The position numbers and the translations under genes are program-made. The notes below the pieces were generated by a model. The model worked only from the letters and a program-made list of their open reading frames with translations, was not told the origin of the DNA and made no database searches. Below, one piece after another: positions 1 through 64,000 of a DNA stretch of 64,000 nt. This stretch comes from Halobellus clavatus (GTDB lineage Archaea; Halobacteriota; Halobacteria; Halobacteriales; Haloferacaceae), in NCBI RefSeq assembly GCF_900107195.1, contig NZ_FNPB01000008.1, forward strand, positions 1 through 64,000. The letters run 5' to 3'. Positions within the stretch are counted from its first letter, which is position 1; each line of letters opens with the position of its first letter.

Positions 1-274
1 CATCGATTCGAATCACAGTCTCGTCAAGAGCAACGTGATTCGGGCTTCGACCCTCTGTGGGCTGTAGATCGGCTTTCTGCACCCAATCGTGGATCGCTTT
101 CGGCGAGCGCTCGACACCCCACTCTTCGAGAACCGGGACGGTATTCCGGAGCGACAGCCCCGCTAACTGCAACTGAATACCGAGCTTCATCGCACGCTCG
201 GGTGTCCGCTGACGCTCCACAAAGTCCAAATCAATCCAGTCTGTACATCCGGTGAGGCGGGCGATTTCTGGCAT
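1..274 (-). CDS. IS6-family transposase, N-terminal part (runs off the left edge)
   Basis: The minus strand encodes about 91 residues from the ATG at 274, reading off the window edge. The start MPEIARLTGCTDWIDLDF and the later segment VALDETVIRID look like haloarchaeal IS6-type DDE transposases: a short helical DNA-binding region, then the first catalytic Asp in LDET. The gene is intact as far as it can be seen. The sequence ggggtaccgttcaagacccc at 337-356, about 65 bp before the start, could belong to the element's terminal repeat, but I cannot confirm this without the other end. Too little is visible to name the element. Confidence 0.75.
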   Translation of the reverse strand, partial: MPEIARLTGCTDWIDLDFVERQRTPERAMKLGIQLQLAGLSLRNTVPVLEEWGVERSPKAIHDWVQKADLQPTEGRSPNHVALDETVIRID

Positions 275-377
275 AGATCACCAAGAAATCACTCCGCCTC
301 ACTCTTCATCCTTAACTAAACACGACTCCTCGAATCGGGGTACCGTTCAAGACCCCACCGGACGAAGTACCGGTGAG

Positions 378-815
378 ATGTACGATCACGTACTCGTGCC
401 GACCGACGGGAGCGAGGGAACGCGAGAGGCGCTCGATCACGCGCTCGACATCGCGGCCACGCGCGACGCGACGATTCACGCCCTCTCGGTGGTCGACCGA
501 CGGCTCTACCTGGCGGCCGGTGAAGACCAGAAGTCCGAGTTGAGGACATCCCTCGAGGAAGACGCACACGACGCGGTCGAACGCGTCGCGACCGCCGCCG
601 ACGACGCGGGGGTCGACTCCGAGACGATCGTCCGTGACGGCACCCCGTATCGAGCCATTCTGGACTACGCCGAGGAGTCTGCGGTCGATCTCATCGTGAT
701 GGGGACGCACGGGCGCTCAGGCCGCGATAAGCTCCAGAACCTCGGAAGCGTCACCGAACGCGTCGTCGAGAATACCGACATCCCGATCCTGGTCGTTCGG
801 ATGAGCGGGGAGTGA
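378..815 (+). CDS. universal stress protein, UspA family
   Basis: A 145-residue single-domain UspA protein. It starts MYDHVLVPTDGSEGTREAL, the usual first strand with the nucleotide-contacting Asp. It ends with the ATP-binding signature GTHGRSGRDKLQNLGSVTE, followed by IPILVV. This is the normal family length, so the ATG at 378 was preferred to an upstream in-frame start at 252 that would reach into the neighbouring insertion element. Role: a small cytoplasmic stress or nucleotide-binding protein, substrate unknown. A weak TATA-like cttaacta lies at 311-318. It stands alone between the IS6 end and the convergent purNH gene. Confidence 0.9.
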   Translation: MYDHVLVPTDGSEGTREALDHALDIAATRDATIHALSVVDRRLYLAAGEDQKSELRTSLEEDAHDAVERVATAADDAGVDSETIVRDGTPYRAILDYAEESAVDLIVMGTHGRSGRDKLQNLGSVTERVVENTDIPILVVRMSGE

Positions 816-1011
816 CGTACGGCCGCGTGCGTCGGCCGGGCTCGTCGCCGTAGGTTTATCTCCGAAGACGGGGCCAGACGCCCTGTGACGTGACTGCTCC
901 CCCGCGTCGTGCTGCGGTTGCTCGGCACACCGGCGCGGGTAGTCGGCGGCGACGCCGACAGCCGGTGCCGACTGTTCGCCACCCCCGACTGCAGACGCTC
1001 TCTCGTCTCGC

Positions 1012-2601
1012 TCAGTCGTGTCTGAAGCACCGCCGTCCAGTGAACACCATCGGCATCCCGCGCTCGTCGCAGGCGGCGATGACGTCCTCGTCGTTGACGG
1101 AACCGCCGGGTTGGATGACGGCTTCGACGCCGGATTCGGCCGCTTCCTCGACGCCGTCGGGGAACGGGAAGAACGCGTCGGAGGCCATCACCGTTCCGTC
1201 GGGCCCCTTCCCCTCGGCGTGCTCGTCGGCCTTCATCGCGGCCAGTCGGACGGCGTCGACGCGGGAGACCTGCCCCATCCCGACGCCGACGGTTTCGGTC
1301 CCGTCCGCGAGGACGATACCGTTGGATTTGACGTGTTTGAGCACCTTCCACGCGAAGCGCATCGTCTCCAGTTGTTCGTCGGTGGGCTCGGTCTCGGTGA
1401 CGACCTCGAGGTCTTCCGGACCGGGCGCCCAGAGATCGCGTTCCTGGACGAGTCGACCGCCGACCAGCGGCTTCTCGGTGATGCGATCGGTCCGTTCGTC
1501 GAGGGGACCCACGTCGAGGACGCGGAGGTCGTCCTTCTCACAGAGCACATCGAGTGCTGCCTCGGTGTACCCCGGCGCGACCACGACCTCCTTGAACGAG
1601 TCGACGATCTCCCCGGCAGTCTCGGCGTCGCACTCGCGGTTCAGCGCGACGATGCCCCCGAACGCGCTCATCGGGTCCGTCGAGAGGGCGTCGACGTAGG
1701 CGTCCGCGAGCGTCTCTGCGGTCGCACAGCCCGCAGGGTTCGTGTGTTTGATCACCGCCGTCGCGGGCTCGTCGAACTCCTTCACCAGTTCCAGCGCGGC
1801 GTCGGCGTCGTTGTAGTTGTTGTACGAGAGCCCCTTCGCGCCCTCGTTCAGCTGCGGCGCATCGACGACGCTCGCCTCCGTCGCGGCCGCATCGGCGTAC
1901 ACGGCGGCGTCCTGGTGCGGATTCTCGCCGTAGCGGAGTGACGCCGTCCGGTCGTTCGAGAGCAGACGACGCTCGGGAAAGTCACCGCCGTCGTCGCCGT
2001 CGATCGATACCGACAGGGCACCGTCGGCTTCGGTGACCTCGAGGGCTCCCTCGGCGAACCAGCGGACTGCGCGTGGGTACGCGGTGAACTCGGCGTCGTA
2101 GAGTACGCGCGACTTCAGCGACTCCACGTCGTCGTCGGCGTACACCGGAACCGATTCCTGGGTGACGATCGGACCGGCGTCGACCGCCTCGGTCACGACG
2201 TGGACGGTGCACCCGGTCACGCTCACGCCAGCGTCGAGTACCTGCTCGTGGGCGTCGTTGCCGGGAAACGACGGGAGGAGCGACGGGTGGACGTTGAGCG
2301 TCGTCGGCGTCGCGTCCAGGAACGTCCCGGTGAGGATTCGCATATAGCCGTCCAGACAAACGAGATCGAAATCGTAACTCGACAGCGCGTCGAGAACGCG
2401 ACGTTCGTGTGACTCGCGGGACTCGTCGTCGTCCCGTTCGACGACTTCTGTGGGGATGCCGCGCTCGGTCGCGGCGTCGAGAATCGGCGCATCCTCGTGG
2501 TTTGCGAGGACGACGCCGAGTTCCGCGCCGCCGGGCTGCCGCTCGTCGATGTGTCGGAGGTTCCGTCCGCGATTGCTCGCCAGGCCGGCAATCTTGGTCA
2601 T
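1012..2601 (-). CDS. purNH: PurN-PurH fusion: GAR formyltransferase / AICAR formyltransferase
   Basis: A 529-residue two-domain protein for two 10-formyl-tetrahydrofolate-dependent steps of purine synthesis. Residues 1 to about 190 are a PurN-type GAR transformylase (NVHPSLLPSFPG holds the catalytic Asn/His; VDAGPIV holds the Asp). The rest is the AICAR transformylase half of PurH (RYGENPHQ, IKHTNPAG, SAFGGIVALN, QPGGSVND, ending TGRRCFRH). The IMP cyclohydrolase (MGS-like) domain of bacterial PurH is absent, as known for haloarchaea, where another enzyme closes the ring. The start MTKIAGLASNRG at 2601 matches PurN N termini; the 20-codon upstream extension does not. It is divergent from purB. 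Confidence 0.93.
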   Translation of the reverse strand: MTKIAGLASNRGRNLRHIDERQPGGAELGVVLANHEDAPILDAATERGIPTEVVERDDDESRESHERRVLDALSSYDFDLVCLDGYMRILTGTFLDATPTTLNVHPSLLPSFPGNDAHEQVLDAGVSVTGCTVHVVTEAVDAGPIVTQESVPVYADDDVESLKSRVLYDAEFTAYPRAVRWFAEGALEVTEADGALSVSIDGDDGGDFPERRLLSNDRTASLRYGENPHQDAAVYADAAATEASVVDAPQLNEGAKGLSYNNYNDADAALELVKEFDEPATAVIKHTNPAGCATAETLADAYVDALSTDPMSAFGGIVALNRECDAETAGEIVDSFKEVVVAPGYTEAALDVLCEKDDLRVLDVGPLDERTDRITEKPLVGGRLVQERDLWAPGPEDLEVVTETEPTDEQLETMRFAWKVLKHVKSNGIVLADGTETVGVGMGQVSRVDAVRLAAMKADEHAEGKGPDGTVMASDAFFPFPDGVEEAAESGVEAVIQPGGSVNDEDVIAACDERGMPMVFTGRRCFRHD

Positions 2602-2768
2602 ACTGGAGGCCCCTCGCGCAGATAGTAAGTCAGTTGTGGTCTCACCGAGCCGTCTATACACAATTGCGGATAGCGAGGGCTAGATACCGGGTCGTACCGC
2701 GCAAATCTATGCACGGGAATGGGATACTCATCGACACGCTTTTTTCAGCGCACGGGGACGATGGGCGT

Positions 2769-4154
2769 ATGCAGGATCTCTCCCGTTCCGACCCGCTCGC
2801 GGCCGTTTCGCCGCTCGATGGACGGTACGCGGGTCGAACCGAATCCCTCGTCCCGTACGCCAGCGAGGCGGCCCTGATGCGGGCCCGACTCCGGGTCGAA
2901 GTCGAGTATCTCCTCGCGCTGTCCGATCTCGATGCGACGTCGCTGTCGCTCTCGGACGACGCGCGCCGAGCCCTCCGCTCGGTCGTCGAGCACTTTGACG
3001 GCGACGACGCACGACTCATCAAACGCCTGGAGACGGAGGGCGCTGCGGGTTACAGCGCGACCAACCACGACGTGAAGGCCGTCGAGTACTTCCTCCGCAC
3101 CGAGACCGACGATCACGTCCATCCGTGGATCCACTTCGGACTCACCTCCGAGGACGTGAACAACCTCGCACACCGCCTGCTCGTCAAGCCCGCCGTCGAG
3201 GACGTGCTCGTCCCGGCGATCACGGCCGTCCGCGACGAACTCGAAGCGCTCGCACACGAGCACGGCGACACACCGATGCTCGCACGAACCCACGGACAGC
3301 CCGCGACCCCGACGACGTTCGGGAAGGAGATGGCGGTCTACGCCGCCCGATTGGGCACCGCGACGGGTCGCGTCGTCGACGCGGCGACCAGTCTCTCGGG
3401 CAAACTCGCGGGGGCCTCGGGCACCTACGCGGCGCACGTCGCCGCCTACCCCGACGTCGACTGGCGGGGTTTCTCGCGGTCGTTCGTCACCGACCTCGGA
3501 CTCGATCACACCGGACTCACGACGCAGGTCAACCCCTGCGACGACCTCGCGGCGCTGTTCGACGCGCTTCGGGGCGTCAACAACGTCCTCCTCGATCTCG
3601 ACCGCGACATCTGGCTCTACGTGTCGGATCGCTACCTCGGACAGGAGGCCGCGGCCGGCGAGACCGGGTCGTCGACGATGCCGCACAAGGTGAACCCGAT
3701 CGACTTCGAGAACAGCGAAGGGAACCTCTCGAAGGCAAACTCCGACCTCACATTCCTCGCGGACTACATCACGACCTCGCGGCTCCAGCGCGACCTCTCG
3801 GACTCGACGGTGAAGCGAAACATCGGCGCGGCGTTCGCGCACTGTCTCATCGGTTACGGCAAGACCGAGACGGGCCTGGACAAGGTCGTTCCCAACGAGT
3901 CCGTGATGCGTGAGGAACTCGACGCCCACCCCGAGTTGATCGGCGAGGCGGTTCAGACGATCCTCCGTCGCGAGGGAGATACCGAGGCGTACGAACGCGT
4001 CAAGGAACTCACCCGCGGCCGCGACGTGACGCTCGCGGACTTCCGTGACCTCTTCGACGAGCTGGACGTCGACGAGTCCGTCCGCGCGGAACTCCGAGCA
4101 CTCGCGCCCGCCGACTACCTCGGCGTCGCGGCCGAACTCGCCGAGGACCACTGA
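2769..4154 (+). CDS. purB: adenylosuccinate lyase
   Basis: A 461-residue fumarase/aspartase-superfamily enzyme that releases fumarate from SAICAR and from adenylosuccinate, so it serves both IMP and AMP synthesis. Visible signatures are SPLDGRYAGRTESL at the N terminus, the substrate-binding TSEDVNN, the ARTHGQPATPT block with the catalytic His, and the flexible signature loop GSSTMPHKVNPIDFEN. The ATG at 2769 begins MQDLSRSDPLAAVSPLDGRY and gives normal PurB length; in-frame upstream starts add unrelated residues. It is divergent from purNH across about 170 bp, so two purine genes share one promoter region. Confidence 0.95.
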   Translation: MQDLSRSDPLAAVSPLDGRYAGRTESLVPYASEAALMRARLRVEVEYLLALSDLDATSLSLSDDARRALRSVVEHFDGDDARLIKRLETEGAAGYSATNHDVKAVEYFLRTETDDHVHPWIHFGLTSEDVNNLAHRLLVKPAVEDVLVPAITAVRDELEALAHEHGDTPMLARTHGQPATPTTFGKEMAVYAARLGTATGRVVDAATSLSGKLAGASGTYAAHVAAYPDVDWRGFSRSFVTDLGLDHTGLTTQVNPCDDLAALFDALRGVNNVLLDLDRDIWLYVSDRYLGQEAAAGETGSSTMPHKVNPIDFENSEGNLSKANSDLTFLADYITTSRLQRDLSDSTVKRNIGAAFAHCLIGYGKTETGLDKVVPNESVMREELDAHPELIGEAVQTILRREGDTEAYERVKELTRGRDVTLADFRDLFDELDVDESVRAELRALAPADYLGVAAELAEDH

Positions 4155-4180
4155 GACGGATTCTTAACTCACCATAGAAT

Positions 4181-4190
4181 AAATCTTTTA
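4181..4190 (+). promoter_or_regulatory. TATA-like box for glucose dehydrogenase
   Basis: aaatctttta lies 25-34 bp before the gdh ATG at 4215 in an otherwise GC-rich stretch. That spacing fits a leaderless haloarchaeal transcript. Confidence 0.55.
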
Positions 4191-4214
4191 GCACTCCCGA
4201 CGAGACGGTAGTGT

Positions 4215-5291
4215 ATGAAAGCCATCGCTGTCGAGCGCGGGGGTGACGGCCCGGCCGTCGTGGACGTCGAGCGGCCGACACCGGGGCCCGAGGAGGCGCT
4301 CGTCCGCACGCTCCGCGTCGGCGTCGACGGGACCGACGGGGAGGTCATCGCCGGACACCACGGAGGATTCCCTCCGGACTCGGACCGCCTGATTCTCGGA
4401 CACGAGGCGGTCGGTGTCGTCGAACAGGCCGGCGACACCCACTTTTCGCCCGGCGACGTCGTCGCCCCCACGGTCCGTCGGCCGCCCGGGGAGTCAAACG
4501 AGTACTTCGAGCGCGGCGAGCCGGATATGGCCCCCTCCGGTGCGTACTACGAACGCGGCATCGAGGGGGCAGACGGCTATATGGCCGAATACTTCACCAG
4601 CCCCGGGGAGTATCTCGTCTCGGTGCCGCCCTCGCTCGCCGGCCTGGGATTCCTCGTCGAACCGCTCTCGATCGCTGATAAGGCGCTCGAACTCGCGTAC
4701 GCCTCCCGTTCGTCGTTCGAGTGGGACCCCGAGTCCGCCGTCGTTCTCGGCAACGGCAGCCTCGGCCTGCTCACCCTCGCGTACCTGCGAGAGCGGCACG
4801 AGTACGATCGACTCTACTGTCTCGGACGCCGGGACCGCCCGGACCCGACGATCGACATCATCGAAGAACTCGGCGCGACCTACATCGATTCGCGCGAGAC
4901 CCCCGTCGCCGAGATACCGGCAGCGTACGAGTCGATGGATCTCGTCTTCGAGGCGACGGGCTCCGCCAAACACGCGCTCGACACCGTCGCGGCGCTCGCA
5001 CCCAACGGCGTCGGCGCGCTGTTGGGCGTCCCAGAGCCGTGGGAGTTCGAGGTCGACGGCGGGAGCCTCCACCGGGACCTGGTCCTGCACAACAAGGCGC
5101 TCGTCGGCAGCGTGAACTCGAACGTCCGGCATTTCGAGGCCGCGGCGGACGCCCTGGGCGCGTTCCCCGAGTGGCTCTTCGACGAACTGGTCACCGGCGT
5201 GTACGACGTTTCCCAGTTCGAGGCCGCCTTCGACGACGACGACACCACTATAAAAACAGCCGTGCAATTCAGTGCATATGAAGAACGTTGA
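4215..5291 (+). CDS. gdh: glucose 1-dehydrogenase, zinc-dependent MDR family
   Basis: A 358-residue medium-chain dehydrogenase closely resembling the Haloferax mediterranei enzyme. It oxidises glucose with NAD(P)+ to gluconolactone, entry to the semi-phosphorylative Entner-Doudoroff route. Asp38, His63 and Glu64 (in LILGHEAVGVV) are at the positions of the known catalytic-zinc site, and a Rossmann segment VVLGNGSLGLL follows. The absence of Cys at position 38 is normal for halophilic GlcDH. It is followed by the glucose-pathway regulator GfcR, whose promoter is embedded in the last 45 bp of this gene. Confidence 0.92.
   Translation: MKAIAVERGGDGPAVVDVERPTPGPEEALVRTLRVGVDGTDGEVIAGHHGGFPPDSDRLILGHEAVGVVEQAGDTHFSPGDVVAPTVRRPPGESNEYFERGEPDMAPSGAYYERGIEGADGYMAEYFTSPGEYLVSVPPSLAGLGFLVEPLSIADKALELAYASRSSFEWDPESAVVLGNGSLGLLTLAYLRERHEYDRLYCLGRRDRPDPTIDIIEELGATYIDSRETPVAEIPAAYESMDLVFEATGSAKHALDTVAALAPNGVGALLGVPEPWEFEVDGGSLHRDLVLHNKALVGSVNSNVRHFEAAADALGAFPEWLFDELVTGVYDVSQFEAAFDDDDTTIKTAVQFSAYEER
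5248..5256 (+). promoter_or_regulatory. TATA box for gfcR inside the gdh 3' end
   Basis: ctataaaaa at 5248-5256 is a strong haloarchaeal TATA box. Its centre lies about 26 bp before the ATG at 5278, predicting a leaderless gfcR transcript that starts within the coding region of gdh. Confidence 0.7.
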
Positions 5292-5928
5292 CGACCTCAT
5301 CGCCAGCGCGGCGGAGCTCGCAGAACGGGGGCTCTCGAAGGGCGAAATCGCCGACGAGCTGAACGTCTCCCGGGAGACGGCCAGCTGGCTGGTCGAACGC
5401 AGCGGCTCGATGGGCTACGACGATCCAGAACCGACCGCGACGCCGGACGCCGAGGACGGCGGTCCGCACGACATCCACGTCGACTGGAGTGCGGTCGGGC
5501 GGGACTCCGCCCGACTCACCCAGGTGGCCCGGGCGATGGCCGATCTCCTGTCGAAAGAGGGTGAGGCGGTCGATCTCACGATCGGCGTCGAGAAAGCAGG
5601 CGCGCCGCTGGCGACGGTCGTCGCGAACGAACTGGACACTGATCTGGGCTCGTACGCCCCGGCGAAACACCAGTGGGACGACGGCGACATTGAGGAACTC
5701 GGCGGCTCGTTCTCGCGGAACTTCGCGCAGATCCGCGACCGGGAGTGTTACGTCGTCGACGACATCGTCACCTCCGGGACGACGATGCGCGAGACGATCG
5801 AGTCCATCCGCGAGGAGGGCGGCGACCCCGTTGCCTGCGTCGTGATCGTCGACAAGCAGGGAATCGACGCCATCGAGGGCGTCCCGGTGTACTCGCTGAT
5901 CGACGTCGTCCGCGTCGGCGAGGAGTAA
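5278..5928 (+). CDS. gfcR: GfcR, sugar-catabolism transcription activator (PRTase-like)
   Basis: A 216-residue protein with an N-terminal helix-turn-helix (LSKGEIADELNVSRETASWL) and a C-terminal phosphoribosyltransferase-type I domain carrying the PRPP-loop motif CYVVDDIVTSGTTM. This architecture was long annotated as an orotate phosphoribosyltransferase-like protein. In Haloferax volcanii the family member GfcR activates genes of glucose and fructose breakdown. Adjacency to gdh supports that role here. The ATG at 5278 is chosen over a GTG at 5272 because of TATA spacing. It overlaps the end of gdh by 14 nt. Effector binding at the PRTase pocket is inferred. Confidence 0.9.
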   Translation: MKNVDDLIASAAELAERGLSKGEIADELNVSRETASWLVERSGSMGYDDPEPTATPDAEDGGPHDIHVDWSAVGRDSARLTQVARAMADLLSKEGEAVDLTIGVEKAGAPLATVVANELDTDLGSYAPAKHQWDDGDIEELGGSFSRNFAQIRDRECYVVDDIVTSGTTMRETIESIREEGGDPVACVVIVDKQGIDAIEGVPVYSLIDVVRVGEE

Positions 5929-6029
5929 CGACCGTTCGTTTGGGTCGGGCGTCCACTCTCCGTTCCAGCACCGATTTCGCTCGCCGCGCCGACGCAACCC
6001 CTTTGTTCGCCCGTCGCATACGAAGGCGT

Positions 6030-6371
6030 ATGACGTTTCAGCCCGAATCCGATCTGAGCGACGACGAGGTCCGCGAACGGGTCGACGACGCCATCGAGTC
6101 CAACGACGTGGTGCTGTTCATGAAGGGGAACCGCCTGATGCCGCAGTGCGGCTACTCTCAGCGCGCGGTCGAACTCATCTCGCAGTACGTCGAGGAGTTC
6201 GAGACCATCGACGTCCTCCCCGCGCTGGATCAGTACCGAAACGCGCTCGAGGCCCACAGCGGCTGGGAGACGATTCCGCAGACGTACGTCGAAGGGGAGT
6301 TCGTCGGCGGGAGCGACATCCTCGCCGAACTCGACGAACGCGACGAACTCGAAGAGACGCTCGGCGCGTAA
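6030..6371 (+). CDS. monothiol glutaredoxin-like protein (CGYS type)
   Basis: A 113-residue glutaredoxin-fold protein. The active-site segment MPQCGYSQRAVEL has one Cys (Cys40) in CGYS, a variant of the monothiol CGFS motif. It is preceded by VVLFMKGN and followed by TIPQTYVEGEFVGGSDIL, the cis-Pro and glycine-rich loop that bind thiol or Fe-S ligand. Monothiol members usually handle Fe-S clusters rather than reduce disulfides. Haloarchaea use gamma-glutamylcysteine instead of glutathione, so the ligand is uncertain. The start at 6030 gives the usual Grx4-like length. Confidence 0.85.
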   Translation: MTFQPESDLSDDEVRERVDDAIESNDVVLFMKGNRLMPQCGYSQRAVELISQYVEEFETIDVLPALDQYRNALEAHSGWETIPQTYVEGEFVGGSDILAELDERDELEETLGA

Positions 6372-6528
6372 CCCGTTCTCGTTGGTTGTGAACAACTGGC
6401 ACACGTATGCCAGTCGCTGTCACCCGAGAAATGCAGAGACCCTATAAGCCCCCGGCCCGTACCACCACACAGGTACCGACGTCGCGTCGTTCCGTCTCGT
6501 ACGGCTACCATCCAACCCCAGATTAACT

Positions 6529-7095
6529 ATGTCAGGCCGCGTATACCGACTTCACTCGACACTGGAACTGCCCCTCGAAGATGTCGAAGAGTACCTGAAC
6601 GGTGACCCGGACCTGCCCCCCGAGGTCAACGACGTCGAGGTGACCCGTCGAAACAACACGCTCATTCTCAAGGCCGTCGCCGCGGAGGACAACCTCAGCA
6701 AGTACACGCCGACCGCTCAGTTGAAGGCCAGCATCACGGAGAATCGCGTCTACGAGGAAGAACCACCGCGGGCGGGCGCGCCGCGCTGGGAGGAAGAAGA
6801 AGAAGAGATCCCGTCCGAACTGGTCGAGTTCGCCTGTTTCAAAGGCGACCGCGAGACCGTGCTTCAGAACACGGCGCTGCAGTATCCGATGTTCCTCGTC
6901 CTGCGCGAGATCGCGCTGCTCGCAGAGAAGGGGACGCTCACCGCGATCACCGAAGTCGACGACGAACTCCACGCCCACCGGATCGTCGAGGGCGAGGAGC
7001 GCCCGGCGAGCATCGAAGTCGTCGAGAACCCCTCGAAGAGCGAAAACGGCTCGAACGGCGTCAACTGGCGCGACAACAAGTTCATCTCGGACTGA
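6529..7095 (+). CDS. conserved haloarchaeal protein of unknown function
   Basis: A 188-residue soluble acidic protein. It begins MSGRVYRLHSTLELPLEDV and carries a Glu-rich stretch near the middle (WEEEEEEIPSELVEFACFKG). The C-terminal region has a YPMFLVLREIALLAEKGTL helix. I recognise it as a widely conserved haloarchaeal family (DUF7110-like, from memory) but know no function. No catalytic motif, signal peptide or membrane segment is visible. A TATA-like cctataag lies around 6437, predicting a leader of roughly 60 nt, which is unusual in this mostly leaderless setting. Confidence 0.8.
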   Translation: MSGRVYRLHSTLELPLEDVEEYLNGDPDLPPEVNDVEVTRRNNTLILKAVAAEDNLSKYTPTAQLKASITENRVYEEEPPRAGAPRWEEEEEEIPSELVEFACFKGDRETVLQNTALQYPMFLVLREIALLAEKGTLTAITEVDDELHAHRIVEGEERPASIEVVENPSKSENGSNGVNWRDNKFISD

Positions 7096-7176
7096 TTCCG
7101 TCGGCGACGGTCGGAGCGCGACTCCCTCGCTGCGTGACACGCATCGAGAGGCCGCTGTGCGCGCCTCGCCGGTCTT

Positions 7177-8514
7177 TCAGCGCCGATCCTGCTTGTACGG
7201 GGCCTTCGCGACGGTCGCACTGATCTCCTTCTCGACGTGGCGCTCGACGCTGTCGTTACCGGAGCCGTCGGCCTCGCCCCAGGTGAGCGTGACCTCGGTC
7301 CCGGGCTCGGCGTATTCGGTGTCGACGAGCGCGAGCGACAGCATCTCTCGGTGGTTGTAGATGTAACTCATCCACTTCGAGACGCCGACGTGTTCGCCGT
7401 CTTTCGTGACCTCGTCGTAGTGACACGCCGACGAGCGGGGCGCCGGCATATTCATGAATTTGTGCGACGCACCCTCGCGGAATAGCGACGCGAACACGTC
7501 CACGACGTCCTCGTCGTCCCACACGAGCGTGACCTTCTTGCGCTCGGGGTCGTCCATCTCGGCCTGCAGGGCCGCCTTGCCGACGAAGTCGTGATCGAAG
7601 TCGATAATGTGGTCGTAGCCGACCTCGATCGGCGTGACGTAGTAGTCTTCGACGTCGTCGGAGTCGTAGCTCCCACCGATGGAGATGAGTCCCCGGCGGA
7701 CCGAGAGCCACTCTCGGAAGTCCTGCATCTCCCCGCCGCTGTAGATCGCGGGGAGCGGGAGCGGCAGCCACCCGAGCACGACGTTGGCGCTCTGGTAACT
7801 CTTCCCGCCGAGGCGGCGGATGTCGTGGTCCTCGCCGGCGTCGAGGATCGCTCCTTTCACCGTGTCGGCGTCGTCGTAATCGCCCCAGAACTCGAAGCCG
7901 GCCTCGCCCGCCATCCCGTGACGCAGCAGGTAGGCGTCGACGCCGTCGATCGAGATCTCTCCGAACCGGAAGAAGCCCAGGTCGGGGAGGTCGCCGTCGA
8001 CCGCCTCGGCCATCACGTCGACAGCGTCGGGGCCCTGGACCTGATACCGGAAGTTGTTCGGATCGTCACCGGTCGCGGCCGGACGAGGCTGCATCTCGAC
8101 GTCGATGTCGTACGCTCCGGTCGCCGCCTGGTAGTCCAGCCAGTTGTGTGCGGCTGCTGCACCGACGCTGAGGAACTGGTCCTCGGCCTCCCGGAAGAGA
8201 ATGGCGTCGCCGATGAGGTAGCCGTCCGGATTGGCGACGACGAGCTGTTTGGCTTGCCCGACGTCGAACTGGCTGAAGTCGTTGACCGCGTAGTCACTGT
8301 AGAGATCGATGGCCTCCCGGCCGGTGATCCGGAGGTCGGTCATATGGTACGACTGATCCGCGAGCGCGACGCCCTCCTGCCACGCGCGCTGTTCTTCGAT
8401 CCAATTTGTGTACTCGTCAGGGACGTTGGTGAAGTTCCCGAGTCCGAGGTCGCGCAGCAGGTCGACCTCGCTCTCCGCAGACTCCAGTACGTCGGCCAAG
8501 GTACGGTCTGACAT
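7177..8514 (-). CDS. LigM-like tetrahydrofolate-dependent O-demethylase (GcvT superfamily)
   Basis: A 445-residue aminomethyltransferase-fold protein that resembles bacterial LigM, which transfers the methyl of vanillate or 3-O-methylgallate to THF, more than glycine-cleavage GcvT. Conserved blocks are NWIEEQRAWQEGVALADQ, YHMTDLRITG, RHGMAGEAGFEFWG, PLPLPAIYSGG and VEDYYVTPIEVGYDH. Tyr240 in GGKSYQSAN aligns by eye with the catalytic Tyr247 of LigM. The ATG at 8514 is preferred to a TTG five codons earlier; an AT-rich box (ataatact, 8545-8552) lies about 30 bp before it. The substrate is unknown; a methoxylated acid is inferred from neighbouring TRAP, aldolase and dehydrogenase genes. Confidence 0.8.
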   Translation of the reverse strand: MSDRTLADVLESAESEVDLLRDLGLGNFTNVPDEYTNWIEEQRAWQEGVALADQSYHMTDLRITGREAIDLYSDYAVNDFSQFDVGQAKQLVVANPDGYLIGDAILFREAEDQFLSVGAAAAHNWLDYQAATGAYDIDVEMQPRPAATGDDPNNFRYQVQGPDAVDVMAEAVDGDLPDLGFFRFGEISIDGVDAYLLRHGMAGEAGFEFWGDYDDADTVKGAILDAGEDHDIRRLGGKSYQSANVVLGWLPLPLPAIYSGGEMQDFREWLSVRRGLISIGGSYDSDDVEDYYVTPIEVGYDHIIDFDHDFVGKAALQAEMDDPERKKVTLVWDDEDVVDVFASLFREGASHKFMNMPAPRSSACHYDEVTKDGEHVGVSKWMSYIYNHREMLSLALVDTEYAEPGTEVTLTWGEADGSGNDSVERHVEKEISATVAKAPYKQDRR

Positions 8515-8584
8515 ATCGCAATCACACAATCGGGAAGACCAGCATAATACTTTATGAAAGAGGTGCGAGCGCGACGGGGGTGAC

Positions 8585-8631
8585 TTACTTTGCTGTGCCT
8601 TGTCGTGGCTGCTGTTATTTTGCCGTGCTTT
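8585..8631. repeat. imperfect 17-bp direct repeat, 30-bp period, upstream of the LigM-like gene
   Basis: tactttgctgtgccttg (8585-8601) recurs as tattttgccgtgctttg (8615-8631) with three mismatches. The 30-bp period is about three helical turns. The pair lies 71-117 bp upstream of the LigM-like start, on the far side of its putative TATA box. It could be a regulator-binding pair. Confidence 0.5.
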
Positions 8632-8743
8632 GCCTTACCGCCCTTTCGACGCTGACTCAATCCCAACCGGACCGTCGACCGCTGGACCGTCCCGCCCCCG
8701 GCAGTATACTTATTTCGCCGCCGGTGGTGGGTGACACACGAAG

Positions 8744-8779
8744 ATGATTCGCACGCCGACTGAGGTGGACTCCCGATGA
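8744..8779 (+). CDS. 11-codon leader ORF overlapping the ACT gene (ATGA)
   Basis: ATG at 8744 opens the peptide MIRTPTEVDSR, whose TGA (8777-8779) overlaps the ATG of the ACT-domain gene at 8776. A TATA-like gtatacttat at 8704-8713 would place the transcript start near 8735, so this ATG would be the first on the mRNA. A Shine-Dalgarno-like gaggtg (8762-8767) sits inside it, correctly spaced for the downstream start. That suggests coupled translation. Whether the peptide itself matters is unknown. Confidence 0.4.
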   Translation: MIRTPTEVDSR

Positions 8780-9300
8780 GCGACACACAGACCGAGGTCC
8801 GGGCGTACACACTCCGACTGGAACTGATCGACGAACCCGGCGAACTCCTCCGCTCACTCCGGCCGATCGCGGACAACGGCGGGAACCTCCTCTCGATCTT
8901 TCACGAGCGTGGGAACGTCACGCCGCGCGGCCACATTCCCGTCGAAGTCGACGTCGAGGCGACGCCGGAACGCTTCGAGCGGATCATCGACGACCTGCGC
9001 GACGCCGGTATCAACGTCATCCAGGCGGGCACCGAGCGCTACAGCGAGGGGCTCACGGTCATTCTCTCGGGCCACGTCATCGACACCGACCTCTCGAACA
9101 CGCTGTCACGGATTCAAGAGTCCGCGAACGCGAGCGTCACGGATCTCTCGCTGGCCGCGCCAGACGGGACGAGCGATGTCTCCAGCGCCCGAATCCGCAT
9201 CGCGGCCGAGCGGGGTGCGACCGACGACGTCTTGGGGAAACTCCGATCGATCGCTTCGGAGAAGGATCTCCGACTCGTCGAACCGCTCAAACCGGCCTAA
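8776..9300 (+). CDS. ACT-domain amino-acid-binding regulatory protein
   Basis: A 174-residue protein with an N-terminal ACT domain (YTLRLELIDEPGELLRSLRPIADNGG) and a second, weaker regulatory half. In haloarchaea this family normally lies directly upstream of homoserine dehydrogenase, and is presumed to sense an amino acid of the Thr/Met branch. Here the next gene is the convergent aroD and no hom gene is seen, so the pair is broken in this genome or hom lies elsewhere. The start at 8776 has the SD-like gaggtg. No catalytic residues are expected. Confidence 0.82.
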   Translation: MSDTQTEVRAYTLRLELIDEPGELLRSLRPIADNGGNLLSIFHERGNVTPRGHIPVEVDVEATPERFERIIDDLRDAGINVIQAGTERYSEGLTVILSGHVIDTDLSNTLSRIQESANASVTDLSLAAPDGTSDVSSARIRIAAERGATDDVLGKLRSIASEKDLRLVEPLKPA

Positions 9301-9330
9301 CAACGGACTTCCGCGGACTGCGCCGCCCGA

Positions 9331-10074
9331 TCAGTTCGGGAGGCCCAGTTCCGAGGGGACGGCCACGTCGTCCTCGACCGCCTCGATCCGTTCGAGGTTC
9401 GCCCCGTCGATCCGGGTCGACTCGACGAGCGCCCTGAGCTTGCCGAGGGGGATCTGCCCGGGCGCGTACTCGCTGTCGTCGTCGAGGAGCGGGGCGTAGC
9501 CGAGCTTCGAGCCGTAAATGTGCCCGATGACGCGCGTGTGGCTGCCGGTCTCACCCATCGCGATACCCGCAGCGCTGATCCCGTCTTCGGTCGCCTCGCG
9601 GAGAGCCGTCAGGAGCGTCAGCGTGTCCGAGAGGTCCTCTGGGTAGACTGCGACCTTGGCGATCTCGCCGTAACTCGCACACTGGTCGATGATCGCTGTG
9701 AGAACGTCCTGCTCGGGGGTCGACTCGAAATCGTGATGTGAGATGATCAGCCGGACATCGTTCTCCCGGAACTCGTCTAAGATCCACTCCTTCGCCCGCG
9801 CGGTTTCCAGTTCGATGTCGACGTACGCGACGTCCTCGAACCGTGACGCTGCGAAGAGCGTGTCGAGCCGTCCCTGATCTCGGGCCTTGCCGCCGAACCA
9901 CTGATTCCGGTTCGTCGCGATGATCGGAAGTTCGCCGTCGTACGCTTCGAGTTGTTCGATCGGGTCCTCGGCCTTGTCCATCCGGAATTCGACGATGTCC
10001 GCCTTCCCCCGGACGTCCGCCTCGCGTGTGAGATCGTTTGTGGTGGCCGCGAGAGCGAAGTCCTCGATTTTCAT
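9331..10074 (-). CDS. aroD: 3-dehydroquinate dehydratase, type I
   Basis: A 247-residue TIM-barrel dehydratase of the shikimate pathway, converting 3-dehydroquinate to 3-dehydroshikimate through a Schiff base. Visible active-site residues are His113/His114 in LIISHHDFESTP and Lys140 in IAKVAVYPEDL. FGGKARDQGR and the late MGETGSHTRVIG block bind substrate. The ATG at 10074 fits the TATA-like box at 10099-10108; a GTG at 10080 is the alternative. It may serve aromatic amino-acid synthesis or, given the island around it, quinate/shikimate use. Context does not decide between them. Confidence 0.93.
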   Translation of the reverse strand: MKIEDFALAATTNDLTREADVRGKADIVEFRMDKAEDPIEQLEAYDGELPIIATNRNQWFGGKARDQGRLDTLFAASRFEDVAYVDIELETARAKEWILDEFRENDVRLIISHHDFESTPEQDVLTAIIDQCASYGEIAKVAVYPEDLSDTLTLLTALREATEDGISAAGIAMGETGSHTRVIGHIYGSKLGYAPLLDDDSEYAPGQIPLGKLRALVESTRIDGANLERIEAVEDDVAVPSELGLPN

Positions 10075-10080
10075 TGTCAC

Positions 10081-10337
10081 TCGGTAGCATCCGTTTGTTT
10101 ATAAATTTGCTCATCGGTGTCGCCCTGGGCTCAGGGACGCTCGATCTCGACCGGCCCATTTGAGTATTATAATAATTCATATATTTTAGACTATCTTCCG
10201 GATAAGTATAAAAGAATTTAAGACCCAATCGGTCTAAAATTACTTTGAAAAACGACTTCTACGTATTCAATACTAAATATATTTAGAATATTATATACAC
10301 TCAGAAAAAGAATATCGGCGAAATTGGGACGACTGGT
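10081..10337. other. AT-rich intergenic region with an orphan promoter and inverted repeat
   Basis: This gap between aroD and the first metallo-beta-lactamase gene is far more AT-rich than its surroundings from about 10160 to 10320. It contains a perfect 9-bp inverted repeat (attttagac 10183-10191, gtctaaaat 10232-10240), a palindromic ctaaatatatttag near 10274-10287, and a good plus-strand TATA box (agtataaaag, 10205-10214) with no following ORF. A non-coding transcript running toward the 3' end of the next gene is possible. Confidence 0.5.
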
Positions 10338-10988
10338 TCACTCGTAAGTAAGGTCCCACTCCCTGTTGAGCAGCCAGTCGTCGAGTTTCTCCAGGGGGTC
10401 TTCGACCACGTGACTCCCGTGGCTCACCAACACCGTCTCGATGTCGTGTTCGAACAGTTTCCCCAGATTCCGCTCGGCCGCGGCGTGGCTGTAATCGTTG
10501 AACTGTGCAGCGGGCGGCACGAGGTGGCCCGCGGGTAACCCACGTCGATCCGATCCCTCCAGTGAGTCGCAGGCAATGAGGGTCGACTCCCCTTCGAGCA
10601 GAAAACTACTGTTTGCGACCGTGTGCCCGGGTATTCGAACGACGCGGATACCACCCGGCAGTACGTCGCCGTCGCCGAAGTGATCGTCCGCGTTGTAGTC
10701 CAGCGCGTCGTAGAACCCGCGCGACCCGCCGGGAACGAGCAGTTCCGGATCGAACGCTTCCATCAGCGCGGGGACGCCCCCGAAGTGTCCCTCGTCGCCG
10801 TGAGAGACGATGAGACGGTCGACCCCGCCGTACTCCGATTTGAGCGTCGCCGCCAGGTCTTCGCCGTCGTCGGGGAACCCGGCGTCGATGACGGTGACCG
10901 TACCGGTGGGCCGGTCTTCGAGTACGAAGACACGCACGTGTTCCAACTGGACGGTGTCCACACTCTCGATGGGACTGTTGATCGACAT
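10338..10988 (-). CDS. metallo-beta-lactamase-fold protein with altered metal motif (copy 1)
   Basis: A 216-residue MBL-superfamily protein beginning MSINSPIESVDTVQLEHVRV. The usual HxHxDH metal loop reads SHGDEGHFGG: the first and last His are kept, the second His is Asp and the metal-site Asp is Gly. Later metal-site segments IPGHTVANSSF, LIACDSLEG and LVSHGSHVVED are present. A hydrolase with an atypical site, or a binding protein, is therefore likely. The ATG at 10988 aligns with the start of the paralogue at 11382. It is transcribed away from that paralogue across about 390 bp. Confidence 0.8.
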   Translation of the reverse strand: MSINSPIESVDTVQLEHVRVFVLEDRPTGTVTVIDAGFPDDGEDLAATLKSEYGGVDRLIVSHGDEGHFGGVPALMEAFDPELLVPGGSRGFYDALDYNADDHFGDGDVLPGGIRVVRIPGHTVANSSFLLEGESTLIACDSLEGSDRRGLPAGHLVPPAAQFNDYSHAAAERNLGKLFEHDIETVLVSHGSHVVEDPLEKLDDWLLNREWDLTYE

Positions 10989-11381
10989 CGTCACCTTAGG
11001 ATCGCCGCTGATAATACATAAATGAGTATGTCGGCTCTCGATTCTCGGGAGTCGCCGCCGACCGACGGGCGGGCCAGCCCGCTCCCGGGCCGCTCGATCT
11101 CGTGGCCCGGATCGAACTGCTCCTCGGTCACCCGTGCGCTGTGATTTCAACGATAGTGGAACGCTACTGCCCGACTGTACGGGATACATAACGATTGTAC
11201 GGCTGTTATCTGCCTGTACGACCGCCCGCTCGTGGGAATGTTTTCCAACGATGTTGAAAATCTTCACAGGCGGGGTGAATCCTCCTTCACAGGGAGTGCG
11301 CGGGGTCGCCCCCGGCGGTCCTGCCCTGTGAGGGTCAAGAGCAACAGAATTATGTACGAGAACGAGAGAACGCGAGGCACG
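10989..11381. promoter_or_regulatory. divergent regulatory region between two MBL-fold paralogues
   Basis: No convincing gene is visible. A minus-strand TATA-like element (ataatacataaatg, 11012-11025) serves the left gene, and aattatgt (11349-11356) the right one, about 30 bp before its chosen ATG. Between them tgtacg occurs three times (11176-11181, 11196-11201, 11215-11220) around a gggatacataacgatt stretch, which could be operator sites. Nothing else is recognisable. Confidence 0.5.
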
Positions 11382-12056
11382 ATGACTGTCAGTACCGTCG
11401 TCGACGGAATCGACCAGATTCAGTTCGAGCACGTCCGGGTGTTCGTCCTCGAAGATATGCCGCGCGAGGGGGCGGTCACGCTCGTCGATACGGCGTTCGA
11501 CGAAAACGGTGCGGAACTCGTCGACATTCTCGAATCAGAATACGGGCGTGTGGATCGCGTCATCCTGACGCACGGGGATCACGGACATCACGGCGGCCTC
11601 TCCCACGTGGTCGACGCCTTCGACCCCGAACTGGCGATGCCGGCCGACGAGTCGAAACTCTACGAGCACCTCGAGGAAGCGGGCATCGACGTTGAACCAG
11701 ACGTGGCCTACGAGGACGGCGACGTCCTCGCGGGGAACATCCGGGTCATCCAGGTCTCCGGCCACACCGAAGCCACCTCCGCCCTCCTGCTGGCGGATCG
11801 AGACATCCTCATCTCCGGTGACGTGCTGGACGGCTCCGACCGCGGTGGACTGCCCGCCGGCTACCTGCTTCCGCCACCGGCGCTGTTCAATGCGGACCAC
11901 GAAGCTGCCGAACTCAACCTCTACAACCTGCTTGGTCACGACTTCGACACTCTCCTGGTCTTCCACGGCTCTCACGTCTTCGAGGATCCGAAGGAGAAAC
12001 TCGACGCCTTCCTCGTCGAGCGCGAGTGGAACGAGTGGGACCCGCGGACCGACTGA
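11382..12056 (+). CDS. metallo-beta-lactamase-fold protein with altered metal motif (copy 2)
   Basis: A 224-residue paralogue of the divergent neighbour, alignable from MTVSTVVDGIDQIQFEHVRV to the C-terminal VFHGSHVFEDPKEKLDAF. Its metal loop is THGDHGHHGG, again lacking the canonical second His and the Asp. VSGHTEATSALL and ILISGDVLDG supply the other usual positions. The ATG at 11382 is chosen because it aligns with the paralogue and has a TATA-like element about 30 bp upstream; an in-frame ATG at 11352 would overlap that element. Substrate unknown. A role in the surrounding catabolic island, for example as a lactonase, is only a guess. Confidence 0.8.
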   Translation: MTVSTVVDGIDQIQFEHVRVFVLEDMPREGAVTLVDTAFDENGAELVDILESEYGRVDRVILTHGDHGHHGGLSHVVDAFDPELAMPADESKLYEHLEEAGIDVEPDVAYEDGDVLAGNIRVIQVSGHTEATSALLLADRDILISGDVLDGSDRGGLPAGYLLPPPALFNADHEAAELNLYNLLGHDFDTLLVFHGSHVFEDPKEKLDAFLVEREWNEWDPRTD

Positions 12057-12134
12057 GCGTCACAGGCTGTCGCGTCTCGTTCTCTCTGCTCTGATTCACT
12101 CGACCGGACGCACACGCGTTGTCTGAGGCAGCCC

Positions 12135-13178
12135 TCAGCCGCGAAGTACGGAGACGTCGAACACGGGCTTGCAGGTCTCGCCGTCGAGGAAGGACTCGAA
12201 TGCGGACTCGGCGTCGAGCAGACTGAACCGATCGTCGAGGAACGTCGCGTGGTCGACGTCGCCGGAGGCCATCAGTTTGAACGCGCGGTCGAAGTCCTGA
12301 TACAGCGCGCTGTAGGAGCACTGGAGGTCGATCTCGGCGCGGACCAGCGGAGTAGTCGAAACGGTCGTGTCACCGGCCTGCCCGACGAGGACGATCTGGC
12401 CTCCCTTGCGGACCTCGTCGACGGCCATCGGGAGCCCCGAGGGGTGACCGGTCGTGTCGAACACCACGTCGTACCCGACGTCGCCGGTGAAGGTCTCGCG
12501 AGACGCTTCGAGCGCAGCGGTTTCGACGTTGATCGTCTCGAACCCGAGGTCCTCGGCGAGCGGGAGTCGATACCGGGTGTCGGCGTCGATTCCGGCGACA
12601 GCGACCTTCGCCCCCTGGGCACGTGCGACCTGTGCGGTGAGCAGGCCGATCGGTCCCGGACCGGCGACGAGGACCCGATCGCCCGCGCCGACGCGAGAGT
12701 TTTCGATGACTGCCCGGGTACAGACCGCAGTGGGTTCGGCCAGTGCGGCGTGCCGTGGATCGACGCCGTTCGGAACGGACTGGACAGCGTCTGCAGGCGC
12801 GACCGTGTACCCCGCGTACGCACCGTCGCGGTCGATGCCGATTAGCTCGATGTTCTGACACAGGTTTTCCAGTCCGGACTGACACTGGTAGCACTCGCCA
12901 CAGCCGCGGACGGGACGCTCGACGACCTGATCACCGGGCGCGAACTGAGTGACCTCGGCGCCGACTTCCACGACGCGACCCGTGTACTCGTGGCCGATGA
13001 TCGTGGGTAGGTCCATCCGTTCGAACGCCGATTTGAACTCGTAGATGCCGGCGTCGCTCCCGCAGAGGCCAGCGTAGTCGACTTCGATCAGGACTTCGTC
13101 CGATGCAGGGGCTGGGCGCTCCCTGTCGACGAGTTCTACGTGTCCGGACTCGCGCCCGGTCTTCGCTAGTCCGCGCAT
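12135..13178 (-). CDS. zinc-dependent alcohol dehydrogenase (polyol/threonine dehydrogenase-like MDR)
   Basis: A 347-residue medium-chain dehydrogenase. The catalytic-zinc region is intact (LCGSDAGIYE, then TIIGHEYTGRVVEVG), and the structural-zinc lobe CGECYQCQSGLENLC has four cysteines. The Rossmann motif is VLVAGPGPIGLLTAQ. It resembles sorbitol, threonine and related secondary-alcohol dehydrogenases, using NAD(P)+. The ATG at 13178 has an AT-rich box (catattataatc, 13198-13209) 26 bp upstream. It is divergent from the TRAP permease genes, which suggests that it acts on an imported substrate. The exact substrate cannot be read from sequence. Confidence 0.88.
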   Translation of the reverse strand: MRGLAKTGRESGHVELVDRERPAPASDEVLIEVDYAGLCGSDAGIYEFKSAFERMDLPTIIGHEYTGRVVEVGAEVTQFAPGDQVVERPVRGCGECYQCQSGLENLCQNIELIGIDRDGAYAGYTVAPADAVQSVPNGVDPRHAALAEPTAVCTRAVIENSRVGAGDRVLVAGPGPIGLLTAQVARAQGAKVAVAGIDADTRYRLPLAEDLGFETINVETAALEASRETFTGDVGYDVVFDTTGHPSGLPMAVDEVRKGGQIVLVGQAGDTTVSTTPLVRAEIDLQCSYSALYQDFDRAFKLMASGDVDHATFLDDRFSLLDAESAFESFLDGETCKPVFDVSVLRG

Positions 13179-13311
13179 ACGAGTAGGACTCGATTCACAT
13201 ATTATAATCTTTCGTACTCGGTGGGATCGATCGATGCGATAGCCGCAATTGCCGGCGGCGTCTCCGTCGATATTCAAAGCGTTTATGATCGTTGATGGTT
13301 TTTCACCCGCT

Positions 13312-13791
13312 ATGGCATCGGACTGGTACGATACGGCCACCGTCGCACTCGGCGTCTTCCTGCTCAACGCGATGCTGGTCATCGGCGTTATCCAGGTACT
13401 GAACCGATACGTGGACTTCTCGATCGAACTGTACTGGACGTACGAGGTCGCCAGGACGATGCTCGCGTTGATGACGATTCTCGCGATTCCGTATCTGTTC
13501 AAGCGGGACGCAGACATCTCGTTCCTGCCGGTCCTCCGACGGGTCACGTCGCAGACCGACCGGTTCCTGCTGATCAGGAACGTCCTGATGAGCGGGCTCT
13601 CGATCGTGCTCGTCTGGTCGGCCTCCCTCGCCTACGTGACGTCCGGCGACACCACGCTCCCGACGGTCAGTTGGTTCAAAATCGCGTGGGGCTACCTGTT
13701 CTTCGGTGTCGCCGCCGCGGTGCTGTTCGTCGTCGTCCTCAGTGACACGAAGCGTCGTCTCGAAGCGGTTCTCGGAGGGTCCGATGTCTGA
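13312..13791 (+). CDS. dctQ: TRAP transporter small permease (DctQ family)
   Basis: A 159-residue membrane protein with four hydrophobic segments (roughly residues 9-30, 43-62, 90-110 and 128-148), typical of the DctQ subunit that pairs with DctM. The start MASDWYDTATVALGVFLL at 13312 lies 28 bp after a TATA-like gtttatg (13281-13287); a longer start at 13285 would overlap it. Its last 8 nt overlap the dctM start (ATGTCTGA), so the two are translated together. The binding protein is encoded separately at 16850-17947. Confidence 0.88.
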   Translation: MASDWYDTATVALGVFLLNAMLVIGVIQVLNRYVDFSIELYWTYEVARTMLALMTILAIPYLFKRDADISFLPVLRRVTSQTDRFLLIRNVLMSGLSIVLVWSASLAYVTSGDTTLPTVSWFKIAWGYLFFGVAAAVLFVVVLSDTKRRLEAVLGGSDV

Positions 13792-15082
13792 GCTCTTGCT
13801 CGCGGCGTTCATCGGCATTCTCTTTCTTCTCTACGGGATCGGCGTCCCCGCGGCCTACTCGCTGGCGCTGACGGTGATCTCGATTATGCTCCTGCCGATC
13901 GGTCCGGATCTGAACTTCATCGTCATCACCCAGCGGTTCTGGTCGGGGATGAACTCCTGGGTGCTGTTGGCCGTCCCGTTCTTCCTTATGGCGGGCCGGA
14001 TTATGAACATCACCGGGATTACCGACGATATGTTCAATTTCGCCACCGAACTCGTGGGCCCGGTCCGCGGCGGACTCGCGCAGGTGAACGTCGTCGTGAG
14101 CCTGATCTTCTCAGGAATGAGTGGCTCGGCCGTCGCTGACGCCGCCGGCATCGGGAGCGTCGAGTACGAGGCGATGACCACAAACGGGTACGAGGGCGAA
14201 GACGCCGTCGGCATCACGGGGGCGTCCTCGATCATCGGCCCGATCATCCCACCCAGCATTCCGATCGTCGTCTACGCCGTGTTGGCCCAGGAATCCATCG
14301 GGACGCTGTTCATCGCCGGCGTCGTCCCCGGGGTACTGATGGCGCTGGCGATGGCCGGGACAGTCTATTATCTGGCTCGGACGCAGGACTGGCCGAGTGC
14401 GGGCTCGTATGACCTCTCCAGTCTGTTCGAGTCCTTCCTCAAGGCGGTACCAGGGCTGATGGCTCCGCTCATCATTATCGGGGGGATTCTCTTCGGCGTG
14501 TTCACGGCCACCGAAGCAGCGCTCGTCGCGGTCGTGTACGCGATCCTGCTCGGGTTCTTCTACTACCGCTCGATCACGCTGCAGGATCTCTACGAAGTGA
14601 GCAAGGAGACCTTCGAGGACACCGCCAGCATCGTCGTGATCTTCGGCTTCGCGAACCTCTATGCGTACTGGCTGACGCTCGCCGGCATCCCGGATCTCAT
14701 CGGGAACATCGTCACCGGCCTCGGGGCGAGTACCGCGGTCACGATGCTGCTCCTCGCTCTCGTGCTGCTCGTGCTGGGGACGTTTATGGAAGGGATGGCA
14801 GTGCTCTTGATTATGGTCCCGATGCTGGTCCCGCTGTACCCCGAACTGGGGATCGATCCGATTCACTTCGGCATCGTGATGGTCGTGACGTTGATGTACG
14901 GGCTCATCACGCCGCCGTTCGGACTCATCCTCTTCGTGCTCGAACGGGTGACGAACGAGTCACTCGACGAGGTGATGCGATCGATGCTGCCCTACTACCT
15001 CCCGCTGCTCGTCGTCCTCCTCCTCGTCATCCTCTATCCGGAGCTCTCGCTCGCACTCCCCGAAGCGTTCGGCCTGCTCTGA
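13784..15082 (+). CDS. dctM: TRAP transporter large permease (DctM family)
   Basis: A 432-residue multi-spanning membrane protein with the DctM pattern: MSELLLAAFIGILFLLYGIGVP at the N terminus, the central GMSGSAVADAAGIGSVEYEAM block and a second repeat with GTFMEGMAVLLIMVPMLVPL. TRAP systems import carboxylates with a sodium or proton gradient, which suits a halophile. Substrate specificity resides in DctP. It follows dctQ with an 8-nt overlap and ends about 70 bp before the convergent AEC gene. Confidence 0.93.
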   Translation: MSELLLAAFIGILFLLYGIGVPAAYSLALTVISIMLLPIGPDLNFIVITQRFWSGMNSWVLLAVPFFLMAGRIMNITGITDDMFNFATELVGPVRGGLAQVNVVVSLIFSGMSGSAVADAAGIGSVEYEAMTTNGYEGEDAVGITGASSIIGPIIPPSIPIVVYAVLAQESIGTLFIAGVVPGVLMALAMAGTVYYLARTQDWPSAGSYDLSSLFESFLKAVPGLMAPLIIIGGILFGVFTATEAALVAVVYAILLGFFYYRSITLQDLYEVSKETFEDTASIVVIFGFANLYAYWLTLAGIPDLIGNIVTGLGASTAVTMLLLALVLLVLGTFMEGMAVLLIMVPMLVPLYPELGIDPIHFGIVMVVTLMYGLITPPFGLILFVLERVTNESLDEVMRSMLPYYLPLLVVLLLVILYPELSLALPEAFGLL

Positions 15083-15154
15083 GCGGCCGACAGCGCGTCT
15101 TCAGGATCGGATTCTCGACGCCCGTCGTGTCCCCGTTCACCCACTCTGCCCCGA

Positions 15155-16114
15155 TCAAATGAGCACTCCGGTCTGGAGCAGCGTGATGACGACGCCGAGC
15201 AACGGAATGGACGCGAGCGTGGTCACGAATACCGTGGCCGAAACGAACTCCGGAAGGGTCACGCCACCGACGGTGGTGTCACCCGCGACTTCGCCGACGA
15301 AGATGACCGGGGCCACGGCCGCGGGCATCGCGGTCAGGAGGACGAACACCCGCCCCACCACCGGCTCCTGAAACCCCAGCGTCAGGGCGACGGCGAGCCC
15401 GACGAGCGGGGAGACGACGAACCGGAACAGCGTCGGGATCACCGTCATCGAGAGCGCTCCGTAGTACTCCGTCTCCGACAGTTGCACTCCCAGCACCAGG
15501 AGCATCACCGGAATCGACGCCTCGCCAACGAGTCCCAGCGTCTCCATCAGCGGTGAGCCAGCCTCCGGGACGACACCCCCGACCCGAGCGAGGACCGTGA
15601 GGGCAACCGCATACACCAGCGGGTAGCGGAACACGCGCTTCGTGACGACGTCGCCGCCGTCGTCTCCGGAACCCAGCGCGATGAACAGTCCGAGCGTGAA
15701 CACCAGCGCCCCGTGGACCGCGGCGAAGAGCACCGCGACCTGCCGTCCGACGTCCCCGTACGCGAAGTCGGCCAGTGGGATCCCCAGCGCGCCGGCGTTT
15801 CCGAACGCCGTGACCAACAGGAAGCCGTTCAGGACCGCGCCCTCCTTTCCCGTGAGCACTCCGTAGAGCCAACTCACCGCGAGCACGCCCGCGAGAAACG
15901 CGCCGACGCCGACAGTTATTTTCACCAACGCACCGGTTTCGAGGTCGGTGAGCGCGATGCTGTGAATCACGAGCGCGGGGGTCAACACGAACAGCGAAAG
16001 CGTGTTCAGCGGGCCGGGATCGATCCCTCGTATGCGGTTCAACAGGAACCCGGCGGTGAGAATCAACAGAATCGGGACGATAGCGGACACAATGGTCCCG
16101 AGCGCGGAGGACAT
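15155..16114 (-). CDS. AEC-family transporter (auxin efflux carrier/malonate permease type)
   Basis: A 319-residue membrane protein with about ten transmembrane segments and AEC signatures: LFVLTPALVIHSIAL early, TAFGNAGALGIPLADFAYGD in the first repeat and EASIPVMLLVLGVQLS in the second. Family members move small carboxylates or other anions. It sits between TRAP permease and TRAP binding-protein genes, so it may export a product of the same substrate. An AT-rich box (aaataaaatcc, 16135-16145) lies about 25 bp before the ATG at 16114. The direction of transport is not known. Confidence 0.87.
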   Translation of the reverse strand: MSSALGTIVSAIVPILLILTAGFLLNRIRGIDPGPLNTLSLFVLTPALVIHSIALTDLETGALVKITVGVGAFLAGVLAVSWLYGVLTGKEGAVLNGFLLVTAFGNAGALGIPLADFAYGDVGRQVAVLFAAVHGALVFTLGLFIALGSGDDGGDVVTKRVFRYPLVYAVALTVLARVGGVVPEAGSPLMETLGLVGEASIPVMLLVLGVQLSETEYYGALSMTVIPTLFRFVVSPLVGLAVALTLGFQEPVVGRVFVLLTAMPAAVAPVIFVGEVAGDTTVGGVTLPEFVSATVFVTTLASIPLLGVVITLLQTGVLI

Positions 16115-16281
16115 ACACCGGGTTTCTGACAGCCGAAATAAAATCCCTGTCGGTCCGACGGCCCCCGCTCGTCTCCGTCCGGTGGCCCCCGCTCGTCTGC
16201 GTCCGGCGGCCCCTACAGCAGTCCTACCCCGGCGACGGGACTATACTAAAAATATAACACGGGTGAGTCAGAAGTGCCAGT

Positions 16282-16725
16282 ATGGTTATCCTAGCAGCAG
16301 TGGACGAATCCGAGCAGGCTGGTGCCGTCCTCAGCGAGGCCGACGCGCTGGCGGCCGCGTTCGACGAACCGATCCACGTTCTGCACGTGATGAACCGATC
16401 GGAAGCGATCCAGGTCGAAGAGGACAGCCTCACCCAGACTGACGAGGCCATCCCCGTGGACGATCTCCGTGCCCGGGCCGCAAACGTCGCCGCAGCGGTG
16501 GTCGAGGACCATCCCACGGACGCGGAACCCACCGTCGCCGGACGGATCGGCGATCCGGCCGGCGAAATCGTCTCCTACGCTGACGAACACGAGGCTCGAT
16601 ACATCGTCGTCAGTCCGCAACAACGGAGTCAGACCGGGAAGATCCTCTTCGGCAGTGTTGCGCAGTCGGTTCTGTTATCGGCGAATTGTCCCGTCGTCTC
16701 GTTGCGCGCCCGCTCCGCTGAGTAG
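16282..16725 (+). CDS. universal stress protein, UspA family (TRAP-linked)
   Basis: A 147-residue UspA-type protein starting MVILAAVDESEQAGAVL and ending with FGSVAQSVLLSANCPVVSL, the usual last helix and strand. The ATP-binding stretch is degraded: VSPQQRSQTGKILFG replaces the GxHGRxG consensus. UspA genes are often found in TRAP loci, where family members can bind the transporter and nucleotide; that role is plausible here. AT-rich actatactaaaaatataac (16239-16258) precedes the ATG by about 25 bp. It diverges from the AEC gene and converges on dctP. Confidence 0.88.
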   Translation: MVILAAVDESEQAGAVLSEADALAAAFDEPIHVLHVMNRSEAIQVEEDSLTQTDEAIPVDDLRARAANVAAAVVEDHPTDAEPTVAGRIGDPAGEIVSYADEHEARYIVVSPQQRSQTGKILFGSVAQSVLLSANCPVVSLRARSAE

Positions 16726-16849
16726 GCTGTGCGGTAGTCGGCCTCCGTATACAGCCCTCAGTGGGCTGTCGGGTCGCCGGACTCGGAGTCGGAACTGCCA
16801 CCACAGCCGCCGATCCGCGAAGACCGACAGAAGGAATCGATGCGCTGGC

Positions 16850-17947
16850 CTAGGCCAGGTCCTGCACGTCGTTGATGTTGACTGCCCAGTTGGACTCGGA
16901 CAGTTCTTCGAGTGCGGGCTGGCCGGCCTCGACGAACGCCCCACGGTCGACGTCCTCGGCCGGAACCACTGTCGTCCCCTCCTCTTCGGCCTGCGCGTAG
17001 AGCTCTTCCTCACGGGACTTGATGTCCTCGGTCATCCCCTGGACCGCGTCGGCGGCTGTCGACGTGATGAGTTCGACGTCATCGTCGCTCAGCCCCTGGT
17101 AGAACTCCTCGTTGTAGAGGAAGTGTTTCGTGTCCAGAAGGTGGTTCGTGACGCTGAAGTGCGACTGGACTTCGTAGAGACTCACGGCCAGGAACTGCGA
17201 AATCGGCCCCTCGGAGGCGTCGACGACGCCGGTCTGGAGTGCGGAGTAGAGTTCGTCGTAGGCGACCGGCGTGACGTCGGCACCGATCTCGTCCCACACC
17301 GACGTCCACGTCTCGTACTGCGGCAGGCGGAGTTTGAGTCCCTGCACATCTTCGGGGCTCGTGACGGGCGTGTTGCTGGTGAAACACCGGTTTCCGACGT
17401 AGAACGCGTCGCCGAGTCGGATACCGTTTTCCAGTAGGATGCCGTTCAGTCCGTCCTCGGGCTTCAGGAACTCCTCGTTCACCGCGCGGTAGTGCTCCAT
17501 ATCCTCGATGACGAACGGGTCGCCCGCGAAGGAGTACTCCGAGGCGAAGCGCTGGGACAGCGCCGTGGGGCTCTCGTGGAGGATGTCGACGGTCCCGGCC
17601 TCGAGCGCGTCGAGGTTGTCTTCGGTCCCACCGAGCGTCGCCGCCTCAAGATTCACCGTGATGCGTCCGTCGGTCTCCGTTTCGATCACGTCGATGAAAT
17701 GTTCCTGGGCCGCCTGGACCGAAACGTTCTCGGGTGGCTGCGTGGTCGCGAAGGTGATTTCGACCTCTTCAGCGCTGCTCTCGGTGGTCGTAGTGGCACC
17801 ACTGTCGGTGCTCCCGCTGTCGGTATCCTCACCGCCGCCACCGCCGCCGTTTCCGGAACAGCCGGCGAGTCCCATTCCGACACCGACCGCGATGCCGCCC
17901 TTTTTCAATACACTCCGCCGTGTGGTTGGCTTCGAATCACGAGCCAT
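16850..17947 (-). CDS. dctP: TRAP transporter solute-binding protein (DctP), Tat lipoprotein
   Basis: A 365-residue extracytoplasmic binding protein. The N terminus has a twin-arginine motif (TTRRSVLKKGG), a hydrophobic stretch and the lipobox LAGC, followed by a Gly/Thr/Ser-rich linker, so it is Tat-exported and lipid-anchored. The DctP fold shows in EVEITFATTQPP, GLKLRLPQYETWTSVWDEIGA with the conserved carboxylate-binding Arg region, and GVVDASEGPISQFL. The ATG at 17947 sits 27 bp after a TATA-like aataataaag. It is the likely partner of DctQM despite lying about 1.8 kb away on the other strand. Confidence 0.93.
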   Translation of the reverse strand: MARDSKPTTRRSVLKKGGIAVGVGMGLAGCSGNGGGGGGEDTDSGSTDSGATTTTESSAEEVEITFATTQPPENVSVQAAQEHFIDVIETETDGRITVNLEAATLGGTEDNLDALEAGTVDILHESPTALSQRFASEYSFAGDPFVIEDMEHYRAVNEEFLKPEDGLNGILLENGIRLGDAFYVGNRCFTSNTPVTSPEDVQGLKLRLPQYETWTSVWDEIGADVTPVAYDELYSALQTGVVDASEGPISQFLAVSLYEVQSHFSVTNHLLDTKHFLYNEEFYQGLSDDDVELITSTAADAVQGMTEDIKSREEELYAQAEEEGTTVVPAEDVDRGAFVEAGQPALEELSESNWAVNINDVQDLA

Positions 17948-18103
17948 ACTGGTACGCGAATCACTAATCAATAATAAAGATTGTGTTAATTGTCTCTGAT
18001 ACTCCGACTATCTCCGGTACTCACGAACCGTTCCGTGTCTGTGGTCGCCTCAACCCCCCCTCGGCTATCTTTGCTCTCGGTCCGATCGACGCAGCCACCC
18101 TGA

Positions 18104-19111
18104 TCACAGCCCGGCGTCCTGTCTGGCCGAGTGCGGCAGCGGTTCGCCCTCGATTCCGGCCTCGGTGCACGCGGCGACCATCTCGGCCATCCGGTCCCGC
18201 GTTCCGATGCTCGCACTCCCGATGTGTGGCGTCACGACCAACCGCGACGGTGCGTGTCGGAGCAGCGGGTGGTCACCGGGGAGCGGTTCCGGGTCGGTCA
18301 CGTCCAGTCCGGCGCGGGCGATCCACCCCTCTTCGAGAGCGGTGTCGAGCGCGTCAGTGTCGACGACGCCGCCCCGACTCGTATTGACGAGGATCGAGTC
18401 GTCCGGCATCTGCCGGAGTTCCGACGCACCGATCAGCTCCTCGGTCGACTCCACGAGCGGCACGTGCAGGGATACGAAATCGCTCTCGGCGAGCAGTTCT
18501 TCGCGGTCGACGTACGTCGCGTCGACCCCGACTTCGGCGAGTTCCGCCTCGCGATCGGGCTTTCGGGACCGACCGCTGTATCGAACCGCCATCCCGAAGC
18601 CCGCAGCCCGTCGGGCGGTCGCCGTGCCGATGTTCCCGAGTCCGATGATGCCCAGCGTCGCGCCGTGGACGTCGGGCCCGGTCAGGAGCGTCGGCCCCCA
18701 CGTCTCCCACTCGTCGGCCTCGACGTACGCGTGGCCCTCTACCGTTCGGCACGCGCACGTCATCAGCAGCGCCCACGCCAGATCTGCGGTCGTCTCGGTT
18801 AGCACGCCGGGGGTGTGACCGACGGCCACGTCGCGCTCGATTGCCGCTTCCAGATCGATATGGTCGTAGCCGACGGAGAACGTGCTCACGACGGAGAGGT
18901 CCGACGACGCGTCCAGCACGTCGGCGTCGATCGTATCCGAGAGCAGACAGACGAGTCCGTCGGCGTCGAGGTCTGCGAGCCGTCTCTCGATGTGTGCCTT
19001 CGACGGTGGAAGTTTCTCGTCTCGGACGACCACCTCGTAGCGGTCGCGGAGCCGTGCGAGTCCGGCCTCGGGTACCTTCCGGGTCACGTAGACGGTCGGG
19101 GTGGCTGTCAT
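18104..19111 (-). CDS. D-2-hydroxyacid dehydrogenase (glyoxylate/hydroxypyruvate reductase-like)
   Basis: A 335-residue NAD(P)-dependent dehydrogenase of the D-isomer family. The substrate domain is interrupted by a Rossmann domain with GIIGLGNIGTATARRAAGFG. Catalytic residues are visible: Arg in ILVNTSRGGVVD, Glu in GLDVTDPEPLP and His in LVVTPHIGSASIGTR. It interconverts a 2-keto acid and a D-2-hydroxy acid, most like glyoxylate or hydroxypyruvate reductases. It diverges from the RraA-type aldolase across less than 100 bp. A linked role, reducing a 2-oxoacid made by the aldolase, is an inference. Confidence 0.9.
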   Translation of the reverse strand: MTATPTVYVTRKVPEAGLARLRDRYEVVVRDEKLPPSKAHIERRLADLDADGLVCLLSDTIDADVLDASSDLSVVSTFSVGYDHIDLEAAIERDVAVGHTPGVLTETTADLAWALLMTCACRTVEGHAYVEADEWETWGPTLLTGPDVHGATLGIIGLGNIGTATARRAAGFGMAVRYSGRSRKPDREAELAEVGVDATYVDREELLAESDFVSLHVPLVESTEELIGASELRQMPDDSILVNTSRGGVVDTDALDTALEEGWIARAGLDVTDPEPLPGDHPLLRHAPSRLVVTPHIGSASIGTRDRMAEMVAACTEAGIEGEPLPHSARQDAGL

Positions 19112-19199
19112 TGCTTTCCGATGGACGTTCGCTGATGAAATCGTTTGGTGTCGAGCGTCGATCAGTAGCTTAATGTGCGCGATCGATCTCTTCGGACGT

Positions 19200-19889
19200 A
19201 TGCACACGATCGAGCCCGATGTCGAGCGACCGGACCGCGACGTCGTCGCCGCGTTCGAGGAGATCCCGAGCACCATCGTCTCCGACGTGACGGGCAACGT
19301 GGGACGAACGATGGACGCCGATCTGTCACCGGCCTCCGACGGCGTCGATCTGGCCGGGACCGCAGTCACGGTCACGGCCGCGCCCGGAGACAACCTCATC
19401 ATCCACAAGGCGATCACGATGGCAAGCCCCGGAGACGTGCTCGTCATCGACTGTGACGGCTACACCGGCGTCGGCCACGTCGGGGAACTGATGTGTGAGT
19501 CCTGTCGGGCCAACGACCTCGCGGGGCTCGTCATCGACGGCGGATACCGCGACAGCCGGGAGATCGCCGAGATGGACTTTCCCGTCTACGGCCGGGGCGT
19601 GAATCCACAGGGGCCCCTCAAGCAGGACCCGGGCTCGGTGAACGTCACGGTGTCCTGCGGCGGCGTGAGCGTCGACCCTGGCGACGTTGTCGTGGGGGAC
19701 GACGACGGCGTTGCGGTCGTCCCCGGCGAGGACGCGCAGGACGTCCTCGAACTCGCACGCGCGAAACTCGAGTCCGAGGAGGAGACCCGCGAGGAGATCC
19801 AGGACGGCACGTATCTCTTCGAGCGCAACGGATACGACGAACTGTTCGAGGACTTAGACGTCGTCGGCCCCGAAGACTCGATCCAGTAA
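19200..19889 (+). CDS. RraA-family aldolase/decarboxylase (HMG/CHA aldolase-like)
   Basis: A 229-residue RraA-fold protein. It has the family's substrate loop PGDNLIIHKAITMASPGDVLVIDC and the motif VIDGGYRDSREI, whose Arg-Asp pair is the substrate/metal-binding signature of class II 4-hydroxy-4-methyl-2-oxoglutarate and 4-carboxy-4-hydroxy-2-oxoadipate aldolases. Keeping those residues argues for an enzyme rather than an RNase E inhibitor. Pyruvate or oxaloacetate would be the expected product. The ATG at 19200 follows a TATA-like tagcttaat (19166-19174). The actual substrate is unknown. Confidence 0.83.
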   Translation: MHTIEPDVERPDRDVVAAFEEIPSTIVSDVTGNVGRTMDADLSPASDGVDLAGTAVTVTAAPGDNLIIHKAITMASPGDVLVIDCDGYTGVGHVGELMCESCRANDLAGLVIDGGYRDSREIAEMDFPVYGRGVNPQGPLKQDPGSVNVTVSCGGVSVDPGDVVVGDDDGVAVVPGEDAQDVLELARAKLESEEETREEIQDGTYLFERNGYDELFEDLDVVGPEDSIQ

Positions 19890-20042
19890 GACTCCCAGCG
19901 CTGGTCAGCCACACACGCCGGATGCCACCCGGCGGGCGGTTTCGCTTGAGAAGGCCTACGGCCAGCGGCGAACGCCCACGGCCGATTCAATATCGTTGTA
20001 ATTCCCCACAGGGCTTAAGAAGGCCCGCACGAAGCAGTACGT

Positions 20043-20819
20043 ATGGCCAACCCGGATGAATCGAACGCTCGCGGGCTACAGAGCGTGGAACGGTCTTTCG
20101 AGATTATCGAATACTTACGCAGTGGAGGCGGCGCGACGCTCTCTGAGGCGGCCGACGACCTCGGGATGGCGGTGAGCACCGCCCACATTCACCTCACGAC
20201 GCTCGTCGACACCGGGTACGTCGTGAAAGACGACGATGTCTACCGCTGTGGGTTCGAGTTCCTCCAGACGGGCGGGCAGCGCCGTGACGGACTGGCGCTG
20301 TATCAGGCGGCGAAGCCCGAACTCGACGAACTGCGCGACGAGACCGGCGAGCACACGAACGTTACCGTCGAAGAGCGTGGCTACTCGGTCCAGCTATACA
20401 AATCGGAGAACCCCCATTCGATCGACGACGACGCGTCGCTGGGCGATCACTTTTATCTCCATCTGACGGCGACGGGGAAGGCGATTCTCGCGGAACTACC
20501 CGACGAACGCGTCGCGGAGATCCTCGATCAGCGTGGGATGCCGGCACTGACTGACGAGACGATCACCGACGAGGATGTCCTCTACGACGAACTGGCGGCC
20601 ATCCGCGACCGAGGCTATTCGATCAACAACGGCGAGCACTTCCCGGGGGTCTGTGCGATCGGTACGGCAATCGCGTCCGACCCCGACGGAGCCATCGGCG
20701 CGATCTCCATCAGCGGCCCGCGGAGCCGAATCACCACCGAGCGTATCGAAGACGAACTCGCGCCCGCACTGCTGAACAAGAAGAACATCATCGAGTTGAA
20801 AATCCGGCAGTTCGAGTGA
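20043..20819 (+). CDS. IclR-family transcriptional regulator
   Basis: A 258-residue regulator with an N-terminal winged helix (SVERSFEIIEYLRSGGGATLSEAADDLGMAVSTAHIHL region) and a C-terminal IclR effector domain (LHLTATGKAILAELPDERV, then INNGEHFPGVCAIGTAI and AISISGPRSR). IclR proteins sense small carboxylic or aromatic acids and control nearby catabolic genes. It follows the RraA aldolase and lies within the TRAP island, so local control is likely. A short cttaag element lies 25-35 bp before the ATG. Whether it activates or represses cannot be told. Confidence 0.92.
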   Translation: MANPDESNARGLQSVERSFEIIEYLRSGGGATLSEAADDLGMAVSTAHIHLTTLVDTGYVVKDDDVYRCGFEFLQTGGQRRDGLALYQAAKPELDELRDETGEHTNVTVEERGYSVQLYKSENPHSIDDDASLGDHFYLHLTATGKAILAELPDERVAEILDQRGMPALTDETITDEDVLYDELAAIRDRGYSINNGEHFPGVCAIGTAIASDPDGAIGAISISGPRSRITTERIEDELAPALLNKKNIIELKIRQFE

Positions 20820-20870
20820 CGAGACCGACCCCGGCCGGAGTTCGGCCGTCGGATGCGCCCTGATCGGTCG

Positions 20871-21767
20871 TTACTCCGGCGGGCTGTCCCACTCCCCGCC
20901 GTTGTCCTGGGGATCGTATCCGAGAACGGCCTTGGCGTGTTCGATCCCGAACCACCGAGCGTCGTTGCCGCTGACCGCGTAGAACGTGTCGTAGGTGACG
21001 TCCTCGTCTTCCAGACAGCACTCCAGCAGCTGGGCGAAGTCGCGCTGGGACGTCCACGACGCCTTCAGGCGTTGGACCATCTCCTGGTACTCGTCGCTGC
21101 CGCGCTCCCAGGATCCAGTCTGGGACTGATCCCACACCTCGTCGTCGTCGACCGCGTGTTCGGTTCCCCGGTCGACGCCGCGCTCGGCGTCGCCGTAGGG
21201 GTGGTCGTACTCGGCGGTTCGAACGCTCGAGATCCGGAGCGAGTACACCTGATTGGGTGCGCCCGCCCGGCGGGCGTGGGTCCGACAGATGTGCTCGCCG
21301 AACATCTTCGAGGCACCGTAGTAGCCGTCTGGCTTCGGGAGTGTTTCGTGGGTGAGGCGGAACGGATCGTGCGCACTCGGATAGTCTTCCTCGTAGAGCT
21401 CCGGCGCGTGATCCTCCTCGTAGAGCCCCATCACCCGCTGGGAGGAGGCGTAGATGAGTTTCTCGACGCCGGCGTCTTCCATCGCTTTGAGCACGTTATA
21501 CGTCCCGACGATGTTCGGTTCGATGATGTCTGTGAAGTCTGCACCGGCATCGGACTGTGCCGCAAGGTGAATGACGGCGTCCTGTCCCTCGAACGCCGGT
21601 CTGATCGCTTCGTAATCGGCGATGTCCGCGACGTGCGTCTCGTACTCGGGGTGGTCACTCCTGTTCAGATACGTGAACTCGTACTCGTCTCGGTCCGCGA
21701 GGTGGTTCAGGATCGCCTCTCCTGCCTCTCCGAACGGACCCGTCACAAGAACGTTCTGGGCTGCCAT
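20871..21767 (-). CDS. NAD-dependent epimerase/dehydratase-family SDR (uronate dehydrogenase-like)
   Basis: A 298-residue extended short-chain dehydrogenase. NAD binding is shown by VLVTGPFGEAGEAIL, the active site by YYGASKMFGE (Tyr-x3-Lys) and upstream Ser in LIYASSQRVMGLY. The order of motifs (IHLAAQSD, IEPNIVGTYNVLKAM, then the Tyr/Lys) resembles uronate dehydrogenases and simple sugar epimerases. A 25-residue acidic loop after position 200 is extra relative to the shortest members. It ends the catabolic island. The start at 21767 has an AT-rich box about 26 bp upstream. Substrate not determined. Confidence 0.83.
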   Translation of the reverse strand: MAAQNVLVTGPFGEAGEAILNHLADRDEYEFTYLNRSDHPEYETHVADIADYEAIRPAFEGQDAVIHLAAQSDAGADFTDIIEPNIVGTYNVLKAMEDAGVEKLIYASSQRVMGLYEEDHAPELYEEDYPSAHDPFRLTHETLPKPDGYYGASKMFGEHICRTHARRAGAPNQVYSLRISSVRTAEYDHPYGDAERGVDRGTEHAVDDDEVWDQSQTGSWERGSDEYQEMVQRLKASWTSQRDFAQLLECCLEDEDVTYDTFYAVSGNDARWFGIEHAKAVLGYDPQDNGGEWDSPPE

Positions 21768-22375
21768 CTATGAGAGGTAATCCACGATACTACTATTTAA
21801 ATTTACGCAGTTGTCGGCACGCCACACAGCTCGCTCCGGGATTCCGCGGGGCGATTCCACCATCGTTGAAACTCTGGGTGGCCGCCCGACAATAATTATA
21901 ACAGGTGTACGAAAGTTATTCGAAACATCTAGGCCCCATCGATGACCGCAACTGGCCTTCGCACAGCGTTTCAATATGATGAAAACTCACGGTGGGTGCT
22001 GCGTTTCACCCGGGGTACCGACCAGCGAACGACAGTCCTCGGTCAGGTGTGCGATAGCCGCGAGCTCGGACTCGTGTGGGATCCGTCGATCCCGCCTCGG
22101 CGATATAGTGCACGCCCAACCCCAGTACTATCAGAACTATGAGATAATACTCAATAGTAAGATTTCGTATATAACACAATACCCCAGTTTGAGGAGAATA
22201 TCGGTGAATAGACGCTCAAAACAATTTCTAAGAACAGTACAAAATAAAATATAAGATACTAGTGTATACAATAAGATTATAATTTCAATACCCTTGGCGG
22301 AGCTATTGTAAGGTGTGTGTCACTCCGATCCATCCCAAAAGGCATTTATCGGTCGTAATTAGATGTAATTACACG
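21768..22375. other. 608-bp intergenic region, AT-rich in its right half
   Basis: No gene I can support. Near 21891-21900 aataattata is promoter-like and faces right, followed by ggtgtacgaaagtta (21904-21918), but the only downstream ORF (21942-22142) has no recognisable character. From about 22130 to 22310 the sequence becomes strongly AT-rich, unlike its neighbours. A clear TATA-like gcatttat (22342-22349) serves the PP-loop gene at 22376. The region may be a scar at the edge of the catabolic island. Confidence 0.5.
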
Positions 22376-23347
22376 ATGTCAGACGAGTTCCCCGACTATC
22401 TGGACGTCGACTACACCGACGGCGACGGCGAGTCGCCGGCGGACTACCCGACGATCGAAGACAAGATCGAGAAGGCGATCGACGTGACCAAGCGTGGCCT
22501 CGAAGAGTACCGGAACCCCGCCGTAATGTGGACCGGTGGCAAGGACTCGACGCTCACGCTGTATTTCATCAAGGAAGTCGCCGAGAAGTACGATCTTGAG
22601 ACGCCCACGGCGGTGTTCATCGACCACTTCCAGCACTTCGACGAGATCCACGACTTCGTCGATCACTGGGCCGAAGAGTGGGACCTCGACGTCGTCTACG
22701 CCCGCAACGAGGACGTCGGCGCGTACGTCGACGAACACGACCTCGAGCCCGGCGACGACATCCCGGTCGCGGAACTCTCAGAGCACAACCAGCACCACAT
22801 CCGCAACCTCCTCGAGTACGAGGAAGACACCTTCCCGTTCCTGCTCGACACCTACGTCGGCAACCACCTGCTGAAGACGGTGGCACTCAACGACGTCCTC
22901 GAGTCTATGAACATCGACGGCGTCATCTCCGGCGTGCGCTGGGACGAACAGGAAGCCCGCGCCGACGAGACGTTCTTCTCGCCGCGGCACGACCCCGACA
23001 TCTACCCGCCGCACGACCGCGTTCAACCCATCCTCCAGTTCGACGAGTCGTCCGTCTGGGACGCCTTCTGGCACTTCGTCGTGCCCGAGACGGTCGAGGG
23101 CTACCCCGACGATGGCTACGTCCCCCAGAGCGACGACGACCTGCCGAACGGGCTCACGATGGCCGACATTCCCGTCTCGCCGAAGTACTTCGCCGGCTTC
23201 CGCTCGCTCGGTAGTGAAGTCTCAACCGACAAGACGACCGAGGAGCCCGCCTGGTTGCAGGATATGGAGAATACGACCGAGCGCGCGGGTCGCGCCCAGG
23301 ACAAAGAGGACCTGATGGAACGACTCCGCGACCTCGGCTATATGTAA
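22376..23347 (+). CDS. PP-loop protein, CysD / PAPS-reductase family
   Basis: A 323-residue adenine-nucleotide alpha-hydrolase of the CysD/CysH family. The PP-loop is VMWTGGKDSTLTLYF. FIDHFQHFDEIHDF matches the region that recognises adenylate, and GVISGVRWDEQEARADETFF matches the arginine-rich block of sulfate adenylyltransferase subunit CysD. The redox Cys motif of assimilatory PAPS reductases is not evident, so activation of sulfate or another ATP-pyrophosphatase reaction is more likely than PAPS reduction. No cysN-like GTPase lies beside it. The ATG at 22376 follows a good TATA element by about 28 bp. Confidence 0.8.
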   Translation: MSDEFPDYLDVDYTDGDGESPADYPTIEDKIEKAIDVTKRGLEEYRNPAVMWTGGKDSTLTLYFIKEVAEKYDLETPTAVFIDHFQHFDEIHDFVDHWAEEWDLDVVYARNEDVGAYVDEHDLEPGDDIPVAELSEHNQHHIRNLLEYEEDTFPFLLDTYVGNHLLKTVALNDVLESMNIDGVISGVRWDEQEARADETFFSPRHDPDIYPPHDRVQPILQFDESSVWDAFWHFVVPETVEGYPDDGYVPQSDDDLPNGLTMADIPVSPKYFAGFRSLGSEVSTDKTTEEPAWLQDMENTTERAGRAQDKEDLMERLRDLGYM

Positions 23348-23372
23348 TCGCGGCGCGACTGCCCTTCGCTTT

Positions 23373-24530
23373 TCACTGCACGGGCGCGTCTGACTCGACG
23401 TCGACGCGCTCGTGAATCGGCCCTTCTCGTTCTCTGAGGTGTCGCGGGTCCCTGCCGTTCGACACCGCCAGCACCTCGCCGACGATGCTGTGGGCGATCT
23501 GGTACGGCGATCCGCCGCCCAGATCGAGGCCGACGGGGGTGTACAGCGACGCCAGCGCGTCGTCGTCGAACCCCTCGTCGAATCCGTCGCGGAGTTGTTC
23601 GAAGCGTTCGCGCGGTCCCATCAGACCGACGTACGGGATCCCGGCGTCGAGGAGCGCCTCGACGGTCAACTGATCGTCGACGAAGTTGTGCGTCATCACG
23701 ACCGCGTACGTGTCCTGATCGAGCGACAGTTCCTCGCCCACGGCGGCCGGTGCGGTCGTCACGATCCGGTCGGCGGCGGGGAAGCGGGATTCGAGATCCA
23801 CCGCCCCGCGGAACCCGACCACGGTGACTCTGAAATCGTTCTTGGCCGCGAACTCCGTGACGGGGCCGACGTCATGGCCGGTCCCGAACACCACGAGTTC
23901 GGACGGCGCAGAGAGGCCGTCGACAAACACCGTCAGTTCGGTGCCGTCGACTTCGACCGAGATGGTTCCGGCCGTGCCGTCGGCCGCCAGCTCACCCGCC
24001 GGTCCCGCAATCCCGGCCGGCCAGTCGGCCGCGGGCGCTCCCTCCGGGGTGCGCAGTTCGTCGGCTGCGGGGTGGTAGTACGCGCGATCGCCCTGTTCGA
24101 ACGCCGAGTCACCGCCGTCGAGGACCGTCGCGATCCCCACGTCACGGCCGTCGGCGAACGCCTCGACCGCCGAGCGGTAGGTATCGGTCAGGGGTTCGAC
24201 GAGGACTTCGATCACGCCGTTACAGCCGACGCCGAGGCCCCACACGTCCGCTTCGTCGTCTTCCATCAGGTCGTAGGTGACGAGCTGTGGACGCCCGGTC
24301 TCGCGGACCTCCGCCCCGACGGTGACGAGTTCGTCCTCGAGGCAGCCAGCGGTGATACTGCCGACGCCGGCACCGTCCTCGTCGAGGAGCATCTTCGCAC
24401 CCGGTCGTCGGTAGGCGTTCCCCTCGACGTCGACGATCGTGGCGAGGGCGTCGGTGCCGTCGCCATCGAGTCGGTCGTGGATGCGCTGTACTACCTCCGT
24501 CTCTGGAACACTCCAGTTTCGCTGTGTCAT
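23373..24530 (-). CDS. XdhC/CoxI-family molybdoenzyme maturation protein
   Basis: A 385-residue protein with an N-terminal XdhC domain (ALATIVDVEGNAYRRPGAKMLL, GSITAGCLEDEL with its Cys, WGLGVGCNGVIEVLVEP) and a C-terminal Rossmann domain (LVVFGTGHDVGPV). Family members bind molybdenum cofactor and help to sulfurate and insert it into xanthine-dehydrogenase-type enzymes; CoxF and CoxI of Oligotropha are relatives. It is the last gene of the cox run and overlaps the DUF364 gene by ATGA at 24527-24530, so the two are co-translated. Confidence 0.88.
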   Translation of the reverse strand: MTQRNWSVPETEVVQRIHDRLDGDGTDALATIVDVEGNAYRRPGAKMLLDEDGAGVGSITAGCLEDELVTVGAEVRETGRPQLVTYDLMEDDEADVWGLGVGCNGVIEVLVEPLTDTYRSAVEAFADGRDVGIATVLDGGDSAFEQGDRAYYHPAADELRTPEGAPAADWPAGIAGPAGELAADGTAGTISVEVDGTELTVFVDGLSAPSELVVFGTGHDVGPVTEFAAKNDFRVTVVGFRGAVDLESRFPAADRIVTTAPAAVGEELSLDQDTYAVVMTHNFVDDQLTVEALLDAGIPYVGLMGPRERFEQLRDGFDEGFDDDALASLYTPVGLDLGGGSPYQIAHSIVGEVLAVSNGRDPRHLREREGPIHERVDVESDAPVQ

Positions 24531-25363
24531 AGGTCGTATCTCCCTCCGTCGGTCGTCTCTGTCGTATTCGTCGTCTCCAGCTGGACGCCTGCGGGCTGCG
24601 ACGCGGCCACGTACACCTTCTCGACGCCGTTGTCGTGCAGGTCGGTCCCGCACGCCCCGTCGGACACGCCCGCTCGGACACTCGCGACGTCGCTTACCGA
24701 CGCACCGGCGACGACGTCGACGCCCGCATCGAACAGCGGTTCGGGCAGGAACGACGCCGTCGCGCCGATCACCACGACGGTCGCTTCGTCCGGGGCCGCG
24801 TCGAGATAGCGGTCGACGCCCCCGTAGACGAACGCCGACCCGGTGACGAAGACGACTTCCGCACTCGCCATCGCCGCGTCGGCCGCGTCCGGCGTGAACG
24901 TCCGCACGTCGACACCCGGCGGATCCGGCGGCTCCCCGACGGGGTCGCGTTCGACGACCCGCACCTCGACGCCGTCGAACTTCCGGAACGCGGGCCCGAA
25001 CAGGCCGACCGTCGTGATCCGCTCGACGTCGGGATCGAGGAGGGCCATCGGATCACCCCGACGCCAGTCGATCTGTGACGCCGACAGCGCGTTTGCCGTC
25101 GCGATCCCCAACGCGCGGTCGGATCGGATAGACTCGGCCCCGGAGTCGGTCGCCGCAGACAGGAGTGCTGTGACGTCACGGTCCGCCCGTTCCGGCGGAT
25201 CCCCGGGCGGCCTGTGTGCGAGTCCGGCCGCTGTCGCCCCGTCGCCCTCGCGCAGTTCCACGAGCATCGCACGAGGACCGATCGTGATCTCCTCGAGGGC
25301 GGCCGTCTCGGCGCGGCCCGCACTTCGGAGTCGATCGATCGCCGCCCGCAGGACCTCGCTCAT
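24527..25363 (-). CDS. DUF364-family Rossmann protein (putative heavy-metal chelation domain)
   Basis: A 278-residue protein with an N-terminal DUF4213-like part and a C-terminal DUF364 Rossmann-like domain (ITTVGLFGPAFRKF, VVFVTGSAFVYGGVDRYLDA, TVVVIGATASFLPEPLFDAGVDV). DUF364 proteins are annotated as possible heavy-metal chelators, but no function has been firmly shown to my knowledge. It lies between CoxE and XdhC with 4-nt overlaps on both sides. In a CO dehydrogenase cluster, a role in copper or molybdenum handling during cofactor assembly is an attractive inference. Confidence 0.8.
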   Translation of the reverse strand: MSEVLRAAIDRLRSAGRAETAALEEITIGPRAMLVELREGDGATAAGLAHRPPGDPPERADRDVTALLSAATDSGAESIRSDRALGIATANALSASQIDWRRGDPMALLDPDVERITTVGLFGPAFRKFDGVEVRVVERDPVGEPPDPPGVDVRTFTPDAADAAMASAEVVFVTGSAFVYGGVDRYLDAAPDEATVVVIGATASFLPEPLFDAGVDVVAGASVSDVASVRAGVSDGACGTDLHDNGVEKVYVAASQPAGVQLETTNTTETTDGGRYDL

Positions 25364-26748
25364 TCTGTCCCTCCCGCGCGGCCGCCGCTCAGCCGCGCGT
25401 CGAACTCGTAGCCGACGCGACGGCCGAGCCCGCGCTGTTCGATCTGCCGCGCTGCCTCCGCGAGATCAGCCGGCTCGGCGAAGCCGAACAGGGCGTCGAG
25501 ATACGGCTCGACCGTCGACATCCCCCGAGAGCGCGGCTCGAACTCCGGCGAGACGGCCAGCGGATTCAGCCAGACGAGGGTGCCCGCGCGCCCGGCGAGC
25601 CACGTGATCCCGTCGGCCAGCGTGTCGGGGTCGCCGACGTCGAGCCCGTCGCTGACGACGACCACGACGGTCCGCCGGTCGAGCGCGTGCGGGTGCTGCC
25701 GCCGAAGCGTCTCGAACGCCGTTCCGATCTGCGTCCCACCGCCCCACTCGACTTCGGCCTCGCGGAGCGCCGCTGCGGGGTCGCCGTTCGCCCGCTCGAA
25801 CTGCGGCGTCGCCTCCACGAGGTCGGTGTCGAACAGGAACACGCTCGCCCGCCGTGCGCCCGCGTGGAGGCGTTCAGCGAACGCGAGCAAGACGCTCCGA
25901 TCGATCGTATCGAGGACCGACCCGCTCACGTCGACCAACAGGCAGCATCGGAGTTCGCTCGGAACCGGCCCGGTGTCGGGCAACTCGATCGGCGCCCCGC
26001 CGGTCGCGAGACTCGATCGCAGCGCCCGTCGGGCCGCGATCCGATCGCCCGTCTCCGATCGGCGGCGGCGGCGGCCGGGGACCGTCGAAAGCGCGTCGAC
26101 GAACCGGTTGATCGCGTCGATCTCGGTCCGACCCAACTGCGCCGTCTCGGCATCGATCCGTTGCCGGCTCCCGACCGCGCTGAACCGCCTCGCGTCGTCG
26201 TCGCCCGTCTCCGCCGGGCGATCACCGGTCACGTGCCGCCGCTCGGTCGGGATACGGACGTCCACGTCCCCGCCGTCAGATCCGTCCAGTTCCGGCGGGG
26301 ACGCGTCTTCCAGCACACCCGGGTCGTCGGCCGGCGTCGCCGTGTCCGGACCGTCCGGCGAGTCCTCGTCGGCATCGCCGGCTGTCGGCCCGTCGTGGTC
26401 CGCGCCGACGGCGCTGAGCCCGGAACGGAGCCGGTGCCAGAAGGTGTCGAACGCCGACTCGAACACCGTCTCGTCGGCGGTCGCTGACAACAGGGTTGCG
26501 CGCAGCGCGTCCTCGACGCGCCGGCGGTCGTTTAGACCCATAACGGCGAGCGATCTGGCAGCGTCGAGCGACCCGCTGGTCGGCACGTCCACGCCCTCGC
26601 TACGGAGTTGTGCGGTGAACCGGAGGAGTTCGATCAGGACGTGCCGGCGCGCCGCGCGGAAGTCTGGGACCTCGTCGGCCCCATCGAGCGGTTCAGTCCG
26701 GGGCTCGCCGCCGTCCGCTGTCGGGTCCTCCGGTCCGGGCATACCCAT
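25360..26748 (-). CDS. coxE: CoxE-like von Willebrand factor A protein
   Basis: A 462-residue protein with an N-terminal helical region, a long acidic linker (roughly residues 120-185) and a C-terminal vWA domain. The MIDAS motif reads LLVDVSGSVLDT (DxSxS). In Oligotropha, CoxE acts after CoxD to supply copper to the CuSMoO2 centre of CO dehydrogenase. The ATG at 26748 overlaps the CoxD stop by one base (TGATG). The same frame stays open far upstream across coxD and the XdhC-YHS gene, but that extension is arginine-rich shadow sequence. It overlaps the DUF364 start by ATGA. Confidence 0.88.
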   Translation of the reverse strand: MGMPGPEDPTADGGEPRTEPLDGADEVPDFRAARRHVLIELLRFTAQLRSEGVDVPTSGSLDAARSLAVMGLNDRRRVEDALRATLLSATADETVFESAFDTFWHRLRSGLSAVGADHDGPTAGDADEDSPDGPDTATPADDPGVLEDASPPELDGSDGGDVDVRIPTERRHVTGDRPAETGDDDARRFSAVGSRQRIDAETAQLGRTEIDAINRFVDALSTVPGRRRRRSETGDRIAARRALRSSLATGGAPIELPDTGPVPSELRCCLLVDVSGSVLDTIDRSVLLAFAERLHAGARRASVFLFDTDLVEATPQFERANGDPAAALREAEVEWGGGTQIGTAFETLRRQHPHALDRRTVVVVVSDGLDVGDPDTLADGITWLAGRAGTLVWLNPLAVSPEFEPRSRGMSTVEPYLDALFGFAEPADLAEAARQIEQRGLGRRVGYEFDARLSGGRAGGTE

Positions 26749-27704
26749 CAGGCCTCGATACGCTCGTCGGCGGCCGATGCGGCCGCTTGTAGGTTTTCGA
26801 GCAGTTCGGTGTCGATCCGATCGAGATCCTCGGCCTCCTTGAGCAGGCAGCCGAGCGTCCGCTCGATCTCGTCCGTCGACAGCGGCCGGGCCTCCTCGCC
26901 ACGCCGGAGTTGTGCGACCGCTCGCGCCCAGTCGAGCGTCTCCGCGACGCCCGGCTGTTTGAGGAACGCCTCCTCGCGCAGTCGGTCGACGACGGCGCAG
27001 ACCTCCGCAGCCACCGCGACGTCGAGTTCCGGGACTTTCCGGCGGACGATCTCGAACTCGTTCTGGAACGACGGCGGCTCGACGTGGAGATACAGACACC
27101 GGCGCTTCAGCGCGTCGGAGAGCCCGCGGGTCCGATTCGAGGTGAGTACCACCACCGGCGGTTGCTCGGCGCTGACGGTTCCGTACTCGGGGATCGACAC
27201 CTGGAAGTCCGAGAGCAACTCCAAGAGGAACGCCTCGAACTCCTCGTCGGCGCGGTCGATCTCGTCGACGAGCAGCACCGGCGGCGTGTCGCCTCCGGCG
27301 GTGAGCGCTCGGAGTAGCGGTCGCTCGAGGAGGAACTCCTCGCCGAAGACCGACCCGCGGTTCGCGCTGTCGTTCGGCGCCACCGCCGCGTCTCCCGCGA
27401 CGGTCCCCTCGTCGGCCTGCACGGCCAGCAGCTGTTTCGTGTAGTTCCACTCGTAGAGCGCGTTCTCGGCTGTCAGGCCCTCGTAGCACTGCAGCCGAAT
27501 CAGCTCCGTCTCGAATGCGCTCGCTAAGACTTTCCCGAGTTCGGTCTTCCCGCTCCCGGGTGGTCCTTCGACCAACAGCGGGCGGCCGAGCGTCAGCGCG
27601 AGTTGGACCGTCGTGACCGTGCGGTCGTCTGCGACGTACTCGGCCGCCTCGAACCGCTCTTCGAGGTCGCTTTCGGTCACCGATGCGAAGGCCTGTCGGG
27701 TCAT
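26748..27704 (-). CDS. coxD: CoxD, MoxR-type AAA+ ATPase
   Basis: A 318-residue AAA+ protein. Walker A is EGPPGSGKTELGKVL (about residues 46-60), Walker B is VLLVDEIDRADEEFE, and sensor 1 is VVLTSNRTRGLSDALKRRCLYL. CoxD of Oligotropha is a MoxR-type chaperone required to sulfurate the molybdenum cofactor in apo-CODH. Pairing with a vWA protein (CoxE) is the classic MoxR-vWA arrangement. It overlaps the gene before it by ATGA and coxE by TGATG. Confidence 0.92.
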   Translation of the reverse strand: MTRQAFASVTESDLEERFEAAEYVADDRTVTTVQLALTLGRPLLVEGPPGSGKTELGKVLASAFETELIRLQCYEGLTAENALYEWNYTKQLLAVQADEGTVAGDAAVAPNDSANRGSVFGEEFLLERPLLRALTAGGDTPPVLLVDEIDRADEEFEAFLLELLSDFQVSIPEYGTVSAEQPPVVVLTSNRTRGLSDALKRRCLYLHVEPPSFQNEFEIVRRKVPELDVAVAAEVCAVVDRLREEAFLKQPGVAETLDWARAVAQLRRGEEARPLSTDEIERTLGCLLKEAEDLDRIDTELLENLQAAASAADERIEA

Positions 27705-28828
27705 GCTGAGGCCGTCTCCTCCGCATCGAGATACGAGGCGGGGTCGTCGCGGAACGACGCCGCGCAGTTCTCACAACAGAAGTAGTACGTCTCCCCGTCG
27801 TGGTCGACCGACGGCGCGGTCTCCGGGTCCGCGGACATCCCACAGACGGGATCGGTCGCGAGGTCGTCGGTCTCGGAGTCGGACGCGGACTCGTCGTGGC
27901 CGGCTTCGGCCGCGGGCTCGGACGCATCCCCCGTGTCGGTGTCCGCCTCGCTGTCGGAGTGGTCGGTCCCGACACTCGCACCGAGGACGCCGGTGTTCGC
28001 CCGCGCGTCGACGATCTCGGCGAGGATGGCCGTCGCGATTTCGGCTGGCGTCCGCGCTTCAATGTCGACGCCAGCCGGGTTCGTGACGGCGGCGCGTACC
28101 TCTTCGGCGTCCCCGTCGAGGAGCGTCGCCGCGCGATCGATCACTTCGTCGCTCCGCTTGTCGCTGGCGACGAGACCGACGTAGGGGGCCTCGGCGCTGA
28201 CGCCGGCGGCGACGCCGCGGGCGTCGTACTGCCCCATCGACGTGACCACGACGAGCGGTGCGTGCCCGATCGCTTCGACGATCCCTTCAGGCTTCGTCGT
28301 CGTCACCGTCTTCGCGTCGCCGTAGTCGCCGCCCTCCGGGTCGACGACGGTCACGTCGACCGACAGTTCGGGCGCTAAGCGCGAGAGCGACTGGGCGACC
28401 GGCGAACTGCCAACGATCAGCAGGTCCGGCGTCGGATTCACCGGCTCGATGAACAGTTCGAGCACGCCCTCGCTGTGGCAGTGCATCGGGAAGGCTTCGA
28501 GCCCCGGCCGATCGACGGTCTCCGGGTCGGGCGCGATCCCGACCAGTCGCGGCTCGCCGGATTCTAAGGCCGCCTGCGCCTCACTCGTCGCTGTGGTCTG
28601 TGCGCAGGCCGCCCCGCCGATCCAGCCGGTGAGGTCGCCGTCGGCCGTGACGACCGCGCGATCGCCGACGTTCGCCGACACCGGCGGCTCCCGGCGGACG
28701 ACGGTCACTCTGGCGTACGCTTCGCCTCGCTCGGTGAGTGCTCGTTCTAGCGCGGCGACGTCGCCGTCGGCCGCATCCGCTCGGTGCGGCGGTTCGTCCC
28801 CGCTCGTCTCGCTGTCGTGTCCTGTCAT
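27701..28828 (-). CDS. XdhC-YHS fusion, cox maturation protein
   Basis: A 375-residue protein. The first 270 residues are XdhC-like: an N-terminal cofactor-binding part (GWIGGAACAQTTATSEAQ) and a Rossmann domain (LLIVGSSPVAQSLSRL, VVVTSMGQYDARGV). An acidic linker follows, then a YHS metal-binding domain at 326-368 with DPVCGM and YYFCCENCAASF, giving four cysteines. YHS domains bind metals, often copper. It occupies the CoxF position between CoxL and CoxD. Delivery of copper or molybdenum cofactor to CODH is inferred. It overlaps coxD by ATGA and lies about 125 bp after coxL. Confidence 0.87.
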   Translation of the reverse strand: MTGHDSETSGDEPPHRADAADGDVAALERALTERGEAYARVTVVRREPPVSANVGDRAVVTADGDLTGWIGGAACAQTTATSEAQAALESGEPRLVGIAPDPETVDRPGLEAFPMHCHSEGVLELFIEPVNPTPDLLIVGSSPVAQSLSRLAPELSVDVTVVDPEGGDYGDAKTVTTTKPEGIVEAIGHAPLVVVTSMGQYDARGVAAGVSAEAPYVGLVASDKRSDEVIDRAATLLDGDAEEVRAAVTNPAGVDIEARTPAEIATAILAEIVDARANTGVLGASVGTDHSDSEADTDTGDASEPAAEAGHDESASDSETDDLATDPVCGMSADPETAPSVDHDGETYYFCCENCAASFRDDPASYLDAEETASA

Positions 28829-28954
28829 CTCTCGGTGGAAGCGGCGGTGTGCGCCCGGGTGGGGCGCTCGCCCGGAATCGGCTGCGGTCGTCTCGGCGGC
28901 CGGTCCCGGGCGATCCGCGGACCGCCGGTCGTCGTTCGGTGCCTCACGCGTCGG

Positions 28955-31456
28955 TCAGTCGTCTGCCGGTTCCTCGCTCGCGCCGTCGTCGAACTCGAAG
29001 CTGACGTTCTCGCTCGGGCTGATCGAGAGGCCGACCTCGTCGAGTTCTTCCCAGACCGTGTCCGGGGTCATCGGCATCTCGACGTGAGAGGTCCCCGCGT
29101 GGGACATCGCGTCCACGACCGCGTTGACGATCGCCGGCGGCGACCCGACCGTCGGCGACTCGCCGACGCCCTTCGCGCCGATCGGGTGGTGCGGCGACGG
29201 CGTGACGGTGTGGCCCGTCTCGAAGTTCGGAATCTCGTTCGCGGTGGGGAGCAGGTAGTTCATGAAGTCCCCGCCGGTGACGTTGCCGTTGTCGTCGTAG
29301 GTGACGTGTTCGAGCATCGCGGTGCCGATCCCCTGCGCGAGACCGCCGTGGATCTGCCCTTCGATGATCATCGGATTGATGCGGTTACCGCAGTCGTCGA
29401 CCGCGACGAACTTCTCAAAGTCGACCTCGCCGGTCTCCCTGTCGACCTCGACGACGACGATGTAGGAGCCGAACGGATACGTCATCTCCGGCGGGTCGTA
29501 GTAGTTCACGGCCTCCAGTCCGGGCTCTTCGTTGCCCGGGGAGTTCATGTACGCCCCGGCGGCGATCTCGGTGATCGTGATCGAGCGGTCGGGTGCGCCA
29601 GCGACGTGGAACTCGCCGGATTCGCGGTCCCACTCGATGTCTTCTTCGGCCGCTTCGAGTTCGTTGGCCGCGATCGACTTCGCCTTGTCGCGCACCTTGC
29701 GCGCGGCGACGGCCGCGGCCGCGCCAGCGACGGGCGTCGAACGGGAGCCGTACGTGCCGAGCCCGTACGGTTCGGTGTCGGTGTCGCCGTGTTCGACGGT
29801 GATGTCGTCGACGTCCATCCCCAGTTCCTCGGCGACGATCTGTGCGAAGGTCGTCTCGTGACCCTGCCCCTGCGTCTGGACGCCGATCCGGAGGACCGCG
29901 TTTCCGGTCGGGTTCACGCGGAGGTCCGCCGAGTCGAACATCTCGATGCCGGCGATGTCGCACTGCTTGCCGGGACCGGCCCCGACGACTTCCGTGAACG
30001 AGGAGATGCCGATGCCGATGAGCTTGTCAGCGTCCTCGGCGATCCGGCGCTGCTGCTCCTCACGGTAGTGCTCGTAGTCGGCCATCTCCAGGGCCTTATC
30101 GAGCGCCTTCTCGTAGTCGCCGGAGTCGTAGTTCCACCCGGTCGCGCTCTCGTAGGGGAACGCGTCCGAGGGGATGAAGTTCCGCCGTCGGATCTCCGCC
30201 GGATCCACGTCGAGTTCGTCGGCGAGTACCTTCACCATCCGCTCGATGAGGTACACCGCCTCCGTCACCCGGAACGAACACCGGTAGGCGACGCCGCCCG
30301 GCGCGGTGTTGGTGAAGGCGCCGGTCAGTGACCCGTAGGCCGCGTCGACGTCGTAGGACCCGGTGAAGATGTTGAAGAACCCGGCCGGGAACTTCGAGGG
30401 CTGGGCCGCGGCGTTGTACGCGCCGTGGTTGGCCAGCACGTCCACCTTCACGCCCTGGATGACGCCGTCCTCGGTGGCGGCGATCTCGCCCGTCATGTCG
30501 TAGTCGCGGGCGAAGCCGGTGGTCTGAATGTTCTCCGAGCGCTCTTCGATCCACTTCACGGGCTGCTCCAGGACGTACGAGGCCGCGGCGGCCACGACGT
30601 ACCCCGGGTAGATCGGCACCTTGTTCCCGAAGCCGCCGCCGACGTCGGGGCTGACGATCCGGACCTTGTGCTCGGGGATGCCCGACACCTGCGAGAACAG
30701 CGTCCGGTGGGCGTGCGGCGCCTGCGAGGTCATATGGACCGTCATCTTGTCCTTGCCGGGGTCCCAGTCGGCGACCGCACCGCAGGTCTCGATCGGCGCG
30801 GGGTGGAGCCGCTGGTACTCCATCTGCTCTTCGACGGTCACGGCCGCCTCGTCGAACACCTCTTGGGTGGCCTCCTTGTCGCCGGTCTCCCAGTCGAAGA
30901 TGTGGTTGTCCTCCTGATCGTCGAGTTCGTCGCGGATGAGCGGCGCGTCGTCCTCGAGCGCCTCCTCGGCGTCGACGACCGGTTCGAGGACGTCGTACTC
31001 GACTTCGACCTTTTCGGCCGCGTCCTTCGCCGTGTAGCGGTCTTCCGCGATGACGGCGGCGACTTCCTGACTCTGGAACTTGACCTTGTCGTTGACCAGC
31101 ACGTCCTGGGTGTCGTCCATCAGCGTCGGCATCGTCGCCAGGTCGTGCTCCAGCAGGTCGTCGGCGGTGAGAACGGCGACGACGCCGTCGAGCGCCATCG
31201 CGCGGGAGCCGTCGATGTCCTCGATGCGGGCGTGGGCGTGGGGGCTCCGAACGATCTCACAGTGGAGCATTCCCGGTTTCTTGATGTCGTCGACGTAGTT
31301 GCCGCGCCCGGTGATGAAGCGCTTGTCCTCCTTTCTGGTCACTTCCTCGCCCATTCCGCCGCGGCCGTGTCCGCAGTGCTTCTCGGGCTGTGGGCCGCCG
31401 TCGTCGGCGTGTTGATGCTCCTCGGGTTCGGCCGTGAGATCCGGTTCGCTGCTCAT
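28955..31456 (-). CDS. coxL: aerobic carbon monoxide dehydrogenase, large subunit (form I CoxL)
   Basis: An 833-residue molybdopterin subunit of Mo-Cu CO dehydrogenase, which oxidises CO with water to CO2. The diagnostic form I active-site loop AYRCSFR is at 390-396, with Cys393 as the expected copper ligand. [16 protein letters not shown] carries the catalytic Glu, and [13 protein letters not shown] and [16 protein letters not shown] bind the cofactor. The core aligns well with Oligotropha CoxL from [17 protein letters not shown] onward. The N-terminal 35 residues are a His/Cys-rich extension ([16 protein letters not shown]). It overlaps coxS by ATGA. Confidence 0.96.
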
Positions 31457-32154
31457 TGGTCTCCTCCGTCTGCGTCGAACTGGGAGTCTGCTCCCTCGAT
31501 GTGGTCGTAGGTCGATTCAGCCGACGGGCCGCCGCAGCAGTTCTCGACGCCGCAGTCGAACTCCGACGTCGTGTCTCCGTCGAACACGTCCGCCGCGTCC
31601 GCGCTGGGTTCGGGACCGTCGGTCGCGCCGCGATCCTCGGCGACGACCCCGCCGTCGGCGGCCGCCTTCTCTTCGAGTTCTTCGGCGGCGTACTCGATGG
31701 AGCTCACGATGTTCTGATACCCCGTGCACCGACAGAGGTTGCCGCTGATCGCGTCGCGGATCTCCGGTTCCTCGGGATCGGGATTCTCGTCTAAGAGTGC
31801 CTTGCCCGCCATCAGCATCCCGGGCGTGCAGTAGCCACACTGGAGACCGTGTTCCTCTTTGAAGCCCTCCTGCAGGGGGTGGAGTTCCGGTCCGGCCTCG
31901 GGGAGATCCTCCATCCCCTCGACGGTGAGGATCTCGCTCCCGTCGGCCTGCGTGGCGAACATCATACAGGACTTGATCGGCTCGCCGTCCCGCAGGACCG
32001 TACAGGCCCCGCAGTTGCCGGTGTCGCAGCCGATGTGCGTGCCCGTCATGTCCAGATCCTCGCGGATCGCGTGGACGAGCAGTCGTCGCGGTTCGACCTC
32101 GATGGTGTGTTCGGTGCCGTTGACAGTCAGCGTGATTTCTCGTTCGTCAGTCAC
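31453..32154 (-). CDS. coxS: CO dehydrogenase small iron-sulfur subunit (CoxS)
   Basis: A 233-residue [2Fe-2S] subunit carrying electrons from the Mo site to FAD. Cluster ligands are Cys43, 48, 51 and 63 (plant-type motif [10 protein letters not shown]) and Cys106, 109, 141 and 143 ([19 protein letters not shown]). Bacterial CoxS is about 166 residues. Here an acidic extension of about 65 residues follows and ends with a Cys-rich [11 protein letters not shown] (Cys201, 206, 207). The start is GTG at 32154, overlapping the coxM stop as GTGA; the 3' end overlaps coxL by ATGA. Confidence 0.95.
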
Positions 32155-33038
32155 GGTGTTACCCTCCGTTTGACGACCCCGGCGCGTTCGGCGGCGTCAC
32201 CGAGCGCGCGCTGGGTCAGTACGTCGATCATCCGCTCTTTGTACGAAGCGTCGCCGTGTTCGTCGGATTCGGGGTTCGATTCCTCGGCGGCGAGTTCGCC
32301 GGCCGCCTCGAAGAGGTCGGCGCTGGGGCGCTCGCCTTCGAGATGCGCTTCGGCCTCCCGAGCGCGCGCGTTCGTGATGTCCACGGCGGTCATCCCGATG
32401 CCCGCGTCCGTAATCCGCCCGTCGTCGTCGAGGACGAGGCGCGCCGCGACGCCAGCCATCGCGTAGTCGCCGGTCTTGCGCTTCAGCTTGTGGTAGGCGC
32501 TGCCCTCTCCCGCTTCGGGGACGGGGACTCGCGCCTCGGTGACGAGTTCGTTCTCGCCGAGCGAGGTGTCGTACGGCAGCAAGAACAGTTCGTCCGCCGG
32601 AATGACCCGTTCGCCGTCCGGGCCCTGTGCGACGACCTCGCCGTCGTGGGCGAGCAGGACCGATCCCCAGTCGCCCTTGGGGTCGGCCTGTGCGATCGAG
32701 CCGACGATCGTGCCGCGGTTCCGGATCTGCGGGTCCGCGACGAGTGGGGCCGTGTCGGCGAAACTGCCGTACTTCTCGTCGATGAGGTCTGAATCTTCCA
32801 CGTCGGCGTGGCGTGCGAGCGCGCCGAGTTTGAGGTAGCCGTCCTCCTCGTGGAGGTAATCCAGGGAGTCGATGCCGTTGATGTCGACGACGGTGTCGGG
32901 GCGGGCGAGCCGGAACCGTAGCATCGGCACAAGGCTCTGTCCGCCGGCCAGGATGGTCGGGCTGTCGAGGCTCTCGAGGAGGCTCACCGCCTTGTCCACC
33001 GTCGTCGGTTCGTGGTGTTCGAACGCTGCTGCTTTCAT
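32151..33038 (-). CDS. coxM: CO dehydrogenase medium FAD subunit (CoxM)
   Basis: A 295-residue flavoprotein subunit of the CODH complex that passes electrons to the membrane quinone pool. FAD-binding motifs are [18 protein letters not shown] near residue 30 and [20 protein letters not shown] near residue 105. The length is as in bacterial CoxM. The start [18 protein letters not shown] at 33038 overlaps the coxG stop by ATGA, and the end overlaps coxS by GTGA, giving an unbroken translationally coupled run coxG-M-S-L. Confidence 0.95.
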
Positions 33039-33631
33039 AGCATGTTCCGGAGTCTGTCGGTGACGCCGCTGTTCGTCTCCTCGTCGACGTCGGACATCTG
33101 CTTCTCGATGCTTCCGAAGAAGTTGTTCACGATCTTGTTCGCGACCGGATTGATGACCCGCGAGCCGAGCTGCGCGATGCGGCCCGACACGTCGGCTTCG
33201 GTCCACCACTCGATCCGCGCCCCGTCGCCGTCATCGAGTTCGTGGATCCGCATCCCGGAGTTCATACTGAAACTGCTGCCCGAGGCGTCACCGCCGCCCG
33301 AGGCGAGCATCTCGAACTCCTCGTCGTCGCGGTCGTCGATGGTGACCGTCGTCTCGAAGCGCGGCTTGACGCTCCCGACACCGACCTGCATCAGGGCGGC
33401 GTACTTCTGCCCCGCGACGAACGCGCGGTCGGCGACGGTGTCCGGATCCGCCTCCGGAAGCATCTCGACGTCTTCTTTGGCCTCGTACTCGTCGAAATTG
33501 AAGTCCTCACCCATCGGGGTAATGTACTGACACCCCTTCAGGGAGTCGCGGACCGCCATCGGGTCCGACAGGACGATCCAGGCTTTTTCGGGCGGTACTC
33601 CGTCTAACTCGAATTCTCCTTCAAATTCCAT
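33035..33631 (-). CDS. coxG: CoxG, CODH-associated SRPBCC-fold protein
   Basis: A 198-residue START/SRPBCC-like protein beginning MEFEGEFELDGVPPEKAW, with LSDPMAVRDSLKGCQYITPMG in the usual CoxG position and WWTEADVSGRIAQLGSRVINPVANKI near the end. Bacterial CoxG is reported to recruit CO dehydrogenase to the membrane or bind quinone. The usual hydrophobic C-terminal anchor is replaced by a polar tail. It is the first gene of the minus-strand cox operon, with a TATA-like cttttaagta at 33681-33690 about 50 bp upstream. Confidence 0.9.
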   Translation of the reverse strand: MEFEGEFELDGVPPEKAWIVLSDPMAVRDSLKGCQYITPMGEDFNFDEYEAKEDVEMLPEADPDTVADRAFVAGQKYAALMQVGVGSVKPRFETTVTIDDRDDEEFEMLASGGGDASGSSFSMNSGMRIHELDDGDGARIEWWTEADVSGRIAQLGSRVINPVANKIVNNFFGSIEKQMSDVDEETNSGVTDRLRNML

Positions 33632-33680
33632 GGTCTTACAGTATCGCTGACTCGGATCGGCCGTGGATTCGCGCCATCAT

Positions 33681-33690
33681 CTTTTAAGTA
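33681..33690 (-). promoter_or_regulatory. probable promoter of the cox operon
   Basis: On the minus strand tacttaaaag is the best TATA-like element before coxG. It predicts initiation near 33659 and a leader of about 28 nt before the ATG at 33631. Confidence 0.5.
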
Positions 33691-33877
33691 CCCTCACTAT
33701 GTGCACACTATTAGCACGATCGATGATATCATACAGAACCCAAATAAAGGTTTGCGTTCCTCGCCGCGGGGGCGAGCAGACCGAGCAGTTACGTTCGGCA
33801 CCGACCGGTACCGGCGACAGTTACACGGATCAGGTGGAGCGACAGCGTGCCGACGGATCGAAGCGCCTCCGGAACGT

Positions 33878-35152
33878 ATGACCGGCGAGATGGATCACGA
33901 CCACGACGATATGCTCACGTGGGACGACGGCGCCGCTCGCGTCCGCGCGCTGCGGGACCGCTGGCTCCCCGGGCGTCAAACGACGTCCGTCGGACTCGAC
34001 CGGATCGCCGGACGGACGCTCGCGGAGCCGATCGACGCCCCGACCGCGGTGCCCGAGCAGAGCCACTCGACGATGGACGGGTTCGCCTTCGACGGCACCG
34101 ACGAGTACCCGCTGGAGGTCGTCGACGGCGACGTCTTCCCCGAAGACGATCCGCCGGAACTGCGTGCTGGTCAGGCCGTCCGCATCGCCACCGGTGCGCC
34201 GCTTCCACCCGCGGCGAACGCGGTCCTCAAACGCGAGGAGGCGACCGTCGAGGACGGACAGTTGACGGGGACCGAGACCGATCCGGGCACGTACGTCTAC
34301 GAGCGGGGGAGCAACGTCGCCGAGGGGGAACGGCTGTTCGAGGCCGGTGAACGCCTCGGTCCGAAAGACGCGCTGCTGCTGGGCGACCTCGGGATCGACA
34401 CCGTCACCGTCTACGAGCCGCTCTCGGTCGGACTGCTCGCGACCGGCACAGAGATCCACGAGGGGCGCCACCGCGACCTCGATTCCCCGATGCTTGCGGG
34501 ACTGGTCCGCTCGTGGGGCCACGAGGCGACCTACGAGGGATCGGTCCCCGACGCGTACGACCGGGTCGAGTCCGAGATCGAGAGCCTGGCGCGCGAGCAC
34601 GACGTGGTGATGACGACTGGCGGCACGAGCGTCGGCGACAAGGACTACGTGATCCGCGCGCTCGAATCGCTCGGCACCGTCCGCTTTCATCGGGTCCGAC
34701 TCCGCCCCGGCAAGCCGATCGCCGTGGCCGAACTCCCCGACTACGACGCCGTCGCCTTCGCGATCCCCGGCAAGCCCGTGGGCGCGCACGCAGTGACGTC
34801 ACTGGTGGCTCGCCCGTTCTTCACCGGGGAGTCCTCGCTCCCGACGGTCTCCGCGCAGATGGCTCGCGACGTCGACATCACGGTGCCGGGGTTCGCCTAC
34901 GCGATTCCGGTCACCCTCGAGGCGGGAGCGCCCGACGATGCGGACGAGGCTGCCGGCGACTCATCCCCGGCACGGGCGATGCCGCTCGGACACACTGACT
35001 CGTCACTCGACGTCTACGACCGGGCGTTCGATCCGAGCGTCCTCTCGTCGAGCACCCGCGCGACTCGCGCCGACGGCTTCGTCCTCACCGACTCGGCGGT
35101 CGACCGCGACGACCCCGTCGAGGTGGTCCCCTACCCCGTCGTGGAGCGATGA
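33878..35152 (+). CDS. moeA: molybdopterin molybdotransferase MoeA
   Basis: A 424-residue MoeA protein, inserting molybdate into adenylated molybdopterin. Family blocks are SHSTMDGFAFDG with the substrate-contacting MDG, VGLLATGTEIHEG, the MoaB/MogA-like core VVMTTGGTSVGDKDYV and AIPGKPVGAHAV, where LPGNP is more usual. It begins at ATG 33878 (MTGEMDHDHDD); ATG 33890 is also possible, and the longer open frame upstream to 33701 is not MoeA-like. It is divergent from the cox operon and overlaps the next gene by ATGA. The link to Mo-dependent CODH is strong. Confidence 0.9.
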   Translation: MTGEMDHDHDDMLTWDDGAARVRALRDRWLPGRQTTSVGLDRIAGRTLAEPIDAPTAVPEQSHSTMDGFAFDGTDEYPLEVVDGDVFPEDDPPELRAGQAVRIATGAPLPPAANAVLKREEATVEDGQLTGTETDPGTYVYERGSNVAEGERLFEAGERLGPKDALLLGDLGIDTVTVYEPLSVGLLATGTEIHEGRHRDLDSPMLAGLVRSWGHEATYEGSVPDAYDRVESEIESLAREHDVVMTTGGTSVGDKDYVIRALESLGTVRFHRVRLRPGKPIAVAELPDYDAVAFAIPGKPVGAHAVTSLVARPFFTGESSLPTVSAQMARDVDITVPGFAYAIPVTLEAGAPDDADEAAGDSSPARAMPLGHTDSSLDVYDRAFDPSVLSSSTRATRADGFVLTDSAVDRDDPVEVVPYPVVER

Positions 35153-35820
35153 GCGGGGCGACAGGCGACGGACTCCCGATCGTCGAACCGCCGTTCGACG
35201 CCACCGGTCGGGAACGTAGCGACTCTGATACCGGAACCACTCGGGTGGCCGGCGTCGTCCTCGCCGCCGGAACGAGCAGCCGCTTCGGGACGGCGAACAA
35301 ACTGCTCGCGGCCGCGGACGACAGCGACGAGCCGATCGTCCGTCGGGCGACTCGAACGCTCACCGCGACGCGGCTCGATCCCGTGGTGGTCGTCCTGGGT
35401 CACGAGGCCGACCGCGTCGCCACGGCGGTCGACGGCCTGGACGTCGAGTTGGTCCGGAACGAGGCGTACGCCGACGGACAGGCCACCTCGGTCCGCGCCG
35501 GGGTTCAGGCCGTCCGCGACCAATCCGACGTGGACGCAGTGCTGATTGCGCTGGGCGATATGCCCTTCGTCGCCCGAGAGACGATCGAGGCGCTCCTCAC
35601 AGCGTACGAAGCGGACGTCGGCGCAGCGCTCGCGGCCGCTCACGACGGCGACCGCGGCAATCCGGTGCTGTTCGATCGCCGGTACTTCGATGCGCTCTGT
35701 GACGTCGAGGGCGATGTCGGCGGCAGACGGCTCCTCTTCGAGGGCGACCGCAGTGCGTGCGTCGCTGTCGACGATCCGGGCGTGCGCCGCGACGTGGACG
35801 AACCGGACGACCTCGACTGA
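35149..35820 (+). CDS. MobA/MocA-like molybdenum cofactor nucleotidyltransferase
   Basis: A 223-residue nucleotidyltransferase-fold protein. GVVLAAGTSSRFGTANKLLAA is the nucleotide-binding loop with signature Arg and Lys, and VLIALGDMPFVARETIEAL contains the metal-binding Asp. The pattern GNPVLFDRRYF is typical of the CTP-using MocA branch, which suits CODH because CODH uses the cytidine dinucleotide form of the cofactor. Assignment to CTP rather than GTP is an inference from context and motif feel. It overlaps moeA by ATGA; a short hairpin follows the stop codon. Confidence 0.83.
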   Translation: MSGATGDGLPIVEPPFDATGRERSDSDTGTTRVAGVVLAAGTSSRFGTANKLLAAADDSDEPIVRRATRTLTATRLDPVVVVLGHEADRVATAVDGLDVELVRNEAYADGQATSVRAGVQAVRDQSDVDAVLIALGDMPFVARETIEALLTAYEADVGAALAAAHDGDRGNPVLFDRRYFDALCDVEGDVGGRRLLFEGDRSACVAVDDPGVRRDVDEPDDLD

Positions 35821-35836
35821 GTCTCGCACGCGAGAC
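35821..35836 (+). terminator. hairpin immediately after the MocA-like stop
   Basis: gtctcgcacgcgagac forms a 6-bp perfect stem with a 4-base loop directly after the stop codon. It has no following T-run, so termination activity is uncertain; it may simply be an inverted repeat at the junction with the broken formamidase fragment. Confidence 0.35.
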
Positions 35837-36043
35837 ACCGACGCGGACGTCTTCGACCTCGACTTTCAGGATGTCGCCGGATTCGGGCCCCTCGAGGGTG
35901 ACCGGACCGGTCGCGTCGTTCACCTCTCCGGGAACCGAGTCGGCCAAGTCGTCGTCGGATTGGATCGCCTTGTTCAGGCTATCGACAGTTTCGAACGGCA
36001 GGGGTTCCCCGTCTCTGTGCAATATCAGTGCCTGACTCGCCAA
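35837..36043 (-). pseudogene. fragment of an acetamidase/formamidase gene
   Basis: The minus strand encodes LPFETVDSLNKAIQSDDDL, then ATGPVTLEGPESGDILKVEV ahead of EDVRVG. This matches by eye the N-terminal part of the acetamidase/formamidase (FmdA) family: the FET-x-D block and the ATGPVxVEGAEPGD block. No ATG precedes it in frame (only TTG at 36043), and similarity stops where the frame enters the antisense of the MocA-like gene. About 70 residues remain of a protein of about 300-400. I read it as a relic truncated at both ends. The match is from memory and needs a search. Confidence 0.45.
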
Positions 36044-36250
36044 TTGCTGGCCTGAGATCCAGTCGCAAAATCTCTCGGAGCTGACTTCCGGAGAGTGCCC
36101 GGTCAGAAGCGGGAATGGGGTGGAGGAGTCGGCCGGCCAAGAGAGGTGATTGGCAAGAAGAGCCGGTTACTCAGAGAAGTCGTCGCTCAGCAGCGTCGGC
36201 TAGGGTTCCGTCGCGGCACAGCCGATACCGGCCGTCTCGCCGCCCGGATC

Positions 36251-36409
36251 TCACTCCTCGTCGCCGTCGCACTTTTTGACGATGATCCGTCCGTCTTCGA
36301 CCTGCCACTCGACGCGGTCCCCGGCGCCAACGTCGAGGAAGTTTCGCACGGGTTTCGGGACGGTCGTCAGATTCTTACTCGAGATTTTCGTGTCCGTGAG
36401 CGTTCCCAT
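36251..36409 (-). CDS. AbrB/SpoVT-type DNA-binding protein, 52 residues
   Basis: A short gene from ATG 36409 to TGA 36251. It opens MGTLTDTKISSKNLTTVPKP and ends VEWQVEDGRIIVKK plus an acidic tail: one swapped-hairpin AbrB domain, with the SSKNLTTVPKPVR strand-turn corresponding to the bacterial consensus KGQVTIPKEVR. Such proteins are antitoxins or small transcription regulators. A TATA-like stretch (atttacatagttta, 36430-36443) lies 25 bp upstream on the minus strand. It is followed by about 200 bp lacking a toxin gene, so an antitoxin role is unsupported locally. Confidence 0.82.
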   Translation of the reverse strand: MGTLTDTKISSKNLTTVPKPVRNFLDVGAGDRVEWQVEDGRIIVKKCDGDEE

Positions 36410-36476
36410 ACGGGCCGTATGGCCGTAGTATTTACATAGTTTACGCTATGCTCAGTCGCGAGGAGCAGGAGACCGA

Positions 36477-36821
36477 TCACACCGACGACTTCCACCGGTG
36501 CGCACCGCCATTCGAGGCGTTCGTGAAGTCGAGCTCGAAGCGGTCCGAGTGCAGTAACACGGGACCGGGGAGGTACGTGCCGTCATCGATCGGTCGCAGG
36601 AGATCGCGCTCGGCCATCGTCGAGAGGACGTCACACACCGTCCGTTCCCGACCGGGAATGAGGTTCGCCTCCTCGATGACGGCCTCGGCGTCGACTCGCC
36701 CTTCGAGCATCGCGAGTCGGATGGCCGCCACCCACGTCGGCTCCCGCTTCAGTTCCCGGCACATCGTGTCCAGTTTCGGTACTGCAGGGACCACAATAGA
36801 GTTTGCGGATGGGTCACCCAT
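36477..36821 (-). CDS. small haloarchaeal protein with a winged-helix-like region
   Basis: A 114-residue protein starting MGDPSANSIVVPAVPKLDTM. The middle (TWVAAIRLAMLEGRVDAEAV then RTVCDVLSTMAERDLLRPI) has the helix-helix-helix pattern of a small winged-helix domain, and the wing could be DDGTYLPGPVLL. It is encoded just upstream of the AbrB gene on the same strand, 67 bp away, so the two may be co-regulated. I do not recognise a named family. No catalytic residues typical of toxins are visible. Confidence 0.7.
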   Translation of the reverse strand: MGDPSANSIVVPAVPKLDTMCRELKREPTWVAAIRLAMLEGRVDAEAVIEEANLIPGRERTVCDVLSTMAERDLLRPIDDGTYLPGPVLLHSDRFELDFTNASNGGAHRWKSSV

Positions 36822-36876
36822 TCGTGGGATTCTTCCCGAAACGTTATCGAACCGGTCGCGCCTACTTCCGTTCGTG

Positions 36877-37098
36877 ATGATGCGACAACGCAGCCTGGTC
36901 GCCGCCGCGGTCGTCGCCTCACTCGCCGTCGCGCTTCTGTGGGGGGCGGTCCGCGCCGTCGGCGGCGACAGTCGAGTCAGCACCATACTCGCTGACCTGA
37001 CCGGGGTCGGTCCCCTCGGTGCTCCCGCGTTCGTCCTGATGTTGCTCCCGACGGGGCTCGCGGTTGGGTTCGCGCTGCTCGTGTGGCTTCGCTGGTGA
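36877..37098 (+). CDS. small two-helix membrane protein
   Basis: A 73-residue hydrophobic protein from the ATG pair at 36877/36880. Two predicted transmembrane segments (about residues 6-26 and 47-70) flank a short polar loop, and the last residues are VWLRW. Family unknown. A TATA-like cgttatcg at 36842-36849 lies about 30 bp upstream. It diverges from the winged-helix gene. Confidence 0.65.
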   Translation: MMRQRSLVAAAVVASLAVALLWGAVRAVGGDSRVSTILADLTGVGPLGAPAFVLMLLPTGLAVGFALLVWLRW

Positions 37099-37248
37099 CT
37101 CATCTCGGCGGGCGTCGATACCCTGGTCCCCCCGTCTCTCGGCGTCACTGCTTCCCGTCTGCGCGCTGGTCGCGTACCGACCCCGTCTGAGCTTCACGTC
37201 TGATACTCGGGCCACAAGTACTACTTGTCGTGGGATCCGCCGGAGCAT

Positions 37249-38457
37249 ATGGACAGGTTCCCTGAACGCGTCGTCGAACCCGGTCCATCGAGCAACGGTG
37301 AGGCCGGGCATCCGGGGGACTCAGGTCACATTCAGTTGTACGATATCGTCCTGGATACGTCGACGAGTCTGATGAGCGCCGAGCCGGACGAGTTCGACAC
37401 GAAGCTTCGCTGGGTCCTCGAGAGCGTCGGGACCCACATCGGCGCCGATCGAGGGTCCGTCTTCCAGTCGATGGCTGAGGGCCACGAGCGCGTCGCGTCG
37501 TGGTCCACCGACGGGGTCGATCCGGTGACCCGCCGCCGCGCGGAGTTGGACTCGCTGGAGTGGTTACAGGAGCGACTCGAACAGTTCGACAACGTGCCGA
37601 TCGGCCGGCTGGAGGACGTGCCGCCGAGAGCGGCGCTCAGAACGCGATTCCGTGAAGATGATATCAGCGCCGCGGTGTTTCTGCCGATCGTCGACAACTG
37701 GTCCTTCGGGGGGTTCGTCGTCTTCGACGTACTCGATTCGCCCCGGGAGTGGTCGGACACGGAGGTCGAACTGCTCCGGACCGTCGCGGATATGATCGGC
37801 CACTCCCTGGCGCGGGTCCGACGAGAGACGAAACTCGAAGCGCAAAACGAGCGACTCGAGACGTTCGCGAGCGTGATCTCCCACGACCTCCGCAACCCGC
37901 TGAACGTCGTGACCGGATCGCTCCACATCGCACAGCAGAATCAAAACTCCGAGCACCTCGATCGGGCGGTCCGCGCGGCGAACCGGATGGACGACCTCGT
38001 CGATCAGGTGTTGAAGCTCGCCCGTCGGGGCCGGGACGTCAGCGACCCCCAGCGCCTCGATCTCGACGCGGTGTTTCGGCGCGCGTGGGAGACCGTCGAG
38101 ACGCGCGCCACCACGTTCGAGCCGAAGCCGATCGGGCACACTGACGGTGATCCCGAACGGCTTCGGGAGGCCTTCGAGAACCTCTTTCGGAACGCGATCG
38201 AACACGGCGGCGAGTCGGTGACGGTCCGAGTGGGACCGATCGACGGCGGCTTCTACGTCGAAGACGACGGCCCCGGGATCCCCGAATCCGAACGCGAAAC
38301 GGTCTTCGACCGGGGATACACCACGGACGGCGGGACCGGACTCGGGCTCGCGATCGTCCAGAGCATTTTCGAGGCGCACGGCTGGTCGATCGGTGTCTGC
38401 GAGGGCAGCGATGGCGGGGCCCGATTCGAGGTCACCGGCGTCCGACTCGTGGAGTGA
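37249..38457 (+). CDS. GAF-domain sensor histidine kinase, soluble
   Basis: A 402-residue kinase without membrane segments. Residues about 35-190 form a GAF-like sensor domain. The HisKA box SHDLRNPLNVVTGS has phospho-acceptor His212. The HATPase domain carries the N box FENLFRNAIEHGG, G1 DDGPGIPESE and G2 GGTGLGLAIVQSI. The closest haloarchaeal pattern is bacterio-opsin-activator/HTR-like multi-sensor kinases, here with a single sensor. No response regulator is adjacent, so it is an orphan. The ATG at 37249 gives MDRFPERVVEP; eight codons upstream are also open. Confidence 0.9.
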   Translation: MDRFPERVVEPGPSSNGEAGHPGDSGHIQLYDIVLDTSTSLMSAEPDEFDTKLRWVLESVGTHIGADRGSVFQSMAEGHERVASWSTDGVDPVTRRRAELDSLEWLQERLEQFDNVPIGRLEDVPPRAALRTRFREDDISAAVFLPIVDNWSFGGFVVFDVLDSPREWSDTEVELLRTVADMIGHSLARVRRETKLEAQNERLETFASVISHDLRNPLNVVTGSLHIAQQNQNSEHLDRAVRAANRMDDLVDQVLKLARRGRDVSDPQRLDLDAVFRRAWETVETRATTFEPKPIGHTDGDPERLREAFENLFRNAIEHGGESVTVRVGPIDGGFYVEDDGPGIPESERETVFDRGYTTDGGTGLGLAIVQSIFEAHGWSIGVCEGSDGGARFEVTGVRLVE

Positions 38458-38557
38458 CTGCCGGCGGGGGCTCACCCACCGCTGCAGTCGATCAATTTCC
38501 CGGCTGTCAGTAGTGGAAACAATTATGACGCGATGGACGGAAGGTGACTCCAGACGT

Positions 38558-39346
38558 ATGACACGGCGTTTCTCCCGTCTGTTACCCATCATCGGCGTGG
38601 TGATTCTCTTGGCGTTCAGTTCCATGGCGGCTTCCGCCGCCGTCACGACCAGCAACGACACAGCCTACAACGGTACGCAAACGGACGCCGATCAGGCGAT
38701 CGAGGTGACGTACACGGTCTCACCTGAAGGGAGCACGATCAACAATATGACCGTCGCGTTCACCGGTACTAACCGGGCGCTGCTCGAACCCAACTCGTTC
38801 AGCTTCGCGGTCCGTCCGGGAGGGGCGGACATCAACGTTGAGTCCCGGCCAGGAAACGCGTTCTTCATCGAGGAGATCGAACCGGACGAGGAGGTGACGT
38901 TCGTCTTCCAGACGTATCCCAAGACGATCAAGCAAGAACAGATCGACGCGGCGAACGTTCGGATGGAGTACATCCAGAACGGCCAGGAACTCACCGACTC
39001 CGAGACCGTCTCAGCAGACATGAGATCTTCGCCGTGGTTCGAACTCCAGCAGGCGAACGAGGAGGTCGATCAACTGCAGTCGCAACTCGGTGACGTCTCT
39101 CTCGCCGGGCAGTTCACCAATGCGGCCTTCCTCGGTGGCCTCGCCATCGGCATCGTCGGGCTCGCCTTCGGCGCGTACTCGTGGCGGCGACGCAGCAGCA
39201 GTGCGAGCGATCTGAAGCGAGAACACGCTAACCACCTCGAACGACTCGCGGGAGGAATGGAGAGCAGAGACGACACGAAGACGCTCAACAACGCGGCCGA
39301 ACAAATCCGTGAGGAGATCGACTCTGACGACGGGGACGATTGGTGA
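38558..39346 (+). CDS. membrane-anchored protein with extracellular domain and coiled-coil tail
   Basis: A 262-residue protein. An N-terminal Sec-type signal peptide (RFSRLLPIIGVVILLAFSSM) is followed by a secreted Thr/Asn-rich beta-type domain to about residue 160. A short coiled coil comes next (ANEEVDQLQSQLGD), then one transmembrane segment (FLGGLAIGIVGLAFGAYSW) with positive-inside RRR, and a charged cytoplasmic tail with heptad-like helices. The ATG at 38558 follows a TATA-like caattatg by about 30 bp. Family unknown. It lies upstream of the tubulin-like gene on the same strand and could be its membrane partner (inference). Confidence 0.75.
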   Translation: MTRRFSRLLPIIGVVILLAFSSMAASAAVTTSNDTAYNGTQTDADQAIEVTYTVSPEGSTINNMTVAFTGTNRALLEPNSFSFAVRPGGADINVESRPGNAFFIEEIEPDEEVTFVFQTYPKTIKQEQIDAANVRMEYIQNGQELTDSETVSADMRSSPWFELQQANEEVDQLQSQLGDVSLAGQFTNAAFLGGLAIGIVGLAFGAYSWRRRSSSASDLKREHANHLERLAGGMESRDDTKTLNNAAEQIREEIDSDDGDDW

Positions 39347-39582
39347 CGCTGTCGAGCAGACGAAGGCCCCCGGGGCCGATACCTGTCTTCGGACGCCGCG
39401 ATACTCCCACGCTCGGTCGGCCACAGGTGATCTGCGAAGACGCGAAGTGACTATCAGTCGATGATTCGTCGCCTCTGAAGCGTCGCCTGACCCCCATTTA
39501 TGTGGCTCAGTCCACACGCTTACTAACCGACGGACGGGAGCGGATTTGTGCTTCCGACGTTTCTTGCGCCCCGTCCCTTAGT

Positions 39583-39591
39583 TATAATATA
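39583..39591 (+). promoter_or_regulatory. TATA box for the tubulin-like gene
   Basis: tataatata, within ttagttataatatacagc, centred about 31 bp before the ATG at 39618. This is one of the strongest TATA boxes in the window, so the gene has its own promoter separate from the upstream membrane-protein gene. Confidence 0.7.
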
Positions 39592-39617
39592 CAGCACAGC
39601 GAGATATCTGACAGAGA

Positions 39618-42092
39618 ATGGTTACGAACCCATCTATCGTTATTGGGATTGGGGAGGCCGGTTGCAAGATGGCTGCTCGGACCTACCGAAGCATCGTCGA
39701 TGAGGTCCCAGCCGACCGTGGCGATCAAGAAGAGGTCCTCGACCGCTTCAAATTCGTCGGGATCGACACGAAGGCCGACGAAGTCGAGGAGTACACTCCA
39801 GACTCCTTCCAGACGATCGCGCTCGAGACACCGACAAAGAACTGGGAGAACGACGTCGAGGAGTACCCGTACCTCCGTGACGATATGCGCCTGGCCGACG
39901 TCGGTGGGGCGACGCGTCAGCGCGCGGTCTCCCGGTACTACATCGACAACCTACAGAACTACACGAGCTTTCGACAACAGTTAGAACGCGTCGTCGAGGA
40001 GTTCGAGGACGACGCTGGGAAGGCATTAGACGATCCGGATCTCGACGGCGCGAACCTCTGGATCATCAACTCCTTCGGGGGCGGAACCGGTAGTGGCGCG
40101 TTCCCCCTGATTGCGGGTGAACTCGACCGGATCACGGCCGACGCCGACGAGAACTACTACCTCTGCGGCCTCGGTTCGCTTCCGCGACTCGACCAGATCG
40201 ACGAACAGTCCCGGCCACCGACCGCGAACGAGAACTTCTACGCGAACGCGTACACGGCGCTCCGCGAACTCGCGGTGCTACTCGACTACGACTTCGACGG
40301 CACGTTCGAGGACGCCGCCGGCGCCGGGTACGCGAATGACGGGCTCAGGATCCCGCTGTATGCCACCCACGGAGAGAATCAGCTTCCGGGCTACGACGAC
40401 ATCGTTCTCGAAAGCCCACCGTTCGACTTCTACGGGCTGATCGGCTTCAACGAGGAAAAGGGCGACAACACCGACTACCGGGAGAACCTCAACCAGGTCG
40501 CAGCGGACACCGTGCGACTTCTCGCAGAGGCCTTCGAGGAGGACTTCCCGAACGGCTACTCCCGGTCGGGGCGCAACGGGAAACCGAAACTCTACTCGGT
40601 CGATAGTCGCGGCGTCGAAGTCCCGGTGACGGCCGTCGAGAACTACGTCCAAGCGCTGGAGAACATCCAGGACATCGACGACCGCATCGAGAACGCGGAA
40701 GACGAACTGGAGCGGTACCAGGAAAACCGCGATTACATCAACCAAGCGCTGGACCTCGAATCGGGAAGCCAGGCGTTCGAGGAGGGCCGCGCCGAGGACG
40801 GCGAGGAACTGTACGTGGACAAGTCGCTCGTCGAGACCGCTCGAGAACACGCCACCAACGAATTCGACCCGCGGGACGGCTACGACGACGCCCTCTTAGA
40901 CGAGAAGTACGAGAAAGCGCTCTCACAGGTCGGCTCGCTGTCGAGCCGGTACGAGTTCTCGGTCGACGACGTCTTCTCGTACTTCTACTACCGCGAACTG
41001 GTCACCCGTCTCCAGTCGCTCAAGCAGGGCCACCGGTTCACCCGGCTCGTCCAAGACGCTGTCGAAGACTACGCGGATAAGTTCTCCCGATACCTCGATA
41101 GCGACCAGACGCAGTTGCTCACCGACTCCAGCGCGGATCCGCTCGCGAAGTGGACCGGCGGCCTCGAGGAGTGGTTCGACGAGGCGATCGACGATCAGGA
41201 GCGAAAACTCGAATCTACGAGCCGGATCAAGTTCCGGCTCCGCGGGGAGATCGAAGACCGAATCGACACCCTCGAACAGCGGCAGAACGAACTCACTGAC
41301 GAGTACGCGGAGTTCAAGCACATCGAGGACGCACAGAGCACCGCCCGCGGCCGTCGCGAGGACGCCCGGACCGGGTTGGCGGACATCCGTGACGACATCA
41401 ACGACAAAATCCGTCAGGCGGAGTCCGACCTCGAACAACTCCGCGAGGAACGCGGCCGCCGCGAGAACGTCCAGCGCTCTCGGCGGGAGACGCTGGAGTC
41501 GTACAAGCGCGAACGGTACGTGAGTATCCCGTTCCAGAACTTCGAGAACGCCAGCGTCGAGTTTCTCACCGACCTCGAGAGCATCGGTGACCTGCTCGAA
41601 CGGAGCATCGTGAGCCGCCAGCGGGTCGCTCGTGCGCTCGAGTTCACCCTCGAACACCTCGAAGAGCCGTTCCAGGACCTCGAACCGCAGAACGTCCCGA
41701 TCAACCCATACCGGTACCTCGGCGTCCTGACGAACGACTCGAACGTCGATCTGCTTCAGGGCGAACTCGACGACGTCGAGGGGATCGACACCGTTCCCAC
41801 ACTGATGTCGACCAACAGCGAGGAACAGGAGACGGCACTCGTCGACGACGTGTTCCGCATCCGATTCACCGGCGTCCACGCGGACATCGCCTTAGAGAAC
41901 AGCAGCGAGTTCGGCCAGATCCACGAGCACTTCCGCGCCGACGAGGACGTCGGCGAACTGCTCGGATCGACGGCGGAGGACGCCGAACTCGTCGCACGGA
42001 AGTTCGGCTACCCGGAACTGTTCCCCGACGACGACCAGATCAACGACGCGTGGGGATTCTCCTCGGAAGTGACTGAACCGGCCGAAGACTGA
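39618..42092 (+). CDS. tubulin/FtsZ-superfamily protein with coiled-coil insertions (Tubulin_2/FtsZl-like)
   Basis: An 824-residue protein. The N terminus has a tubulin-type GTPase domain: first glycine loop IGIGEAGCKMAARTY and the tubulin signature SFGGGTGSGAFPLIAGELD (GGGTGSG at 154-160). YRENLNQVAADTVRLLAEAF may be the T7/synergy-loop region. The middle and C-terminal parts are long and charged, with coiled-coil character around 360-420 and 545-660, then a globular end. FtsZ and CetZ are about 360-400 residues, so this is another branch. Non-canonical tubulin families in bacteria and archaea have been predicted to remodel membranes. Biochemical role unknown. Confidence 0.82.
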   Translation: MVTNPSIVIGIGEAGCKMAARTYRSIVDEVPADRGDQEEVLDRFKFVGIDTKADEVEEYTPDSFQTIALETPTKNWENDVEEYPYLRDDMRLADVGGATRQRAVSRYYIDNLQNYTSFRQQLERVVEEFEDDAGKALDDPDLDGANLWIINSFGGGTGSGAFPLIAGELDRITADADENYYLCGLGSLPRLDQIDEQSRPPTANENFYANAYTALRELAVLLDYDFDGTFEDAAGAGYANDGLRIPLYATHGENQLPGYDDIVLESPPFDFYGLIGFNEEKGDNTDYRENLNQVAADTVRLLAEAFEEDFPNGYSRSGRNGKPKLYSVDSRGVEVPVTAVENYVQALENIQDIDDRIENAEDELERYQENRDYINQALDLESGSQAFEEGRAEDGEELYVDKSLVETAREHATNEFDPRDGYDDALLDEKYEKALSQVGSLSSRYEFSVDDVFSYFYYRELVTRLQSLKQGHRFTRLVQDAVEDYADKFSRYLDSDQTQLLTDSSADPLAKWTGGLEEWFDEAIDDQERKLESTSRIKFRLRGEIEDRIDTLEQRQNELTDEYAEFKHIEDAQSTARGRREDARTGLADIRDDINDKIRQAESDLEQLREERGRRENVQRSRRETLESYKRERYVSIPFQNFENASVEFLTDLESIGDLLERSIVSRQRVARALEFTLEHLEEPFQDLEPQNVPINPYRYLGVLTNDSNVDLLQGELDDVEGIDTVPTLMSTNSEEQETALVDDVFRIRFTGVHADIALENSSEFGQIHEHFRADEDVGELLGSTAEDAELVARKFGYPELFPDDDQINDAWGFSSEVTEPAED

Positions 42093-42162
42093 GCTGCACC
42101 GTCGGTGCCAGCGCGGTCGACCCGGCGGCCCTCGGCAGGCCTCGGTGGCGACAGTTCGCGAC

Positions 42163-43485
42163 TCACTCCGCGTTTCCGAGATCCGTTACCTCGTCGCGAT
42201 TCGGGAGATACGCGTAGATCACACCCGCGATCGCTGTCAGCACCGCGAGCAGGACGAACGCGGCCGTGTACAGATCATGGTCGGCCATCGCCCCGACGGC
42301 GGTCGAGCCGAACGCGCCGACGACGAAGAGCGAGGTCCGAATGGCTCCCCACGCAGTCCCGCGGACGTCGGCGGGGAGGAGGGCGACGATGTACGCGTTG
42401 GCGACGGGGCCGACCACGAGTCGCATCCCAAGCAGGAGGACGATTACGACGAGCGGCACGATTCCCTCCGCGAACGGCAGCGCGAGCAGGGGCCCGATGC
42501 CGACGAACGCGACGATCGAGAGGACTGTTCCGTACCCGTATCGGTCCGCCAGTGCGCCCCCGGTCGACTGAAACACCGCCGCGCTCAGAAACAGGAGGCC
42601 GAAGAGCGTCCCTGCCGTCGCCTCCGAGAGCGCTTTCGCGGTCACGAGATACGTCGTGAGGAAAGCGGTCAGCCCCTGAAACGCGAACAGCATCAGCGTC
42701 GTCCCGATCATCGCGAGGACGACCTTCCGCGAGCTGACGCCGCGGCGGACGTCGCCGGCGGCGGCGCGGAGTCGTGCTGTGAGCGGCCGGTCCTGCGGTT
42801 CAGTCTCCGCCTCCGCGGCCGCCTCGTCGCCGTCGGTCCGACGGGCTGCATCGACCGTTGATTGCGCCGGTACGAACGCACCGAGCGCGACCGCCGCGAG
42901 GAGGAAGCCGGGTGCGGTGAGTCCCAGCGCGCCGCGCCACCCCACCACCCCGGTCGCGTAGGTCGCGAGCGGGGGTACGAGCGCCGCGCCGATGCTCCCC
43001 GCCGCGAGGACGATCCCGAAGGCGGCACCGTCGCTGTCGGTGTAGGTCCGCGTGAGTACGGTCCCGCGGGGCGGTCCGTAGAGTCCCGAGGCGAATCCGA
43101 ACGCGGCGGTCGCGAGGACGAACAGCGCGAACGTCGGCGCGACGGCGTAGGCGACCATCGTGAGTGCGCCCGTCCCGGCGCTCCCGACGAGCAGCGTCCG
43201 CTCGCCGACCCGATCGACCAGGACGCCGGCGGGGAACTGCATCGCGGCGTAGGTGACCCACAGCAGCGTGATCGCCGCACCAGCGACGGTCTCCGAAACG
43301 GGGAAATCGGCTCTGATGGCCGGTAACAACGCGGGGATCGTGAATCGTAAGCCGAGCGCGAAGAACCACCCGCCGGCGATGGCGAGCAGCGTCCAGCCGC
43401 GGCCGTCGCCCCGCAGGGAGGCGACCACGGCCCCCACTCGGTCGGTGAGGGAGCTCGAAGACGGCGACACGCTCTCGTGAAGCAC
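42163..43485 (-). CDS. major facilitator superfamily transporter
   Basis: A 440-residue MFS protein with 12 hydrophobic segments and a central acidic cytoplasmic loop (residues about 205-235). The motif A-like LVDRVGERTLLVGSAG follows helix 2, and GGALADRYGYGTV is its repeat in the second half. The haloarchaeal type resembles nitrate/oxalate or multidrug carriers; specificity cannot be read. It converges on the tubulin-like gene with 70 bp between stops. The start MLHESVSPSSSSL at 43485 gives a short polar N terminus. Confidence 0.9.
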   Translation of the reverse strand: MLHESVSPSSSSLTDRVGAVVASLRGDGRGWTLLAIAGGWFFALGLRFTIPALLPAIRADFPVSETVAGAAITLLWVTYAAMQFPAGVLVDRVGERTLLVGSAGTGALTMVAYAVAPTFALFVLATAAFGFASGLYGPPRGTVLTRTYTDSDGAAFGIVLAAGSIGAALVPPLATYATGVVGWRGALGLTAPGFLLAAVALGAFVPAQSTVDAARRTDGDEAAAEAETEPQDRPLTARLRAAAGDVRRGVSSRKVVLAMIGTTLMLFAFQGLTAFLTTYLVTAKALSEATAGTLFGLLFLSAAVFQSTGGALADRYGYGTVLSIVAFVGIGPLLALPFAEGIVPLVVIVLLLGMRLVVGPVANAYIVALLPADVRGTAWGAIRTSLFVVGAFGSTAVGAMADHDLYTAAFVLLAVLTAIAGVIYAYLPNRDEVTDLGNAE

Positions 43486-43529
43486 CCATCCGATAAAGAC
43501 CCTGACGGAACCGGTGGCGTCCGCCCCGA

Positions 43530-44015
43530 CTACTGCGACGCGGTCGTCGTGGCCGTCTGCGCCTGCGACTGTGCCTCCTCGAACGTCGATTCGGGGAGCA
43601 GTGCCGTCACTCCGTCAAAGTCCAGTGCCCCGATCAACGCCGCTGCCGGCCCGCTGACCAGGACGACGCCGAACTGGTCGACGCTGTCCTCGACCGAAAT
43701 CCCGGCTTCGCTCGCCTGCTCTTCGAAGGCCGCGAGCGCTTCCTGTCGGAGTTCACTCTGTGCGTCGCGGAACTGCGCTCGGGCCTCCGACTGCGAGATA
43801 TTGCCCGAATCGAGTTCCGACCGGATCGCTGATTCGCGCTCCTGCAGCTGCTCTTGGTCCGGCTCTACGGCGGCCGTCACCGTCGCGGCGCCCCCGTTCG
43901 TGGCGGTACTGTCCGTTGTCTGTTCGGTCTGCCCGGTGTTACACCCGGCGAGCGTCGCGGCGGCCCCGACTCCGGCGAGTTCCAGAAACCGGCGACGGCC
44001 TGTGTCGAATTCCAT
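43530..44015 (-). CDS. Tat-exported lipoprotein of unknown function
   Basis: A 161-residue protein with twin-arginine signal TGRRRFLELAGVGAAATLAGC, whose lipobox LAGC marks lipid attachment. A Thr/Gln-rich linker follows, then a helical region with heptad character (EQLQERESAIRSELDSG, FRDAQSELRQEALAAFEEQA). The C-terminal part VVLVSGPAAALIGALDFDGV is hydrophobic and glycine-rich. The ATG at 44015 is chosen because it places the RR motif near the N terminus. Family not recognised. It lies between the MFS gene and tRNA-Ala. Confidence 0.8.
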   Translation of the reverse strand: MEFDTGRRRFLELAGVGAAATLAGCNTGQTEQTTDSTATNGGAATVTAAVEPDQEQLQERESAIRSELDSGNISQSEARAQFRDAQSELRQEALAAFEEQASEAGISVEDSVDQFGVVLVSGPAAALIGALDFDGVTALLPESTFEEAQSQAQTATTTASQ

Positions 44016-44179
44016 CCCCTCATCGTCGGGCTCGGATTCTGATAACCGTGGCGGAGTGGCCATCGAGCGCGCTGACGTGTGGACGGTCTGTAGTCGGTCG
44101 ATTTCGCTGGATTCGACCGTCTACGATCCGTTTCGGCGGAAACACGCGACGCTCACTGGCCACAGGTGCAGTGGAGAAG

Positions 44180-44251
44180 TGGACTCGGCGGGATTTGAAC
44201 CCGCGGCCTTCCCCGTGCCAGGGGGATGATCTACCGCTGATCTACGAGCCC
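44180..44251 (-). tRNA. tRNA-Ala (anticodon GGC)
   Basis: The minus strand folds as a 72-nt tRNA. The acceptor stem is GGGCTCG/CGAGTCC with the G3-U70 wobble pair that marks tRNA-Ala, the anticodon loop is CTGGCAC (anticodon GGC, reading GCC/GCU) in a 5-bp stem TCCCC/GGGGA, and the T arm contains GGGTTCAAATCCC. CCA is not encoded. No intron. Confidence 0.95.
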
Positions 44252-44485
44252 TCGGTCGCACTCTCAGATACCCTGCTTTTGTTCTTAAGGGCTTCGACTC
44301 GGCGAGCAACGGTCGCGGGTCGCAACGCTTTTGACGCCGTCACTGGTGGGTAAAAACGGGAACAGCACGGCCGCAAATCTGACTCGCCGCGCGGTGCGGC
44401 TTGGGATTGCGGAAGTGCGATGCGGTCGCGACCCGACCGCGTCACATCGCGTATTCTGCGGTCTGTGCCGTTCCAATCTATACCA

Positions 44486-44953
44486 ATGGCACGAATGCAC
44501 ACCCGCCGCCGCGGCTCGTCCGGTTCGGACAAGCCGGTGGCAGACGAACCCCCGGAGTGGAGTGACGTCGATCCCGACGACATCGAAGCGCGCGTCGTCG
44601 AACTCGCAGAGCAGGGCTACGAGCCCAGTCAGATCGGGCTCAAGCTCCGCGACGAAGGCGTGAAGGGCGTCCCGGTCCCCGACGTCAAAGTCGCGACGGG
44701 CAAGAAGGTCACGACGATCCTCGAAGCGCACGACGCGAAGCCCGAGATCCCCGAGGATCTCCGAAGCCTGATGGAGCGCGCAGTGCGGCTCCGCCGCCAC
44801 GTCAACGAGAACCAACAGGATATGCAGAACAAGCGCGCGCTGCAGAACACCGAGTCGAAGATCCGTCGCCTGGTCGACTACTACCGCGGCGACGAGCTCG
44901 ACGAGGACTTCACCTACACCTACGACGCCGCTGTCGAAATCCTCGAAGAATAG
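44486..44953 (+). CDS. rps15: 30S ribosomal protein S15
   Basis: A 155-residue archaeal/eukaryotic-type S15 (uS15). It starts MARMHTRRRGSSGSDKP and ends with the rRNA-binding helices (RRHVNENQQDMQNKRALQNT, SKIRRLVDYYRG). The ATG at 44486 is the only start giving the conserved N terminus. It heads a cluster S15, RecJ-like protein, Pcc1, S3Ae, with 18 bp to the next gene, a gene order I know from other haloarchaea. Confidence 0.97.
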   Translation: MARMHTRRRGSSGSDKPVADEPPEWSDVDPDDIEARVVELAEQGYEPSQIGLKLRDEGVKGVPVPDVKVATGKKVTTILEAHDAKPEIPEDLRSLMERAVRLRRHVNENQQDMQNKRALQNTESKIRRLVDYYRGDELDEDFTYTYDAAVEILEE

Positions 44954-44971
44954 CGCGTCTCACAGTCCACA

Positions 44972-46162
44972 ATGGCCTCCCGATCCGACCCCACGCCGAC
45001 CCCGGACGCACCCGCCGAGCGCGTCGCGTCGACGCTCCAGAGCGCTGGGTTCGTCCGTCTCGTCCCCACGGCTACCGGGGACGCGCTGGCGGCCGCGGGG
45101 TTGCTCTCGCGGGCGCTTCGCGGCGTCGACGTCCCCTTCCAGGTGCGCGTCGATCCGCTCGGCGCCAAACCGCCGGCGACCGACGAGGGCGTCCTCGTCG
45201 CGGTCGGGGCCGAACGTCCCGGCGCGGACGTGACGCTCGCGCCATCGGTCGGGTCGGCCGTGAGCCACCGCGCGTACGACGTGGCGTCGACGCTGGCGGG
45301 CGAGGAGCCCGATCCGGTCCTGGCGCTCGCCGGCGTCGTCGCCGGGGGCGCACACCCCGGCTCGGTCGCTGGAGCCGTGCTCGATCGGGCCGAGGCCGCT
45401 GGATCGGTCGAGCGGCGTCCCGGAATCGCGATCCCGACGGCGGACGTCGTCGACGGGCTCGCCCACTCGACGCTGTTTCACGCGCCAGTCTCGGGCGATC
45501 CCGACGCCGTCAGATCGGCGATCGGATCGCTCGCGGCGGCCGACGGGGAGCGGGCCGGGACGGAACTGGCCTCGTTCGTCGCGCTCGCGGTGGCCGGCGA
45601 CGACGAGTCGACGCCGCGAAGCGCCGACGCGGTCGAGCGGGCGTTGCGTCCGTACGCCACGCCCGACGGTCCGACGGCGACGGTCGGCGGCCTCGCCGAT
45701 GTCCTGAACGCCGTCGCCCGCGAGCGCCCCGGAACGGCCGTGGCGCTCGCACTCGGCCACGGCGGGACCGACGCCGCGCTCGAGGCGTGGCGGACACACG
45801 CCCGAACCGTCCACACGGCGCTTCGAGCGTCCCACACCGGCCGCTACGACGGCGTTTTCGCCGTCCGGAGCGACGTCGGTGCCGACGAGGACGCCCGCGC
45901 CGCCGGACGGCTGGGGGCGCTAGCCAGACTGGCTCGCGACTTCCGTTCGCCGGAGCCACTCGTCGTCGCGCTCGGCGAGGGCGTCGCAGCGGTGTCAGCC
46001 ACGGAATCCGGCGCCTCCGACGCGGCCGAGGCGATCGCCTCGGAGTTCGCCACCGGCGAGCGCGCCGCGTGGACCGGCACGCCGACCGAGGCCGTCGTCC
46101 GCTTCGATCCGGACGCGGCCGACGCCGACGTCATCGCCGCGATCAGGGAGGCCACCCGATGA
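44972..46162 (+). CDS. DHH/RecJ-like protein with degenerate catalytic motifs
   Basis: A 396-residue protein occupying the place of the haloarchaeal RecJ-like gene between S15 and Pcc1. Its N terminus FVRLVPTATGDALAAAGLLSRAL aligns with the first DHH motif (consensus THxDxDGxxAAAxL), but the metal-binding His and Asp residues are missing, and no DHH motif follows. The DHHA1-like C terminus (FRSPEPLVVALGEGVAAVSA) is also weakened. A non-catalytic, Cdc45-like binding role is therefore possible. It overlaps pcc1 by ATGA. Family placement rests on gene order plus weak motif similarity. Confidence 0.7.
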   Translation: MASRSDPTPTPDAPAERVASTLQSAGFVRLVPTATGDALAAAGLLSRALRGVDVPFQVRVDPLGAKPPATDEGVLVAVGAERPGADVTLAPSVGSAVSHRAYDVASTLAGEEPDPVLALAGVVAGGAHPGSVAGAVLDRAEAAGSVERRPGIAIPTADVVDGLAHSTLFHAPVSGDPDAVRSAIGSLAAADGERAGTELASFVALAVAGDDESTPRSADAVERALRPYATPDGPTATVGGLADVLNAVARERPGTAVALALGHGGTDAALEAWRTHARTVHTALRASHTGRYDGVFAVRSDVGADEDARAAGRLGALARLARDFRSPEPLVVALGEGVAAVSATESGASDAAEAIASEFATGERAAWTGTPTEAVVRFDPDAADADVIAAIREATR

Positions 46163-46506
46163 CCGGGAGCGACCGCGACGCGCCGACGGACGGACTCGAC
46201 ACCCCGCGAGCGGACGAGGACGAGACGACGGCACGTACAGACACGGAATCACATTCGGATACGACGCACGACAGTGCGTCGCGCACGGCCCGCCTCCGGA
46301 CGACGCACGCCGACGCCGAGACGGTGATGGCGGCGCTCCGTCCGGACAACACCGACTCGATGGAGATCAGCGTCGAGGGCGATACCCTCGTGACGACGAT
46401 CTCCCGCGAGACGACCGGCGGGCTGCAGTCCACGGTGGACGACACCGTGGTCAACCTGACGGTGGCCGACGCCATCGTCGACACTACCCAGACACACAAT
46501 GAGTGA
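46159..46506 (+). CDS. pcc1: KEOPS complex subunit Pcc1
   Basis: A 115-residue protein. After an acidic, disordered N terminus of about 40 residues it carries the Pcc1 fold: RTARLRTTHADAETVMAALRPD, MEISVEGDTLVTTISRET and a final helix TVDDTVVNLTVADAIVD. Pcc1 dimerises within KEOPS, which makes t6A37 in tRNA. It overlaps the upstream gene by ATGA and S3Ae by 8 nt (ATGAGTGA), so translation of the group is coupled. Confidence 0.88.
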   Translation: MTGSDRDAPTDGLDTPRADEDETTARTDTESHSDTTHDSASRTARLRTTHADAETVMAALRPDNTDSMEISVEGDTLVTTISRETTGGLQSTVDDTVVNLTVADAIVDTTQTHNE

Positions 46507-47146
46507 ACGATCAGTCTCGAAGCAGCAAAGCGGAAAGCGATGGTACACCCTCATCGCGCCGGAACAGTTCGACCGGACCGAGATCGGTTCGACGTTCGCA
46601 GACGAACCCGAGAAGGTCTACGGCCGAACCGTCGAGGTCACCCTCGGCGACATCACCGGCGATCAGGGCGAAAACAACACGAAACTCACCTTCAAAGTGA
46701 ACGACGTCGCCAGCGACGCGGCCTACACGGAGTTCATCAAACACGAACTCGCACGCGACTACGTCCGGAGCCTCGTCCGACGCGGGGCCTCGAAGGTCGA
46801 CGTCGCGATCACGGTCCGGACGACCGACGACTACCGCGTCCAGCTCCAGCCGGTCGCCTTCACCACGAAGAAGGCCGACCGCAGCCAAGAGCAGGCGGTC
46901 CGTCGGGTGATGATCGACCTCGTCAAGGAAGCCGCTGCCGAGCGGACCTTCGACGAACTGGTCGATAGCGTCATCGAAGGCCGACTCTCGTCGGCGATCT
47001 ACGGCGAAGCCAAGACGATCTACCCGCTCCGCCGGGTCGAAATCCAGAAACTCACCCTCGAAGCGCGGCCCGAAGAGGTCGCCGCCGAGGAAGAGGCCGC
47101 CGTCGACGTCGACGAGGAAGACGTCGCGGTCGACGACGAGGCCTGA
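46499..47146 (+). CDS. rps3ae: 30S ribosomal protein S3Ae (eS1)
   Basis: A 215-residue archaeal S3Ae. Typical segments are SGKRWYTLIAPEQFDRTEIG, GRTVEVTLGDITGDQ, KLTFKVNDV and RRVMIDLVKEAAAERTFDEL. It ends in an acidic Glu/Asp/Val-rich tail of about 25 residues usual in halophiles. It is the last gene of the S15 cluster and is followed by a small transposon-like inverted repeat. Confidence 0.97.
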   Translation: MSERSVSKQQSGKRWYTLIAPEQFDRTEIGSTFADEPEKVYGRTVEVTLGDITGDQGENNTKLTFKVNDVASDAAYTEFIKHELARDYVRSLVRRGASKVDVAITVRTTDDYRVQLQPVAFTTKKADRSQEQAVRRVMIDLVKEAAAERTFDELVDSVIEGRLSSAIYGEAKTIYPLRRVEIQKLTLEARPEEVAAEEEAAVDVDEEDVAVDDEA

Positions 47147-47215
47147 TTCGGCCGGTTCGACCAGACATTTCCTCTTTCGGTATCGGTACCCCGACGAGTG
47201 ACCCGAGCGGCAGCT

Positions 47216-47296
47216 ATCGTAGCGTTTGCAACTGATTGCTCATCCGACGTCTGCCGTCGTGCGATCGTGCGGGTGAAGACCTGCAAACGCTACGAT
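47216..47296. repeat. 81-bp element with 15-bp perfect terminal inverted repeats (MITE-like)
   Basis: atcgtagcgtttgca at 47216-47230 is the exact reverse complement of tgcaaacgctacgat at 47282-47296. The 51-bp interior holds a further short hairpin (cgacg/cgtcg around 47245-47260). It lies between S3Ae and the halocyanin gene and contains no ORF. The structure suits a miniature transposable element or palindrome-associated element; copy number cannot be judged from one window. Confidence 0.6.
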
Positions 47297-47299
47297 CGA

Positions 47300-47755
47300 T
47301 CACTCCTCGACGACGACCGTCCCCACCATTCCGGCCTGCTCGTGGGGGATACAGAAGTACTCGTACGTGCCGGGGACCTCGAAGGTATGGGACCACGTCT
47401 CGCCGCTGTCGATGATTCCTCCGAACTCGGACATGAATCCGTCCCGGGCGGCCGCCGTCGAGTCGTAGCCGCCGCTGGCGAAGAAGGCCGCGTCCTCGGG
47501 GATCCCCGAGTCGTACGCCGTGACGGTGTGTCCGCGCGAACTCGTGTTCCGCCAGACGACGCGCTCGCCCACAGCGATGGTGGTTTCCGGCGGATTGAAC
47601 GCCACTGCGGTCATCCCGACGTCGTAGTCGTTCGCCGCGCCGGCCCCAGCGCACCCGGCGAGGCCTGCGATCGTCACCGTTCCGAGGCCGGCCAGGACGT
47701 CCCGTCGGGAGCGCCGAGTCCCGTCTCGCCCGCCCGTCACAGACCGTTCGCTCAT
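47300..47755 (-). CDS. halocyanin-like blue copper lipoprotein
   Basis: A 151-residue cupredoxin. The N terminus has a twin-arginine motif (SRRDVLAGLG) and lipobox LAGC, so it is a Tat lipoprotein on the outer membrane face. The plastocyanin-type copper ligands are visible: His in RGHTVTAYD and Cys, His, Met in YFCIPHEQAGMVG. It ends in VVVEE. It probably carries electrons to the terminal oxidase; genes for subunits I and III lie 3-10 kb to the right. The ATG at 47755 is preferred; three codons upstream are also open. Confidence 0.9.
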   Translation of the reverse strand: MSERSVTGGRDGTRRSRRDVLAGLGTVTIAGLAGCAGAGAANDYDVGMTAVAFNPPETTIAVGERVVWRNTSSRGHTVTAYDSGIPEDAAFFASGGYDSTAAARDGFMSEFGGIIDSGETWSHTFEVPGTYEYFCIPHEQAGMVGTVVVEE

Positions 47756-47890
47756 ACGAGACACTCAGGATTCGAGCGCTATATGTCGCGCGGTCCGCGG
47801 CCCACTGACGTGGTTCGAGCCATCCTCTCGGCTGTCGCGTCCGGCGACCGGATGTAAAGAGGTAAACCGATCGTCCGAGTCGTCGGCGGT

Positions 47891-48592
47891 ATGAAGCCCC
47901 GGTTCGTGGGTCGGCTGGGTCTCGCCGACGCGGTCACGATCTCGAACGCCGCCCTGGGGTTCGTCGCCGCCGTCGCCGCGACGGTCGACGTCGAACTCGC
48001 GGCCCGGATTCTCCTCCTGGCGGCGATCGCGGATGCGCTCGACGGGGTAGTGGCCCGCCGGCGCGGTGGGACGACCGTCGGCCCCTATCTCGACTCGTTG
48101 GCCGACGTCGCGTCCTTTGGCGTGGGTCCCGCACTGCTGGTGGCGATGGCCGTGGCGGAGACGTGGGGCCTCGGGACCCCCCGCGGCATCGTCGCCATCG
48201 TCGGATCGGCGCTGTTCGTCGCGACGGCGGTGACGCGGCTGGGACTCTACACTGCGTACGACAGCGGCTCCGCGGAGACCGAGGGCGTCCAGACCACGCT
48301 CGCAGCGACGATTCTGGGCGCGACCGTGCTTGCGGGTTTCACGAGTCCGATCGTGCTCGTCCCGCTCGTGTACCTGCTCGCCGCGCTGATGCTCGCGCCG
48401 ATCACGTATCCGGACCTCCACGCGCAGGACGCGGTCGTGATGGGGATCGTCCAGGCGGCGGCGATCATCCTCGGGGGCCGGATGGGTCGCCAGGTGGTCG
48501 GAGCGATCGGTGAAGGGTTCGCGTACGGCCTGCTGTTTCTCGCGCTCTCGTATCTGTTCCTCGGGCCGCGGTTCTACTGGCGTCGCGACTGA
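47891..48592 (+). CDS. pssA: archaetidylserine synthase (CDP-alcohol phosphatidyltransferase)
   Basis: A 233-residue membrane enzyme. The CDP-alcohol phosphotransferase signature DG-x2-AR-x8-G-x3-D-x3-D is complete (DALDGVVARRRGG then TVGPYLDSLAD), followed by about six further hydrophobic segments. It starts MKPRFVGRLGLADAVTISNA. In Haloferax this enzyme makes archaetidylserine, a precursor needed for archaeosortase A to lipid-modify surface proteins. ArtA itself is encoded at 53370-54293, supporting the assignment. Confidence 0.88.
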   Translation: MKPRFVGRLGLADAVTISNAALGFVAAVAATVDVELAARILLLAAIADALDGVVARRRGGTTVGPYLDSLADVASFGVGPALLVAMAVAETWGLGTPRGIVAIVGSALFVATAVTRLGLYTAYDSGSAETEGVQTTLAATILGATVLAGFTSPIVLVPLVYLLAALMLAPITYPDLHAQDAVVMGIVQAAAIILGGRMGRQVVGAIGEGFAYGLLFLALSYLFLGPRFYWRRD

Positions 48593-48635
48593 TTCGACGG
48601 GCCACCGACCCCGTCGCTCCGGTCGGCCAGACCGT

Positions 48636-48911
48636 TCACATCCCCATATCGGCCGCGGCCTCGGGGACGGGGAGGTCGTGGGGCGCCACGTTGAGCAGTT
48701 CCGCGGCGTGATCGAGCGCCATATCGAATCCGTAGTAGCGCTCCAGTTCGTCGCCGTCGGCGGCCGGCCGCACTTTCAGCATCGCGTATCCCTCGCGGTT
48801 CTGTGCGATCGCGGCCGTACTCCCGTCAGATTCGAACGTCAGGAGCCGCTCAGTCTCAGTCTCGTCGTACTGCGCGGTGATCCCGTTCGCCGTCGTCTCG
48901 CGTTCCGCCAT
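48636..48911 (-). CDS. small conserved haloarchaeal protein
   Basis: A 91-residue soluble protein: MAERETTANGITAQYDETET, a beta-rich middle (RLLTFESDGSTAAIAQNREG) and a C-terminal helix with LDHAAELLNVAPHDLPVPEA. I recognise it as a widespread haloarchaeal family but know no function. It converges on pssA. Confidence 0.75.
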   Translation of the reverse strand: MAERETTANGITAQYDETETERLLTFESDGSTAAIAQNREGYAMLKVRPAADGDELERYYGFDMALDHAAELLNVAPHDLPVPEAAADMGM

Positions 48912-49027
48912 ACCACCGGTTTGGCCGCGACACAGTCGAACTTACCGGTTCGATGTGGAGCACCGGGCCCTCCGCGCGCCGGCCTCGAAGCGAAAGTAAC
49001 GTAGGAGTCGGCTCCGAGGGTCCGACA

Positions 49028-49345
49028 ATGGCCAGGTGGCTCCAGAGCGGCCGGCGGCGGGATCTATGCGCCCTGCTCTACGACGCGGGACCGATGCGCG
49101 GACAGCAACTCAAGACCGCGCTCGAACGGCACTACGAAACCCGACTGGATCCACAGTCCTTCTACGGCAGCGTCGACGCACTGGTGGACCGTGGCCTGAT
49201 CGCCGTCGAGACCGAAGGCATCCACGACGTCTACCGACTCACCGACGAGGGGGCCGAACGGGTGGACGCTCACTACGCGTGGCTCACGGCGCGGGTCGAT
49301 GACGACCCCGAAACCGCAGCGGGCGCCCCCGACGCCGAGGAGTGA
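49028..49345 (+). CDS. PadR/PhiH1-like winged-helix protein
   Basis: A 105-residue protein with a winged-helix fold: SGRRRDLCALLYDAGPMRGQ, the recognition region QSFYGSVDALVDRGLIAVET and the wing GIHDVYRLTDEGAERVDAHY. It resembles small PadR/PhiH1-type haloarchaeal regulators. The ATG at 49028 is the only plausible start. It is 118 bp upstream of the squalene synthase gene on the same strand and might regulate it, which is not testable here. Confidence 0.83.
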   Translation: MARWLQSGRRRDLCALLYDAGPMRGQQLKTALERHYETRLDPQSFYGSVDALVDRGLIAVETEGIHDVYRLTDEGAERVDAHYAWLTARVDDDPETAAGAPDAEE

Positions 49346-49463
49346 ATCGATCTCGGTTCGCACTCGGTCCAGATCTGGGTTCGAGGCGCGGGCGATCACG
49401 ATACCCCTGCGTGTTTCCCCACGAAGTTTTTTAAGCCGCCCTTCGTAGTGGGTCACACTCCGA

Positions 49464-50537
49464 ATGTCTCAGCAGGAAGAACGTCCCCGAGTCGACGAAG
49501 CCGACCTCCAGTGGTGTCACGAGTCGGTCCAGGGAGTCTCTCGCACTTTCGCGCTCACGGTGGACGTGCTCGACGAGCCGATGTCGTCGTACATCTGTCT
49601 CGGGTATCTCGTCTGCCGGATCGCCGACACCGTCGAAGACGCATCGCACATTCCGCCGGCAGAACAGGCGGCGTTACTCGACACGTACGACGCCGTGCTC
49701 GACCCCGCGGACGACACCGAGGCCGAGGCGTTCGCGGCCGCGGTCGAACCGCACCTCCCCGCGGACGAACTGACCGACGACTGGGCGGTCGTCCGCGACT
49801 CGCCGCGCGTCCTCCGGACGTTCAACAGCCTCCCGGACGACGTCCAGGAGGCGATCGTTCCGCCAGCCCGCGAACTGGTCCAGGGGATGGCGACGTTCGT
49901 CGAGCGCTACGAGGACGAAGGTGGACTCCGCATCCAGACCCGCAGCGAACTCGAAGAGTACTGTTACTACGCGGCGGGGACCGTCGGCAATCTCATCACG
50001 AACCTCGTCACGCGACATGACGTCTCCACCGACCGACGACAGCGCCTCTACGACACCGCCGAGGAGTTCGGGCTCCTGCTGCAACTGGTCAACATCTCGA
50101 AAGACGTCTACGACGACTACACCGCCGAAGACAACGTCTACCTTCCGGCCGAGTGGCTGCAAGATGCCGGCGTCCCACAGGAACAACTCGTCGACGACGA
50201 CCACCGCGCGAACGCGGCGTCGGTCGTCCGCCGGACCGCCGAACTCGCCGGGTCGTTCCTCGACGACGCGCAGACGTACCTCGAGACCGTCCCGCTCCGT
50301 GACGGGAACACGCTCGAAGCGTGGGCGATCCCCTTCCTCCTCGCGGTGGGGACGCTCCGCGAACTCCTCTCGCGACCCGAGGACGCGCTCTCCTCGACGG
50401 GCGTCAAGATCTCCCGCGAGGAGGTGCTGGCAGTCGTGAGCGATATGAGCGCCGGCCGCGACCGCGACGCGCTCGGCCAACTCCGAGAGGACATCGAAGC
50501 GGGTCCGTACCACCGGACGCTGTCGAGTGCGGACTGA
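49464..50537 (+). CDS. squalene/phytoene synthase family, squalene synthase type
   Basis: A 357-residue isoprenoid synthase that joins two farnesyl diphosphates head to head. Both Asp-rich metal motifs are present: CRIADTVEDA (Asp55, Asp59) and LLLQLVNISKDVYDDY. Upstream VSRTFALTVDVLDEP is typical. The YLVCRIADTVED form and the C-terminal region favour squalene over phytoene synthase; squalene is abundant in haloarchaeal membranes. A TATA-like tttttaagc (49427-49435) lies about 30 bp before the ATG. Confidence 0.87.
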   Translation: MSQQEERPRVDEADLQWCHESVQGVSRTFALTVDVLDEPMSSYICLGYLVCRIADTVEDASHIPPAEQAALLDTYDAVLDPADDTEAEAFAAAVEPHLPADELTDDWAVVRDSPRVLRTFNSLPDDVQEAIVPPARELVQGMATFVERYEDEGGLRIQTRSELEEYCYYAAGTVGNLITNLVTRHDVSTDRRQRLYDTAEEFGLLLQLVNISKDVYDDYTAEDNVYLPAEWLQDAGVPQEQLVDDDHRANAASVVRRTAELAGSFLDDAQTYLETVPLRDGNTLEAWAIPFLLAVGTLRELLSRPEDALSSTGVKISREEVLAVVSDMSAGRDRDALGQLREDIEAGPYHRTLSSAD

Positions 50538-50624
50538 GACCGCCCGATTCGGCACTCGGTGGCGTTCCCTGAGACACCGCGCGTTTTGGGAGGGTTTTTA
50601 GTCGTCGGATCGAAAGGGTCGTCT

Positions 50625-51485
50625 ATGGGTACCGAAGAAGCACACGACGACCACGGACACCACCTCCCGGCGGTCGAGGACTGGCCCCGCGGGTTCGGCG
50701 AGGCCAGTTGGTGGCCGTTCGTCACCGCACTCGGGGCGGCTGGCGTCTACGTCGCGGCCGCGCTGTACATTCTCGGTCGGGGTGACAGCGCCATCGTCGG
50801 CCCGATGGTCGGCCCCGCCGCGCTCGTCGCCACGATCGGCATCTTCCTCGTCGGACTGTACGGCTGGACGTATCACGCGTTCGTTGTCAAGTTCTGGTCT
50901 CGGGATGCGAGCGCCCAGAGCGCGAACAAACTCCGCTGGGGAATGCTCGCGTTCCTCGGGTCGGAGTTGGCGACGTTCGGCGGCCTGTTCGGCTATTACT
51001 TCTACATCCGCACGGGCGACTGGGAATCGATCTTCGTCGGCATTCCGGAGCTGACGGGCTCGCTCGTCCTCATCAACACGGCACTGCTGATCCTGTCGTC
51101 GATCACGCTCCACTACGCGCACCTCGCCATCCGGAAGAACGACCGGCGCAAGTTCATCGGCGGGCTCGCGGGCACGCTCCTCCTCGGGGTCGTCTTCATC
51201 GGCGGGCAGGTGTATGAGTACTACGAGTTCATCATCCACGAGGGCTTCACGCTCACCTCCGGGTTCTTCGGATCGGCGTTCTTCGGCCTCACCGGGCTGC
51301 ACGGTCTCCACGTCAGCCTCGGCGCGGTCCTCCTAGGGATCGTGTTCGCCCGCGCGCTGCTGGGACAGTACTCCGCGGAACGCCACGTCTCCGTGAGTAC
51401 GGCCTCGATGTATTGGCACTTCGTCGACGTCGTCTGGATCTTCCTCGTCGTCGTTCTCTACGTCGGCGCGGAAGTCGGCGGCTGA
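50625..51485 (+). CDS. coxC: cytochrome c oxidase subunit III
   Basis: A 286-residue membrane protein with seven predicted transmembrane segments and subunit III signatures: SWWPFVTALGAAGVYVA, WGMLAFLGSELATFGGLFGYY with the conserved Glu, LTGLHGLHVSLGAVLLGI and SMYWHFVDVVWIFLVVVLY at the C terminus. A His-rich start MGTEEAHDDHGHHLP precedes helix 1. It is a subunit of the heme-copper oxidase whose subunit I lies 6.6 kb to the right. A TATA-like gtttttagt lies 25 bp upstream. Confidence 0.93.
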   Translation: MGTEEAHDDHGHHLPAVEDWPRGFGEASWWPFVTALGAAGVYVAAALYILGRGDSAIVGPMVGPAALVATIGIFLVGLYGWTYHAFVVKFWSRDASAQSANKLRWGMLAFLGSELATFGGLFGYYFYIRTGDWESIFVGIPELTGSLVLINTALLILSSITLHYAHLAIRKNDRRKFIGGLAGTLLLGVVFIGGQVYEYYEFIIHEGFTLTSGFFGSAFFGLTGLHGLHVSLGAVLLGIVFARALLGQYSAERHVSVSTASMYWHFVDVVWIFLVVVLYVGAEVGG

Positions 51486-51707
51486 CGCAGCGAGCCGAGG
51501 CGCCCCCTTTCGGATTCTTCTGATTCCACCGTTTCTCCACCGACGTCTGGAGCCCCGGCTCCGCGCCGTATCCGGGACGTCGGACCGCGATCGGACGCCT
51601 CCGAGATGTCGAGTCTCTCCGGGCGTGCTCGGGCGACCCGAGACGCTCGGGTGCCTGCGGCCTCCCGAACCGGATCAGTTTTCACCGTTCGTGGTGCGTT
51701 ATCAGAT

Positions 51708-51923
51708 ATGAGCGACGAGTCCGACGATCCGACGGTGCCGATCGTGTGCGAGGCCTGCGATACGACCTCGCGCGTCCCGCTCTCGGAACTGCGCGAGTCG
51801 CTGGATGCACACAACGAGAAGCGTCACGACGGGGCGGAGAAGGCGCAGGTCGATCCGGTCCTGGCCGACGCACTCGCAGACGCCGTCGCCGACGACCTCG
51901 GACTGCTCGACGAGGAGCCCTGA
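51708..51923 (+). CDS. small zinc-finger-like protein, 71 residues
   Basis: MSDESDDPTVPIVCEACDTT contains a CxxC pair, and HNEKRH 18-20 residues later supplies two His, giving a C2H2-type zinc finger within 71 residues. The rest is an acidic, Ala-rich helix. The upstream in-frame sequence to 51606 is non-acidic shadow, so the ATG at 51708 is preferred. Family not recognised. It lies just upstream of dphB. Confidence 0.7.
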   Translation: MSDESDDPTVPIVCEACDTTSRVPLSELRESLDAHNEKRHDGAEKAQVDPVLADALADAVADDLGLLDEEP

Positions 51924-52050
51924 TCCACCGAGGCGGTGGGGAGGCGCTGCAGGCGACGGTGTGAGACGAATCCGACGTGTGGCGCGGTTCCCGACACCTG
52001 CACACGACGGCTTTCACGCGCTTTATGATCGCGGCCGCACAGGTCTCGAT

Positions 52051-52830
52051 ATGCTCACCTTCATCGGTCTCGGACTGTACGACGAACGCTCGATCACCGT
52101 CGAGGGGCGCGAAGCCCTCGCCGACGCCGATCGGGCCGCCGCCGAGTTCTACACCAGCCACCTCGTCGGCGCGACCGTCGACGAGCTCTCGGCGCACCAC
52201 GACATCGACATCGAGGTCCGCGACCGGGCCGGCGTCGAGCAGGACCCGGCCGACCTTCTGGACGCCGCCGAAGACGAGCACGTCGCCTTCCTCACCGCCG
52301 GCGACACGATGATCTCGACCACCCACGTCGACCTTCGACTGCGCGCGATCGAGCGCGGGATCGACACGCGAGTCGTCCACGGCGTGACGGCCCAGACCGC
52401 TGCGAGCGGCCTCACGGGACTGCAGAACTACCGGTTCGGAAAGGCGGTCACGCTCCCGTTCCCGTACGCCCACGGCGCCGACGGCGTCCCGGGGAGCGTC
52501 GTCGACTCGATCGAGGCGAACCGCGAACGCGGCCTCCACACGCTCGTGTATCTCGACATCAAAGCCGAGCGCGACGAGTATATGACCGCCGACGTCGCAG
52601 CCGAGATGCTCGCCGAGGGGTGGCAAGACGGCCTCGGCGTGGCGGTCGCCCGTGCCGGCAGTCCCGAATCGACCGTCGCGGCGGACCGCCTGTCCGCACT
52701 CGCCGATCGGGCGTTCGGCGACCCGTTACACCTCCTCGTCGTCCCCGGCGACCTGCATCACGTCGAGTCCGACGCGCTCGCGACGCTCGGCGGTGCCCCG
52801 GAAGACGTTCTTCGCGAGAACGAACTGTAG
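52051..52830 (+). CDS. dphB: diphthine synthase
   Basis: A 259-residue tetrapyrrole-methylase-fold methyltransferase that trimethylates the modified His of elongation factor 2 on the way to diphthamide. It starts MLTFIGLGLYDERSITVEG, and VAFLTAGDTMISTTHVDLRL is the SAM-binding loop; LTGLQNYRFGKAVTLPFP is specific to DphB. A TATA-like ctttatg (52021-52027) lies about 27 bp before the ATG, so it is probably leaderless. Confidence 0.95.
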   Translation: MLTFIGLGLYDERSITVEGREALADADRAAAEFYTSHLVGATVDELSAHHDIDIEVRDRAGVEQDPADLLDAAEDEHVAFLTAGDTMISTTHVDLRLRAIERGIDTRVVHGVTAQTAASGLTGLQNYRFGKAVTLPFPYAHGADGVPGSVVDSIEANRERGLHTLVYLDIKAERDEYMTADVAAEMLAEGWQDGLGVAVARAGSPESTVAADRLSALADRAFGDPLHLLVVPGDLHHVESDALATLGGAPEDVLRENEL

Positions 52831-52899
52831 GCGCACCGAGCGGGAACGAACCGGGGCATCGGGAACGGGATCGACGAGCGTCGACCGCGTTCTCGCAGT

Positions 52900-53310
52900 T
52901 CAGCGAGGCTTCGTGGCGTCCGCGATCGGTGACTCACCCTGTGGCACAGCGGTCTCCTGGGGCTCGACCGACAGATGCGTCTGCGTAAAGCCCGTCGGTG
53001 ATTTGAGTCCGTACCCCACGAGCCGATCCGCCCCGATGTGGCCGATCCACACGAGCGCGACGAGGGTGAGAGTCGGCGCGCCGACCCCGTATCCCACCGC
53101 ACCCACCACGACCGGGACGGTGTACGTGTGCGCGAAATTGTACGTCACGCTCCCGAGTCGCGGGCCGCGGAGGTAGCCGAGCATCGACAGGTCGGGCGCG
53201 AGCGCGAGGACGAGCAGTAGCCAGAGCGGCCCTCTCAGGAAGTAGTATCCGCCGAGTGCGACGCCCAGCGCCGCGGCCCCCTCGATCCTGAGTATCGTCT
53301 GTGGATTCAT
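52900..53310 (-). CDS. DUF4260 family membrane protein
   Basis: A 136-residue protein with about four hydrophobic segments and the DUF4260 signature LAPDLSMLGYLRGPRLGSVT, then NFAHTYTVPVVVGAVGYG and WIGHIGADRLVGYGLKSP. Family function is unknown. The C-terminal 25 residues are polar. It begins at ATG 53310 and runs parallel to artA, 60 bp downstream of its stop. Confidence 0.87.
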   Translation of the reverse strand: MNPQTILRIEGAAALGVALGGYYFLRGPLWLLLVLALAPDLSMLGYLRGPRLGSVTYNFAHTYTVPVVVGAVGYGVGAPTLTLVALVWIGHIGADRLVGYGLKSPTGFTQTHLSVEPQETAVPQGESPIADATKPR

Positions 53311-53369
53311 ATGATACTAACGTCGGCTCAGAGCAAAAATGATGCGGTCGTACTGCCGCACGATCGCCG

Positions 53370-54293
53370 TTAGACGCCGCGACGGCGCAGTCCGAGTGAC
53401 GACTCGAGGTCGTACTCGTCGCCGGTGAGCATGTAGAGGACGTCCTCGATGACCGTCAGGAGCTCTGGGACCTCGCGGACGACGAGGTAGGTGATCCCGA
53501 CGAGGACGACCACCGCGAGCACCTGGCTGATGATCCGATCTGAGATGAAAAACGAGACCATGTACGGGTCCGTAGAGCCGAACAGGAGCATAATCTCGTC
53601 GACGAACCACTGCATATACTGCTTGCCGAACATAATCGTGATGAACGTGGTCCGCAGGAGGTTCAGGCCGTAAATGATGGGGACGGCGATCGCCAGCCCG
53701 CGGAGTTTGCGGCGGAGGGGGGCTTTCACCGCGGCGATGAGGCCGCCGAAGATGGCGATGCTCCCGAGTCCCGTACACGCGAGGACGACCGAGACGGTCA
53801 GCCGGTGGTCGCCGTCGTAGAAGAGGAACGTGTTGTGATAGCCCTGCTCGCCGACGATCATCTCGGGCGTGTAGCCGAGCGCGTGTACGAGCGCGCTCGT
53901 CTGGTCGGCGACGGTCTCCATCAGGATCCCGCGGGGGGCGGGGATCGAGACGCCGAACAGCGAGAGCGCCGGAATGGTCTCGAAGGGCAGGTAGATCAGT
54001 CCCATCGCGGCGACCGCCCGCGAGAGAACGAACAGCGTACCTCGGCCGTTCCACAGGAGATAGCCAGTGTACAGCGACGCGGGCACCGCCGCCACCGAGA
54101 GGATACCCTCGACGTAGCTCTTCTGCTCGAACGCGAAGTGGGGAACCAACTGGAGCCAAAAGACGGCGAAGCCGACCCACGCGGCCGTGGTGAGGGCTCG
54201 CGCGAGTCGCTCGTTTCTGTCCTCAGAGAGCACGCCGACGCCGAAGAGGAGAATGACGGCCCACGCGAGCGAATCGGAGAGCAGGCCGGGCAT
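53370..54293 (-). CDS. artA: archaeosortase A
   Basis: A 307-residue multi-spanning exosortase-family transpeptidase that cleaves PGF-CTERM surface proteins and attaches archaeal lipid. The active site is complete: Cys173 in VVLACTGLGSIA, Arg214 in LNLLRTTFITI and Arg253 in FISDRIISQ, the same residue numbers I recall for Haloferax volcanii ArtA. About eight transmembrane segments precede and surround these. The S-layer glycoprotein is a known substrate of the family. Neighbours include TIGR04206 and, 5 kb left, pssA. Confidence 0.95.
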   Translation of the reverse strand: MPGLLSDSLAWAVILLFGVGVLSEDRNERLARALTTAAWVGFAVFWLQLVPHFAFEQKSYVEGILSVAAVPASLYTGYLLWNGRGTLFVLSRAVAAMGLIYLPFETIPALSLFGVSIPAPRGILMETVADQTSALVHALGYTPEMIVGEQGYHNTFLFYDGDHRLTVSVVLACTGLGSIAIFGGLIAAVKAPLRRKLRGLAIAVPIIYGLNLLRTTFITIMFGKQYMQWFVDEIMLLFGSTDPYMVSFFISDRIISQVLAVVVLVGITYLVVREVPELLTVIEDVLYMLTGDEYDLESSLGLRRRGV

Positions 54294-54368
54294 AGGCGTG
54301 AGAATGCGGTTGAGGAATAAATCCCTTGTCGTTCCGTGCGCCGGCGGCGCGAATCCGGTTCCGGCCGC

Positions 54369-55139
54369 TTACGACTCGGGGTTCAGCACTTCGATTTCGT
54401 GACCGTCCTGATCCGTGGTGAACGCGTACCGGTCGTTGCAGGATTCGGGGTCACGGTAGTCCTCGGCTCCGCGTTCCATCAGCGTCTCCCAGTACTCGTG
54501 GAGGTCGTCGGCGCGGACACAGAGGTGTCCCCACGCGTCGCCCATCGTGTACGAGCGGCCGTCGTAGTTGTACGTGAGTTCGACGGTCATCGCGGCGTCC
54601 GAGGCGCCCTTCGGCTTCATAAAGTAGTTCGCGAAGGTGTCGGATTCCCAGCGACCGTCGGGGACGTACTCGAACTTCCGGGTCCAGAACCCCAGCGCCT
54701 CGTCGGCGTCCTCGACGCGGATCATCGTGTGATCGAGGCTCCACGTCGGCAGGTCGGCGTCGCGCTGGACGATCTCGACCTCGTGGCCGTCGGGGTCTTT
54801 CACGAAGGCGTAGCGGCCGCCGCAGGATTCGGGGTCGCGGTAGTCATCGACGCCCTCGTCCAGCAACTGCTCGTAGTGGGATTCGAGTTCTCCCTCGGGG
54901 ACGCGGACGGCGATGTGGCCCCAGGCGTCGCCCATCTCGTAGGTGCGGTCGTCGTGGTTGTAGGTGAGTTCGAGCATCGCACCCTCTTCGTGCATCTCCT
55001 CGGGACCGAGATAGACGTTAGTGAAGGTGTCGGCCTCCCAGCGGCCCTTCTCCTCGTAGTTCAGGTGGGTCGTGTACCAATCGAGCGACGCGTCGAGGTC
55101 TTCGACCCGCATCATCACGTGATCGAGTACTCCGGACAT
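54369..55139 (-). CDS. tandem VOC-domain protein (glyoxalase/dioxygenase superfamily)
   Basis: A 256-residue protein with two homologous VOC domains: residues about 4-125 (LDHVMMRVEDLDASLDWYTT, YEMGDAWGHIAVRV, DPDGHEVEIVQ) and 133-254 (LDHTMIRVEDADEALGFWTR, YTMGDAWGHLCVRA, DQDGHEIEVLNPE). Each half keeps the His and Glu positions that ligate metal. Lactoylglutathione lyase of this fold works as a dimer of such halves, so methylglyoxal detoxification is likely, with a non-glutathione thiol in haloarchaea. The ATG at 55139 starts MSGVLDHVMMRVE. Confidence 0.88.
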   Translation of the reverse strand: MSGVLDHVMMRVEDLDASLDWYTTHLNYEEKGRWEADTFTNVYLGPEEMHEEGAMLELTYNHDDRTYEMGDAWGHIAVRVPEGELESHYEQLLDEGVDDYRDPESCGGRYAFVKDPDGHEVEIVQRDADLPTWSLDHTMIRVEDADEALGFWTRKFEYVPDGRWESDTFANYFMKPKGASDAAMTVELTYNYDGRSYTMGDAWGHLCVRADDLHEYWETLMERGAEDYRDPESCNDRYAFTTDQDGHEIEVLNPES

Positions 55140-55284
55140 AGACGACACATCGAGTGCCGCGGTGAAAAAGGATGCCGAACGCGGCGTTCTGTGTTCGGAT
55201 CCCGCCCCCCCGGGATCTGTCACCCGCGGTCACGGCAGTCTTCCACCCGTCTCCGTCCGTCGAATCGGGTGATCTCCGTCCGTT

Positions 55285-55764
55285 TCACCGGACCGTCGCG
55301 CGGAGTTGTGGCCAGTAACTCCACCAGACGACGACGAGCAGTCCGAACGTCGCCAGTGGCCACGCCGTCCGGTTCGGCTGGATGGAGAATCCCCACGCGA
55401 GTCGCACCTGTGCGATCGCGGCGAGAGCGAGGAGGCCCGCCGTGACGCGGGGATCCTCTCGTCCGGCCAGCCACCCGACCACCGCGCTCGCGAGCGCGAG
55501 GGCGTAACAGATCACCGACAGCGGCCACGCGAGGATGAACTCGGGGAGACCCCGCGTGTACACGAACAGAAATTCCGGGAGCGAGACCATCGAGACCGGA
55601 TTCGTGTTCACGAGTCCCCAGGCGAACAGGAACGTGGCGTCCCGGGCGGTGAACACCTGGATCGACCAGGGGAGCAACAGCAGCGCAAGCAGGAGGGCGA
55701 CGCGAGTCCGCGGTCCGGGCGTCCGTTCCGAGGTGGCGTGCGACGCGGTGTCGGCCCGGCTCAC
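55285..55764 (-). CDS. TIGR04206-type membrane protein (archaeosortase-neighbour family)
   Basis: A 159-residue protein with four hydrophobic segments. It shows the pattern LLLLPWSIQVFTARDATFLF, then GLVNTNPVSMVSLPEFLFVY, and ends VVWWSYWPQLRATVR. I recognise this as the haloarchaeal family TIGR04206, which tends to lie near artA (from memory). Function unknown; a helper of surface-protein processing is a guess. It runs between the VOC gene and the GTPase gene, all on the minus strand. Confidence 0.7.
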   Translation of the reverse strand: MSRADTASHATSERTPGPRTRVALLLALLLLPWSIQVFTARDATFLFAWGLVNTNPVSMVSLPEFLFVYTRGLPEFILAWPLSVICYALALASAVVGWLAGREDPRVTAGLLALAAIAQVRLAWGFSIQPNRTAWPLATFGLLVVVWWSYWPQLRATVR

Positions 55765-55770
55765 ACGTGC

Positions 55771-56883
55771 TCACTTCCGTGCGACGACGCGCAGGACGTC
55801 TTCGTCCCGGAGTTCGTGGTCGCGGCCGACCTGCTGTTCGTCGTGCTTCGCGCTCGGGCCCGTCACCCGCGCGAATCGGAACCGCTCGTCGAGGGTCCCG
55901 CCCAGTCTCCTGAGGGCGTCGTCGACGGTGTTCTCGCCATCCATCAGGACCAGCGGTTCGTCGTAATCGACGCCGCGGCCGGGCTTGTCCATGTACACCC
56001 GGATGAGTCCCAGTTCCTCCCAGAGCCGCTCTTTGAGTGCGTCGAGGCCCTTCTCGGCCTCGGCGCTGATGAACGTCGCCTCCTCGGGATCGATCCCGAC
56101 GTCCCGGAGGTCTTCTTTCACGGTGGGGAGGTACTCGCGGTCGATCAGGTCCGCCTTGTTGACCGCCACGATCGACGGCAGGTAGACGCGGTTGTCCATG
56201 ATCCCGTCGATGAGTTCGTCGATCGTGATGTCTCCGCGGACGGTCACGTCGGCGTTGACGTACCCGTGTTCGCGGAGGACGCTCGCGATGGTGTCGTCGT
56301 CGAGGCTGACGTCGTCGGAGGTCGTCACCTGGATGCCGCCCTTGCCGCGCTTCGAGATGGTGATGTTCGGGGGCGAGGTGTCGAGGCGGATCTTGTTGTT
56401 GTACAACTCCTGTGCGAGTCGCTCGTAGCGCTCGATCTCGAACACCGAGAGCAAGAACACCACGAGGTCAGCCGTCCGGACGACCGAGAGGACCGCCTTG
56501 CCGTCGCCGCGGCCCCCGGCAGCGCCCTCGATCAGACCCGGGACGTCCAGAATCTGGATGTTCGCTCCGTTGTGCTTCAGCATCCCGGGGTTGACGTCGA
56601 GCGTCGTGAACTCGTACTCGCCGACTTCGCTGTCGGCGTTCGTGAGCGCGTTGATGAGCGTCGACTTGCCGACGCTGGGGAAGCCGACGAGTGCGACGGT
56701 CGCGTCGCCGGTCTTCTCCACTGCGTACCCGTGCCCGCCGCCGCTCGAGGACTGGTTCTCGAGTTTCTCTTTCTTCTCCGCGAGTTTCGCCTTCAGCCGG
56801 CCGATGTGCTCCTCGGTGGCTTTGTTATATGGCGTGTTCGCGATCTCCTCGCGGAGTTCGTCGATCTCGTCTTCCAGTCCCAT
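55771..56883 (-). CDS. DRG-type Obg-superfamily GTPase
   Basis: A 370-residue GTPase of the DRG/Rbg family conserved in archaea and eukaryotes and linked to ribosomes. Residues 1-45 are an N-terminal helical region (LREEIANTPYNKATEEHIGR). Nucleotide motifs are GFPSVGKST (G1), TTLDVNPG (G2), DVPGLIEGAAGGRGDG (G3) and NKAD (G4). The C-terminal 80 residues form a TGS domain (IRVYMDKPGRGVDYDEPLVL to the end). The stop at 55771 lies 6 bp before the TIGR04206 start. Confidence 0.93.
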   Translation of the reverse strand: MGLEDEIDELREEIANTPYNKATEEHIGRLKAKLAEKKEKLENQSSSGGGHGYAVEKTGDATVALVGFPSVGKSTLINALTNADSEVGEYEFTTLDVNPGMLKHNGANIQILDVPGLIEGAAGGRGDGKAVLSVVRTADLVVFLLSVFEIERYERLAQELYNNKIRLDTSPPNITISKRGKGGIQVTTSDDVSLDDDTIASVLREHGYVNADVTVRGDITIDELIDGIMDNRVYLPSIVAVNKADLIDREYLPTVKEDLRDVGIDPEEATFISAEAEKGLDALKERLWEELGLIRVYMDKPGRGVDYDEPLVLMDGENTVDDALRRLGGTLDERFRFARVTGPSAKHDEQQVGRDHELRDEDVLRVVARK

Positions 56884-56999
56884 CGGTTATCGTTCGACGA
56901 CCTGCGTCGAAAAACCTGTTCTTTCCGCCCGATTCGCGCCAGCGACCGAGACCCAGCGAATCGAAGCCCTTTGTACCATCGGGCCCCTACCGGGACGTA

Positions 57000-57365
57000 A
57001 TGGACGCTGAACCGGGTCTGTCTGAGCAGTATCGGATGGCGAGCCCCTGGCCGTTGTTCATCGCGCTGGGAATCCCGATCGCCGAACTCGGCATTCTCTT
57101 CGGACTGTTGCCGCTCGCTGTCGGCGGCCTGCTGTTGTTCGGCGGGAGCGTCGCCGGGATGGCGACCGAATCGGGGTACGCGCGAACGCCGTGGCGGGCG
57201 CTCGTCGTCGTCGCGATCCCGCTGGCGGCCCTGGGCGCCGGGTTCGTCTTCACCACGATCAACCTCCCGAACCGCGGCTTTGCGATCGTCGCGGCCGCGG
57301 TCATCTTGGCGGCGGCGGGAGTCGTCGGCTCCGCGTTCAACACGACCAACGACCCGACGTACTGA
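57000..57365 (+). CDS. small haloarchaeal membrane protein upstream of cytochrome oxidase (DUF7541-like)
   Basis: A 121-residue protein with four hydrophobic segments after the N-terminal MDAEPGLSEQYRMASPWPLF. I know similar proteins from cox loci of haloarchaea (DUF7541-like, from memory). Function unknown; assembly or an accessory subunit of the oxidase is inferred. It diverges from the GTPase gene and starts at ATG 57000. The last residues NTTNDPTY are polar. Confidence 0.75.
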   Translation: MDAEPGLSEQYRMASPWPLFIALGIPIAELGILFGLLPLAVGGLLLFGGSVAGMATESGYARTPWRALVVVAIPLAALGAGFVFTTINLPNRGFAIVAAAVILAAAGVVGSAFNTTNDPTY

Positions 57366-57484
57366 TCGACCGATCGGCGGCGAGCCTCGGTACACCTCCC
57401 ACTTCCGACGGCGTGCCGTCCCGCCGCTCCGATCGTAGACCGGAAACCAACAAGCTATTTGATTCTCCACCGAAAGGCTGGCGT

Positions 57485-57853
57485 ATGGCGAACAAGATCT
57501 TCGACCGGGATACGCTCTTGGACCTCACGGTCAACGTCGTCCCGCTGTTCATTATCGGCTTCTTCGTCGTCGGCTTCGTGGTGCTCGCACCGTTCGGTAT
57601 CGACCCGCTGGCGTCGGCGATTCAGTTCGGACTGCTCGCCGTGCCGTTCGTCCTGCTCGCGGTCCTGACGTACTTCGCCGGCCGCGCTGTCGCCGGAGCG
57701 GAGCACTCCAGCGACGTGTATCTCCCCGGGCAGGCGAGCGTGCGCGGTGCCGAACCACTCGAGGAGTTCGACGACACGCCCGAGTCGCTCGAGCGGGACC
57801 AGACGAACGCCGTCGAAGGTGAGACCGCAGACGACGCGGCCGACGACCACTGA
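57485..57853 (+). CDS. small haloarchaeal membrane protein next to cytochrome oxidase (DUF6684-like)
   Basis: A 122-residue protein: MANKIFDRDTLLDLTVNVVP, two transmembrane segments (about 15-40 and 47-70) and an acidic tail ending DDAADDH. It is known to me only as a conserved neighbour of the cox subunit I gene. The stop codon lies in a 22-bp tandem duplication described separately. A TATA-like acaagctatttg lies around 57450-57461. Confidence 0.77.
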   Translation: MANKIFDRDTLLDLTVNVVPLFIIGFFVVGFVVLAPFGIDPLASAIQFGLLAVPFVLLAVLTYFAGRAVAGAEHSSDVYLPGQASVRGAEPLEEFDDTPESLERDQTNAVEGETADDAADDH

Positions 57854-57896
57854 TTACGCGGCTGACGACCACTGATTACGCGGCTGACGACCGCTG
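57842..57896. repeat. 22-bp tandem duplication spanning a stop codon
   Basis: The unit at 57842-57863 (gacgaccactgattacgcgg plus ct) is repeated exactly at 57864-57885 and partly at 57886-57896. The first copy carries the last codons and stop of the DUF6684-like gene; the second reproduces the same DDH-stop beyond it. It looks like recent slippage duplication. Confidence 0.8.
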
Positions 57897-58067
57897 ACGA
57901 CGCAGTCGATCACCCTGCCGTTCGGGGCATCGTTGTCGCCGCCGGCCGCAGTTTTCGCCCCCGTCGGTCCGTCCGATGTCTCACGGTTTCGCCCGGTGCA
58001 ACGATCCCTGCGCATCGACCGCCACCGTCCCGAACCTTTCATTACCTTTCGTTCCTCAGGTGCTTCT

Positions 58068-59870
58068 ATGCAGGTCAACGGACAGCTCGCACTGACGGTC
58101 CTGATGGGGATTTTCCTCGTGGCCGTCGCCGCGTGGCTGGCGCGGATCGAGAACTGGCGCTCGTACACCCCGATCGGGGGCGGTGGTGCGCTCGGACAGC
58201 AGGAAGGGTACGTCTCGGAAGAGAAACCGTCCGGGATCATCCGCTGGCTCACGACAGTCGATCACAAGGACATCGGACTCCTGTACGGTACGTACGGTCT
58301 GATCGCCTTCGTGGTCGGCGGACTGATGGTCACCGTGATGCGGATCGAACTGATCGACCCGGGGATGTCGTTCATCTCCAATCAGTTCTACAACTCACTG
58401 CTGACGAGCCACGGCATCACGATGCTGTTCCTCTTCGGGACACCCATCATCGCGGCCTTCGCGAACTATCTGGTGCCGCTGCTCATCGGCGCGGACGATA
58501 TGGCGTTCCCGCGGATCAACGCCATCGCGTTCTGGCTGCTCCCCCCGGCGGCACTGCTCATCTGGGCCGGGTTCTTCCCCATCCCGGATCTTATCCCGGC
58601 ACAGACCGCCTGGACGATGTACACGCCGCTGTCTGCGGGTGTCGGTGCCGGTAATCAGGCCAACGCCGGCGTCGACCTGATGCTTCTCGGACTCCATCTC
58701 TCGGGCGTTTCGGCCACGATGGGGTCGATCAACTTCATCGCGACCATCTTCACCGAGCGCGGCGACGACGTCTCGTGGGCGAACCTCGACATCTTCTCGT
58801 GGACGATCCTCACGCAGTCGGGACTCATCCTGTTCGCCTTCCCGCTGCTCGGCAGCGCGCTCGTGATGCTCCTGTTCGACCGCAACTTCGGCACGACGTT
58901 CTTCGCCGGTGAGGGCGGGGCGATGCTGTGGCAGCACCTGTTCTGGTTCTTCGGCCACCCCGAAGTCTACATTCTGGTGTTGCCGCCGATGGGCATCGTC
59001 AGTTACGTCCTCCCGCGGTTCTCCGGCCGGCGGCTGTTCGGCTTCAAGTTCGTCGTCTACTCGACGCTCGCGATCGGGGTCCTCTCGTTCGGCGTCTGGG
59101 CGCACCACATGTTCGCGACGGGGATGGATCCCCGACTTCGCGCCTCGTTCATGGCCGTCTCGCTCGCAATCGCGATTCCGAGCGCCGTGAAGACGTTCAA
59201 CTGGATCACGACGATGTGGAACGGCCGGGTGCGGTTGACCACGCCGATGCTGTTCTGTATCGGCTTCGTCTCGAACTTCATCATCGGCGGCGTCACCGGT
59301 GTCTTCCTGGCGTCGATCCCGGTGGACCTGATCCTCCACGACACCTACTACGTCGTCGGGCACTTCCACTACGTCGTGATGGGCGCGATCGCGTTCGCCG
59401 GCTTCGCGGGCCTCTACTACTGGTACCCGCTCTACACCGGCCGGATGTACCAGAAGACCCTGGGCAAGGCGCACTTCTGGCTCTCGATGGTCGGGACGAA
59501 CATCACGTTCTTCGCGATGATCCTGCTCGGCTACGGCGGGATGCCGCGGCGCTACGCGACGTACCTCCCGCAGTTCGCGTCGCTCCACCAGGTCGCGACG
59601 ATCGGCGCCCTGATCCTGTTCGTGGGGCAGGTCATCTTCGTGTGGAACTTCGTCCAGTCGTGGCTCGAAGGCCCCACGGTCGACGACGGCGATCCGTGGG
59701 ATCTCCGCGAATCTGGCCTCTACACGGCCGAGTGGGACTGGTACGACCAGAAGCTCCAGACGGCGATCGCCGACGGTGGCGAGGAGGAAGACTCCGTGCT
59801 GACCGACGGCGGCGACGAGGAAGAGTCAGTCCGGACTGACGGCGGCGACGTCGACGCAGCCGACGACTGA
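58068..59870 (+). CDS. coxA: cytochrome c oxidase subunit I (aa3-type)
   Basis: A 600-residue heme-copper oxidase subunit I that reduces O2 and pumps protons. It has an N-terminal extra helix (LALTVLMGIFLVAVAAWLA), the heme a His in LLTSHGITMLFLF, the CuB region WFFGHPEVYILVLPP with cross-linked His-Tyr and the E of A-type D-channels, WAHHMFATG with two CuB His, and HDTYYVVGHFHYVVMG with the heme His pair. The C-terminal 40 residues are an acidic repeat of TDGG units. Subunit II is not within the window. ATG 58068 gives MQVNGQLALTVL. Confidence 0.96.
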   Translation: MQVNGQLALTVLMGIFLVAVAAWLARIENWRSYTPIGGGGALGQQEGYVSEEKPSGIIRWLTTVDHKDIGLLYGTYGLIAFVVGGLMVTVMRIELIDPGMSFISNQFYNSLLTSHGITMLFLFGTPIIAAFANYLVPLLIGADDMAFPRINAIAFWLLPPAALLIWAGFFPIPDLIPAQTAWTMYTPLSAGVGAGNQANAGVDLMLLGLHLSGVSATMGSINFIATIFTERGDDVSWANLDIFSWTILTQSGLILFAFPLLGSALVMLLFDRNFGTTFFAGEGGAMLWQHLFWFFGHPEVYILVLPPMGIVSYVLPRFSGRRLFGFKFVVYSTLAIGVLSFGVWAHHMFATGMDPRLRASFMAVSLAIAIPSAVKTFNWITTMWNGRVRLTTPMLFCIGFVSNFIIGGVTGVFLASIPVDLILHDTYYVVGHFHYVVMGAIAFAGFAGLYYWYPLYTGRMYQKTLGKAHFWLSMVGTNITFFAMILLGYGGMPRRYATYLPQFASLHQVATIGALILFVGQVIFVWNFVQSWLEGPTVDDGDPWDLRESGLYTAEWDWYDQKLQTAIADGGEEEDSVLTDGGDEEESVRTDGGDVDAADD

Positions 59871-59959
59871 CTGCGACCGACGCTCGATCCGTGTTTTTCA
59901 CGCTGTTACGACATCGGCCAGAACGCCGACCGGCCCGTCCCGATACGGTTCGCTCCCGA

Positions 59960-60043
59960 TCAGACGACGAGGACGATGCCCGTCGCAAACATCAGGACGA
60001 CGACTGCAGCCAGGATAATCCCGAGGAGATCTCGATCGGTCAT
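59960..60043 (-). CDS. 27-residue single-span membrane protein
   Basis: From ATG 60043 the minus strand encodes MTDRDLLGII followed by a hydrophobic run to the C terminus, ending VVV or LVV, then TGA at 59960. One transmembrane helix makes up nearly the whole protein. It lies between the cox subunit I gene and the DUF7520-like gene. Such tiny spans are common accessory subunits of oxidases. Conservation elsewhere was not checked. Confidence 0.55.
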   Translation of the reverse strand: MTDRDLLGIILAAVVVLMFATGIVLVV

Positions 60044-60135
60044 ACCCACCGTTCGCCGCCGTCGGGCAAAGGTCCGTCGGTCCCGTGAGCCCGCCAGAAC
60101 GGGCCGTTTAAGCGCTCGCGAGACACACGTCCGAT

Positions 60136-60453
60136 GTGACCGAACGGGAGGCCGATCCTGACGCGGGTGCACAAGCCAGCGAGGGAGAGTCCGGCGACGC
60201 GACCGAAGCGGGGCGAGACGGCTCCCGGTTCGTCATCCAACTGTACGTCGCGCTCGTCGCCGTCGGGGCGACGGCCGGGTTGTTGACCGGAACGTTCGTC
60301 GACGGACTCACCGCGCCGCGGTTTCTGTTTCTCGTGGCGCTGCCGCCGACGCCACTCGGGTTCGCGCTCTACGGGGGGCTGACGCTCGCGCTTGTTCTCG
60401 GCGTCCCGCTCGCGCTGGTCGTCTACGTCTCGCAGTCGATCGACGGCGAGTGA
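60136..60453 (+). CDS. haloarchaeal membrane protein near cox (DUF7520-like)
   Basis: A 105-residue protein starting at GTG 60136. A polar acidic N terminus of about 30 residues is followed by two or three hydrophobic segments (VIQLYVALVAVGATAGLLTG, FLFLVALPPTPLGFALYGG, LALVLGVPLALVVYV). I recall this family (DUF7520-like) beside cytochrome oxidase genes, function unknown. Confidence 0.72.
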   Translation: MTEREADPDAGAQASEGESGDATEAGRDGSRFVIQLYVALVAVGATAGLLTGTFVDGLTAPRFLFLVALPPTPLGFALYGGLTLALVLGVPLALVVYVSQSIDGE

Positions 60454-60653
60454 GTGCAGTCTTCGAGGCCGAAGAGATGGCGAACAGCCGGCAGGCAGCA
60501 GACCCACGACGGCGTGCCGGACACCCGCGGACCGGCGTGGGTTCGATCCTCACGTCATAGGGTCGGTGGACCCCCCATCTGATATGAACCTTCGTCAGCG
60601 TCGGATCGGCTCCCCGCGACCCTTTTTATTCCAGGCGGCTGTAGTCTCGACCG

Positions 60654-61925
60654 ATGGACGTAGACGAACACGCCGAGGAGCTCGCCTCCGCCCTCGGTGT
60701 CGACAAAGCGGAGGTCAAAGACGACCTGGAGAACCTCGTGTCGTATAGCGTCCCGATCGACGAGGCGAAACAGAGTATCCGTCGGAAGCACGGCGGGAGC
60801 GACGGAAGCGACGCCACGCCGACGACGAAGGACGTCGCCGCGGTGACGCCCGAGGACGGCAACGTCACCGTCACCGTGCGCGTGCTCTCTGTCGGCCGCC
60901 GCTCGATCAGGTATCAGGGTGACGAACAGGTCATCCGCGAGGGCGAGTTCGCGGATGCGACCGGCAAGATCTCCTACACCGCCTGGGAGGACTTCGGGTT
61001 CGAGCCCGGTGACTCGATCACGATCGGCAACGCCGGCGTCCGCGAGTGGGACGGCGACCCAGAACTGAACGTCGGCCAGTCGTCGACCGTCGCGCTCGAG
61101 ACTGACCCCGTCGACGTGCCCTACGAGGTCGGCGGCGACACCGACCTCGTCGAACTCCGCGCGGGCGACCGTGGGCGGAACGTCGAGGTCCGCGTGCTCA
61201 AGGCGAACGAGCGCGTCATCGACGGTCGGAACGGCGAGACGACGATTCGCGAGGGCGTCGTGGCCGACGAGACGGGACGGTTGCCGTTCACCGACTGGGA
61301 GGCCCGATCGGAACTTCGCGAAGGTCACGACTTCCGGTTCGAGGAGGTGTACGTCCGCGAGTTCCGCGGCGTGCCGCAGGTCAACCTCTCTGAGTTCTCG
61401 ACCGTCACGCCGCTCTCCCGCGAGGTCGCGGTCGAAGATGAGGCCCCGCGGATGCGGATCGCCGAGGCGGTCGGCTCCGGCGGGCTCTTCGATGTCGAAC
61501 TCGTCGGCAACGTCCTCGAAGTCCGGGACGGCTCTGGGCTCATCGAGCGCTGCCCCGAGTGCGGACGCGTCCTCCAGAACGGACAGTGCCGCACGCACGG
61601 CGAGGTCGACGGCGAGGACGATATGCGCGTGAAGGCGATCGTCGACGACGGGACGGGGACGGTGACGGCGATCCTGGATCGGGACCTGACCGAGGAACTG
61701 TACGGCGGCACGCTCGAAGAGGCGATGGCGGCCGCCCGCGACGCGATGAGTAAGGAAGTCGTCGCCGACGAGATCCGCGAGCGCGTCGTCGGCCACGAGT
61801 ACCGGGTCCGAGGTAACCTCTCGGTGGACGAATACGGCGCGAACGTCGAGGGCAGCGAGTTCGAGCGTGCGGACGACGATCCCGCGACGCGTGCGACCGA
61901 ACTCCTGACGGAGGTGCGCTCGTGA
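60654..61925 (+). CDS. rpa1: replication protein A, large subunit type (RPA1)
   Basis: A 423-residue single-stranded-DNA-binding protein. At least three OB folds are visible: residues about 70-165 (VTVTVRVLSVGRRSIRYQGD), 175-265 (NVEVRVLKANERVIDGRNGE) and 285-380, the last with an inserted zinc finger CPECGRVLQNGQCRTHG (C-x2-C...C-x2-H). Its gene order with rpap and a phosphoesterase matches the rpa1-rpap1-rpe operon known in Haloferax volcanii. The stop overlaps the next GTG as GTGA. Confidence 0.92.
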   Translation: MDVDEHAEELASALGVDKAEVKDDLENLVSYSVPIDEAKQSIRRKHGGSDGSDATPTTKDVAAVTPEDGNVTVTVRVLSVGRRSIRYQGDEQVIREGEFADATGKISYTAWEDFGFEPGDSITIGNAGVREWDGDPELNVGQSSTVALETDPVDVPYEVGGDTDLVELRAGDRGRNVEVRVLKANERVIDGRNGETTIREGVVADETGRLPFTDWEARSELREGHDFRFEEVYVREFRGVPQVNLSEFSTVTPLSREVAVEDEAPRMRIAEAVGSGGLFDVELVGNVLEVRDGSGLIERCPECGRVLQNGQCRTHGEVDGEDDMRVKAIVDDGTGTVTAILDRDLTEELYGGTLEEAMAAARDAMSKEVVADEIRERVVGHEYRVRGNLSVDEYGANVEGSEFERADDDPATRATELLTEVRS

Positions 61926-63817
61926 GCGACGCGCCACAGACCCGCGAGGTCGCCCGCCGCGTCTTCGCGGCCGAGTTCGACGACGCGACGCTCTCGTACT
62001 CGGAGGGCGACGAGGAGCGCGCCCCGAACTACGTCGTGACGCCGACGGGCGCGCGCATCAACCGCCTGTTCGCCGTCGGCGCGCTCACCGAAGTCGAGGC
62101 GGTCAACGACGAGATTGTGCGTGGGCGGGTCGCCGACCCCACGGGCGTCTTCGTCAGTTACGCCGGGCAGTACCAGCCGGACGCGATGGCCTTCCTCGAA
62201 CGCGCGACGCCCCCGTCGTTCGTCTCGCTGACGGGGAAGGCCCGGACGTACCAACCCGATGACTCCGACCGCATCTTCACCTCGGTCCGGCCGGAGAGTC
62301 TCAACGAAGTCGACGCCGACACCCGGGACCGCTGGGTCGTGGCCGCCGCGGAGGCGACGCTCGACCGCATCGCGACGACAGCCGCGGCGCTGAAAATAGA
62401 CGCGCGCGGCGACGACCTGCGCGCGACACTCGAATCTCGGGGGGTCGAGGGGGCGCTCGCACAGGGGGTCGCGCTCGCGCTCGATCACTACGAACCCACC
62501 GAGCACTACCTCGAAGCCGTCCGGACGATGGCGGTCCAGGGGCTGGAACTCGTCGCCGGCGACCGCGAAGCGGTCGACAGTCTCGACGTCGCCCCCGACG
62601 AGACCGGCCCCGACACGCTCGGCCCGCTCCCCGCCGTCGCCGCGGCGTCGGCCACGGCGGACGAGGACGTCGCTTCTGCCGTCGGCGGGACGGCTTCGAG
62701 TGCGGGCGGCGCCTCCGCCGACGAATCGACGGACGCCACCACCACGGAAGTGACAGACGACGCGGCAGCGACGGGGTCCGACACCGGCGCCGACGTCACC
62801 GACGCGGAGTCCCCGGGGAGCGTCGACGACGCCTCCGACGGCGAGTCCGCATCCGGGGCTTCCGACACTGCGGAGACGGCAGAGGCCCCAGAGAGCACCG
62901 CCTCGGATCCCGGCGCTGACGCCGAACAGACCGAGAGCGAACCGGCCGCCGACGAACCGACCGCATCGGAGGCGGCTGGCGTCGGCGACGACCCCGTGAA
63001 CGCGGCAGCGCCAGCGGACGACCCCGACTCGGGGTCCGACGGCCTCGGCGACTTCGGCGTCGAGGACGAGGCAGTCGTCGCCGACGAACCGACGGGCGAC
63101 GAGGGCCCCGCAGTCGGCGGAGGGACGACGAGCGGCGACGAACCGGCGGGTGGCAACGAATCGACGGCCGACGAACCGGCGGCCGACGAAGCGTCGGCGG
63201 CCGCCGACCCCGACCTCGACGAGGGCGAGATGTACGAACTCGACCCCGAGGAGCGCGCGGAGATCGAGGCCGAGTACGGGACCGAGTTCTCGACCGGGAA
63301 CGAGGTCAGTGAACCGGGAGAGGCCGACATCGACGTCCCGGACGTCGAGGAACTGGAATCGGCGGCTGCCGGTGCGGTGCCGAGCGAGGACTCGACAGCG
63401 GACGATTCCAGGGTCGATTCGACTCCCGACACGGGGACCGACTCGGCGGAGACCGACGCGGAGACAGCGGTCGATTCCGCCGACCCGACCGAGGAATCAC
63501 CGGCCGCAGTCGAGGACTCGCCCGGGGACGACCCGTCCGCCGATCACTCGTCACCAGACGACCCGGACGCTTCGGCGTCGTCGGACGCCGTCGCCGAGGC
63601 GCGCGAGACCGACCCATCGGACGTCGACCTCGAAGCCGCCGCGGTCTCGGTGATGGCGGAACTCGACGACGGCGACGGGGCCGACCGCGAGGCCGTCCTC
63701 GCGGCGGTCGTCGACGAGTACGGCGTCGACCCCGACGCCGTCGAAGACGCCATCCAGGAGGCGCTGATGAGTGGACAGTGCTATGAGCCCTCCGAGGGGA
63801 CGCTGAAGGCGATCTGA
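61922..63817 (+). CDS. rpap1: RPA-associated protein with long acidic linker (RPAP1)
   Basis: A 631-residue protein. Residues 1-230 hold a conserved OB-type domain (RRVFAAEFDDATLSYSEGDE, GRVADPTGVFVSYAGQYQPD). About 340 residues of Ala/Asp/Glu/Thr low-complexity sequence follow, with repeated ADEP-like units. The last 65 residues form a winged-helix-like domain (AVSVMAELDDGDGADREAVL, GVDPDAVEDAIQEALMSGQC). RPAP1 binds RPA1 in haloarchaea. It starts with GTG at 61922, overlapping the rpa1 stop, and is followed by rpe after 5 bp. Confidence 0.9.
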   Translation: MSDAPQTREVARRVFAAEFDDATLSYSEGDEERAPNYVVTPTGARINRLFAVGALTEVEAVNDEIVRGRVADPTGVFVSYAGQYQPDAMAFLERATPPSFVSLTGKARTYQPDDSDRIFTSVRPESLNEVDADTRDRWVVAAAEATLDRIATTAAALKIDARGDDLRATLESRGVEGALAQGVALALDHYEPTEHYLEAVRTMAVQGLELVAGDREAVDSLDVAPDETGPDTLGPLPAVAAASATADEDVASAVGGTASSAGGASADESTDATTTEVTDDAAATGSDTGADVTDAESPGSVDDASDGESASGASDTAETAEAPESTASDPGADAEQTESEPAADEPTASEAAGVGDDPVNAAAPADDPDSGSDGLGDFGVEDEAVVADEPTGDEGPAVGGGTTSGDEPAGGNESTADEPAADEASAAADPDLDEGEMYELDPEERAEIEAEYGTEFSTGNEVSEPGEADIDVPDVEELESAAAGAVPSEDSTADDSRVDSTPDTGTDSAETDAETAVDSADPTEESPAAVEDSPGDDPSADHSSPDDPDASASSDAVAEARETDPSDVDLEAAAVSVMAELDDGDGADREAVLAAVVDEYGVDPDAVEDAIQEALMSGQCYEPSEGTLKAI

Positions 63818-63822
63818 CGCGG

Positions 63823-64000
63823 ATGGCCGGAGCCGATTCGGGGCCGGCGCTCGTCGAACCCGTCCCGGGCGCCCCCGCCGCCCGCGCGTCCGTCGATGGC
63901 GAGACGGCCCTCGTCGTGGCCGACTACCACGCCGGCATCGAGGTCGGACTCCGGTACGAGCGCGGGGTCGAACTCGAAAGCAACGCCGACCTCCGGCGGA
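63823..64000 (+). CDS. rpe: RPA-associated metallophosphoesterase, N-terminal part (cut by window edge)
   Basis: The first 59 codons start MAGADSGPALVEPVPGAPAA and contain LVVADYHAGIEVGL, where DxH is the first metal-binding motif of calcineurin-like phosphoesterases (DUF2073/Rpe type). It is the third gene of the RPA operon, 5 bp after rpap1. The rest lies beyond the window. Confidence 0.85.
   Translation, partial: MAGADSGPALVEPVPGAPAARASVDGETALVVADYHAGIEVGLRYERGVELESNADLRR

Follow-up and report, generated by a model that had tools for sequence, protein, structure and literature searches.

Among the closest described relatives of the gene studied here is ligM of Sphingobium SYK-6, whose product (PDB 5tl4, 5x1i-5x1n) is a vanillate/3-O-methylgallate O-demethylase dependent on tetrahydrofolate (THF). 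The available part of one article places it in a ligM-metF-ligH operon (PMC6888825), and a MetF homolog with an oxidative direction in SYK-6 is the subject of a conference abstract (PMC12585457). The dicamba demethylases Dmt, Dmt50 and Dmt06 are further bacterial THF-dependent O-demethylases, and relatives of Dmt06 carry the database annotation aminomethyltransferase family protein, according to excerpts of PMC9404685. Aromatic demethoxylation in the archaea Archaeoglobus and Methermicoccus is carried out by the corrinoid system MtoABCD (PMC8359953, in excerpt). As far as such excerpts go, the archaeal demethoxylation in the literature that we found is corrinoid-based and occurs in anaerobes. 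A 2019 eLignin review names five archaeal isolates, all of them halophiles, that grow on aromatics, and no mention of folate-based archaeal demethylation was found in its available sections (PMC6486533). Likewise, no report of a haloarchaeal THF O-demethylase was found in the open-access PMC literature, mostly at the level of titles and abstracts. In a sequence-only reading of this DNA, too, the reaction was one not seen described for haloarchaea.

Here we describe a gene at positions 7177..8514 (minus strand) of the window, the whole 64,000-nucleotide stretch of Halobellus clavatus DNA that was analysed. It probably encodes a THF-dependent aryl-methyl-ether (O-)demethylase of the LigM/DesA kind, and it belongs to a large haloarchaeal family of paralogs. 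This assignment is based on homology, fold, a catalytic tyrosine, paralogy, gene neighbourhoods and purifying selection; THF as the acceptor, an aromatic methoxy substrate and the direction of the reaction we infer. The Dmt proteins would be of the same THF O-demethylase type, and differ in being bacterial and in that their substrate is known. By contrast, Mto, in the part of its description available, comprises a corrinoid protein and probably an H4MPT carrier and is not a single GcvT-fold THF enzyme.

The open reading frame is intact. It may start at an ATG at 8514, giving 445 residues, or at an in-frame TTG at 8529, giving 450; the ATG agrees with orthologs such as that of Halobellus rufus, which begins MSGTTLQD and is 82% identical to the window protein. 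In a phmmer search, residues 5-447 of the 450-residue form aligned with residues 4-458 of LigM 5tl4 at an E-value of 9.2e-104 (350.6 bits), a match for which chance is negligible and which bears out the earlier claim of similarity over the whole length of LigM. The best-scoring NCBIfam family was the syringate O-demethylase DesA (NF047633; 491.9 bits over residues 11-447), and LigM (NF047885) gave 413.7 bits; both scores are under the curated equivalog cut-offs of 800 and 580 bits, respectively. Scores for GcvT, TMAO demethylase and DmdA were 86.3, 67.9 and 55.6 bits. A Pfam scan of the 450 residues returned GCV_T only (124 bits) and no FAD domain.

An AlphaFold2 model of the protein, for which a 124-row alignment of window and locus proteins served as input, had a pLDDT of 94.2 and a pTM of 0.92. 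It matched seven LigM entries at Z 51.7-52.6, with an rmsd of 1.6-1.8 over 435-441 residues, and the next fold matches were GcvT (Z 36.6), dimethylglycine dehydrogenase (32.7) and the DMSP demethylase DmdA (PDB 3tfh; 31.5), which is also a GcvT-fold THF methyltransferase. A tree of 85 rows, comprising all haloarchaeal rows and about a third of the bacterial rows, was built by a quick method and rooted on GcvT and DmdA-like proteins that the H. clavatus genome itself encodes. The LigM/DesA superclade was split from these GcvT and DmdA-like proteins with an SH-aLRT of 99 and a branch length of 1.06, so that DmdA-like proteins fell outside it. The window gene lies in a Halobellus-only clade of 6 rows (support 100), whose sister, here called the island clade, consists of 9 rows and spans Halobellus together with five further lineages (support 99); the two clades jointly, 15 rows, had a support of 100. 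The bacterial rows, including LigM and two sphingomonad proteins over the DesA cut-off (L109, 909 bits; L154, 896 bits), formed one clade (100). These rows came from the best 80 matches to patterns built from the eight paralogs described below; identical sequences and matches spanning less than roughly 380 residues of the query (two L150 fragments) were left out of the row set. Because basal bacterial lineages may be missing from such a sample, no direction of transfer between bacteria and haloarchaea is claimed.

That Pfam knows the protein only as GCV_T would suit a GcvT or dimethylglycine-dehydrogenase folate domain mis-read as LigM, a reading that we regard as almost certainly wrong. The GcvT models scored 86.3 (NF001567) and 73.1 bits (TIGR00528) against cut-offs of 300 and 235.85, the tree split and the better fold match to LigM point the other way, and three other genes of the genome, next to those for the H and P proteins, encode GcvT (named by eye). 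GcvT was rejected as an identity on these scores, the tree and its fold Z. DmdA was rejected on its score (55.6 bits; NF009133 cut-off 410), tree position and fold Z, and dimethylglycine/sarcosine dehydrogenase was rejected as the 450 residues hold no FAD-dependent oxidoreductase domain fused to GCV_T. The phylogeny suggested in the sequence-only reading thus puts the gene on the LigM/DesA side, apart from GcvT and DmdA; the placement among GcvT or dimethylglycine dehydrogenase domains that it had named as contrary evidence did not occur. By broad criteria, namely full-length homology, the catalytic tyrosine and grouping in the tree, the window protein is LigM/DesA-like.

The window protein is about 40% identical to LigM over the fold, and the two share full-length homology, fold, the catalytic tyrosine and a folate-site glutamate. 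Tyr240 (codon 7795..7797, minus strand; ATG numbering), the tyrosine of GGKSYQSAN, aligns with chain position 251 of 5tl4, which by counting is native Tyr247, the residue that we take to be catalytic in LigM. Tyrosine fills this column in all 78 bacterial rows and in 43 of the 46 haloarchaeal ones. Both this tyrosine and the segment PLPLPAIYSGG (residues 251-261; 7732..7764, minus strand) had been singled out beforehand, and both are present as described. Glu208 (codon 7891..7893, minus strand) corresponds to LigM Glu215, to which we ascribe a folate-site role, and is invariant in 124/124 aligned rows. In the same way, Gln54, His57, Phe181, Glu208, Tyr240 and Trp249 take the places of LigM Gln57, His60, Phe188, Glu215, Tyr247 and Trp256, all presumably active-site residues. 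Unlike LigM, the window protein has Ala119 (codon 8158..8160, minus strand) in place of Arg122, no counterpart of Tyr29, phenylalanine for Tyr31 and a score below the family cut-off. Arg122, which we assume contacts the substrate carboxylate, is arginine in 74/78 bacterial rows and in none of the 46 haloarchaeal rows, which clearly distinguishes the haloarchaeal active site from that of every bacterial row except four. A published confirmation of this role was not found in the open-access PMC literature, and such a carboxylate contact is not known to be required for substrates other than benzoates. With Tyr, His, Gln, Glu and Trp kept, Arg122 and Tyr29 lost and Tyr31 changed to Phe, the methyl-transfer machinery is conserved and the substrate side altered. 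Since Arg122 is missing from every haloarchaeal row, the substrate probably differs from that of LigM and DesA; it may be a non-benzoate or even a non-aromatic compound.

This pattern bears on whether the protein is a genuine vanillate, syringate or 3-O-methylgallate demethylase with the same function as bacterial LigM or DesA. Such an enzyme would account for the 40% identity, the same fold and the retained tyrosine, and we nonetheless consider it unlikely: the bit scores (492 of 800 and 414 of 580) are under both equivalog cut-offs, even though DesA is the best NCBIfam family, and the loss of the Arg122 equivalent speaks against a straightforward enzyme for vanillate or syringate. These three compounds, named for assay in the sequence-only reading, are therefore less likely than it implied. 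The genome also lacks a protocatechuate/gallate dioxygenase of LigB type (PF02900) or intradiol type (PF00775) in a Pfam search, and a LigM-style route from vanillate through protocatechuate 4,5-cleavage was rejected for it on that basis. A gentisate-dioxygenase-like cupin is present at 199 bits, below its cut-off of 442. Three haloarchaeal rows are without the Tyr, His and Trp, two from the same genome as the window (C21:6219-7436 and C22:109922-111145) and one from another (L069 of G257). On their residues, these paralogs probably do something else and could be a separate enzyme type.

The gene is not the only one of its kind; it is one of eight full-length members in its genome, found among 17 places with a GCV_T domain, and the other seven are 42-66% identical to the window copy. 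A haloarchaeal origin and eight paralogs in one genome set it apart from LigM. Members occur in 11 of 17 Halobellus genomes, 1 to 14 in each, which offers a testable case of paralog expansion in one archaeal genus. In a sample of the class, 13/292 genomes (5/77 genera) had a member at E 1e-60, and in a sample of the phylum 3/294 did, all Halobellus; as the class and phylum searches scored the best 5-8 candidates per genome, these negatives are not absolute.

The window copy sits among housekeeping genes, outside any island, unlike ligM in its operon. The order purNH, purB, a glucose-dehydrogenase-like gene, GfcR, DUF7110, the LigM-like gene, an ACT-like gene and AroD was found in 8/8 other Halobellus loci. 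The conserved neighbours are a DUF7110 protein (6529..7095, plus strand; PF23422), a divergent ACT-domain-like protein (8776..9300, plus strand), named by eye and without a match in the Pfam scan, and AroD, a type I 3-dehydroquinase (9331..10080, minus strand; PF01487). purNH (1012-2661), identified by eye and by a 38% blastp match of a PurU reference, had been described as adjoining; it is in the window, but 4.5 kb away and not an immediate neighbour. A blastp search of the 64-kb window for MetF, FolD, C23O and HpaI-like genes gave none. THF C1 genes are thus absent around the window copy and present around its sister clade, and because the copy lies outside the islands, the case for its assignment comes from its family, its active site and the context of the sister clade. 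Near the orthologs of H. rufus (L087) and of G288 lie an amidohydrolase, a Rieske ferredoxin (both by Pfam in H. rufus) and an IclR gene; G535, probably H. rufus itself, has them at 100% identity.

The housekeeping surroundings, far from any island, could also indicate a drifted paralog whose role was lost or changed after duplication from an island gene. A truncated ortholog fits this idea: in G288 the gene (C1:579467-580471; L232 6968-8017) is shortened to 350 residues, which suggests loss in that species and shows the gene to be dispensable. We judge drift quite improbable. Counting that of H. clavatus, the ortholog is intact in 8/9 Halobellus genomes carrying the gene, the active-site residues are kept, and dN/dS was 0.17, 0.21 and 0.19 against three orthologs, so the window gene is under purifying selection.

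The neighbourhoods of the island clade were compared in five non-Halobellus loci. Genes in the fetched stretches were called by a composition score, and many were named by eye, with examples scanned against families. MetF was found in 3/5 loci, a fourth having it 11 kb away, FolD and PurU in 3/5 each, PabAB in 4/5, a C23O-like (catechol 2,3-dioxygenase) gene in 4/5, an HpaI-like aldolase and a thioesterase in 5/5 each, the CoA ligase ACS1 in 4/5 and IclR in 3/5; FolP, of folate synthesis, is among the island genes together with PabAB. The Halosolutus locus had no THF genes within its 17 kb. The LigM-like gene of Halarchaeum rubridurum is flanked by MetF (PF02219) on one side and FolD (PF02882, PF00763) on the other; PurU (PF00551 with ACT) comes beyond MetF, and this 17-kb stretch also contains PabAB, a C23O-like gene and an aldolase. 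On a plasmid of Halostagnicola larsenii, annotated FolD, aminodeoxychorismate/anthranilate synthase and dihydropteroate synthase genes are near the LigM-like gene. The neighbours MetF, FolD, PurU, PabAB and FolP lend independent support to the THF dependence claimed earlier from the sequence. As in the ligM-metF-ligH operon, the islands pair a LigM-like gene with MetF and THF-oxidising genes, and compared with the operon they have FolD, PurU, PabAB, FolP, an extradiol dioxygenase, a CoA ligase and IclR in addition. Yu et al. 2025 (Commun Biol 8:323) reportedly surveyed LigM-MTHFR gene sets.

Within the H. clavatus genome, six stretches hold the other seven members; an IclR-type regulator is present in 6/6 and parts of a branched-chain-type ABC transporter in 5/6. 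At 233-252 kb of C18, genes for a C23O-like dioxygenase, HpaI-like aldolase, VOC protein, CoA ligase, amidohydrolase and Liv transporter are followed by MetF-like, LigM-like, IclR, hydroxyacid dehydrogenase, second LigM-like and CoA ligase genes, with Pfam backing for MetF, HpaI and the amidohydrolase. This MetF-linked order also occurs in H. rufus, H. captivus and on a plasmid of H. limi. At C18:149-166 kb, a folC-folP fusion, formate-THF ligase, C23O-like gene, molybdopterin oxidoreductase (read as formate dehydrogenase) and pabA-like gene lie together; all were identified by Pfam except the C23O-like gene, which was matched by sequence. A further cluster variant is found on the H. limi plasmid NZ_CP031313.1 at 36-62 kb (L187), where three LigM-like genes are clustered and accompanied by CoA transferases, a gene resembling enoyl-CoA hydratase and a member of the RraA family.

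Three VOC proteins of 311-317 residues scored 237-245 bits for catechol 2,3-dioxygenase (cut-off 320) and 205-216 bits for HpaD. The VOC protein of the C10 locus in the H. clavatus genome gave E-values of 3e-31 to 7e-27 with solved catechol 2,3-dioxygenases and of 2e-36 with a chain deposited as catechol 1,2-dioxygenase. The His, His and Glu positions, which we take to be the expected iron ligands, are kept in 4/4 aligned C23O-like proteins. C23O matches of at least 500 bits occurred in 9/292 class genomes, each of which belongs to the 13 that are LigM-like-positive, and weaker matches also in 6 LigM-like-negative genomes. By genus, C23O and LigM-like genes coincided in 4/4 (Fisher p 3.7e-6); Fisher values ignore the kinship of rows, except in part the genus-level ones. 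MetF-like genes were present in 71/292 class genomes, comprising 13/13 LigM-like-positive and 58/279 negative ones, and two copies were present in 7/13 positive versus 1/279 negative genomes. MetF is thus not island-specific, but an extra MetF copy is nearly so. The island MetF-like proteins are divergent, at about 60 bits versus the TIGR00676 cut-off of 294, and over the Pfam threshold.

The island data also weigh on the idea that the LigM fold was re-used here to demethylate, with THF, an N- or S-methyl compound or a non-aromatic methyl ether, which seems to us rather unlikely. The loss of LigM Arg122 and Tyr29 would be in keeping with it, as would a fold family that includes DmdA and dimethylglycine dehydrogenase and a window copy without island-type ring-cleavage or C1 genes beside it. 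The genome further has two DmdA-like proteins and GCV_T proteins of 857-912 residues, by which methylated osmolytes look like a food source. Against this, the sister clade adjoins C23O-like genes in 4/5 non-Halobellus loci, close relatives of the island dioxygenase are confined to LigM-like-positive genera, and the LigM fold match is at least 15 Z units above those of GcvT, dimethylglycine dehydrogenase or DmdA.

Under the preferred reading, an aryl-methyl-ether demethylase, the methyl group would be moved from a methoxylated aromatic to N5 of THF, yielding a phenol and 5-methyl-THF, with Tyr240 as the putative catalytic acid/base. The methyl group could then be oxidised to formate, or passed into C1 metabolism, by the reverse action of MetF together with FolD and PurU (or formate-THF ligase). 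In the sister-clade islands, the extradiol dioxygenase encoded nearby would break the ring of a catechol-type product, and the ring-cleavage product might proceed through an aldehyde dehydrogenase and the HpaI-like aldolase. The loss of Arg122 would fit an uncharged ring, and as a guess guaiacol can be named, whose product catechol would suit the dioxygenase; a CoA thioester is an equally speculative substrate, given the CoA ligases. We see about an even chance that several haloarchaeal families carry a self-contained methoxyaromatic island with a re-shaped LigM-like demethylase, folate synthesis, C1 oxidation and extradiol meta-cleavage, aerobic, folate-based and separate from corrinoid Mto, with up to 14 paralogs in Halobellus, presumably one for each methyl ether. 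The LigM-like genes and their island context suggest an unreported archaeal way to eat plant-derived aromatics. If real, a folate-based aerobic haloarchaeal route would add a chemistry, would explain the use of plant-phenol methyl groups in brines and salterns and would provide a relative, stable in salt, of an enzyme that is wanted for converting lignin.

Other C1-related genes of the H. clavatus genome were also noted. One DmdA-like gene (C18; L050 8639-10096, plus strand) scores 242 bits for NF009133 and lies near SHMT and a second MetF-like gene; another (C10; L052 8604-9968, minus strand) scores 235 bits (cut-off 410 for both). At C18:131-141 kb (L051) there are three GCV_T proteins of 857-912 residues, probably dimethylglycine/sarcosine dehydrogenase-like, near electron-transfer flavoprotein-like genes named by eye. 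Three glycine cleavage sets (T, H, P; by eye) on C10 (L053), C16 (L054) and C26 (L055) represent an unusual redundancy in C1 supply.

Within the window, two divergent metallo-beta-lactamase-fold genes, about 51% mutually identical, lie at 10338-12056, and most Halobellus loci retain one or both of them near AroD. Between 12 and 21 kb are genes for a zinc dehydrogenase, parts of a TRAP transporter (permease by eye), a 2-hydroxyacid dehydrogenase, an RraA-like aldolase (PF03737) and IclR; the last three, at 18104-20819 by the TRAP genes, are a possible catabolic unit. Any link of this catabolic set to the LigM-like gene is putative. A molybdenum hydroxylase of the xanthine/CO dehydrogenase type, its large subunit confirmed by Pfam, is encoded at 28955-33209 and is surrounded by maturation-like genes (by eye).

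Follow-up and report, generated by a model that had tools for sequence, protein, structure and literature searches.

A predicted single-span membrane protein constantly linked to short FtsZl1-family tubulin homologues in Halobellus clavatus and other Halobacteriota

The main finding of this analysis is not the large tubulin-like protein of Halobellus clavatus in itself, since FtsZl1, its size and coiled coil, and its predicted membrane link are already known, but a predicted single-span membrane protein of 262 residues (hereafter, the partner) and its constant linkage to that tubulin homologue. In the window (i.e., the whole stretch of 64,000 nucleotides analysed here), the partner gene precedes on the same strand, with a gap of 271 nt, the gene coding for an 824-aa FtsZl1 protein; all of the 27 strong partner loci are linked to a short FtsZl1 gene. 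This makes it likely that the two proteins act jointly, the partner being possibly an anchor, a sensor or a regulator. Taken together, the sequence data and the structural models make it moderately probable that the pair represents a conserved, membrane-coupled two-protein FtsZl1 module. The organization of the locus is the following:

37249-38457, plus strand: sensor-kinase-like flanking gene, outside the conserved unit
38515..38557, plus strand: promoter-like conserved element upstream of the partner gene, GGAAACAATTATGACG, from similarity to Halorientalis persicus DNA
38558..39346, plus strand: partner gene, 262 aa, ATG start, no Pfam family above cut-off
39573..39617, plus strand: TATA-like conserved element upstream of the tubulin-like gene, CCCTTAGTTATAATAT, from similarity to Halorientalis persicus DNA
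39618..42092, plus strand: FtsZl1/Tubulin_2 gene of the short (partner-associated) subfamily, 824 aa, ATG start
42163-43485, minus strand: transporter-like flanking gene, outside the conserved unit

Within a 12-kb locus, the window resembles Halorientalis persicus DNA at positions 38515-39309 and 39573-42092 only, the similarity starting 43 nt ahead of the partner ATG; the two genes and their upstream elements are all that the two DNAs have in common. The tubulin-like proteins share 81% of their residues and the partners about 66%. The divergence at the first, second and third codon positions is 0.24/0.16/0.62 for the partner gene and 0.14/0.10/0.62 for the tubulin-like gene, a pattern indicating that both are coding and under purifying selection. 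A separate conserved element precedes each gene (GGGAAACAATTATGAC-like for the partner gene, GTCCCTTA[GA]TTATA[AT]TAT for the tubulin-like gene); thus, they form a neighbouring pair, and it is not clear that they share a single transcript. Beside its intact pair, Halorientalis persicus also harbors a C-terminal fragment (234 aa) of another FtsZl1, of the 950-aa type (L089:1438-2142, minus strand).

The sequence-only reading had placed the 824-residue protein in the tubulin superfamily on the basis of the GGGTGSG signature and of the first glycine loop, and had set it apart from FtsZ and CetZ by its double size. Both elements are present, and the profile searches agree with this assignment: Tubulin_2 (PF13809) matched residues 7-300 (5.2e-20, 72.4 bits, cut-off 27), and the scores of PF00091 (Tubulin; 28 bits, cut-off 33) and TIGR00065 (FtsZ equivalog; 11.4 bits, cut-off 295.2) were under the respective thresholds. 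On sequence grounds, the protein is clearly an FtsZl1-family tubulin homologue and a member of the tubulin superfamily. This membership rules out a new tubulin family, while a paralogue of FtsZ or CetZ is ruled out by the sub-threshold scores, together with the separate CetZ-like genes of the genome. The latter also encodes FtsZ1, FtsZ2 and two CetZ-like proteins, which makes the FtsZl1 pair an extra system. In HMM-HMM alignments with these four proteins, the T1, S2, T3, T4 and H5 regions were aligned at E 2e-10, and the loop GIGEAGCKMA was paired with GCGGAGGNTV of FtsZ1. The relevant positions within the gene are:

39636..39674, plus strand: T1 glycine loop region, residues 7-19, IVIGIGEAGCKMA, from the HMM-HMM alignment with FtsZ1
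40077..40097, plus strand: T4 loop with the tubulin signature GGGTGSG, residues 154-160, from sequence and HMM-HMM alignment
40491..40493, plus strand: Asn292 in NQVAADTVRLL, weak candidate for the guanine-contacting Asn of helix H7, from conservation and HMM alignment
41232..41498, plus strand: main coiled coil, an 89-residue helix, residues 539-627, from the AF2 model
42006..42023, plus strand: C-terminal motif GYPELF, residues 797-802, subfamily pattern (F/Y)AYPE(L/W)

The AF2 model of the protein (mean pLDDT 85) does retrieve tubulin-superfamily structures, as this assignment requires: the 50 PDB matches listed (E 6e-6 to 7e-5) are either entries of tubulin, FtsZ, CetZ or TubZ or chains belonging to microtubule assemblies, with TM-scores, normalised on the target, of only 0.33-0.52, so that the fold similarity covers part of the 824 residues. 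Binding of GTP by the N-terminal domain is predicted. Asn292 may correspond to the H7 asparagine, a weak assignment suggested by the presence of N at this position in most family members, by a helix spanning residues 285-305 and by the global HMM alignment, which places it at or near the H7 site of FtsZ1. After this H7-like helix, the NxDxxD of the catalytic T7 loop of FtsZ is unrecognisable, and residues 307-320 have a pLDDT below 50; hydrolysis by the FtsZ mechanism is therefore doubtful and the usual GTP-driven filament dynamics are not assured. According to Makarova and Koonin (PMC2875224), T6-H7 of FtsZl1 is not confidently identifiable.

The attribution of the large size to coiled-coil regions holds, since the model contains helices of 43 (337-379) and 89 residues (539-627), mostly of high confidence, followed by a mixed, mainly helical region (640-824). 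As a novelty it does not, because the combination of an FtsZ-like domain and a coiled coil was described in 2010 from haloarchaeal Huta_2051, and membrane remodelling has been predicted for FtsZl1 proteins since then (PMC2875224). Tubulin_2 proteins were excluded from a 2023 survey as too divergent (PMC9871819). The H. clavatus protein shares with Huta_2051 of Halorhabdus utahensis the N-terminal tubulin GTPase domain, the GGGTG(S/T)G signature, the extended coiled coil and the mostly helical C-terminus, as well as membrane-protein neighbours and coexistence with FtsZ; it differs in length (824 versus 1051 aa), in belonging to a separate short clade, and in its surroundings, where the Ig-like, single-span protein is a constant companion and no vWA, GTPase or kinase genes lie next to it in the window. 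As for CetZ, the haloarchaeal cell-shape tubulins, both are tubulin-superfamily proteins beyond FtsZ, and the fold search also listed the CetZ entry 3zid; however, CetZ proteins (about 400 aa) are about half as long, and the present protein has a coiled coil and matches Tubulin_2 rather than PF00091. A search of the open-access literature retrieved no description of this membrane protein, of the short clade or of the pair as a unit, and no experimental study of FtsZl1. Possibly, the partner corresponds to one of the families A1-A2, left unnamed in the PMC2875224 supplements.

Concerning the partner, the extracellular domain and single membrane span proposed for the same-strand neighbour agree with the predicted model. 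A signal-like core at the N-terminus precedes a beta-sandwich covering residues 29-154, for most of which the pLDDT exceeds 80. Next come an extracellular helix (159-182), the membrane span (about 190-212), the sequence RRR and a cytoplasmic part of 50-55 aa with two helices of moderate to lower confidence. Most members carry positive (K/R-rich) residues after the span, which is consistent with an ectodomain outside the cell. In the fold search, the matches were no more specific than Ig-like domains in general (best E 1.5e-6, with TM-scores of about 0.2-0.5); in Pfam, NCBIfam and PADLOC, no named family scored above cut-off and no model of a described FtsZ membrane tether was matched.

The further proposal that a cytoplasmic coiled-coil tail acts as the anchor is not supported by the comparison of the family, whose tails range from 10 to 114 residues, several of them too short for a coiled coil. 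In a 10-sequence alignment, the invariant residues besides the start Met (E111, Y120, P121 and S158) and the conserved stretches around YPKTIK and Y-Q-G-Q all fall in the ectodomain. This suggests that the outer end is no less important than the inner one, which a simple anchor would not predict, and the variable short tail set against the conserved ectodomain also counts against membrane coupling. An acidic/hydrophobic C-terminal motif (DDLDDL, DGDDW, EFDLEL) was likewise considered as a docking peptide and discarded as a general feature, not being universal and being absent in Syntrophoarchaeum. The corresponding criterion was passed by 10 of 20 partners and by 22 of 622 control proteins, but it was chosen after the tails had been seen, and haloarchaeal proteins are acidic anyway; these tails would be only a lead.

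We then checked the co-occurrence of the two genes, using the match coordinates of partner and FtsZl1 together with the gene maps. Probing 391 Halobacteria genomes with the partner profile retrieved 20 strong matches (E<=5e-53), the next one being at 4e-7; in all 20 genomes the partner adjoins a short FtsZl1 gene or lies within about two genes of it. Weak matches (E 1e-7 to 1e-3) were taken as chance or generic membrane-anchored proteins and left uncounted. The 27 loci comprise these 20 plus G001, G002, Halorientalis persicus and four from the non-haloarchaeal set (L101, L102, G452 and G608); two of these four, G452 and G608, came from a search of the phylum, and both have the pair linked. The expected co-occurrence of the neighbour in related genomes is thus borne out as a near-obligate linkage, extending to Syntrophoarchaeum (L102). 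The pair is also present on a contig labelled Candidatus Aerophobetes (L101), whose neighbouring genes are common to the Halobacteriota genome L171; the bin is therefore probably contaminated with archaeal DNA. One "tubulin" match of the full-length profile (L043_26) was discarded as an SMC-like coiled-coil false positive.

In principle, the two genes might simply travel together without their products acting together. The separate conserved upstream elements and the retention of a partnerless FtsZl1 in the same genome agree with such a co-transfer. However, the partner is located upstream, downstream or convergent depending on the genome, which implies that the linkage has outlasted rearrangement and is more than inherited synteny; since it holds in every strong locus despite changing order and strand, from Halobacteria to Syntrophoarchaeum, with the other neighbours turning over, we consider mere co-transfer most improbable. 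Furthermore, the distances among the tubulin-like proteins and among the partners correlate (r=0.81, with 0 of 5000 permutations as high), a correlation partly due to shared ancestry.

The linkage is specific to one subfamily. In the tree of the N-terminal domain, all the haloarchaeal short FtsZl1s fall into one group (92/83), Syntrophoarchaeum branches next to it (92/86), and eight long haloarchaeal FtsZl1s (1052-1152 aa) form a separate clade (100/100). The C-terminal (F/Y)(A/G)YPE(L/W) motif occurs in most short FtsZl1s, including, by the pattern used, two of the three C19-type ones described below, and was absent from the eight long FtsZl1s searched. Conserved membrane proteins adjoin FtsZl1 on both sides of the split, but the constant neighbour in the long loci is a protein of about 480 aa with 4-5 N-terminal spans, unmatched by the partner profile; the gene maps revealed no relative of the partner beside the mapped long FtsZl1s, nor was it found at 10 bacterial FtsZl1 loci. 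In L155-L164 this multi-span protein consistently follows the long FtsZl1, often together with a single-span protein.

Three short FtsZl1s lack the partner (C19 of the H. clavatus genome, C1 of G009 and C21 of G011) and together form one clade; they imply that the partner is not universally needed. Judging from the tree, which cannot prove the direction, the short clade probably had the partner early on, its absence from the C19 branch being due to loss. The C19 gene (G000:C19:503116-505374, minus strand; L032) is a second H. clavatus FtsZl1, with an open frame of 781 aa; it adjoins a PfkB-like sugar kinase gene, an arrangement repeated in G009 and G011. A 423-aa FtsZl1 piece without partner was also found in G404.

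According to the reading that we favour, the 824-aa protein would bind GTP through its N-terminal domain and, through this domain and the long coiled coil, assemble or change state. The partner would be its dedicated membrane protein, with the Ig-like domain outside, facing the S-layer, and one span crossing the membrane; its span or short cytoplasmic part would recruit or read the FtsZl1 protein, possibly by direct contact. The outcome would be a membrane-coupled scaffold or switch, to be distinguished from CetZ as well as from the division ring of FtsZ1/FtsZ2, with a possible role in cell shape or membrane remodelling. In this proposed design, where a second protein keeps a soluble tubulin-like polymer at the membrane, the pair would resemble FtsZ and its tethers (archaeal SepF, bacterial ZipA/FtsA). 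ZipA, by contrast, binds FtsZ through a domain located inside the cell, and the folded domain of the partner is predicted outside. A stronger version, with this single-span protein physically joining an FtsZl1 polymer to the extracellular surface layer, as an additional cytoskeletal system distinct from FtsZ and CetZ, appears unlikely. If the pair did couple a tubulin-like polymer to the cell exterior, it would represent a new kind of archaeal link between cytoskeleton and envelope, and surface-layer coupling would give this link a logic analogous to that of adhesion receptors.

The genes surrounding the pair in other genomes bear on a different scenario, i.e., a transmembrane signalling or stress switch. 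Its Ig-like ectodomain would detect a ligand or the state of the envelope, and FtsZl1 would serve as the GTP-dependent effector, under the control of phosphorylation and chaperones, rather than as an anchored filament. In several relatives, the pair is accompanied by FHA-bearing Ser/Thr kinases, a zinc-ribbon/FHA protein, vWA proteins, a PP2C/SpoIIE-like fragment, an Hsp70 and a GrpE-like protein; the vWA/kinase/GTPase operon context, frequent though not sequence-defining, is found at G002, G258 and others. Moreover, the ectodomain is the conserved part of the partner, and transport or signalling was proposed by a reviewer of the 2010 paper (PMC2875224). Nevertheless, none of these accompanying genes is adjacent to the pair in the window, where the vWA/kinase/GTPase context is absent as well, or in its closest relatives (G009, G011 and Halorientalis persicus), which points to accessory genes around a minimal pair. 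We regard the signalling switch as rather unlikely.

The patchy distribution of the unit (the partner is present in about 5% of Halobacteria genomes), its variable gene order and the Halorientalis persicus DNA similarity ending at the edges of the pair might also suggest a mobile conflict cassette, moving between genera and protecting against viruses or rival cells. Such a function seems improbable: the PADLOC matches were weak and of the coiled-coil type only, no nuclease, toxin or abortive effector was found, the viral contigs yielded no relative with the patterns used, and the pair occurs in non-haloarchaeal Halobacteriota. A defence system is thus unsupported by either the PADLOC or the viral-contig search.

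A constant single membrane partner provides a simple two-gene unit for testing the membrane-coupled module. Among the cultured species that carry the pair are Haloferax marinum and Haloarcula japonica, whose cells are triangular, so that deletion and tagging are realistic.

Lastly, some variant loci were observed. In the twin loci (L082, L083, L084 and L086, and also G293, Haloarcula japonica, L094), two divergent FtsZl1 genes, coding for about 770 and 950 aa, have in common one partner gene and, as a neighbour, an HExxH-type zinc-ribbon protein of about 480 aa. The T4 loop is degraded beside the partner in L078 (SGGTAAG) and in L076 and L077 (AGGTGAG), whose FtsZl1 sequences suggest possible pseudo-GTPases. 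Two copies are decaying: in L081 (G229:C2) an FtsZl1 gene interrupted by stop codons adjoins an intact partner, and in L082 (G126:C34) the partner gene carries one in-frame stop.
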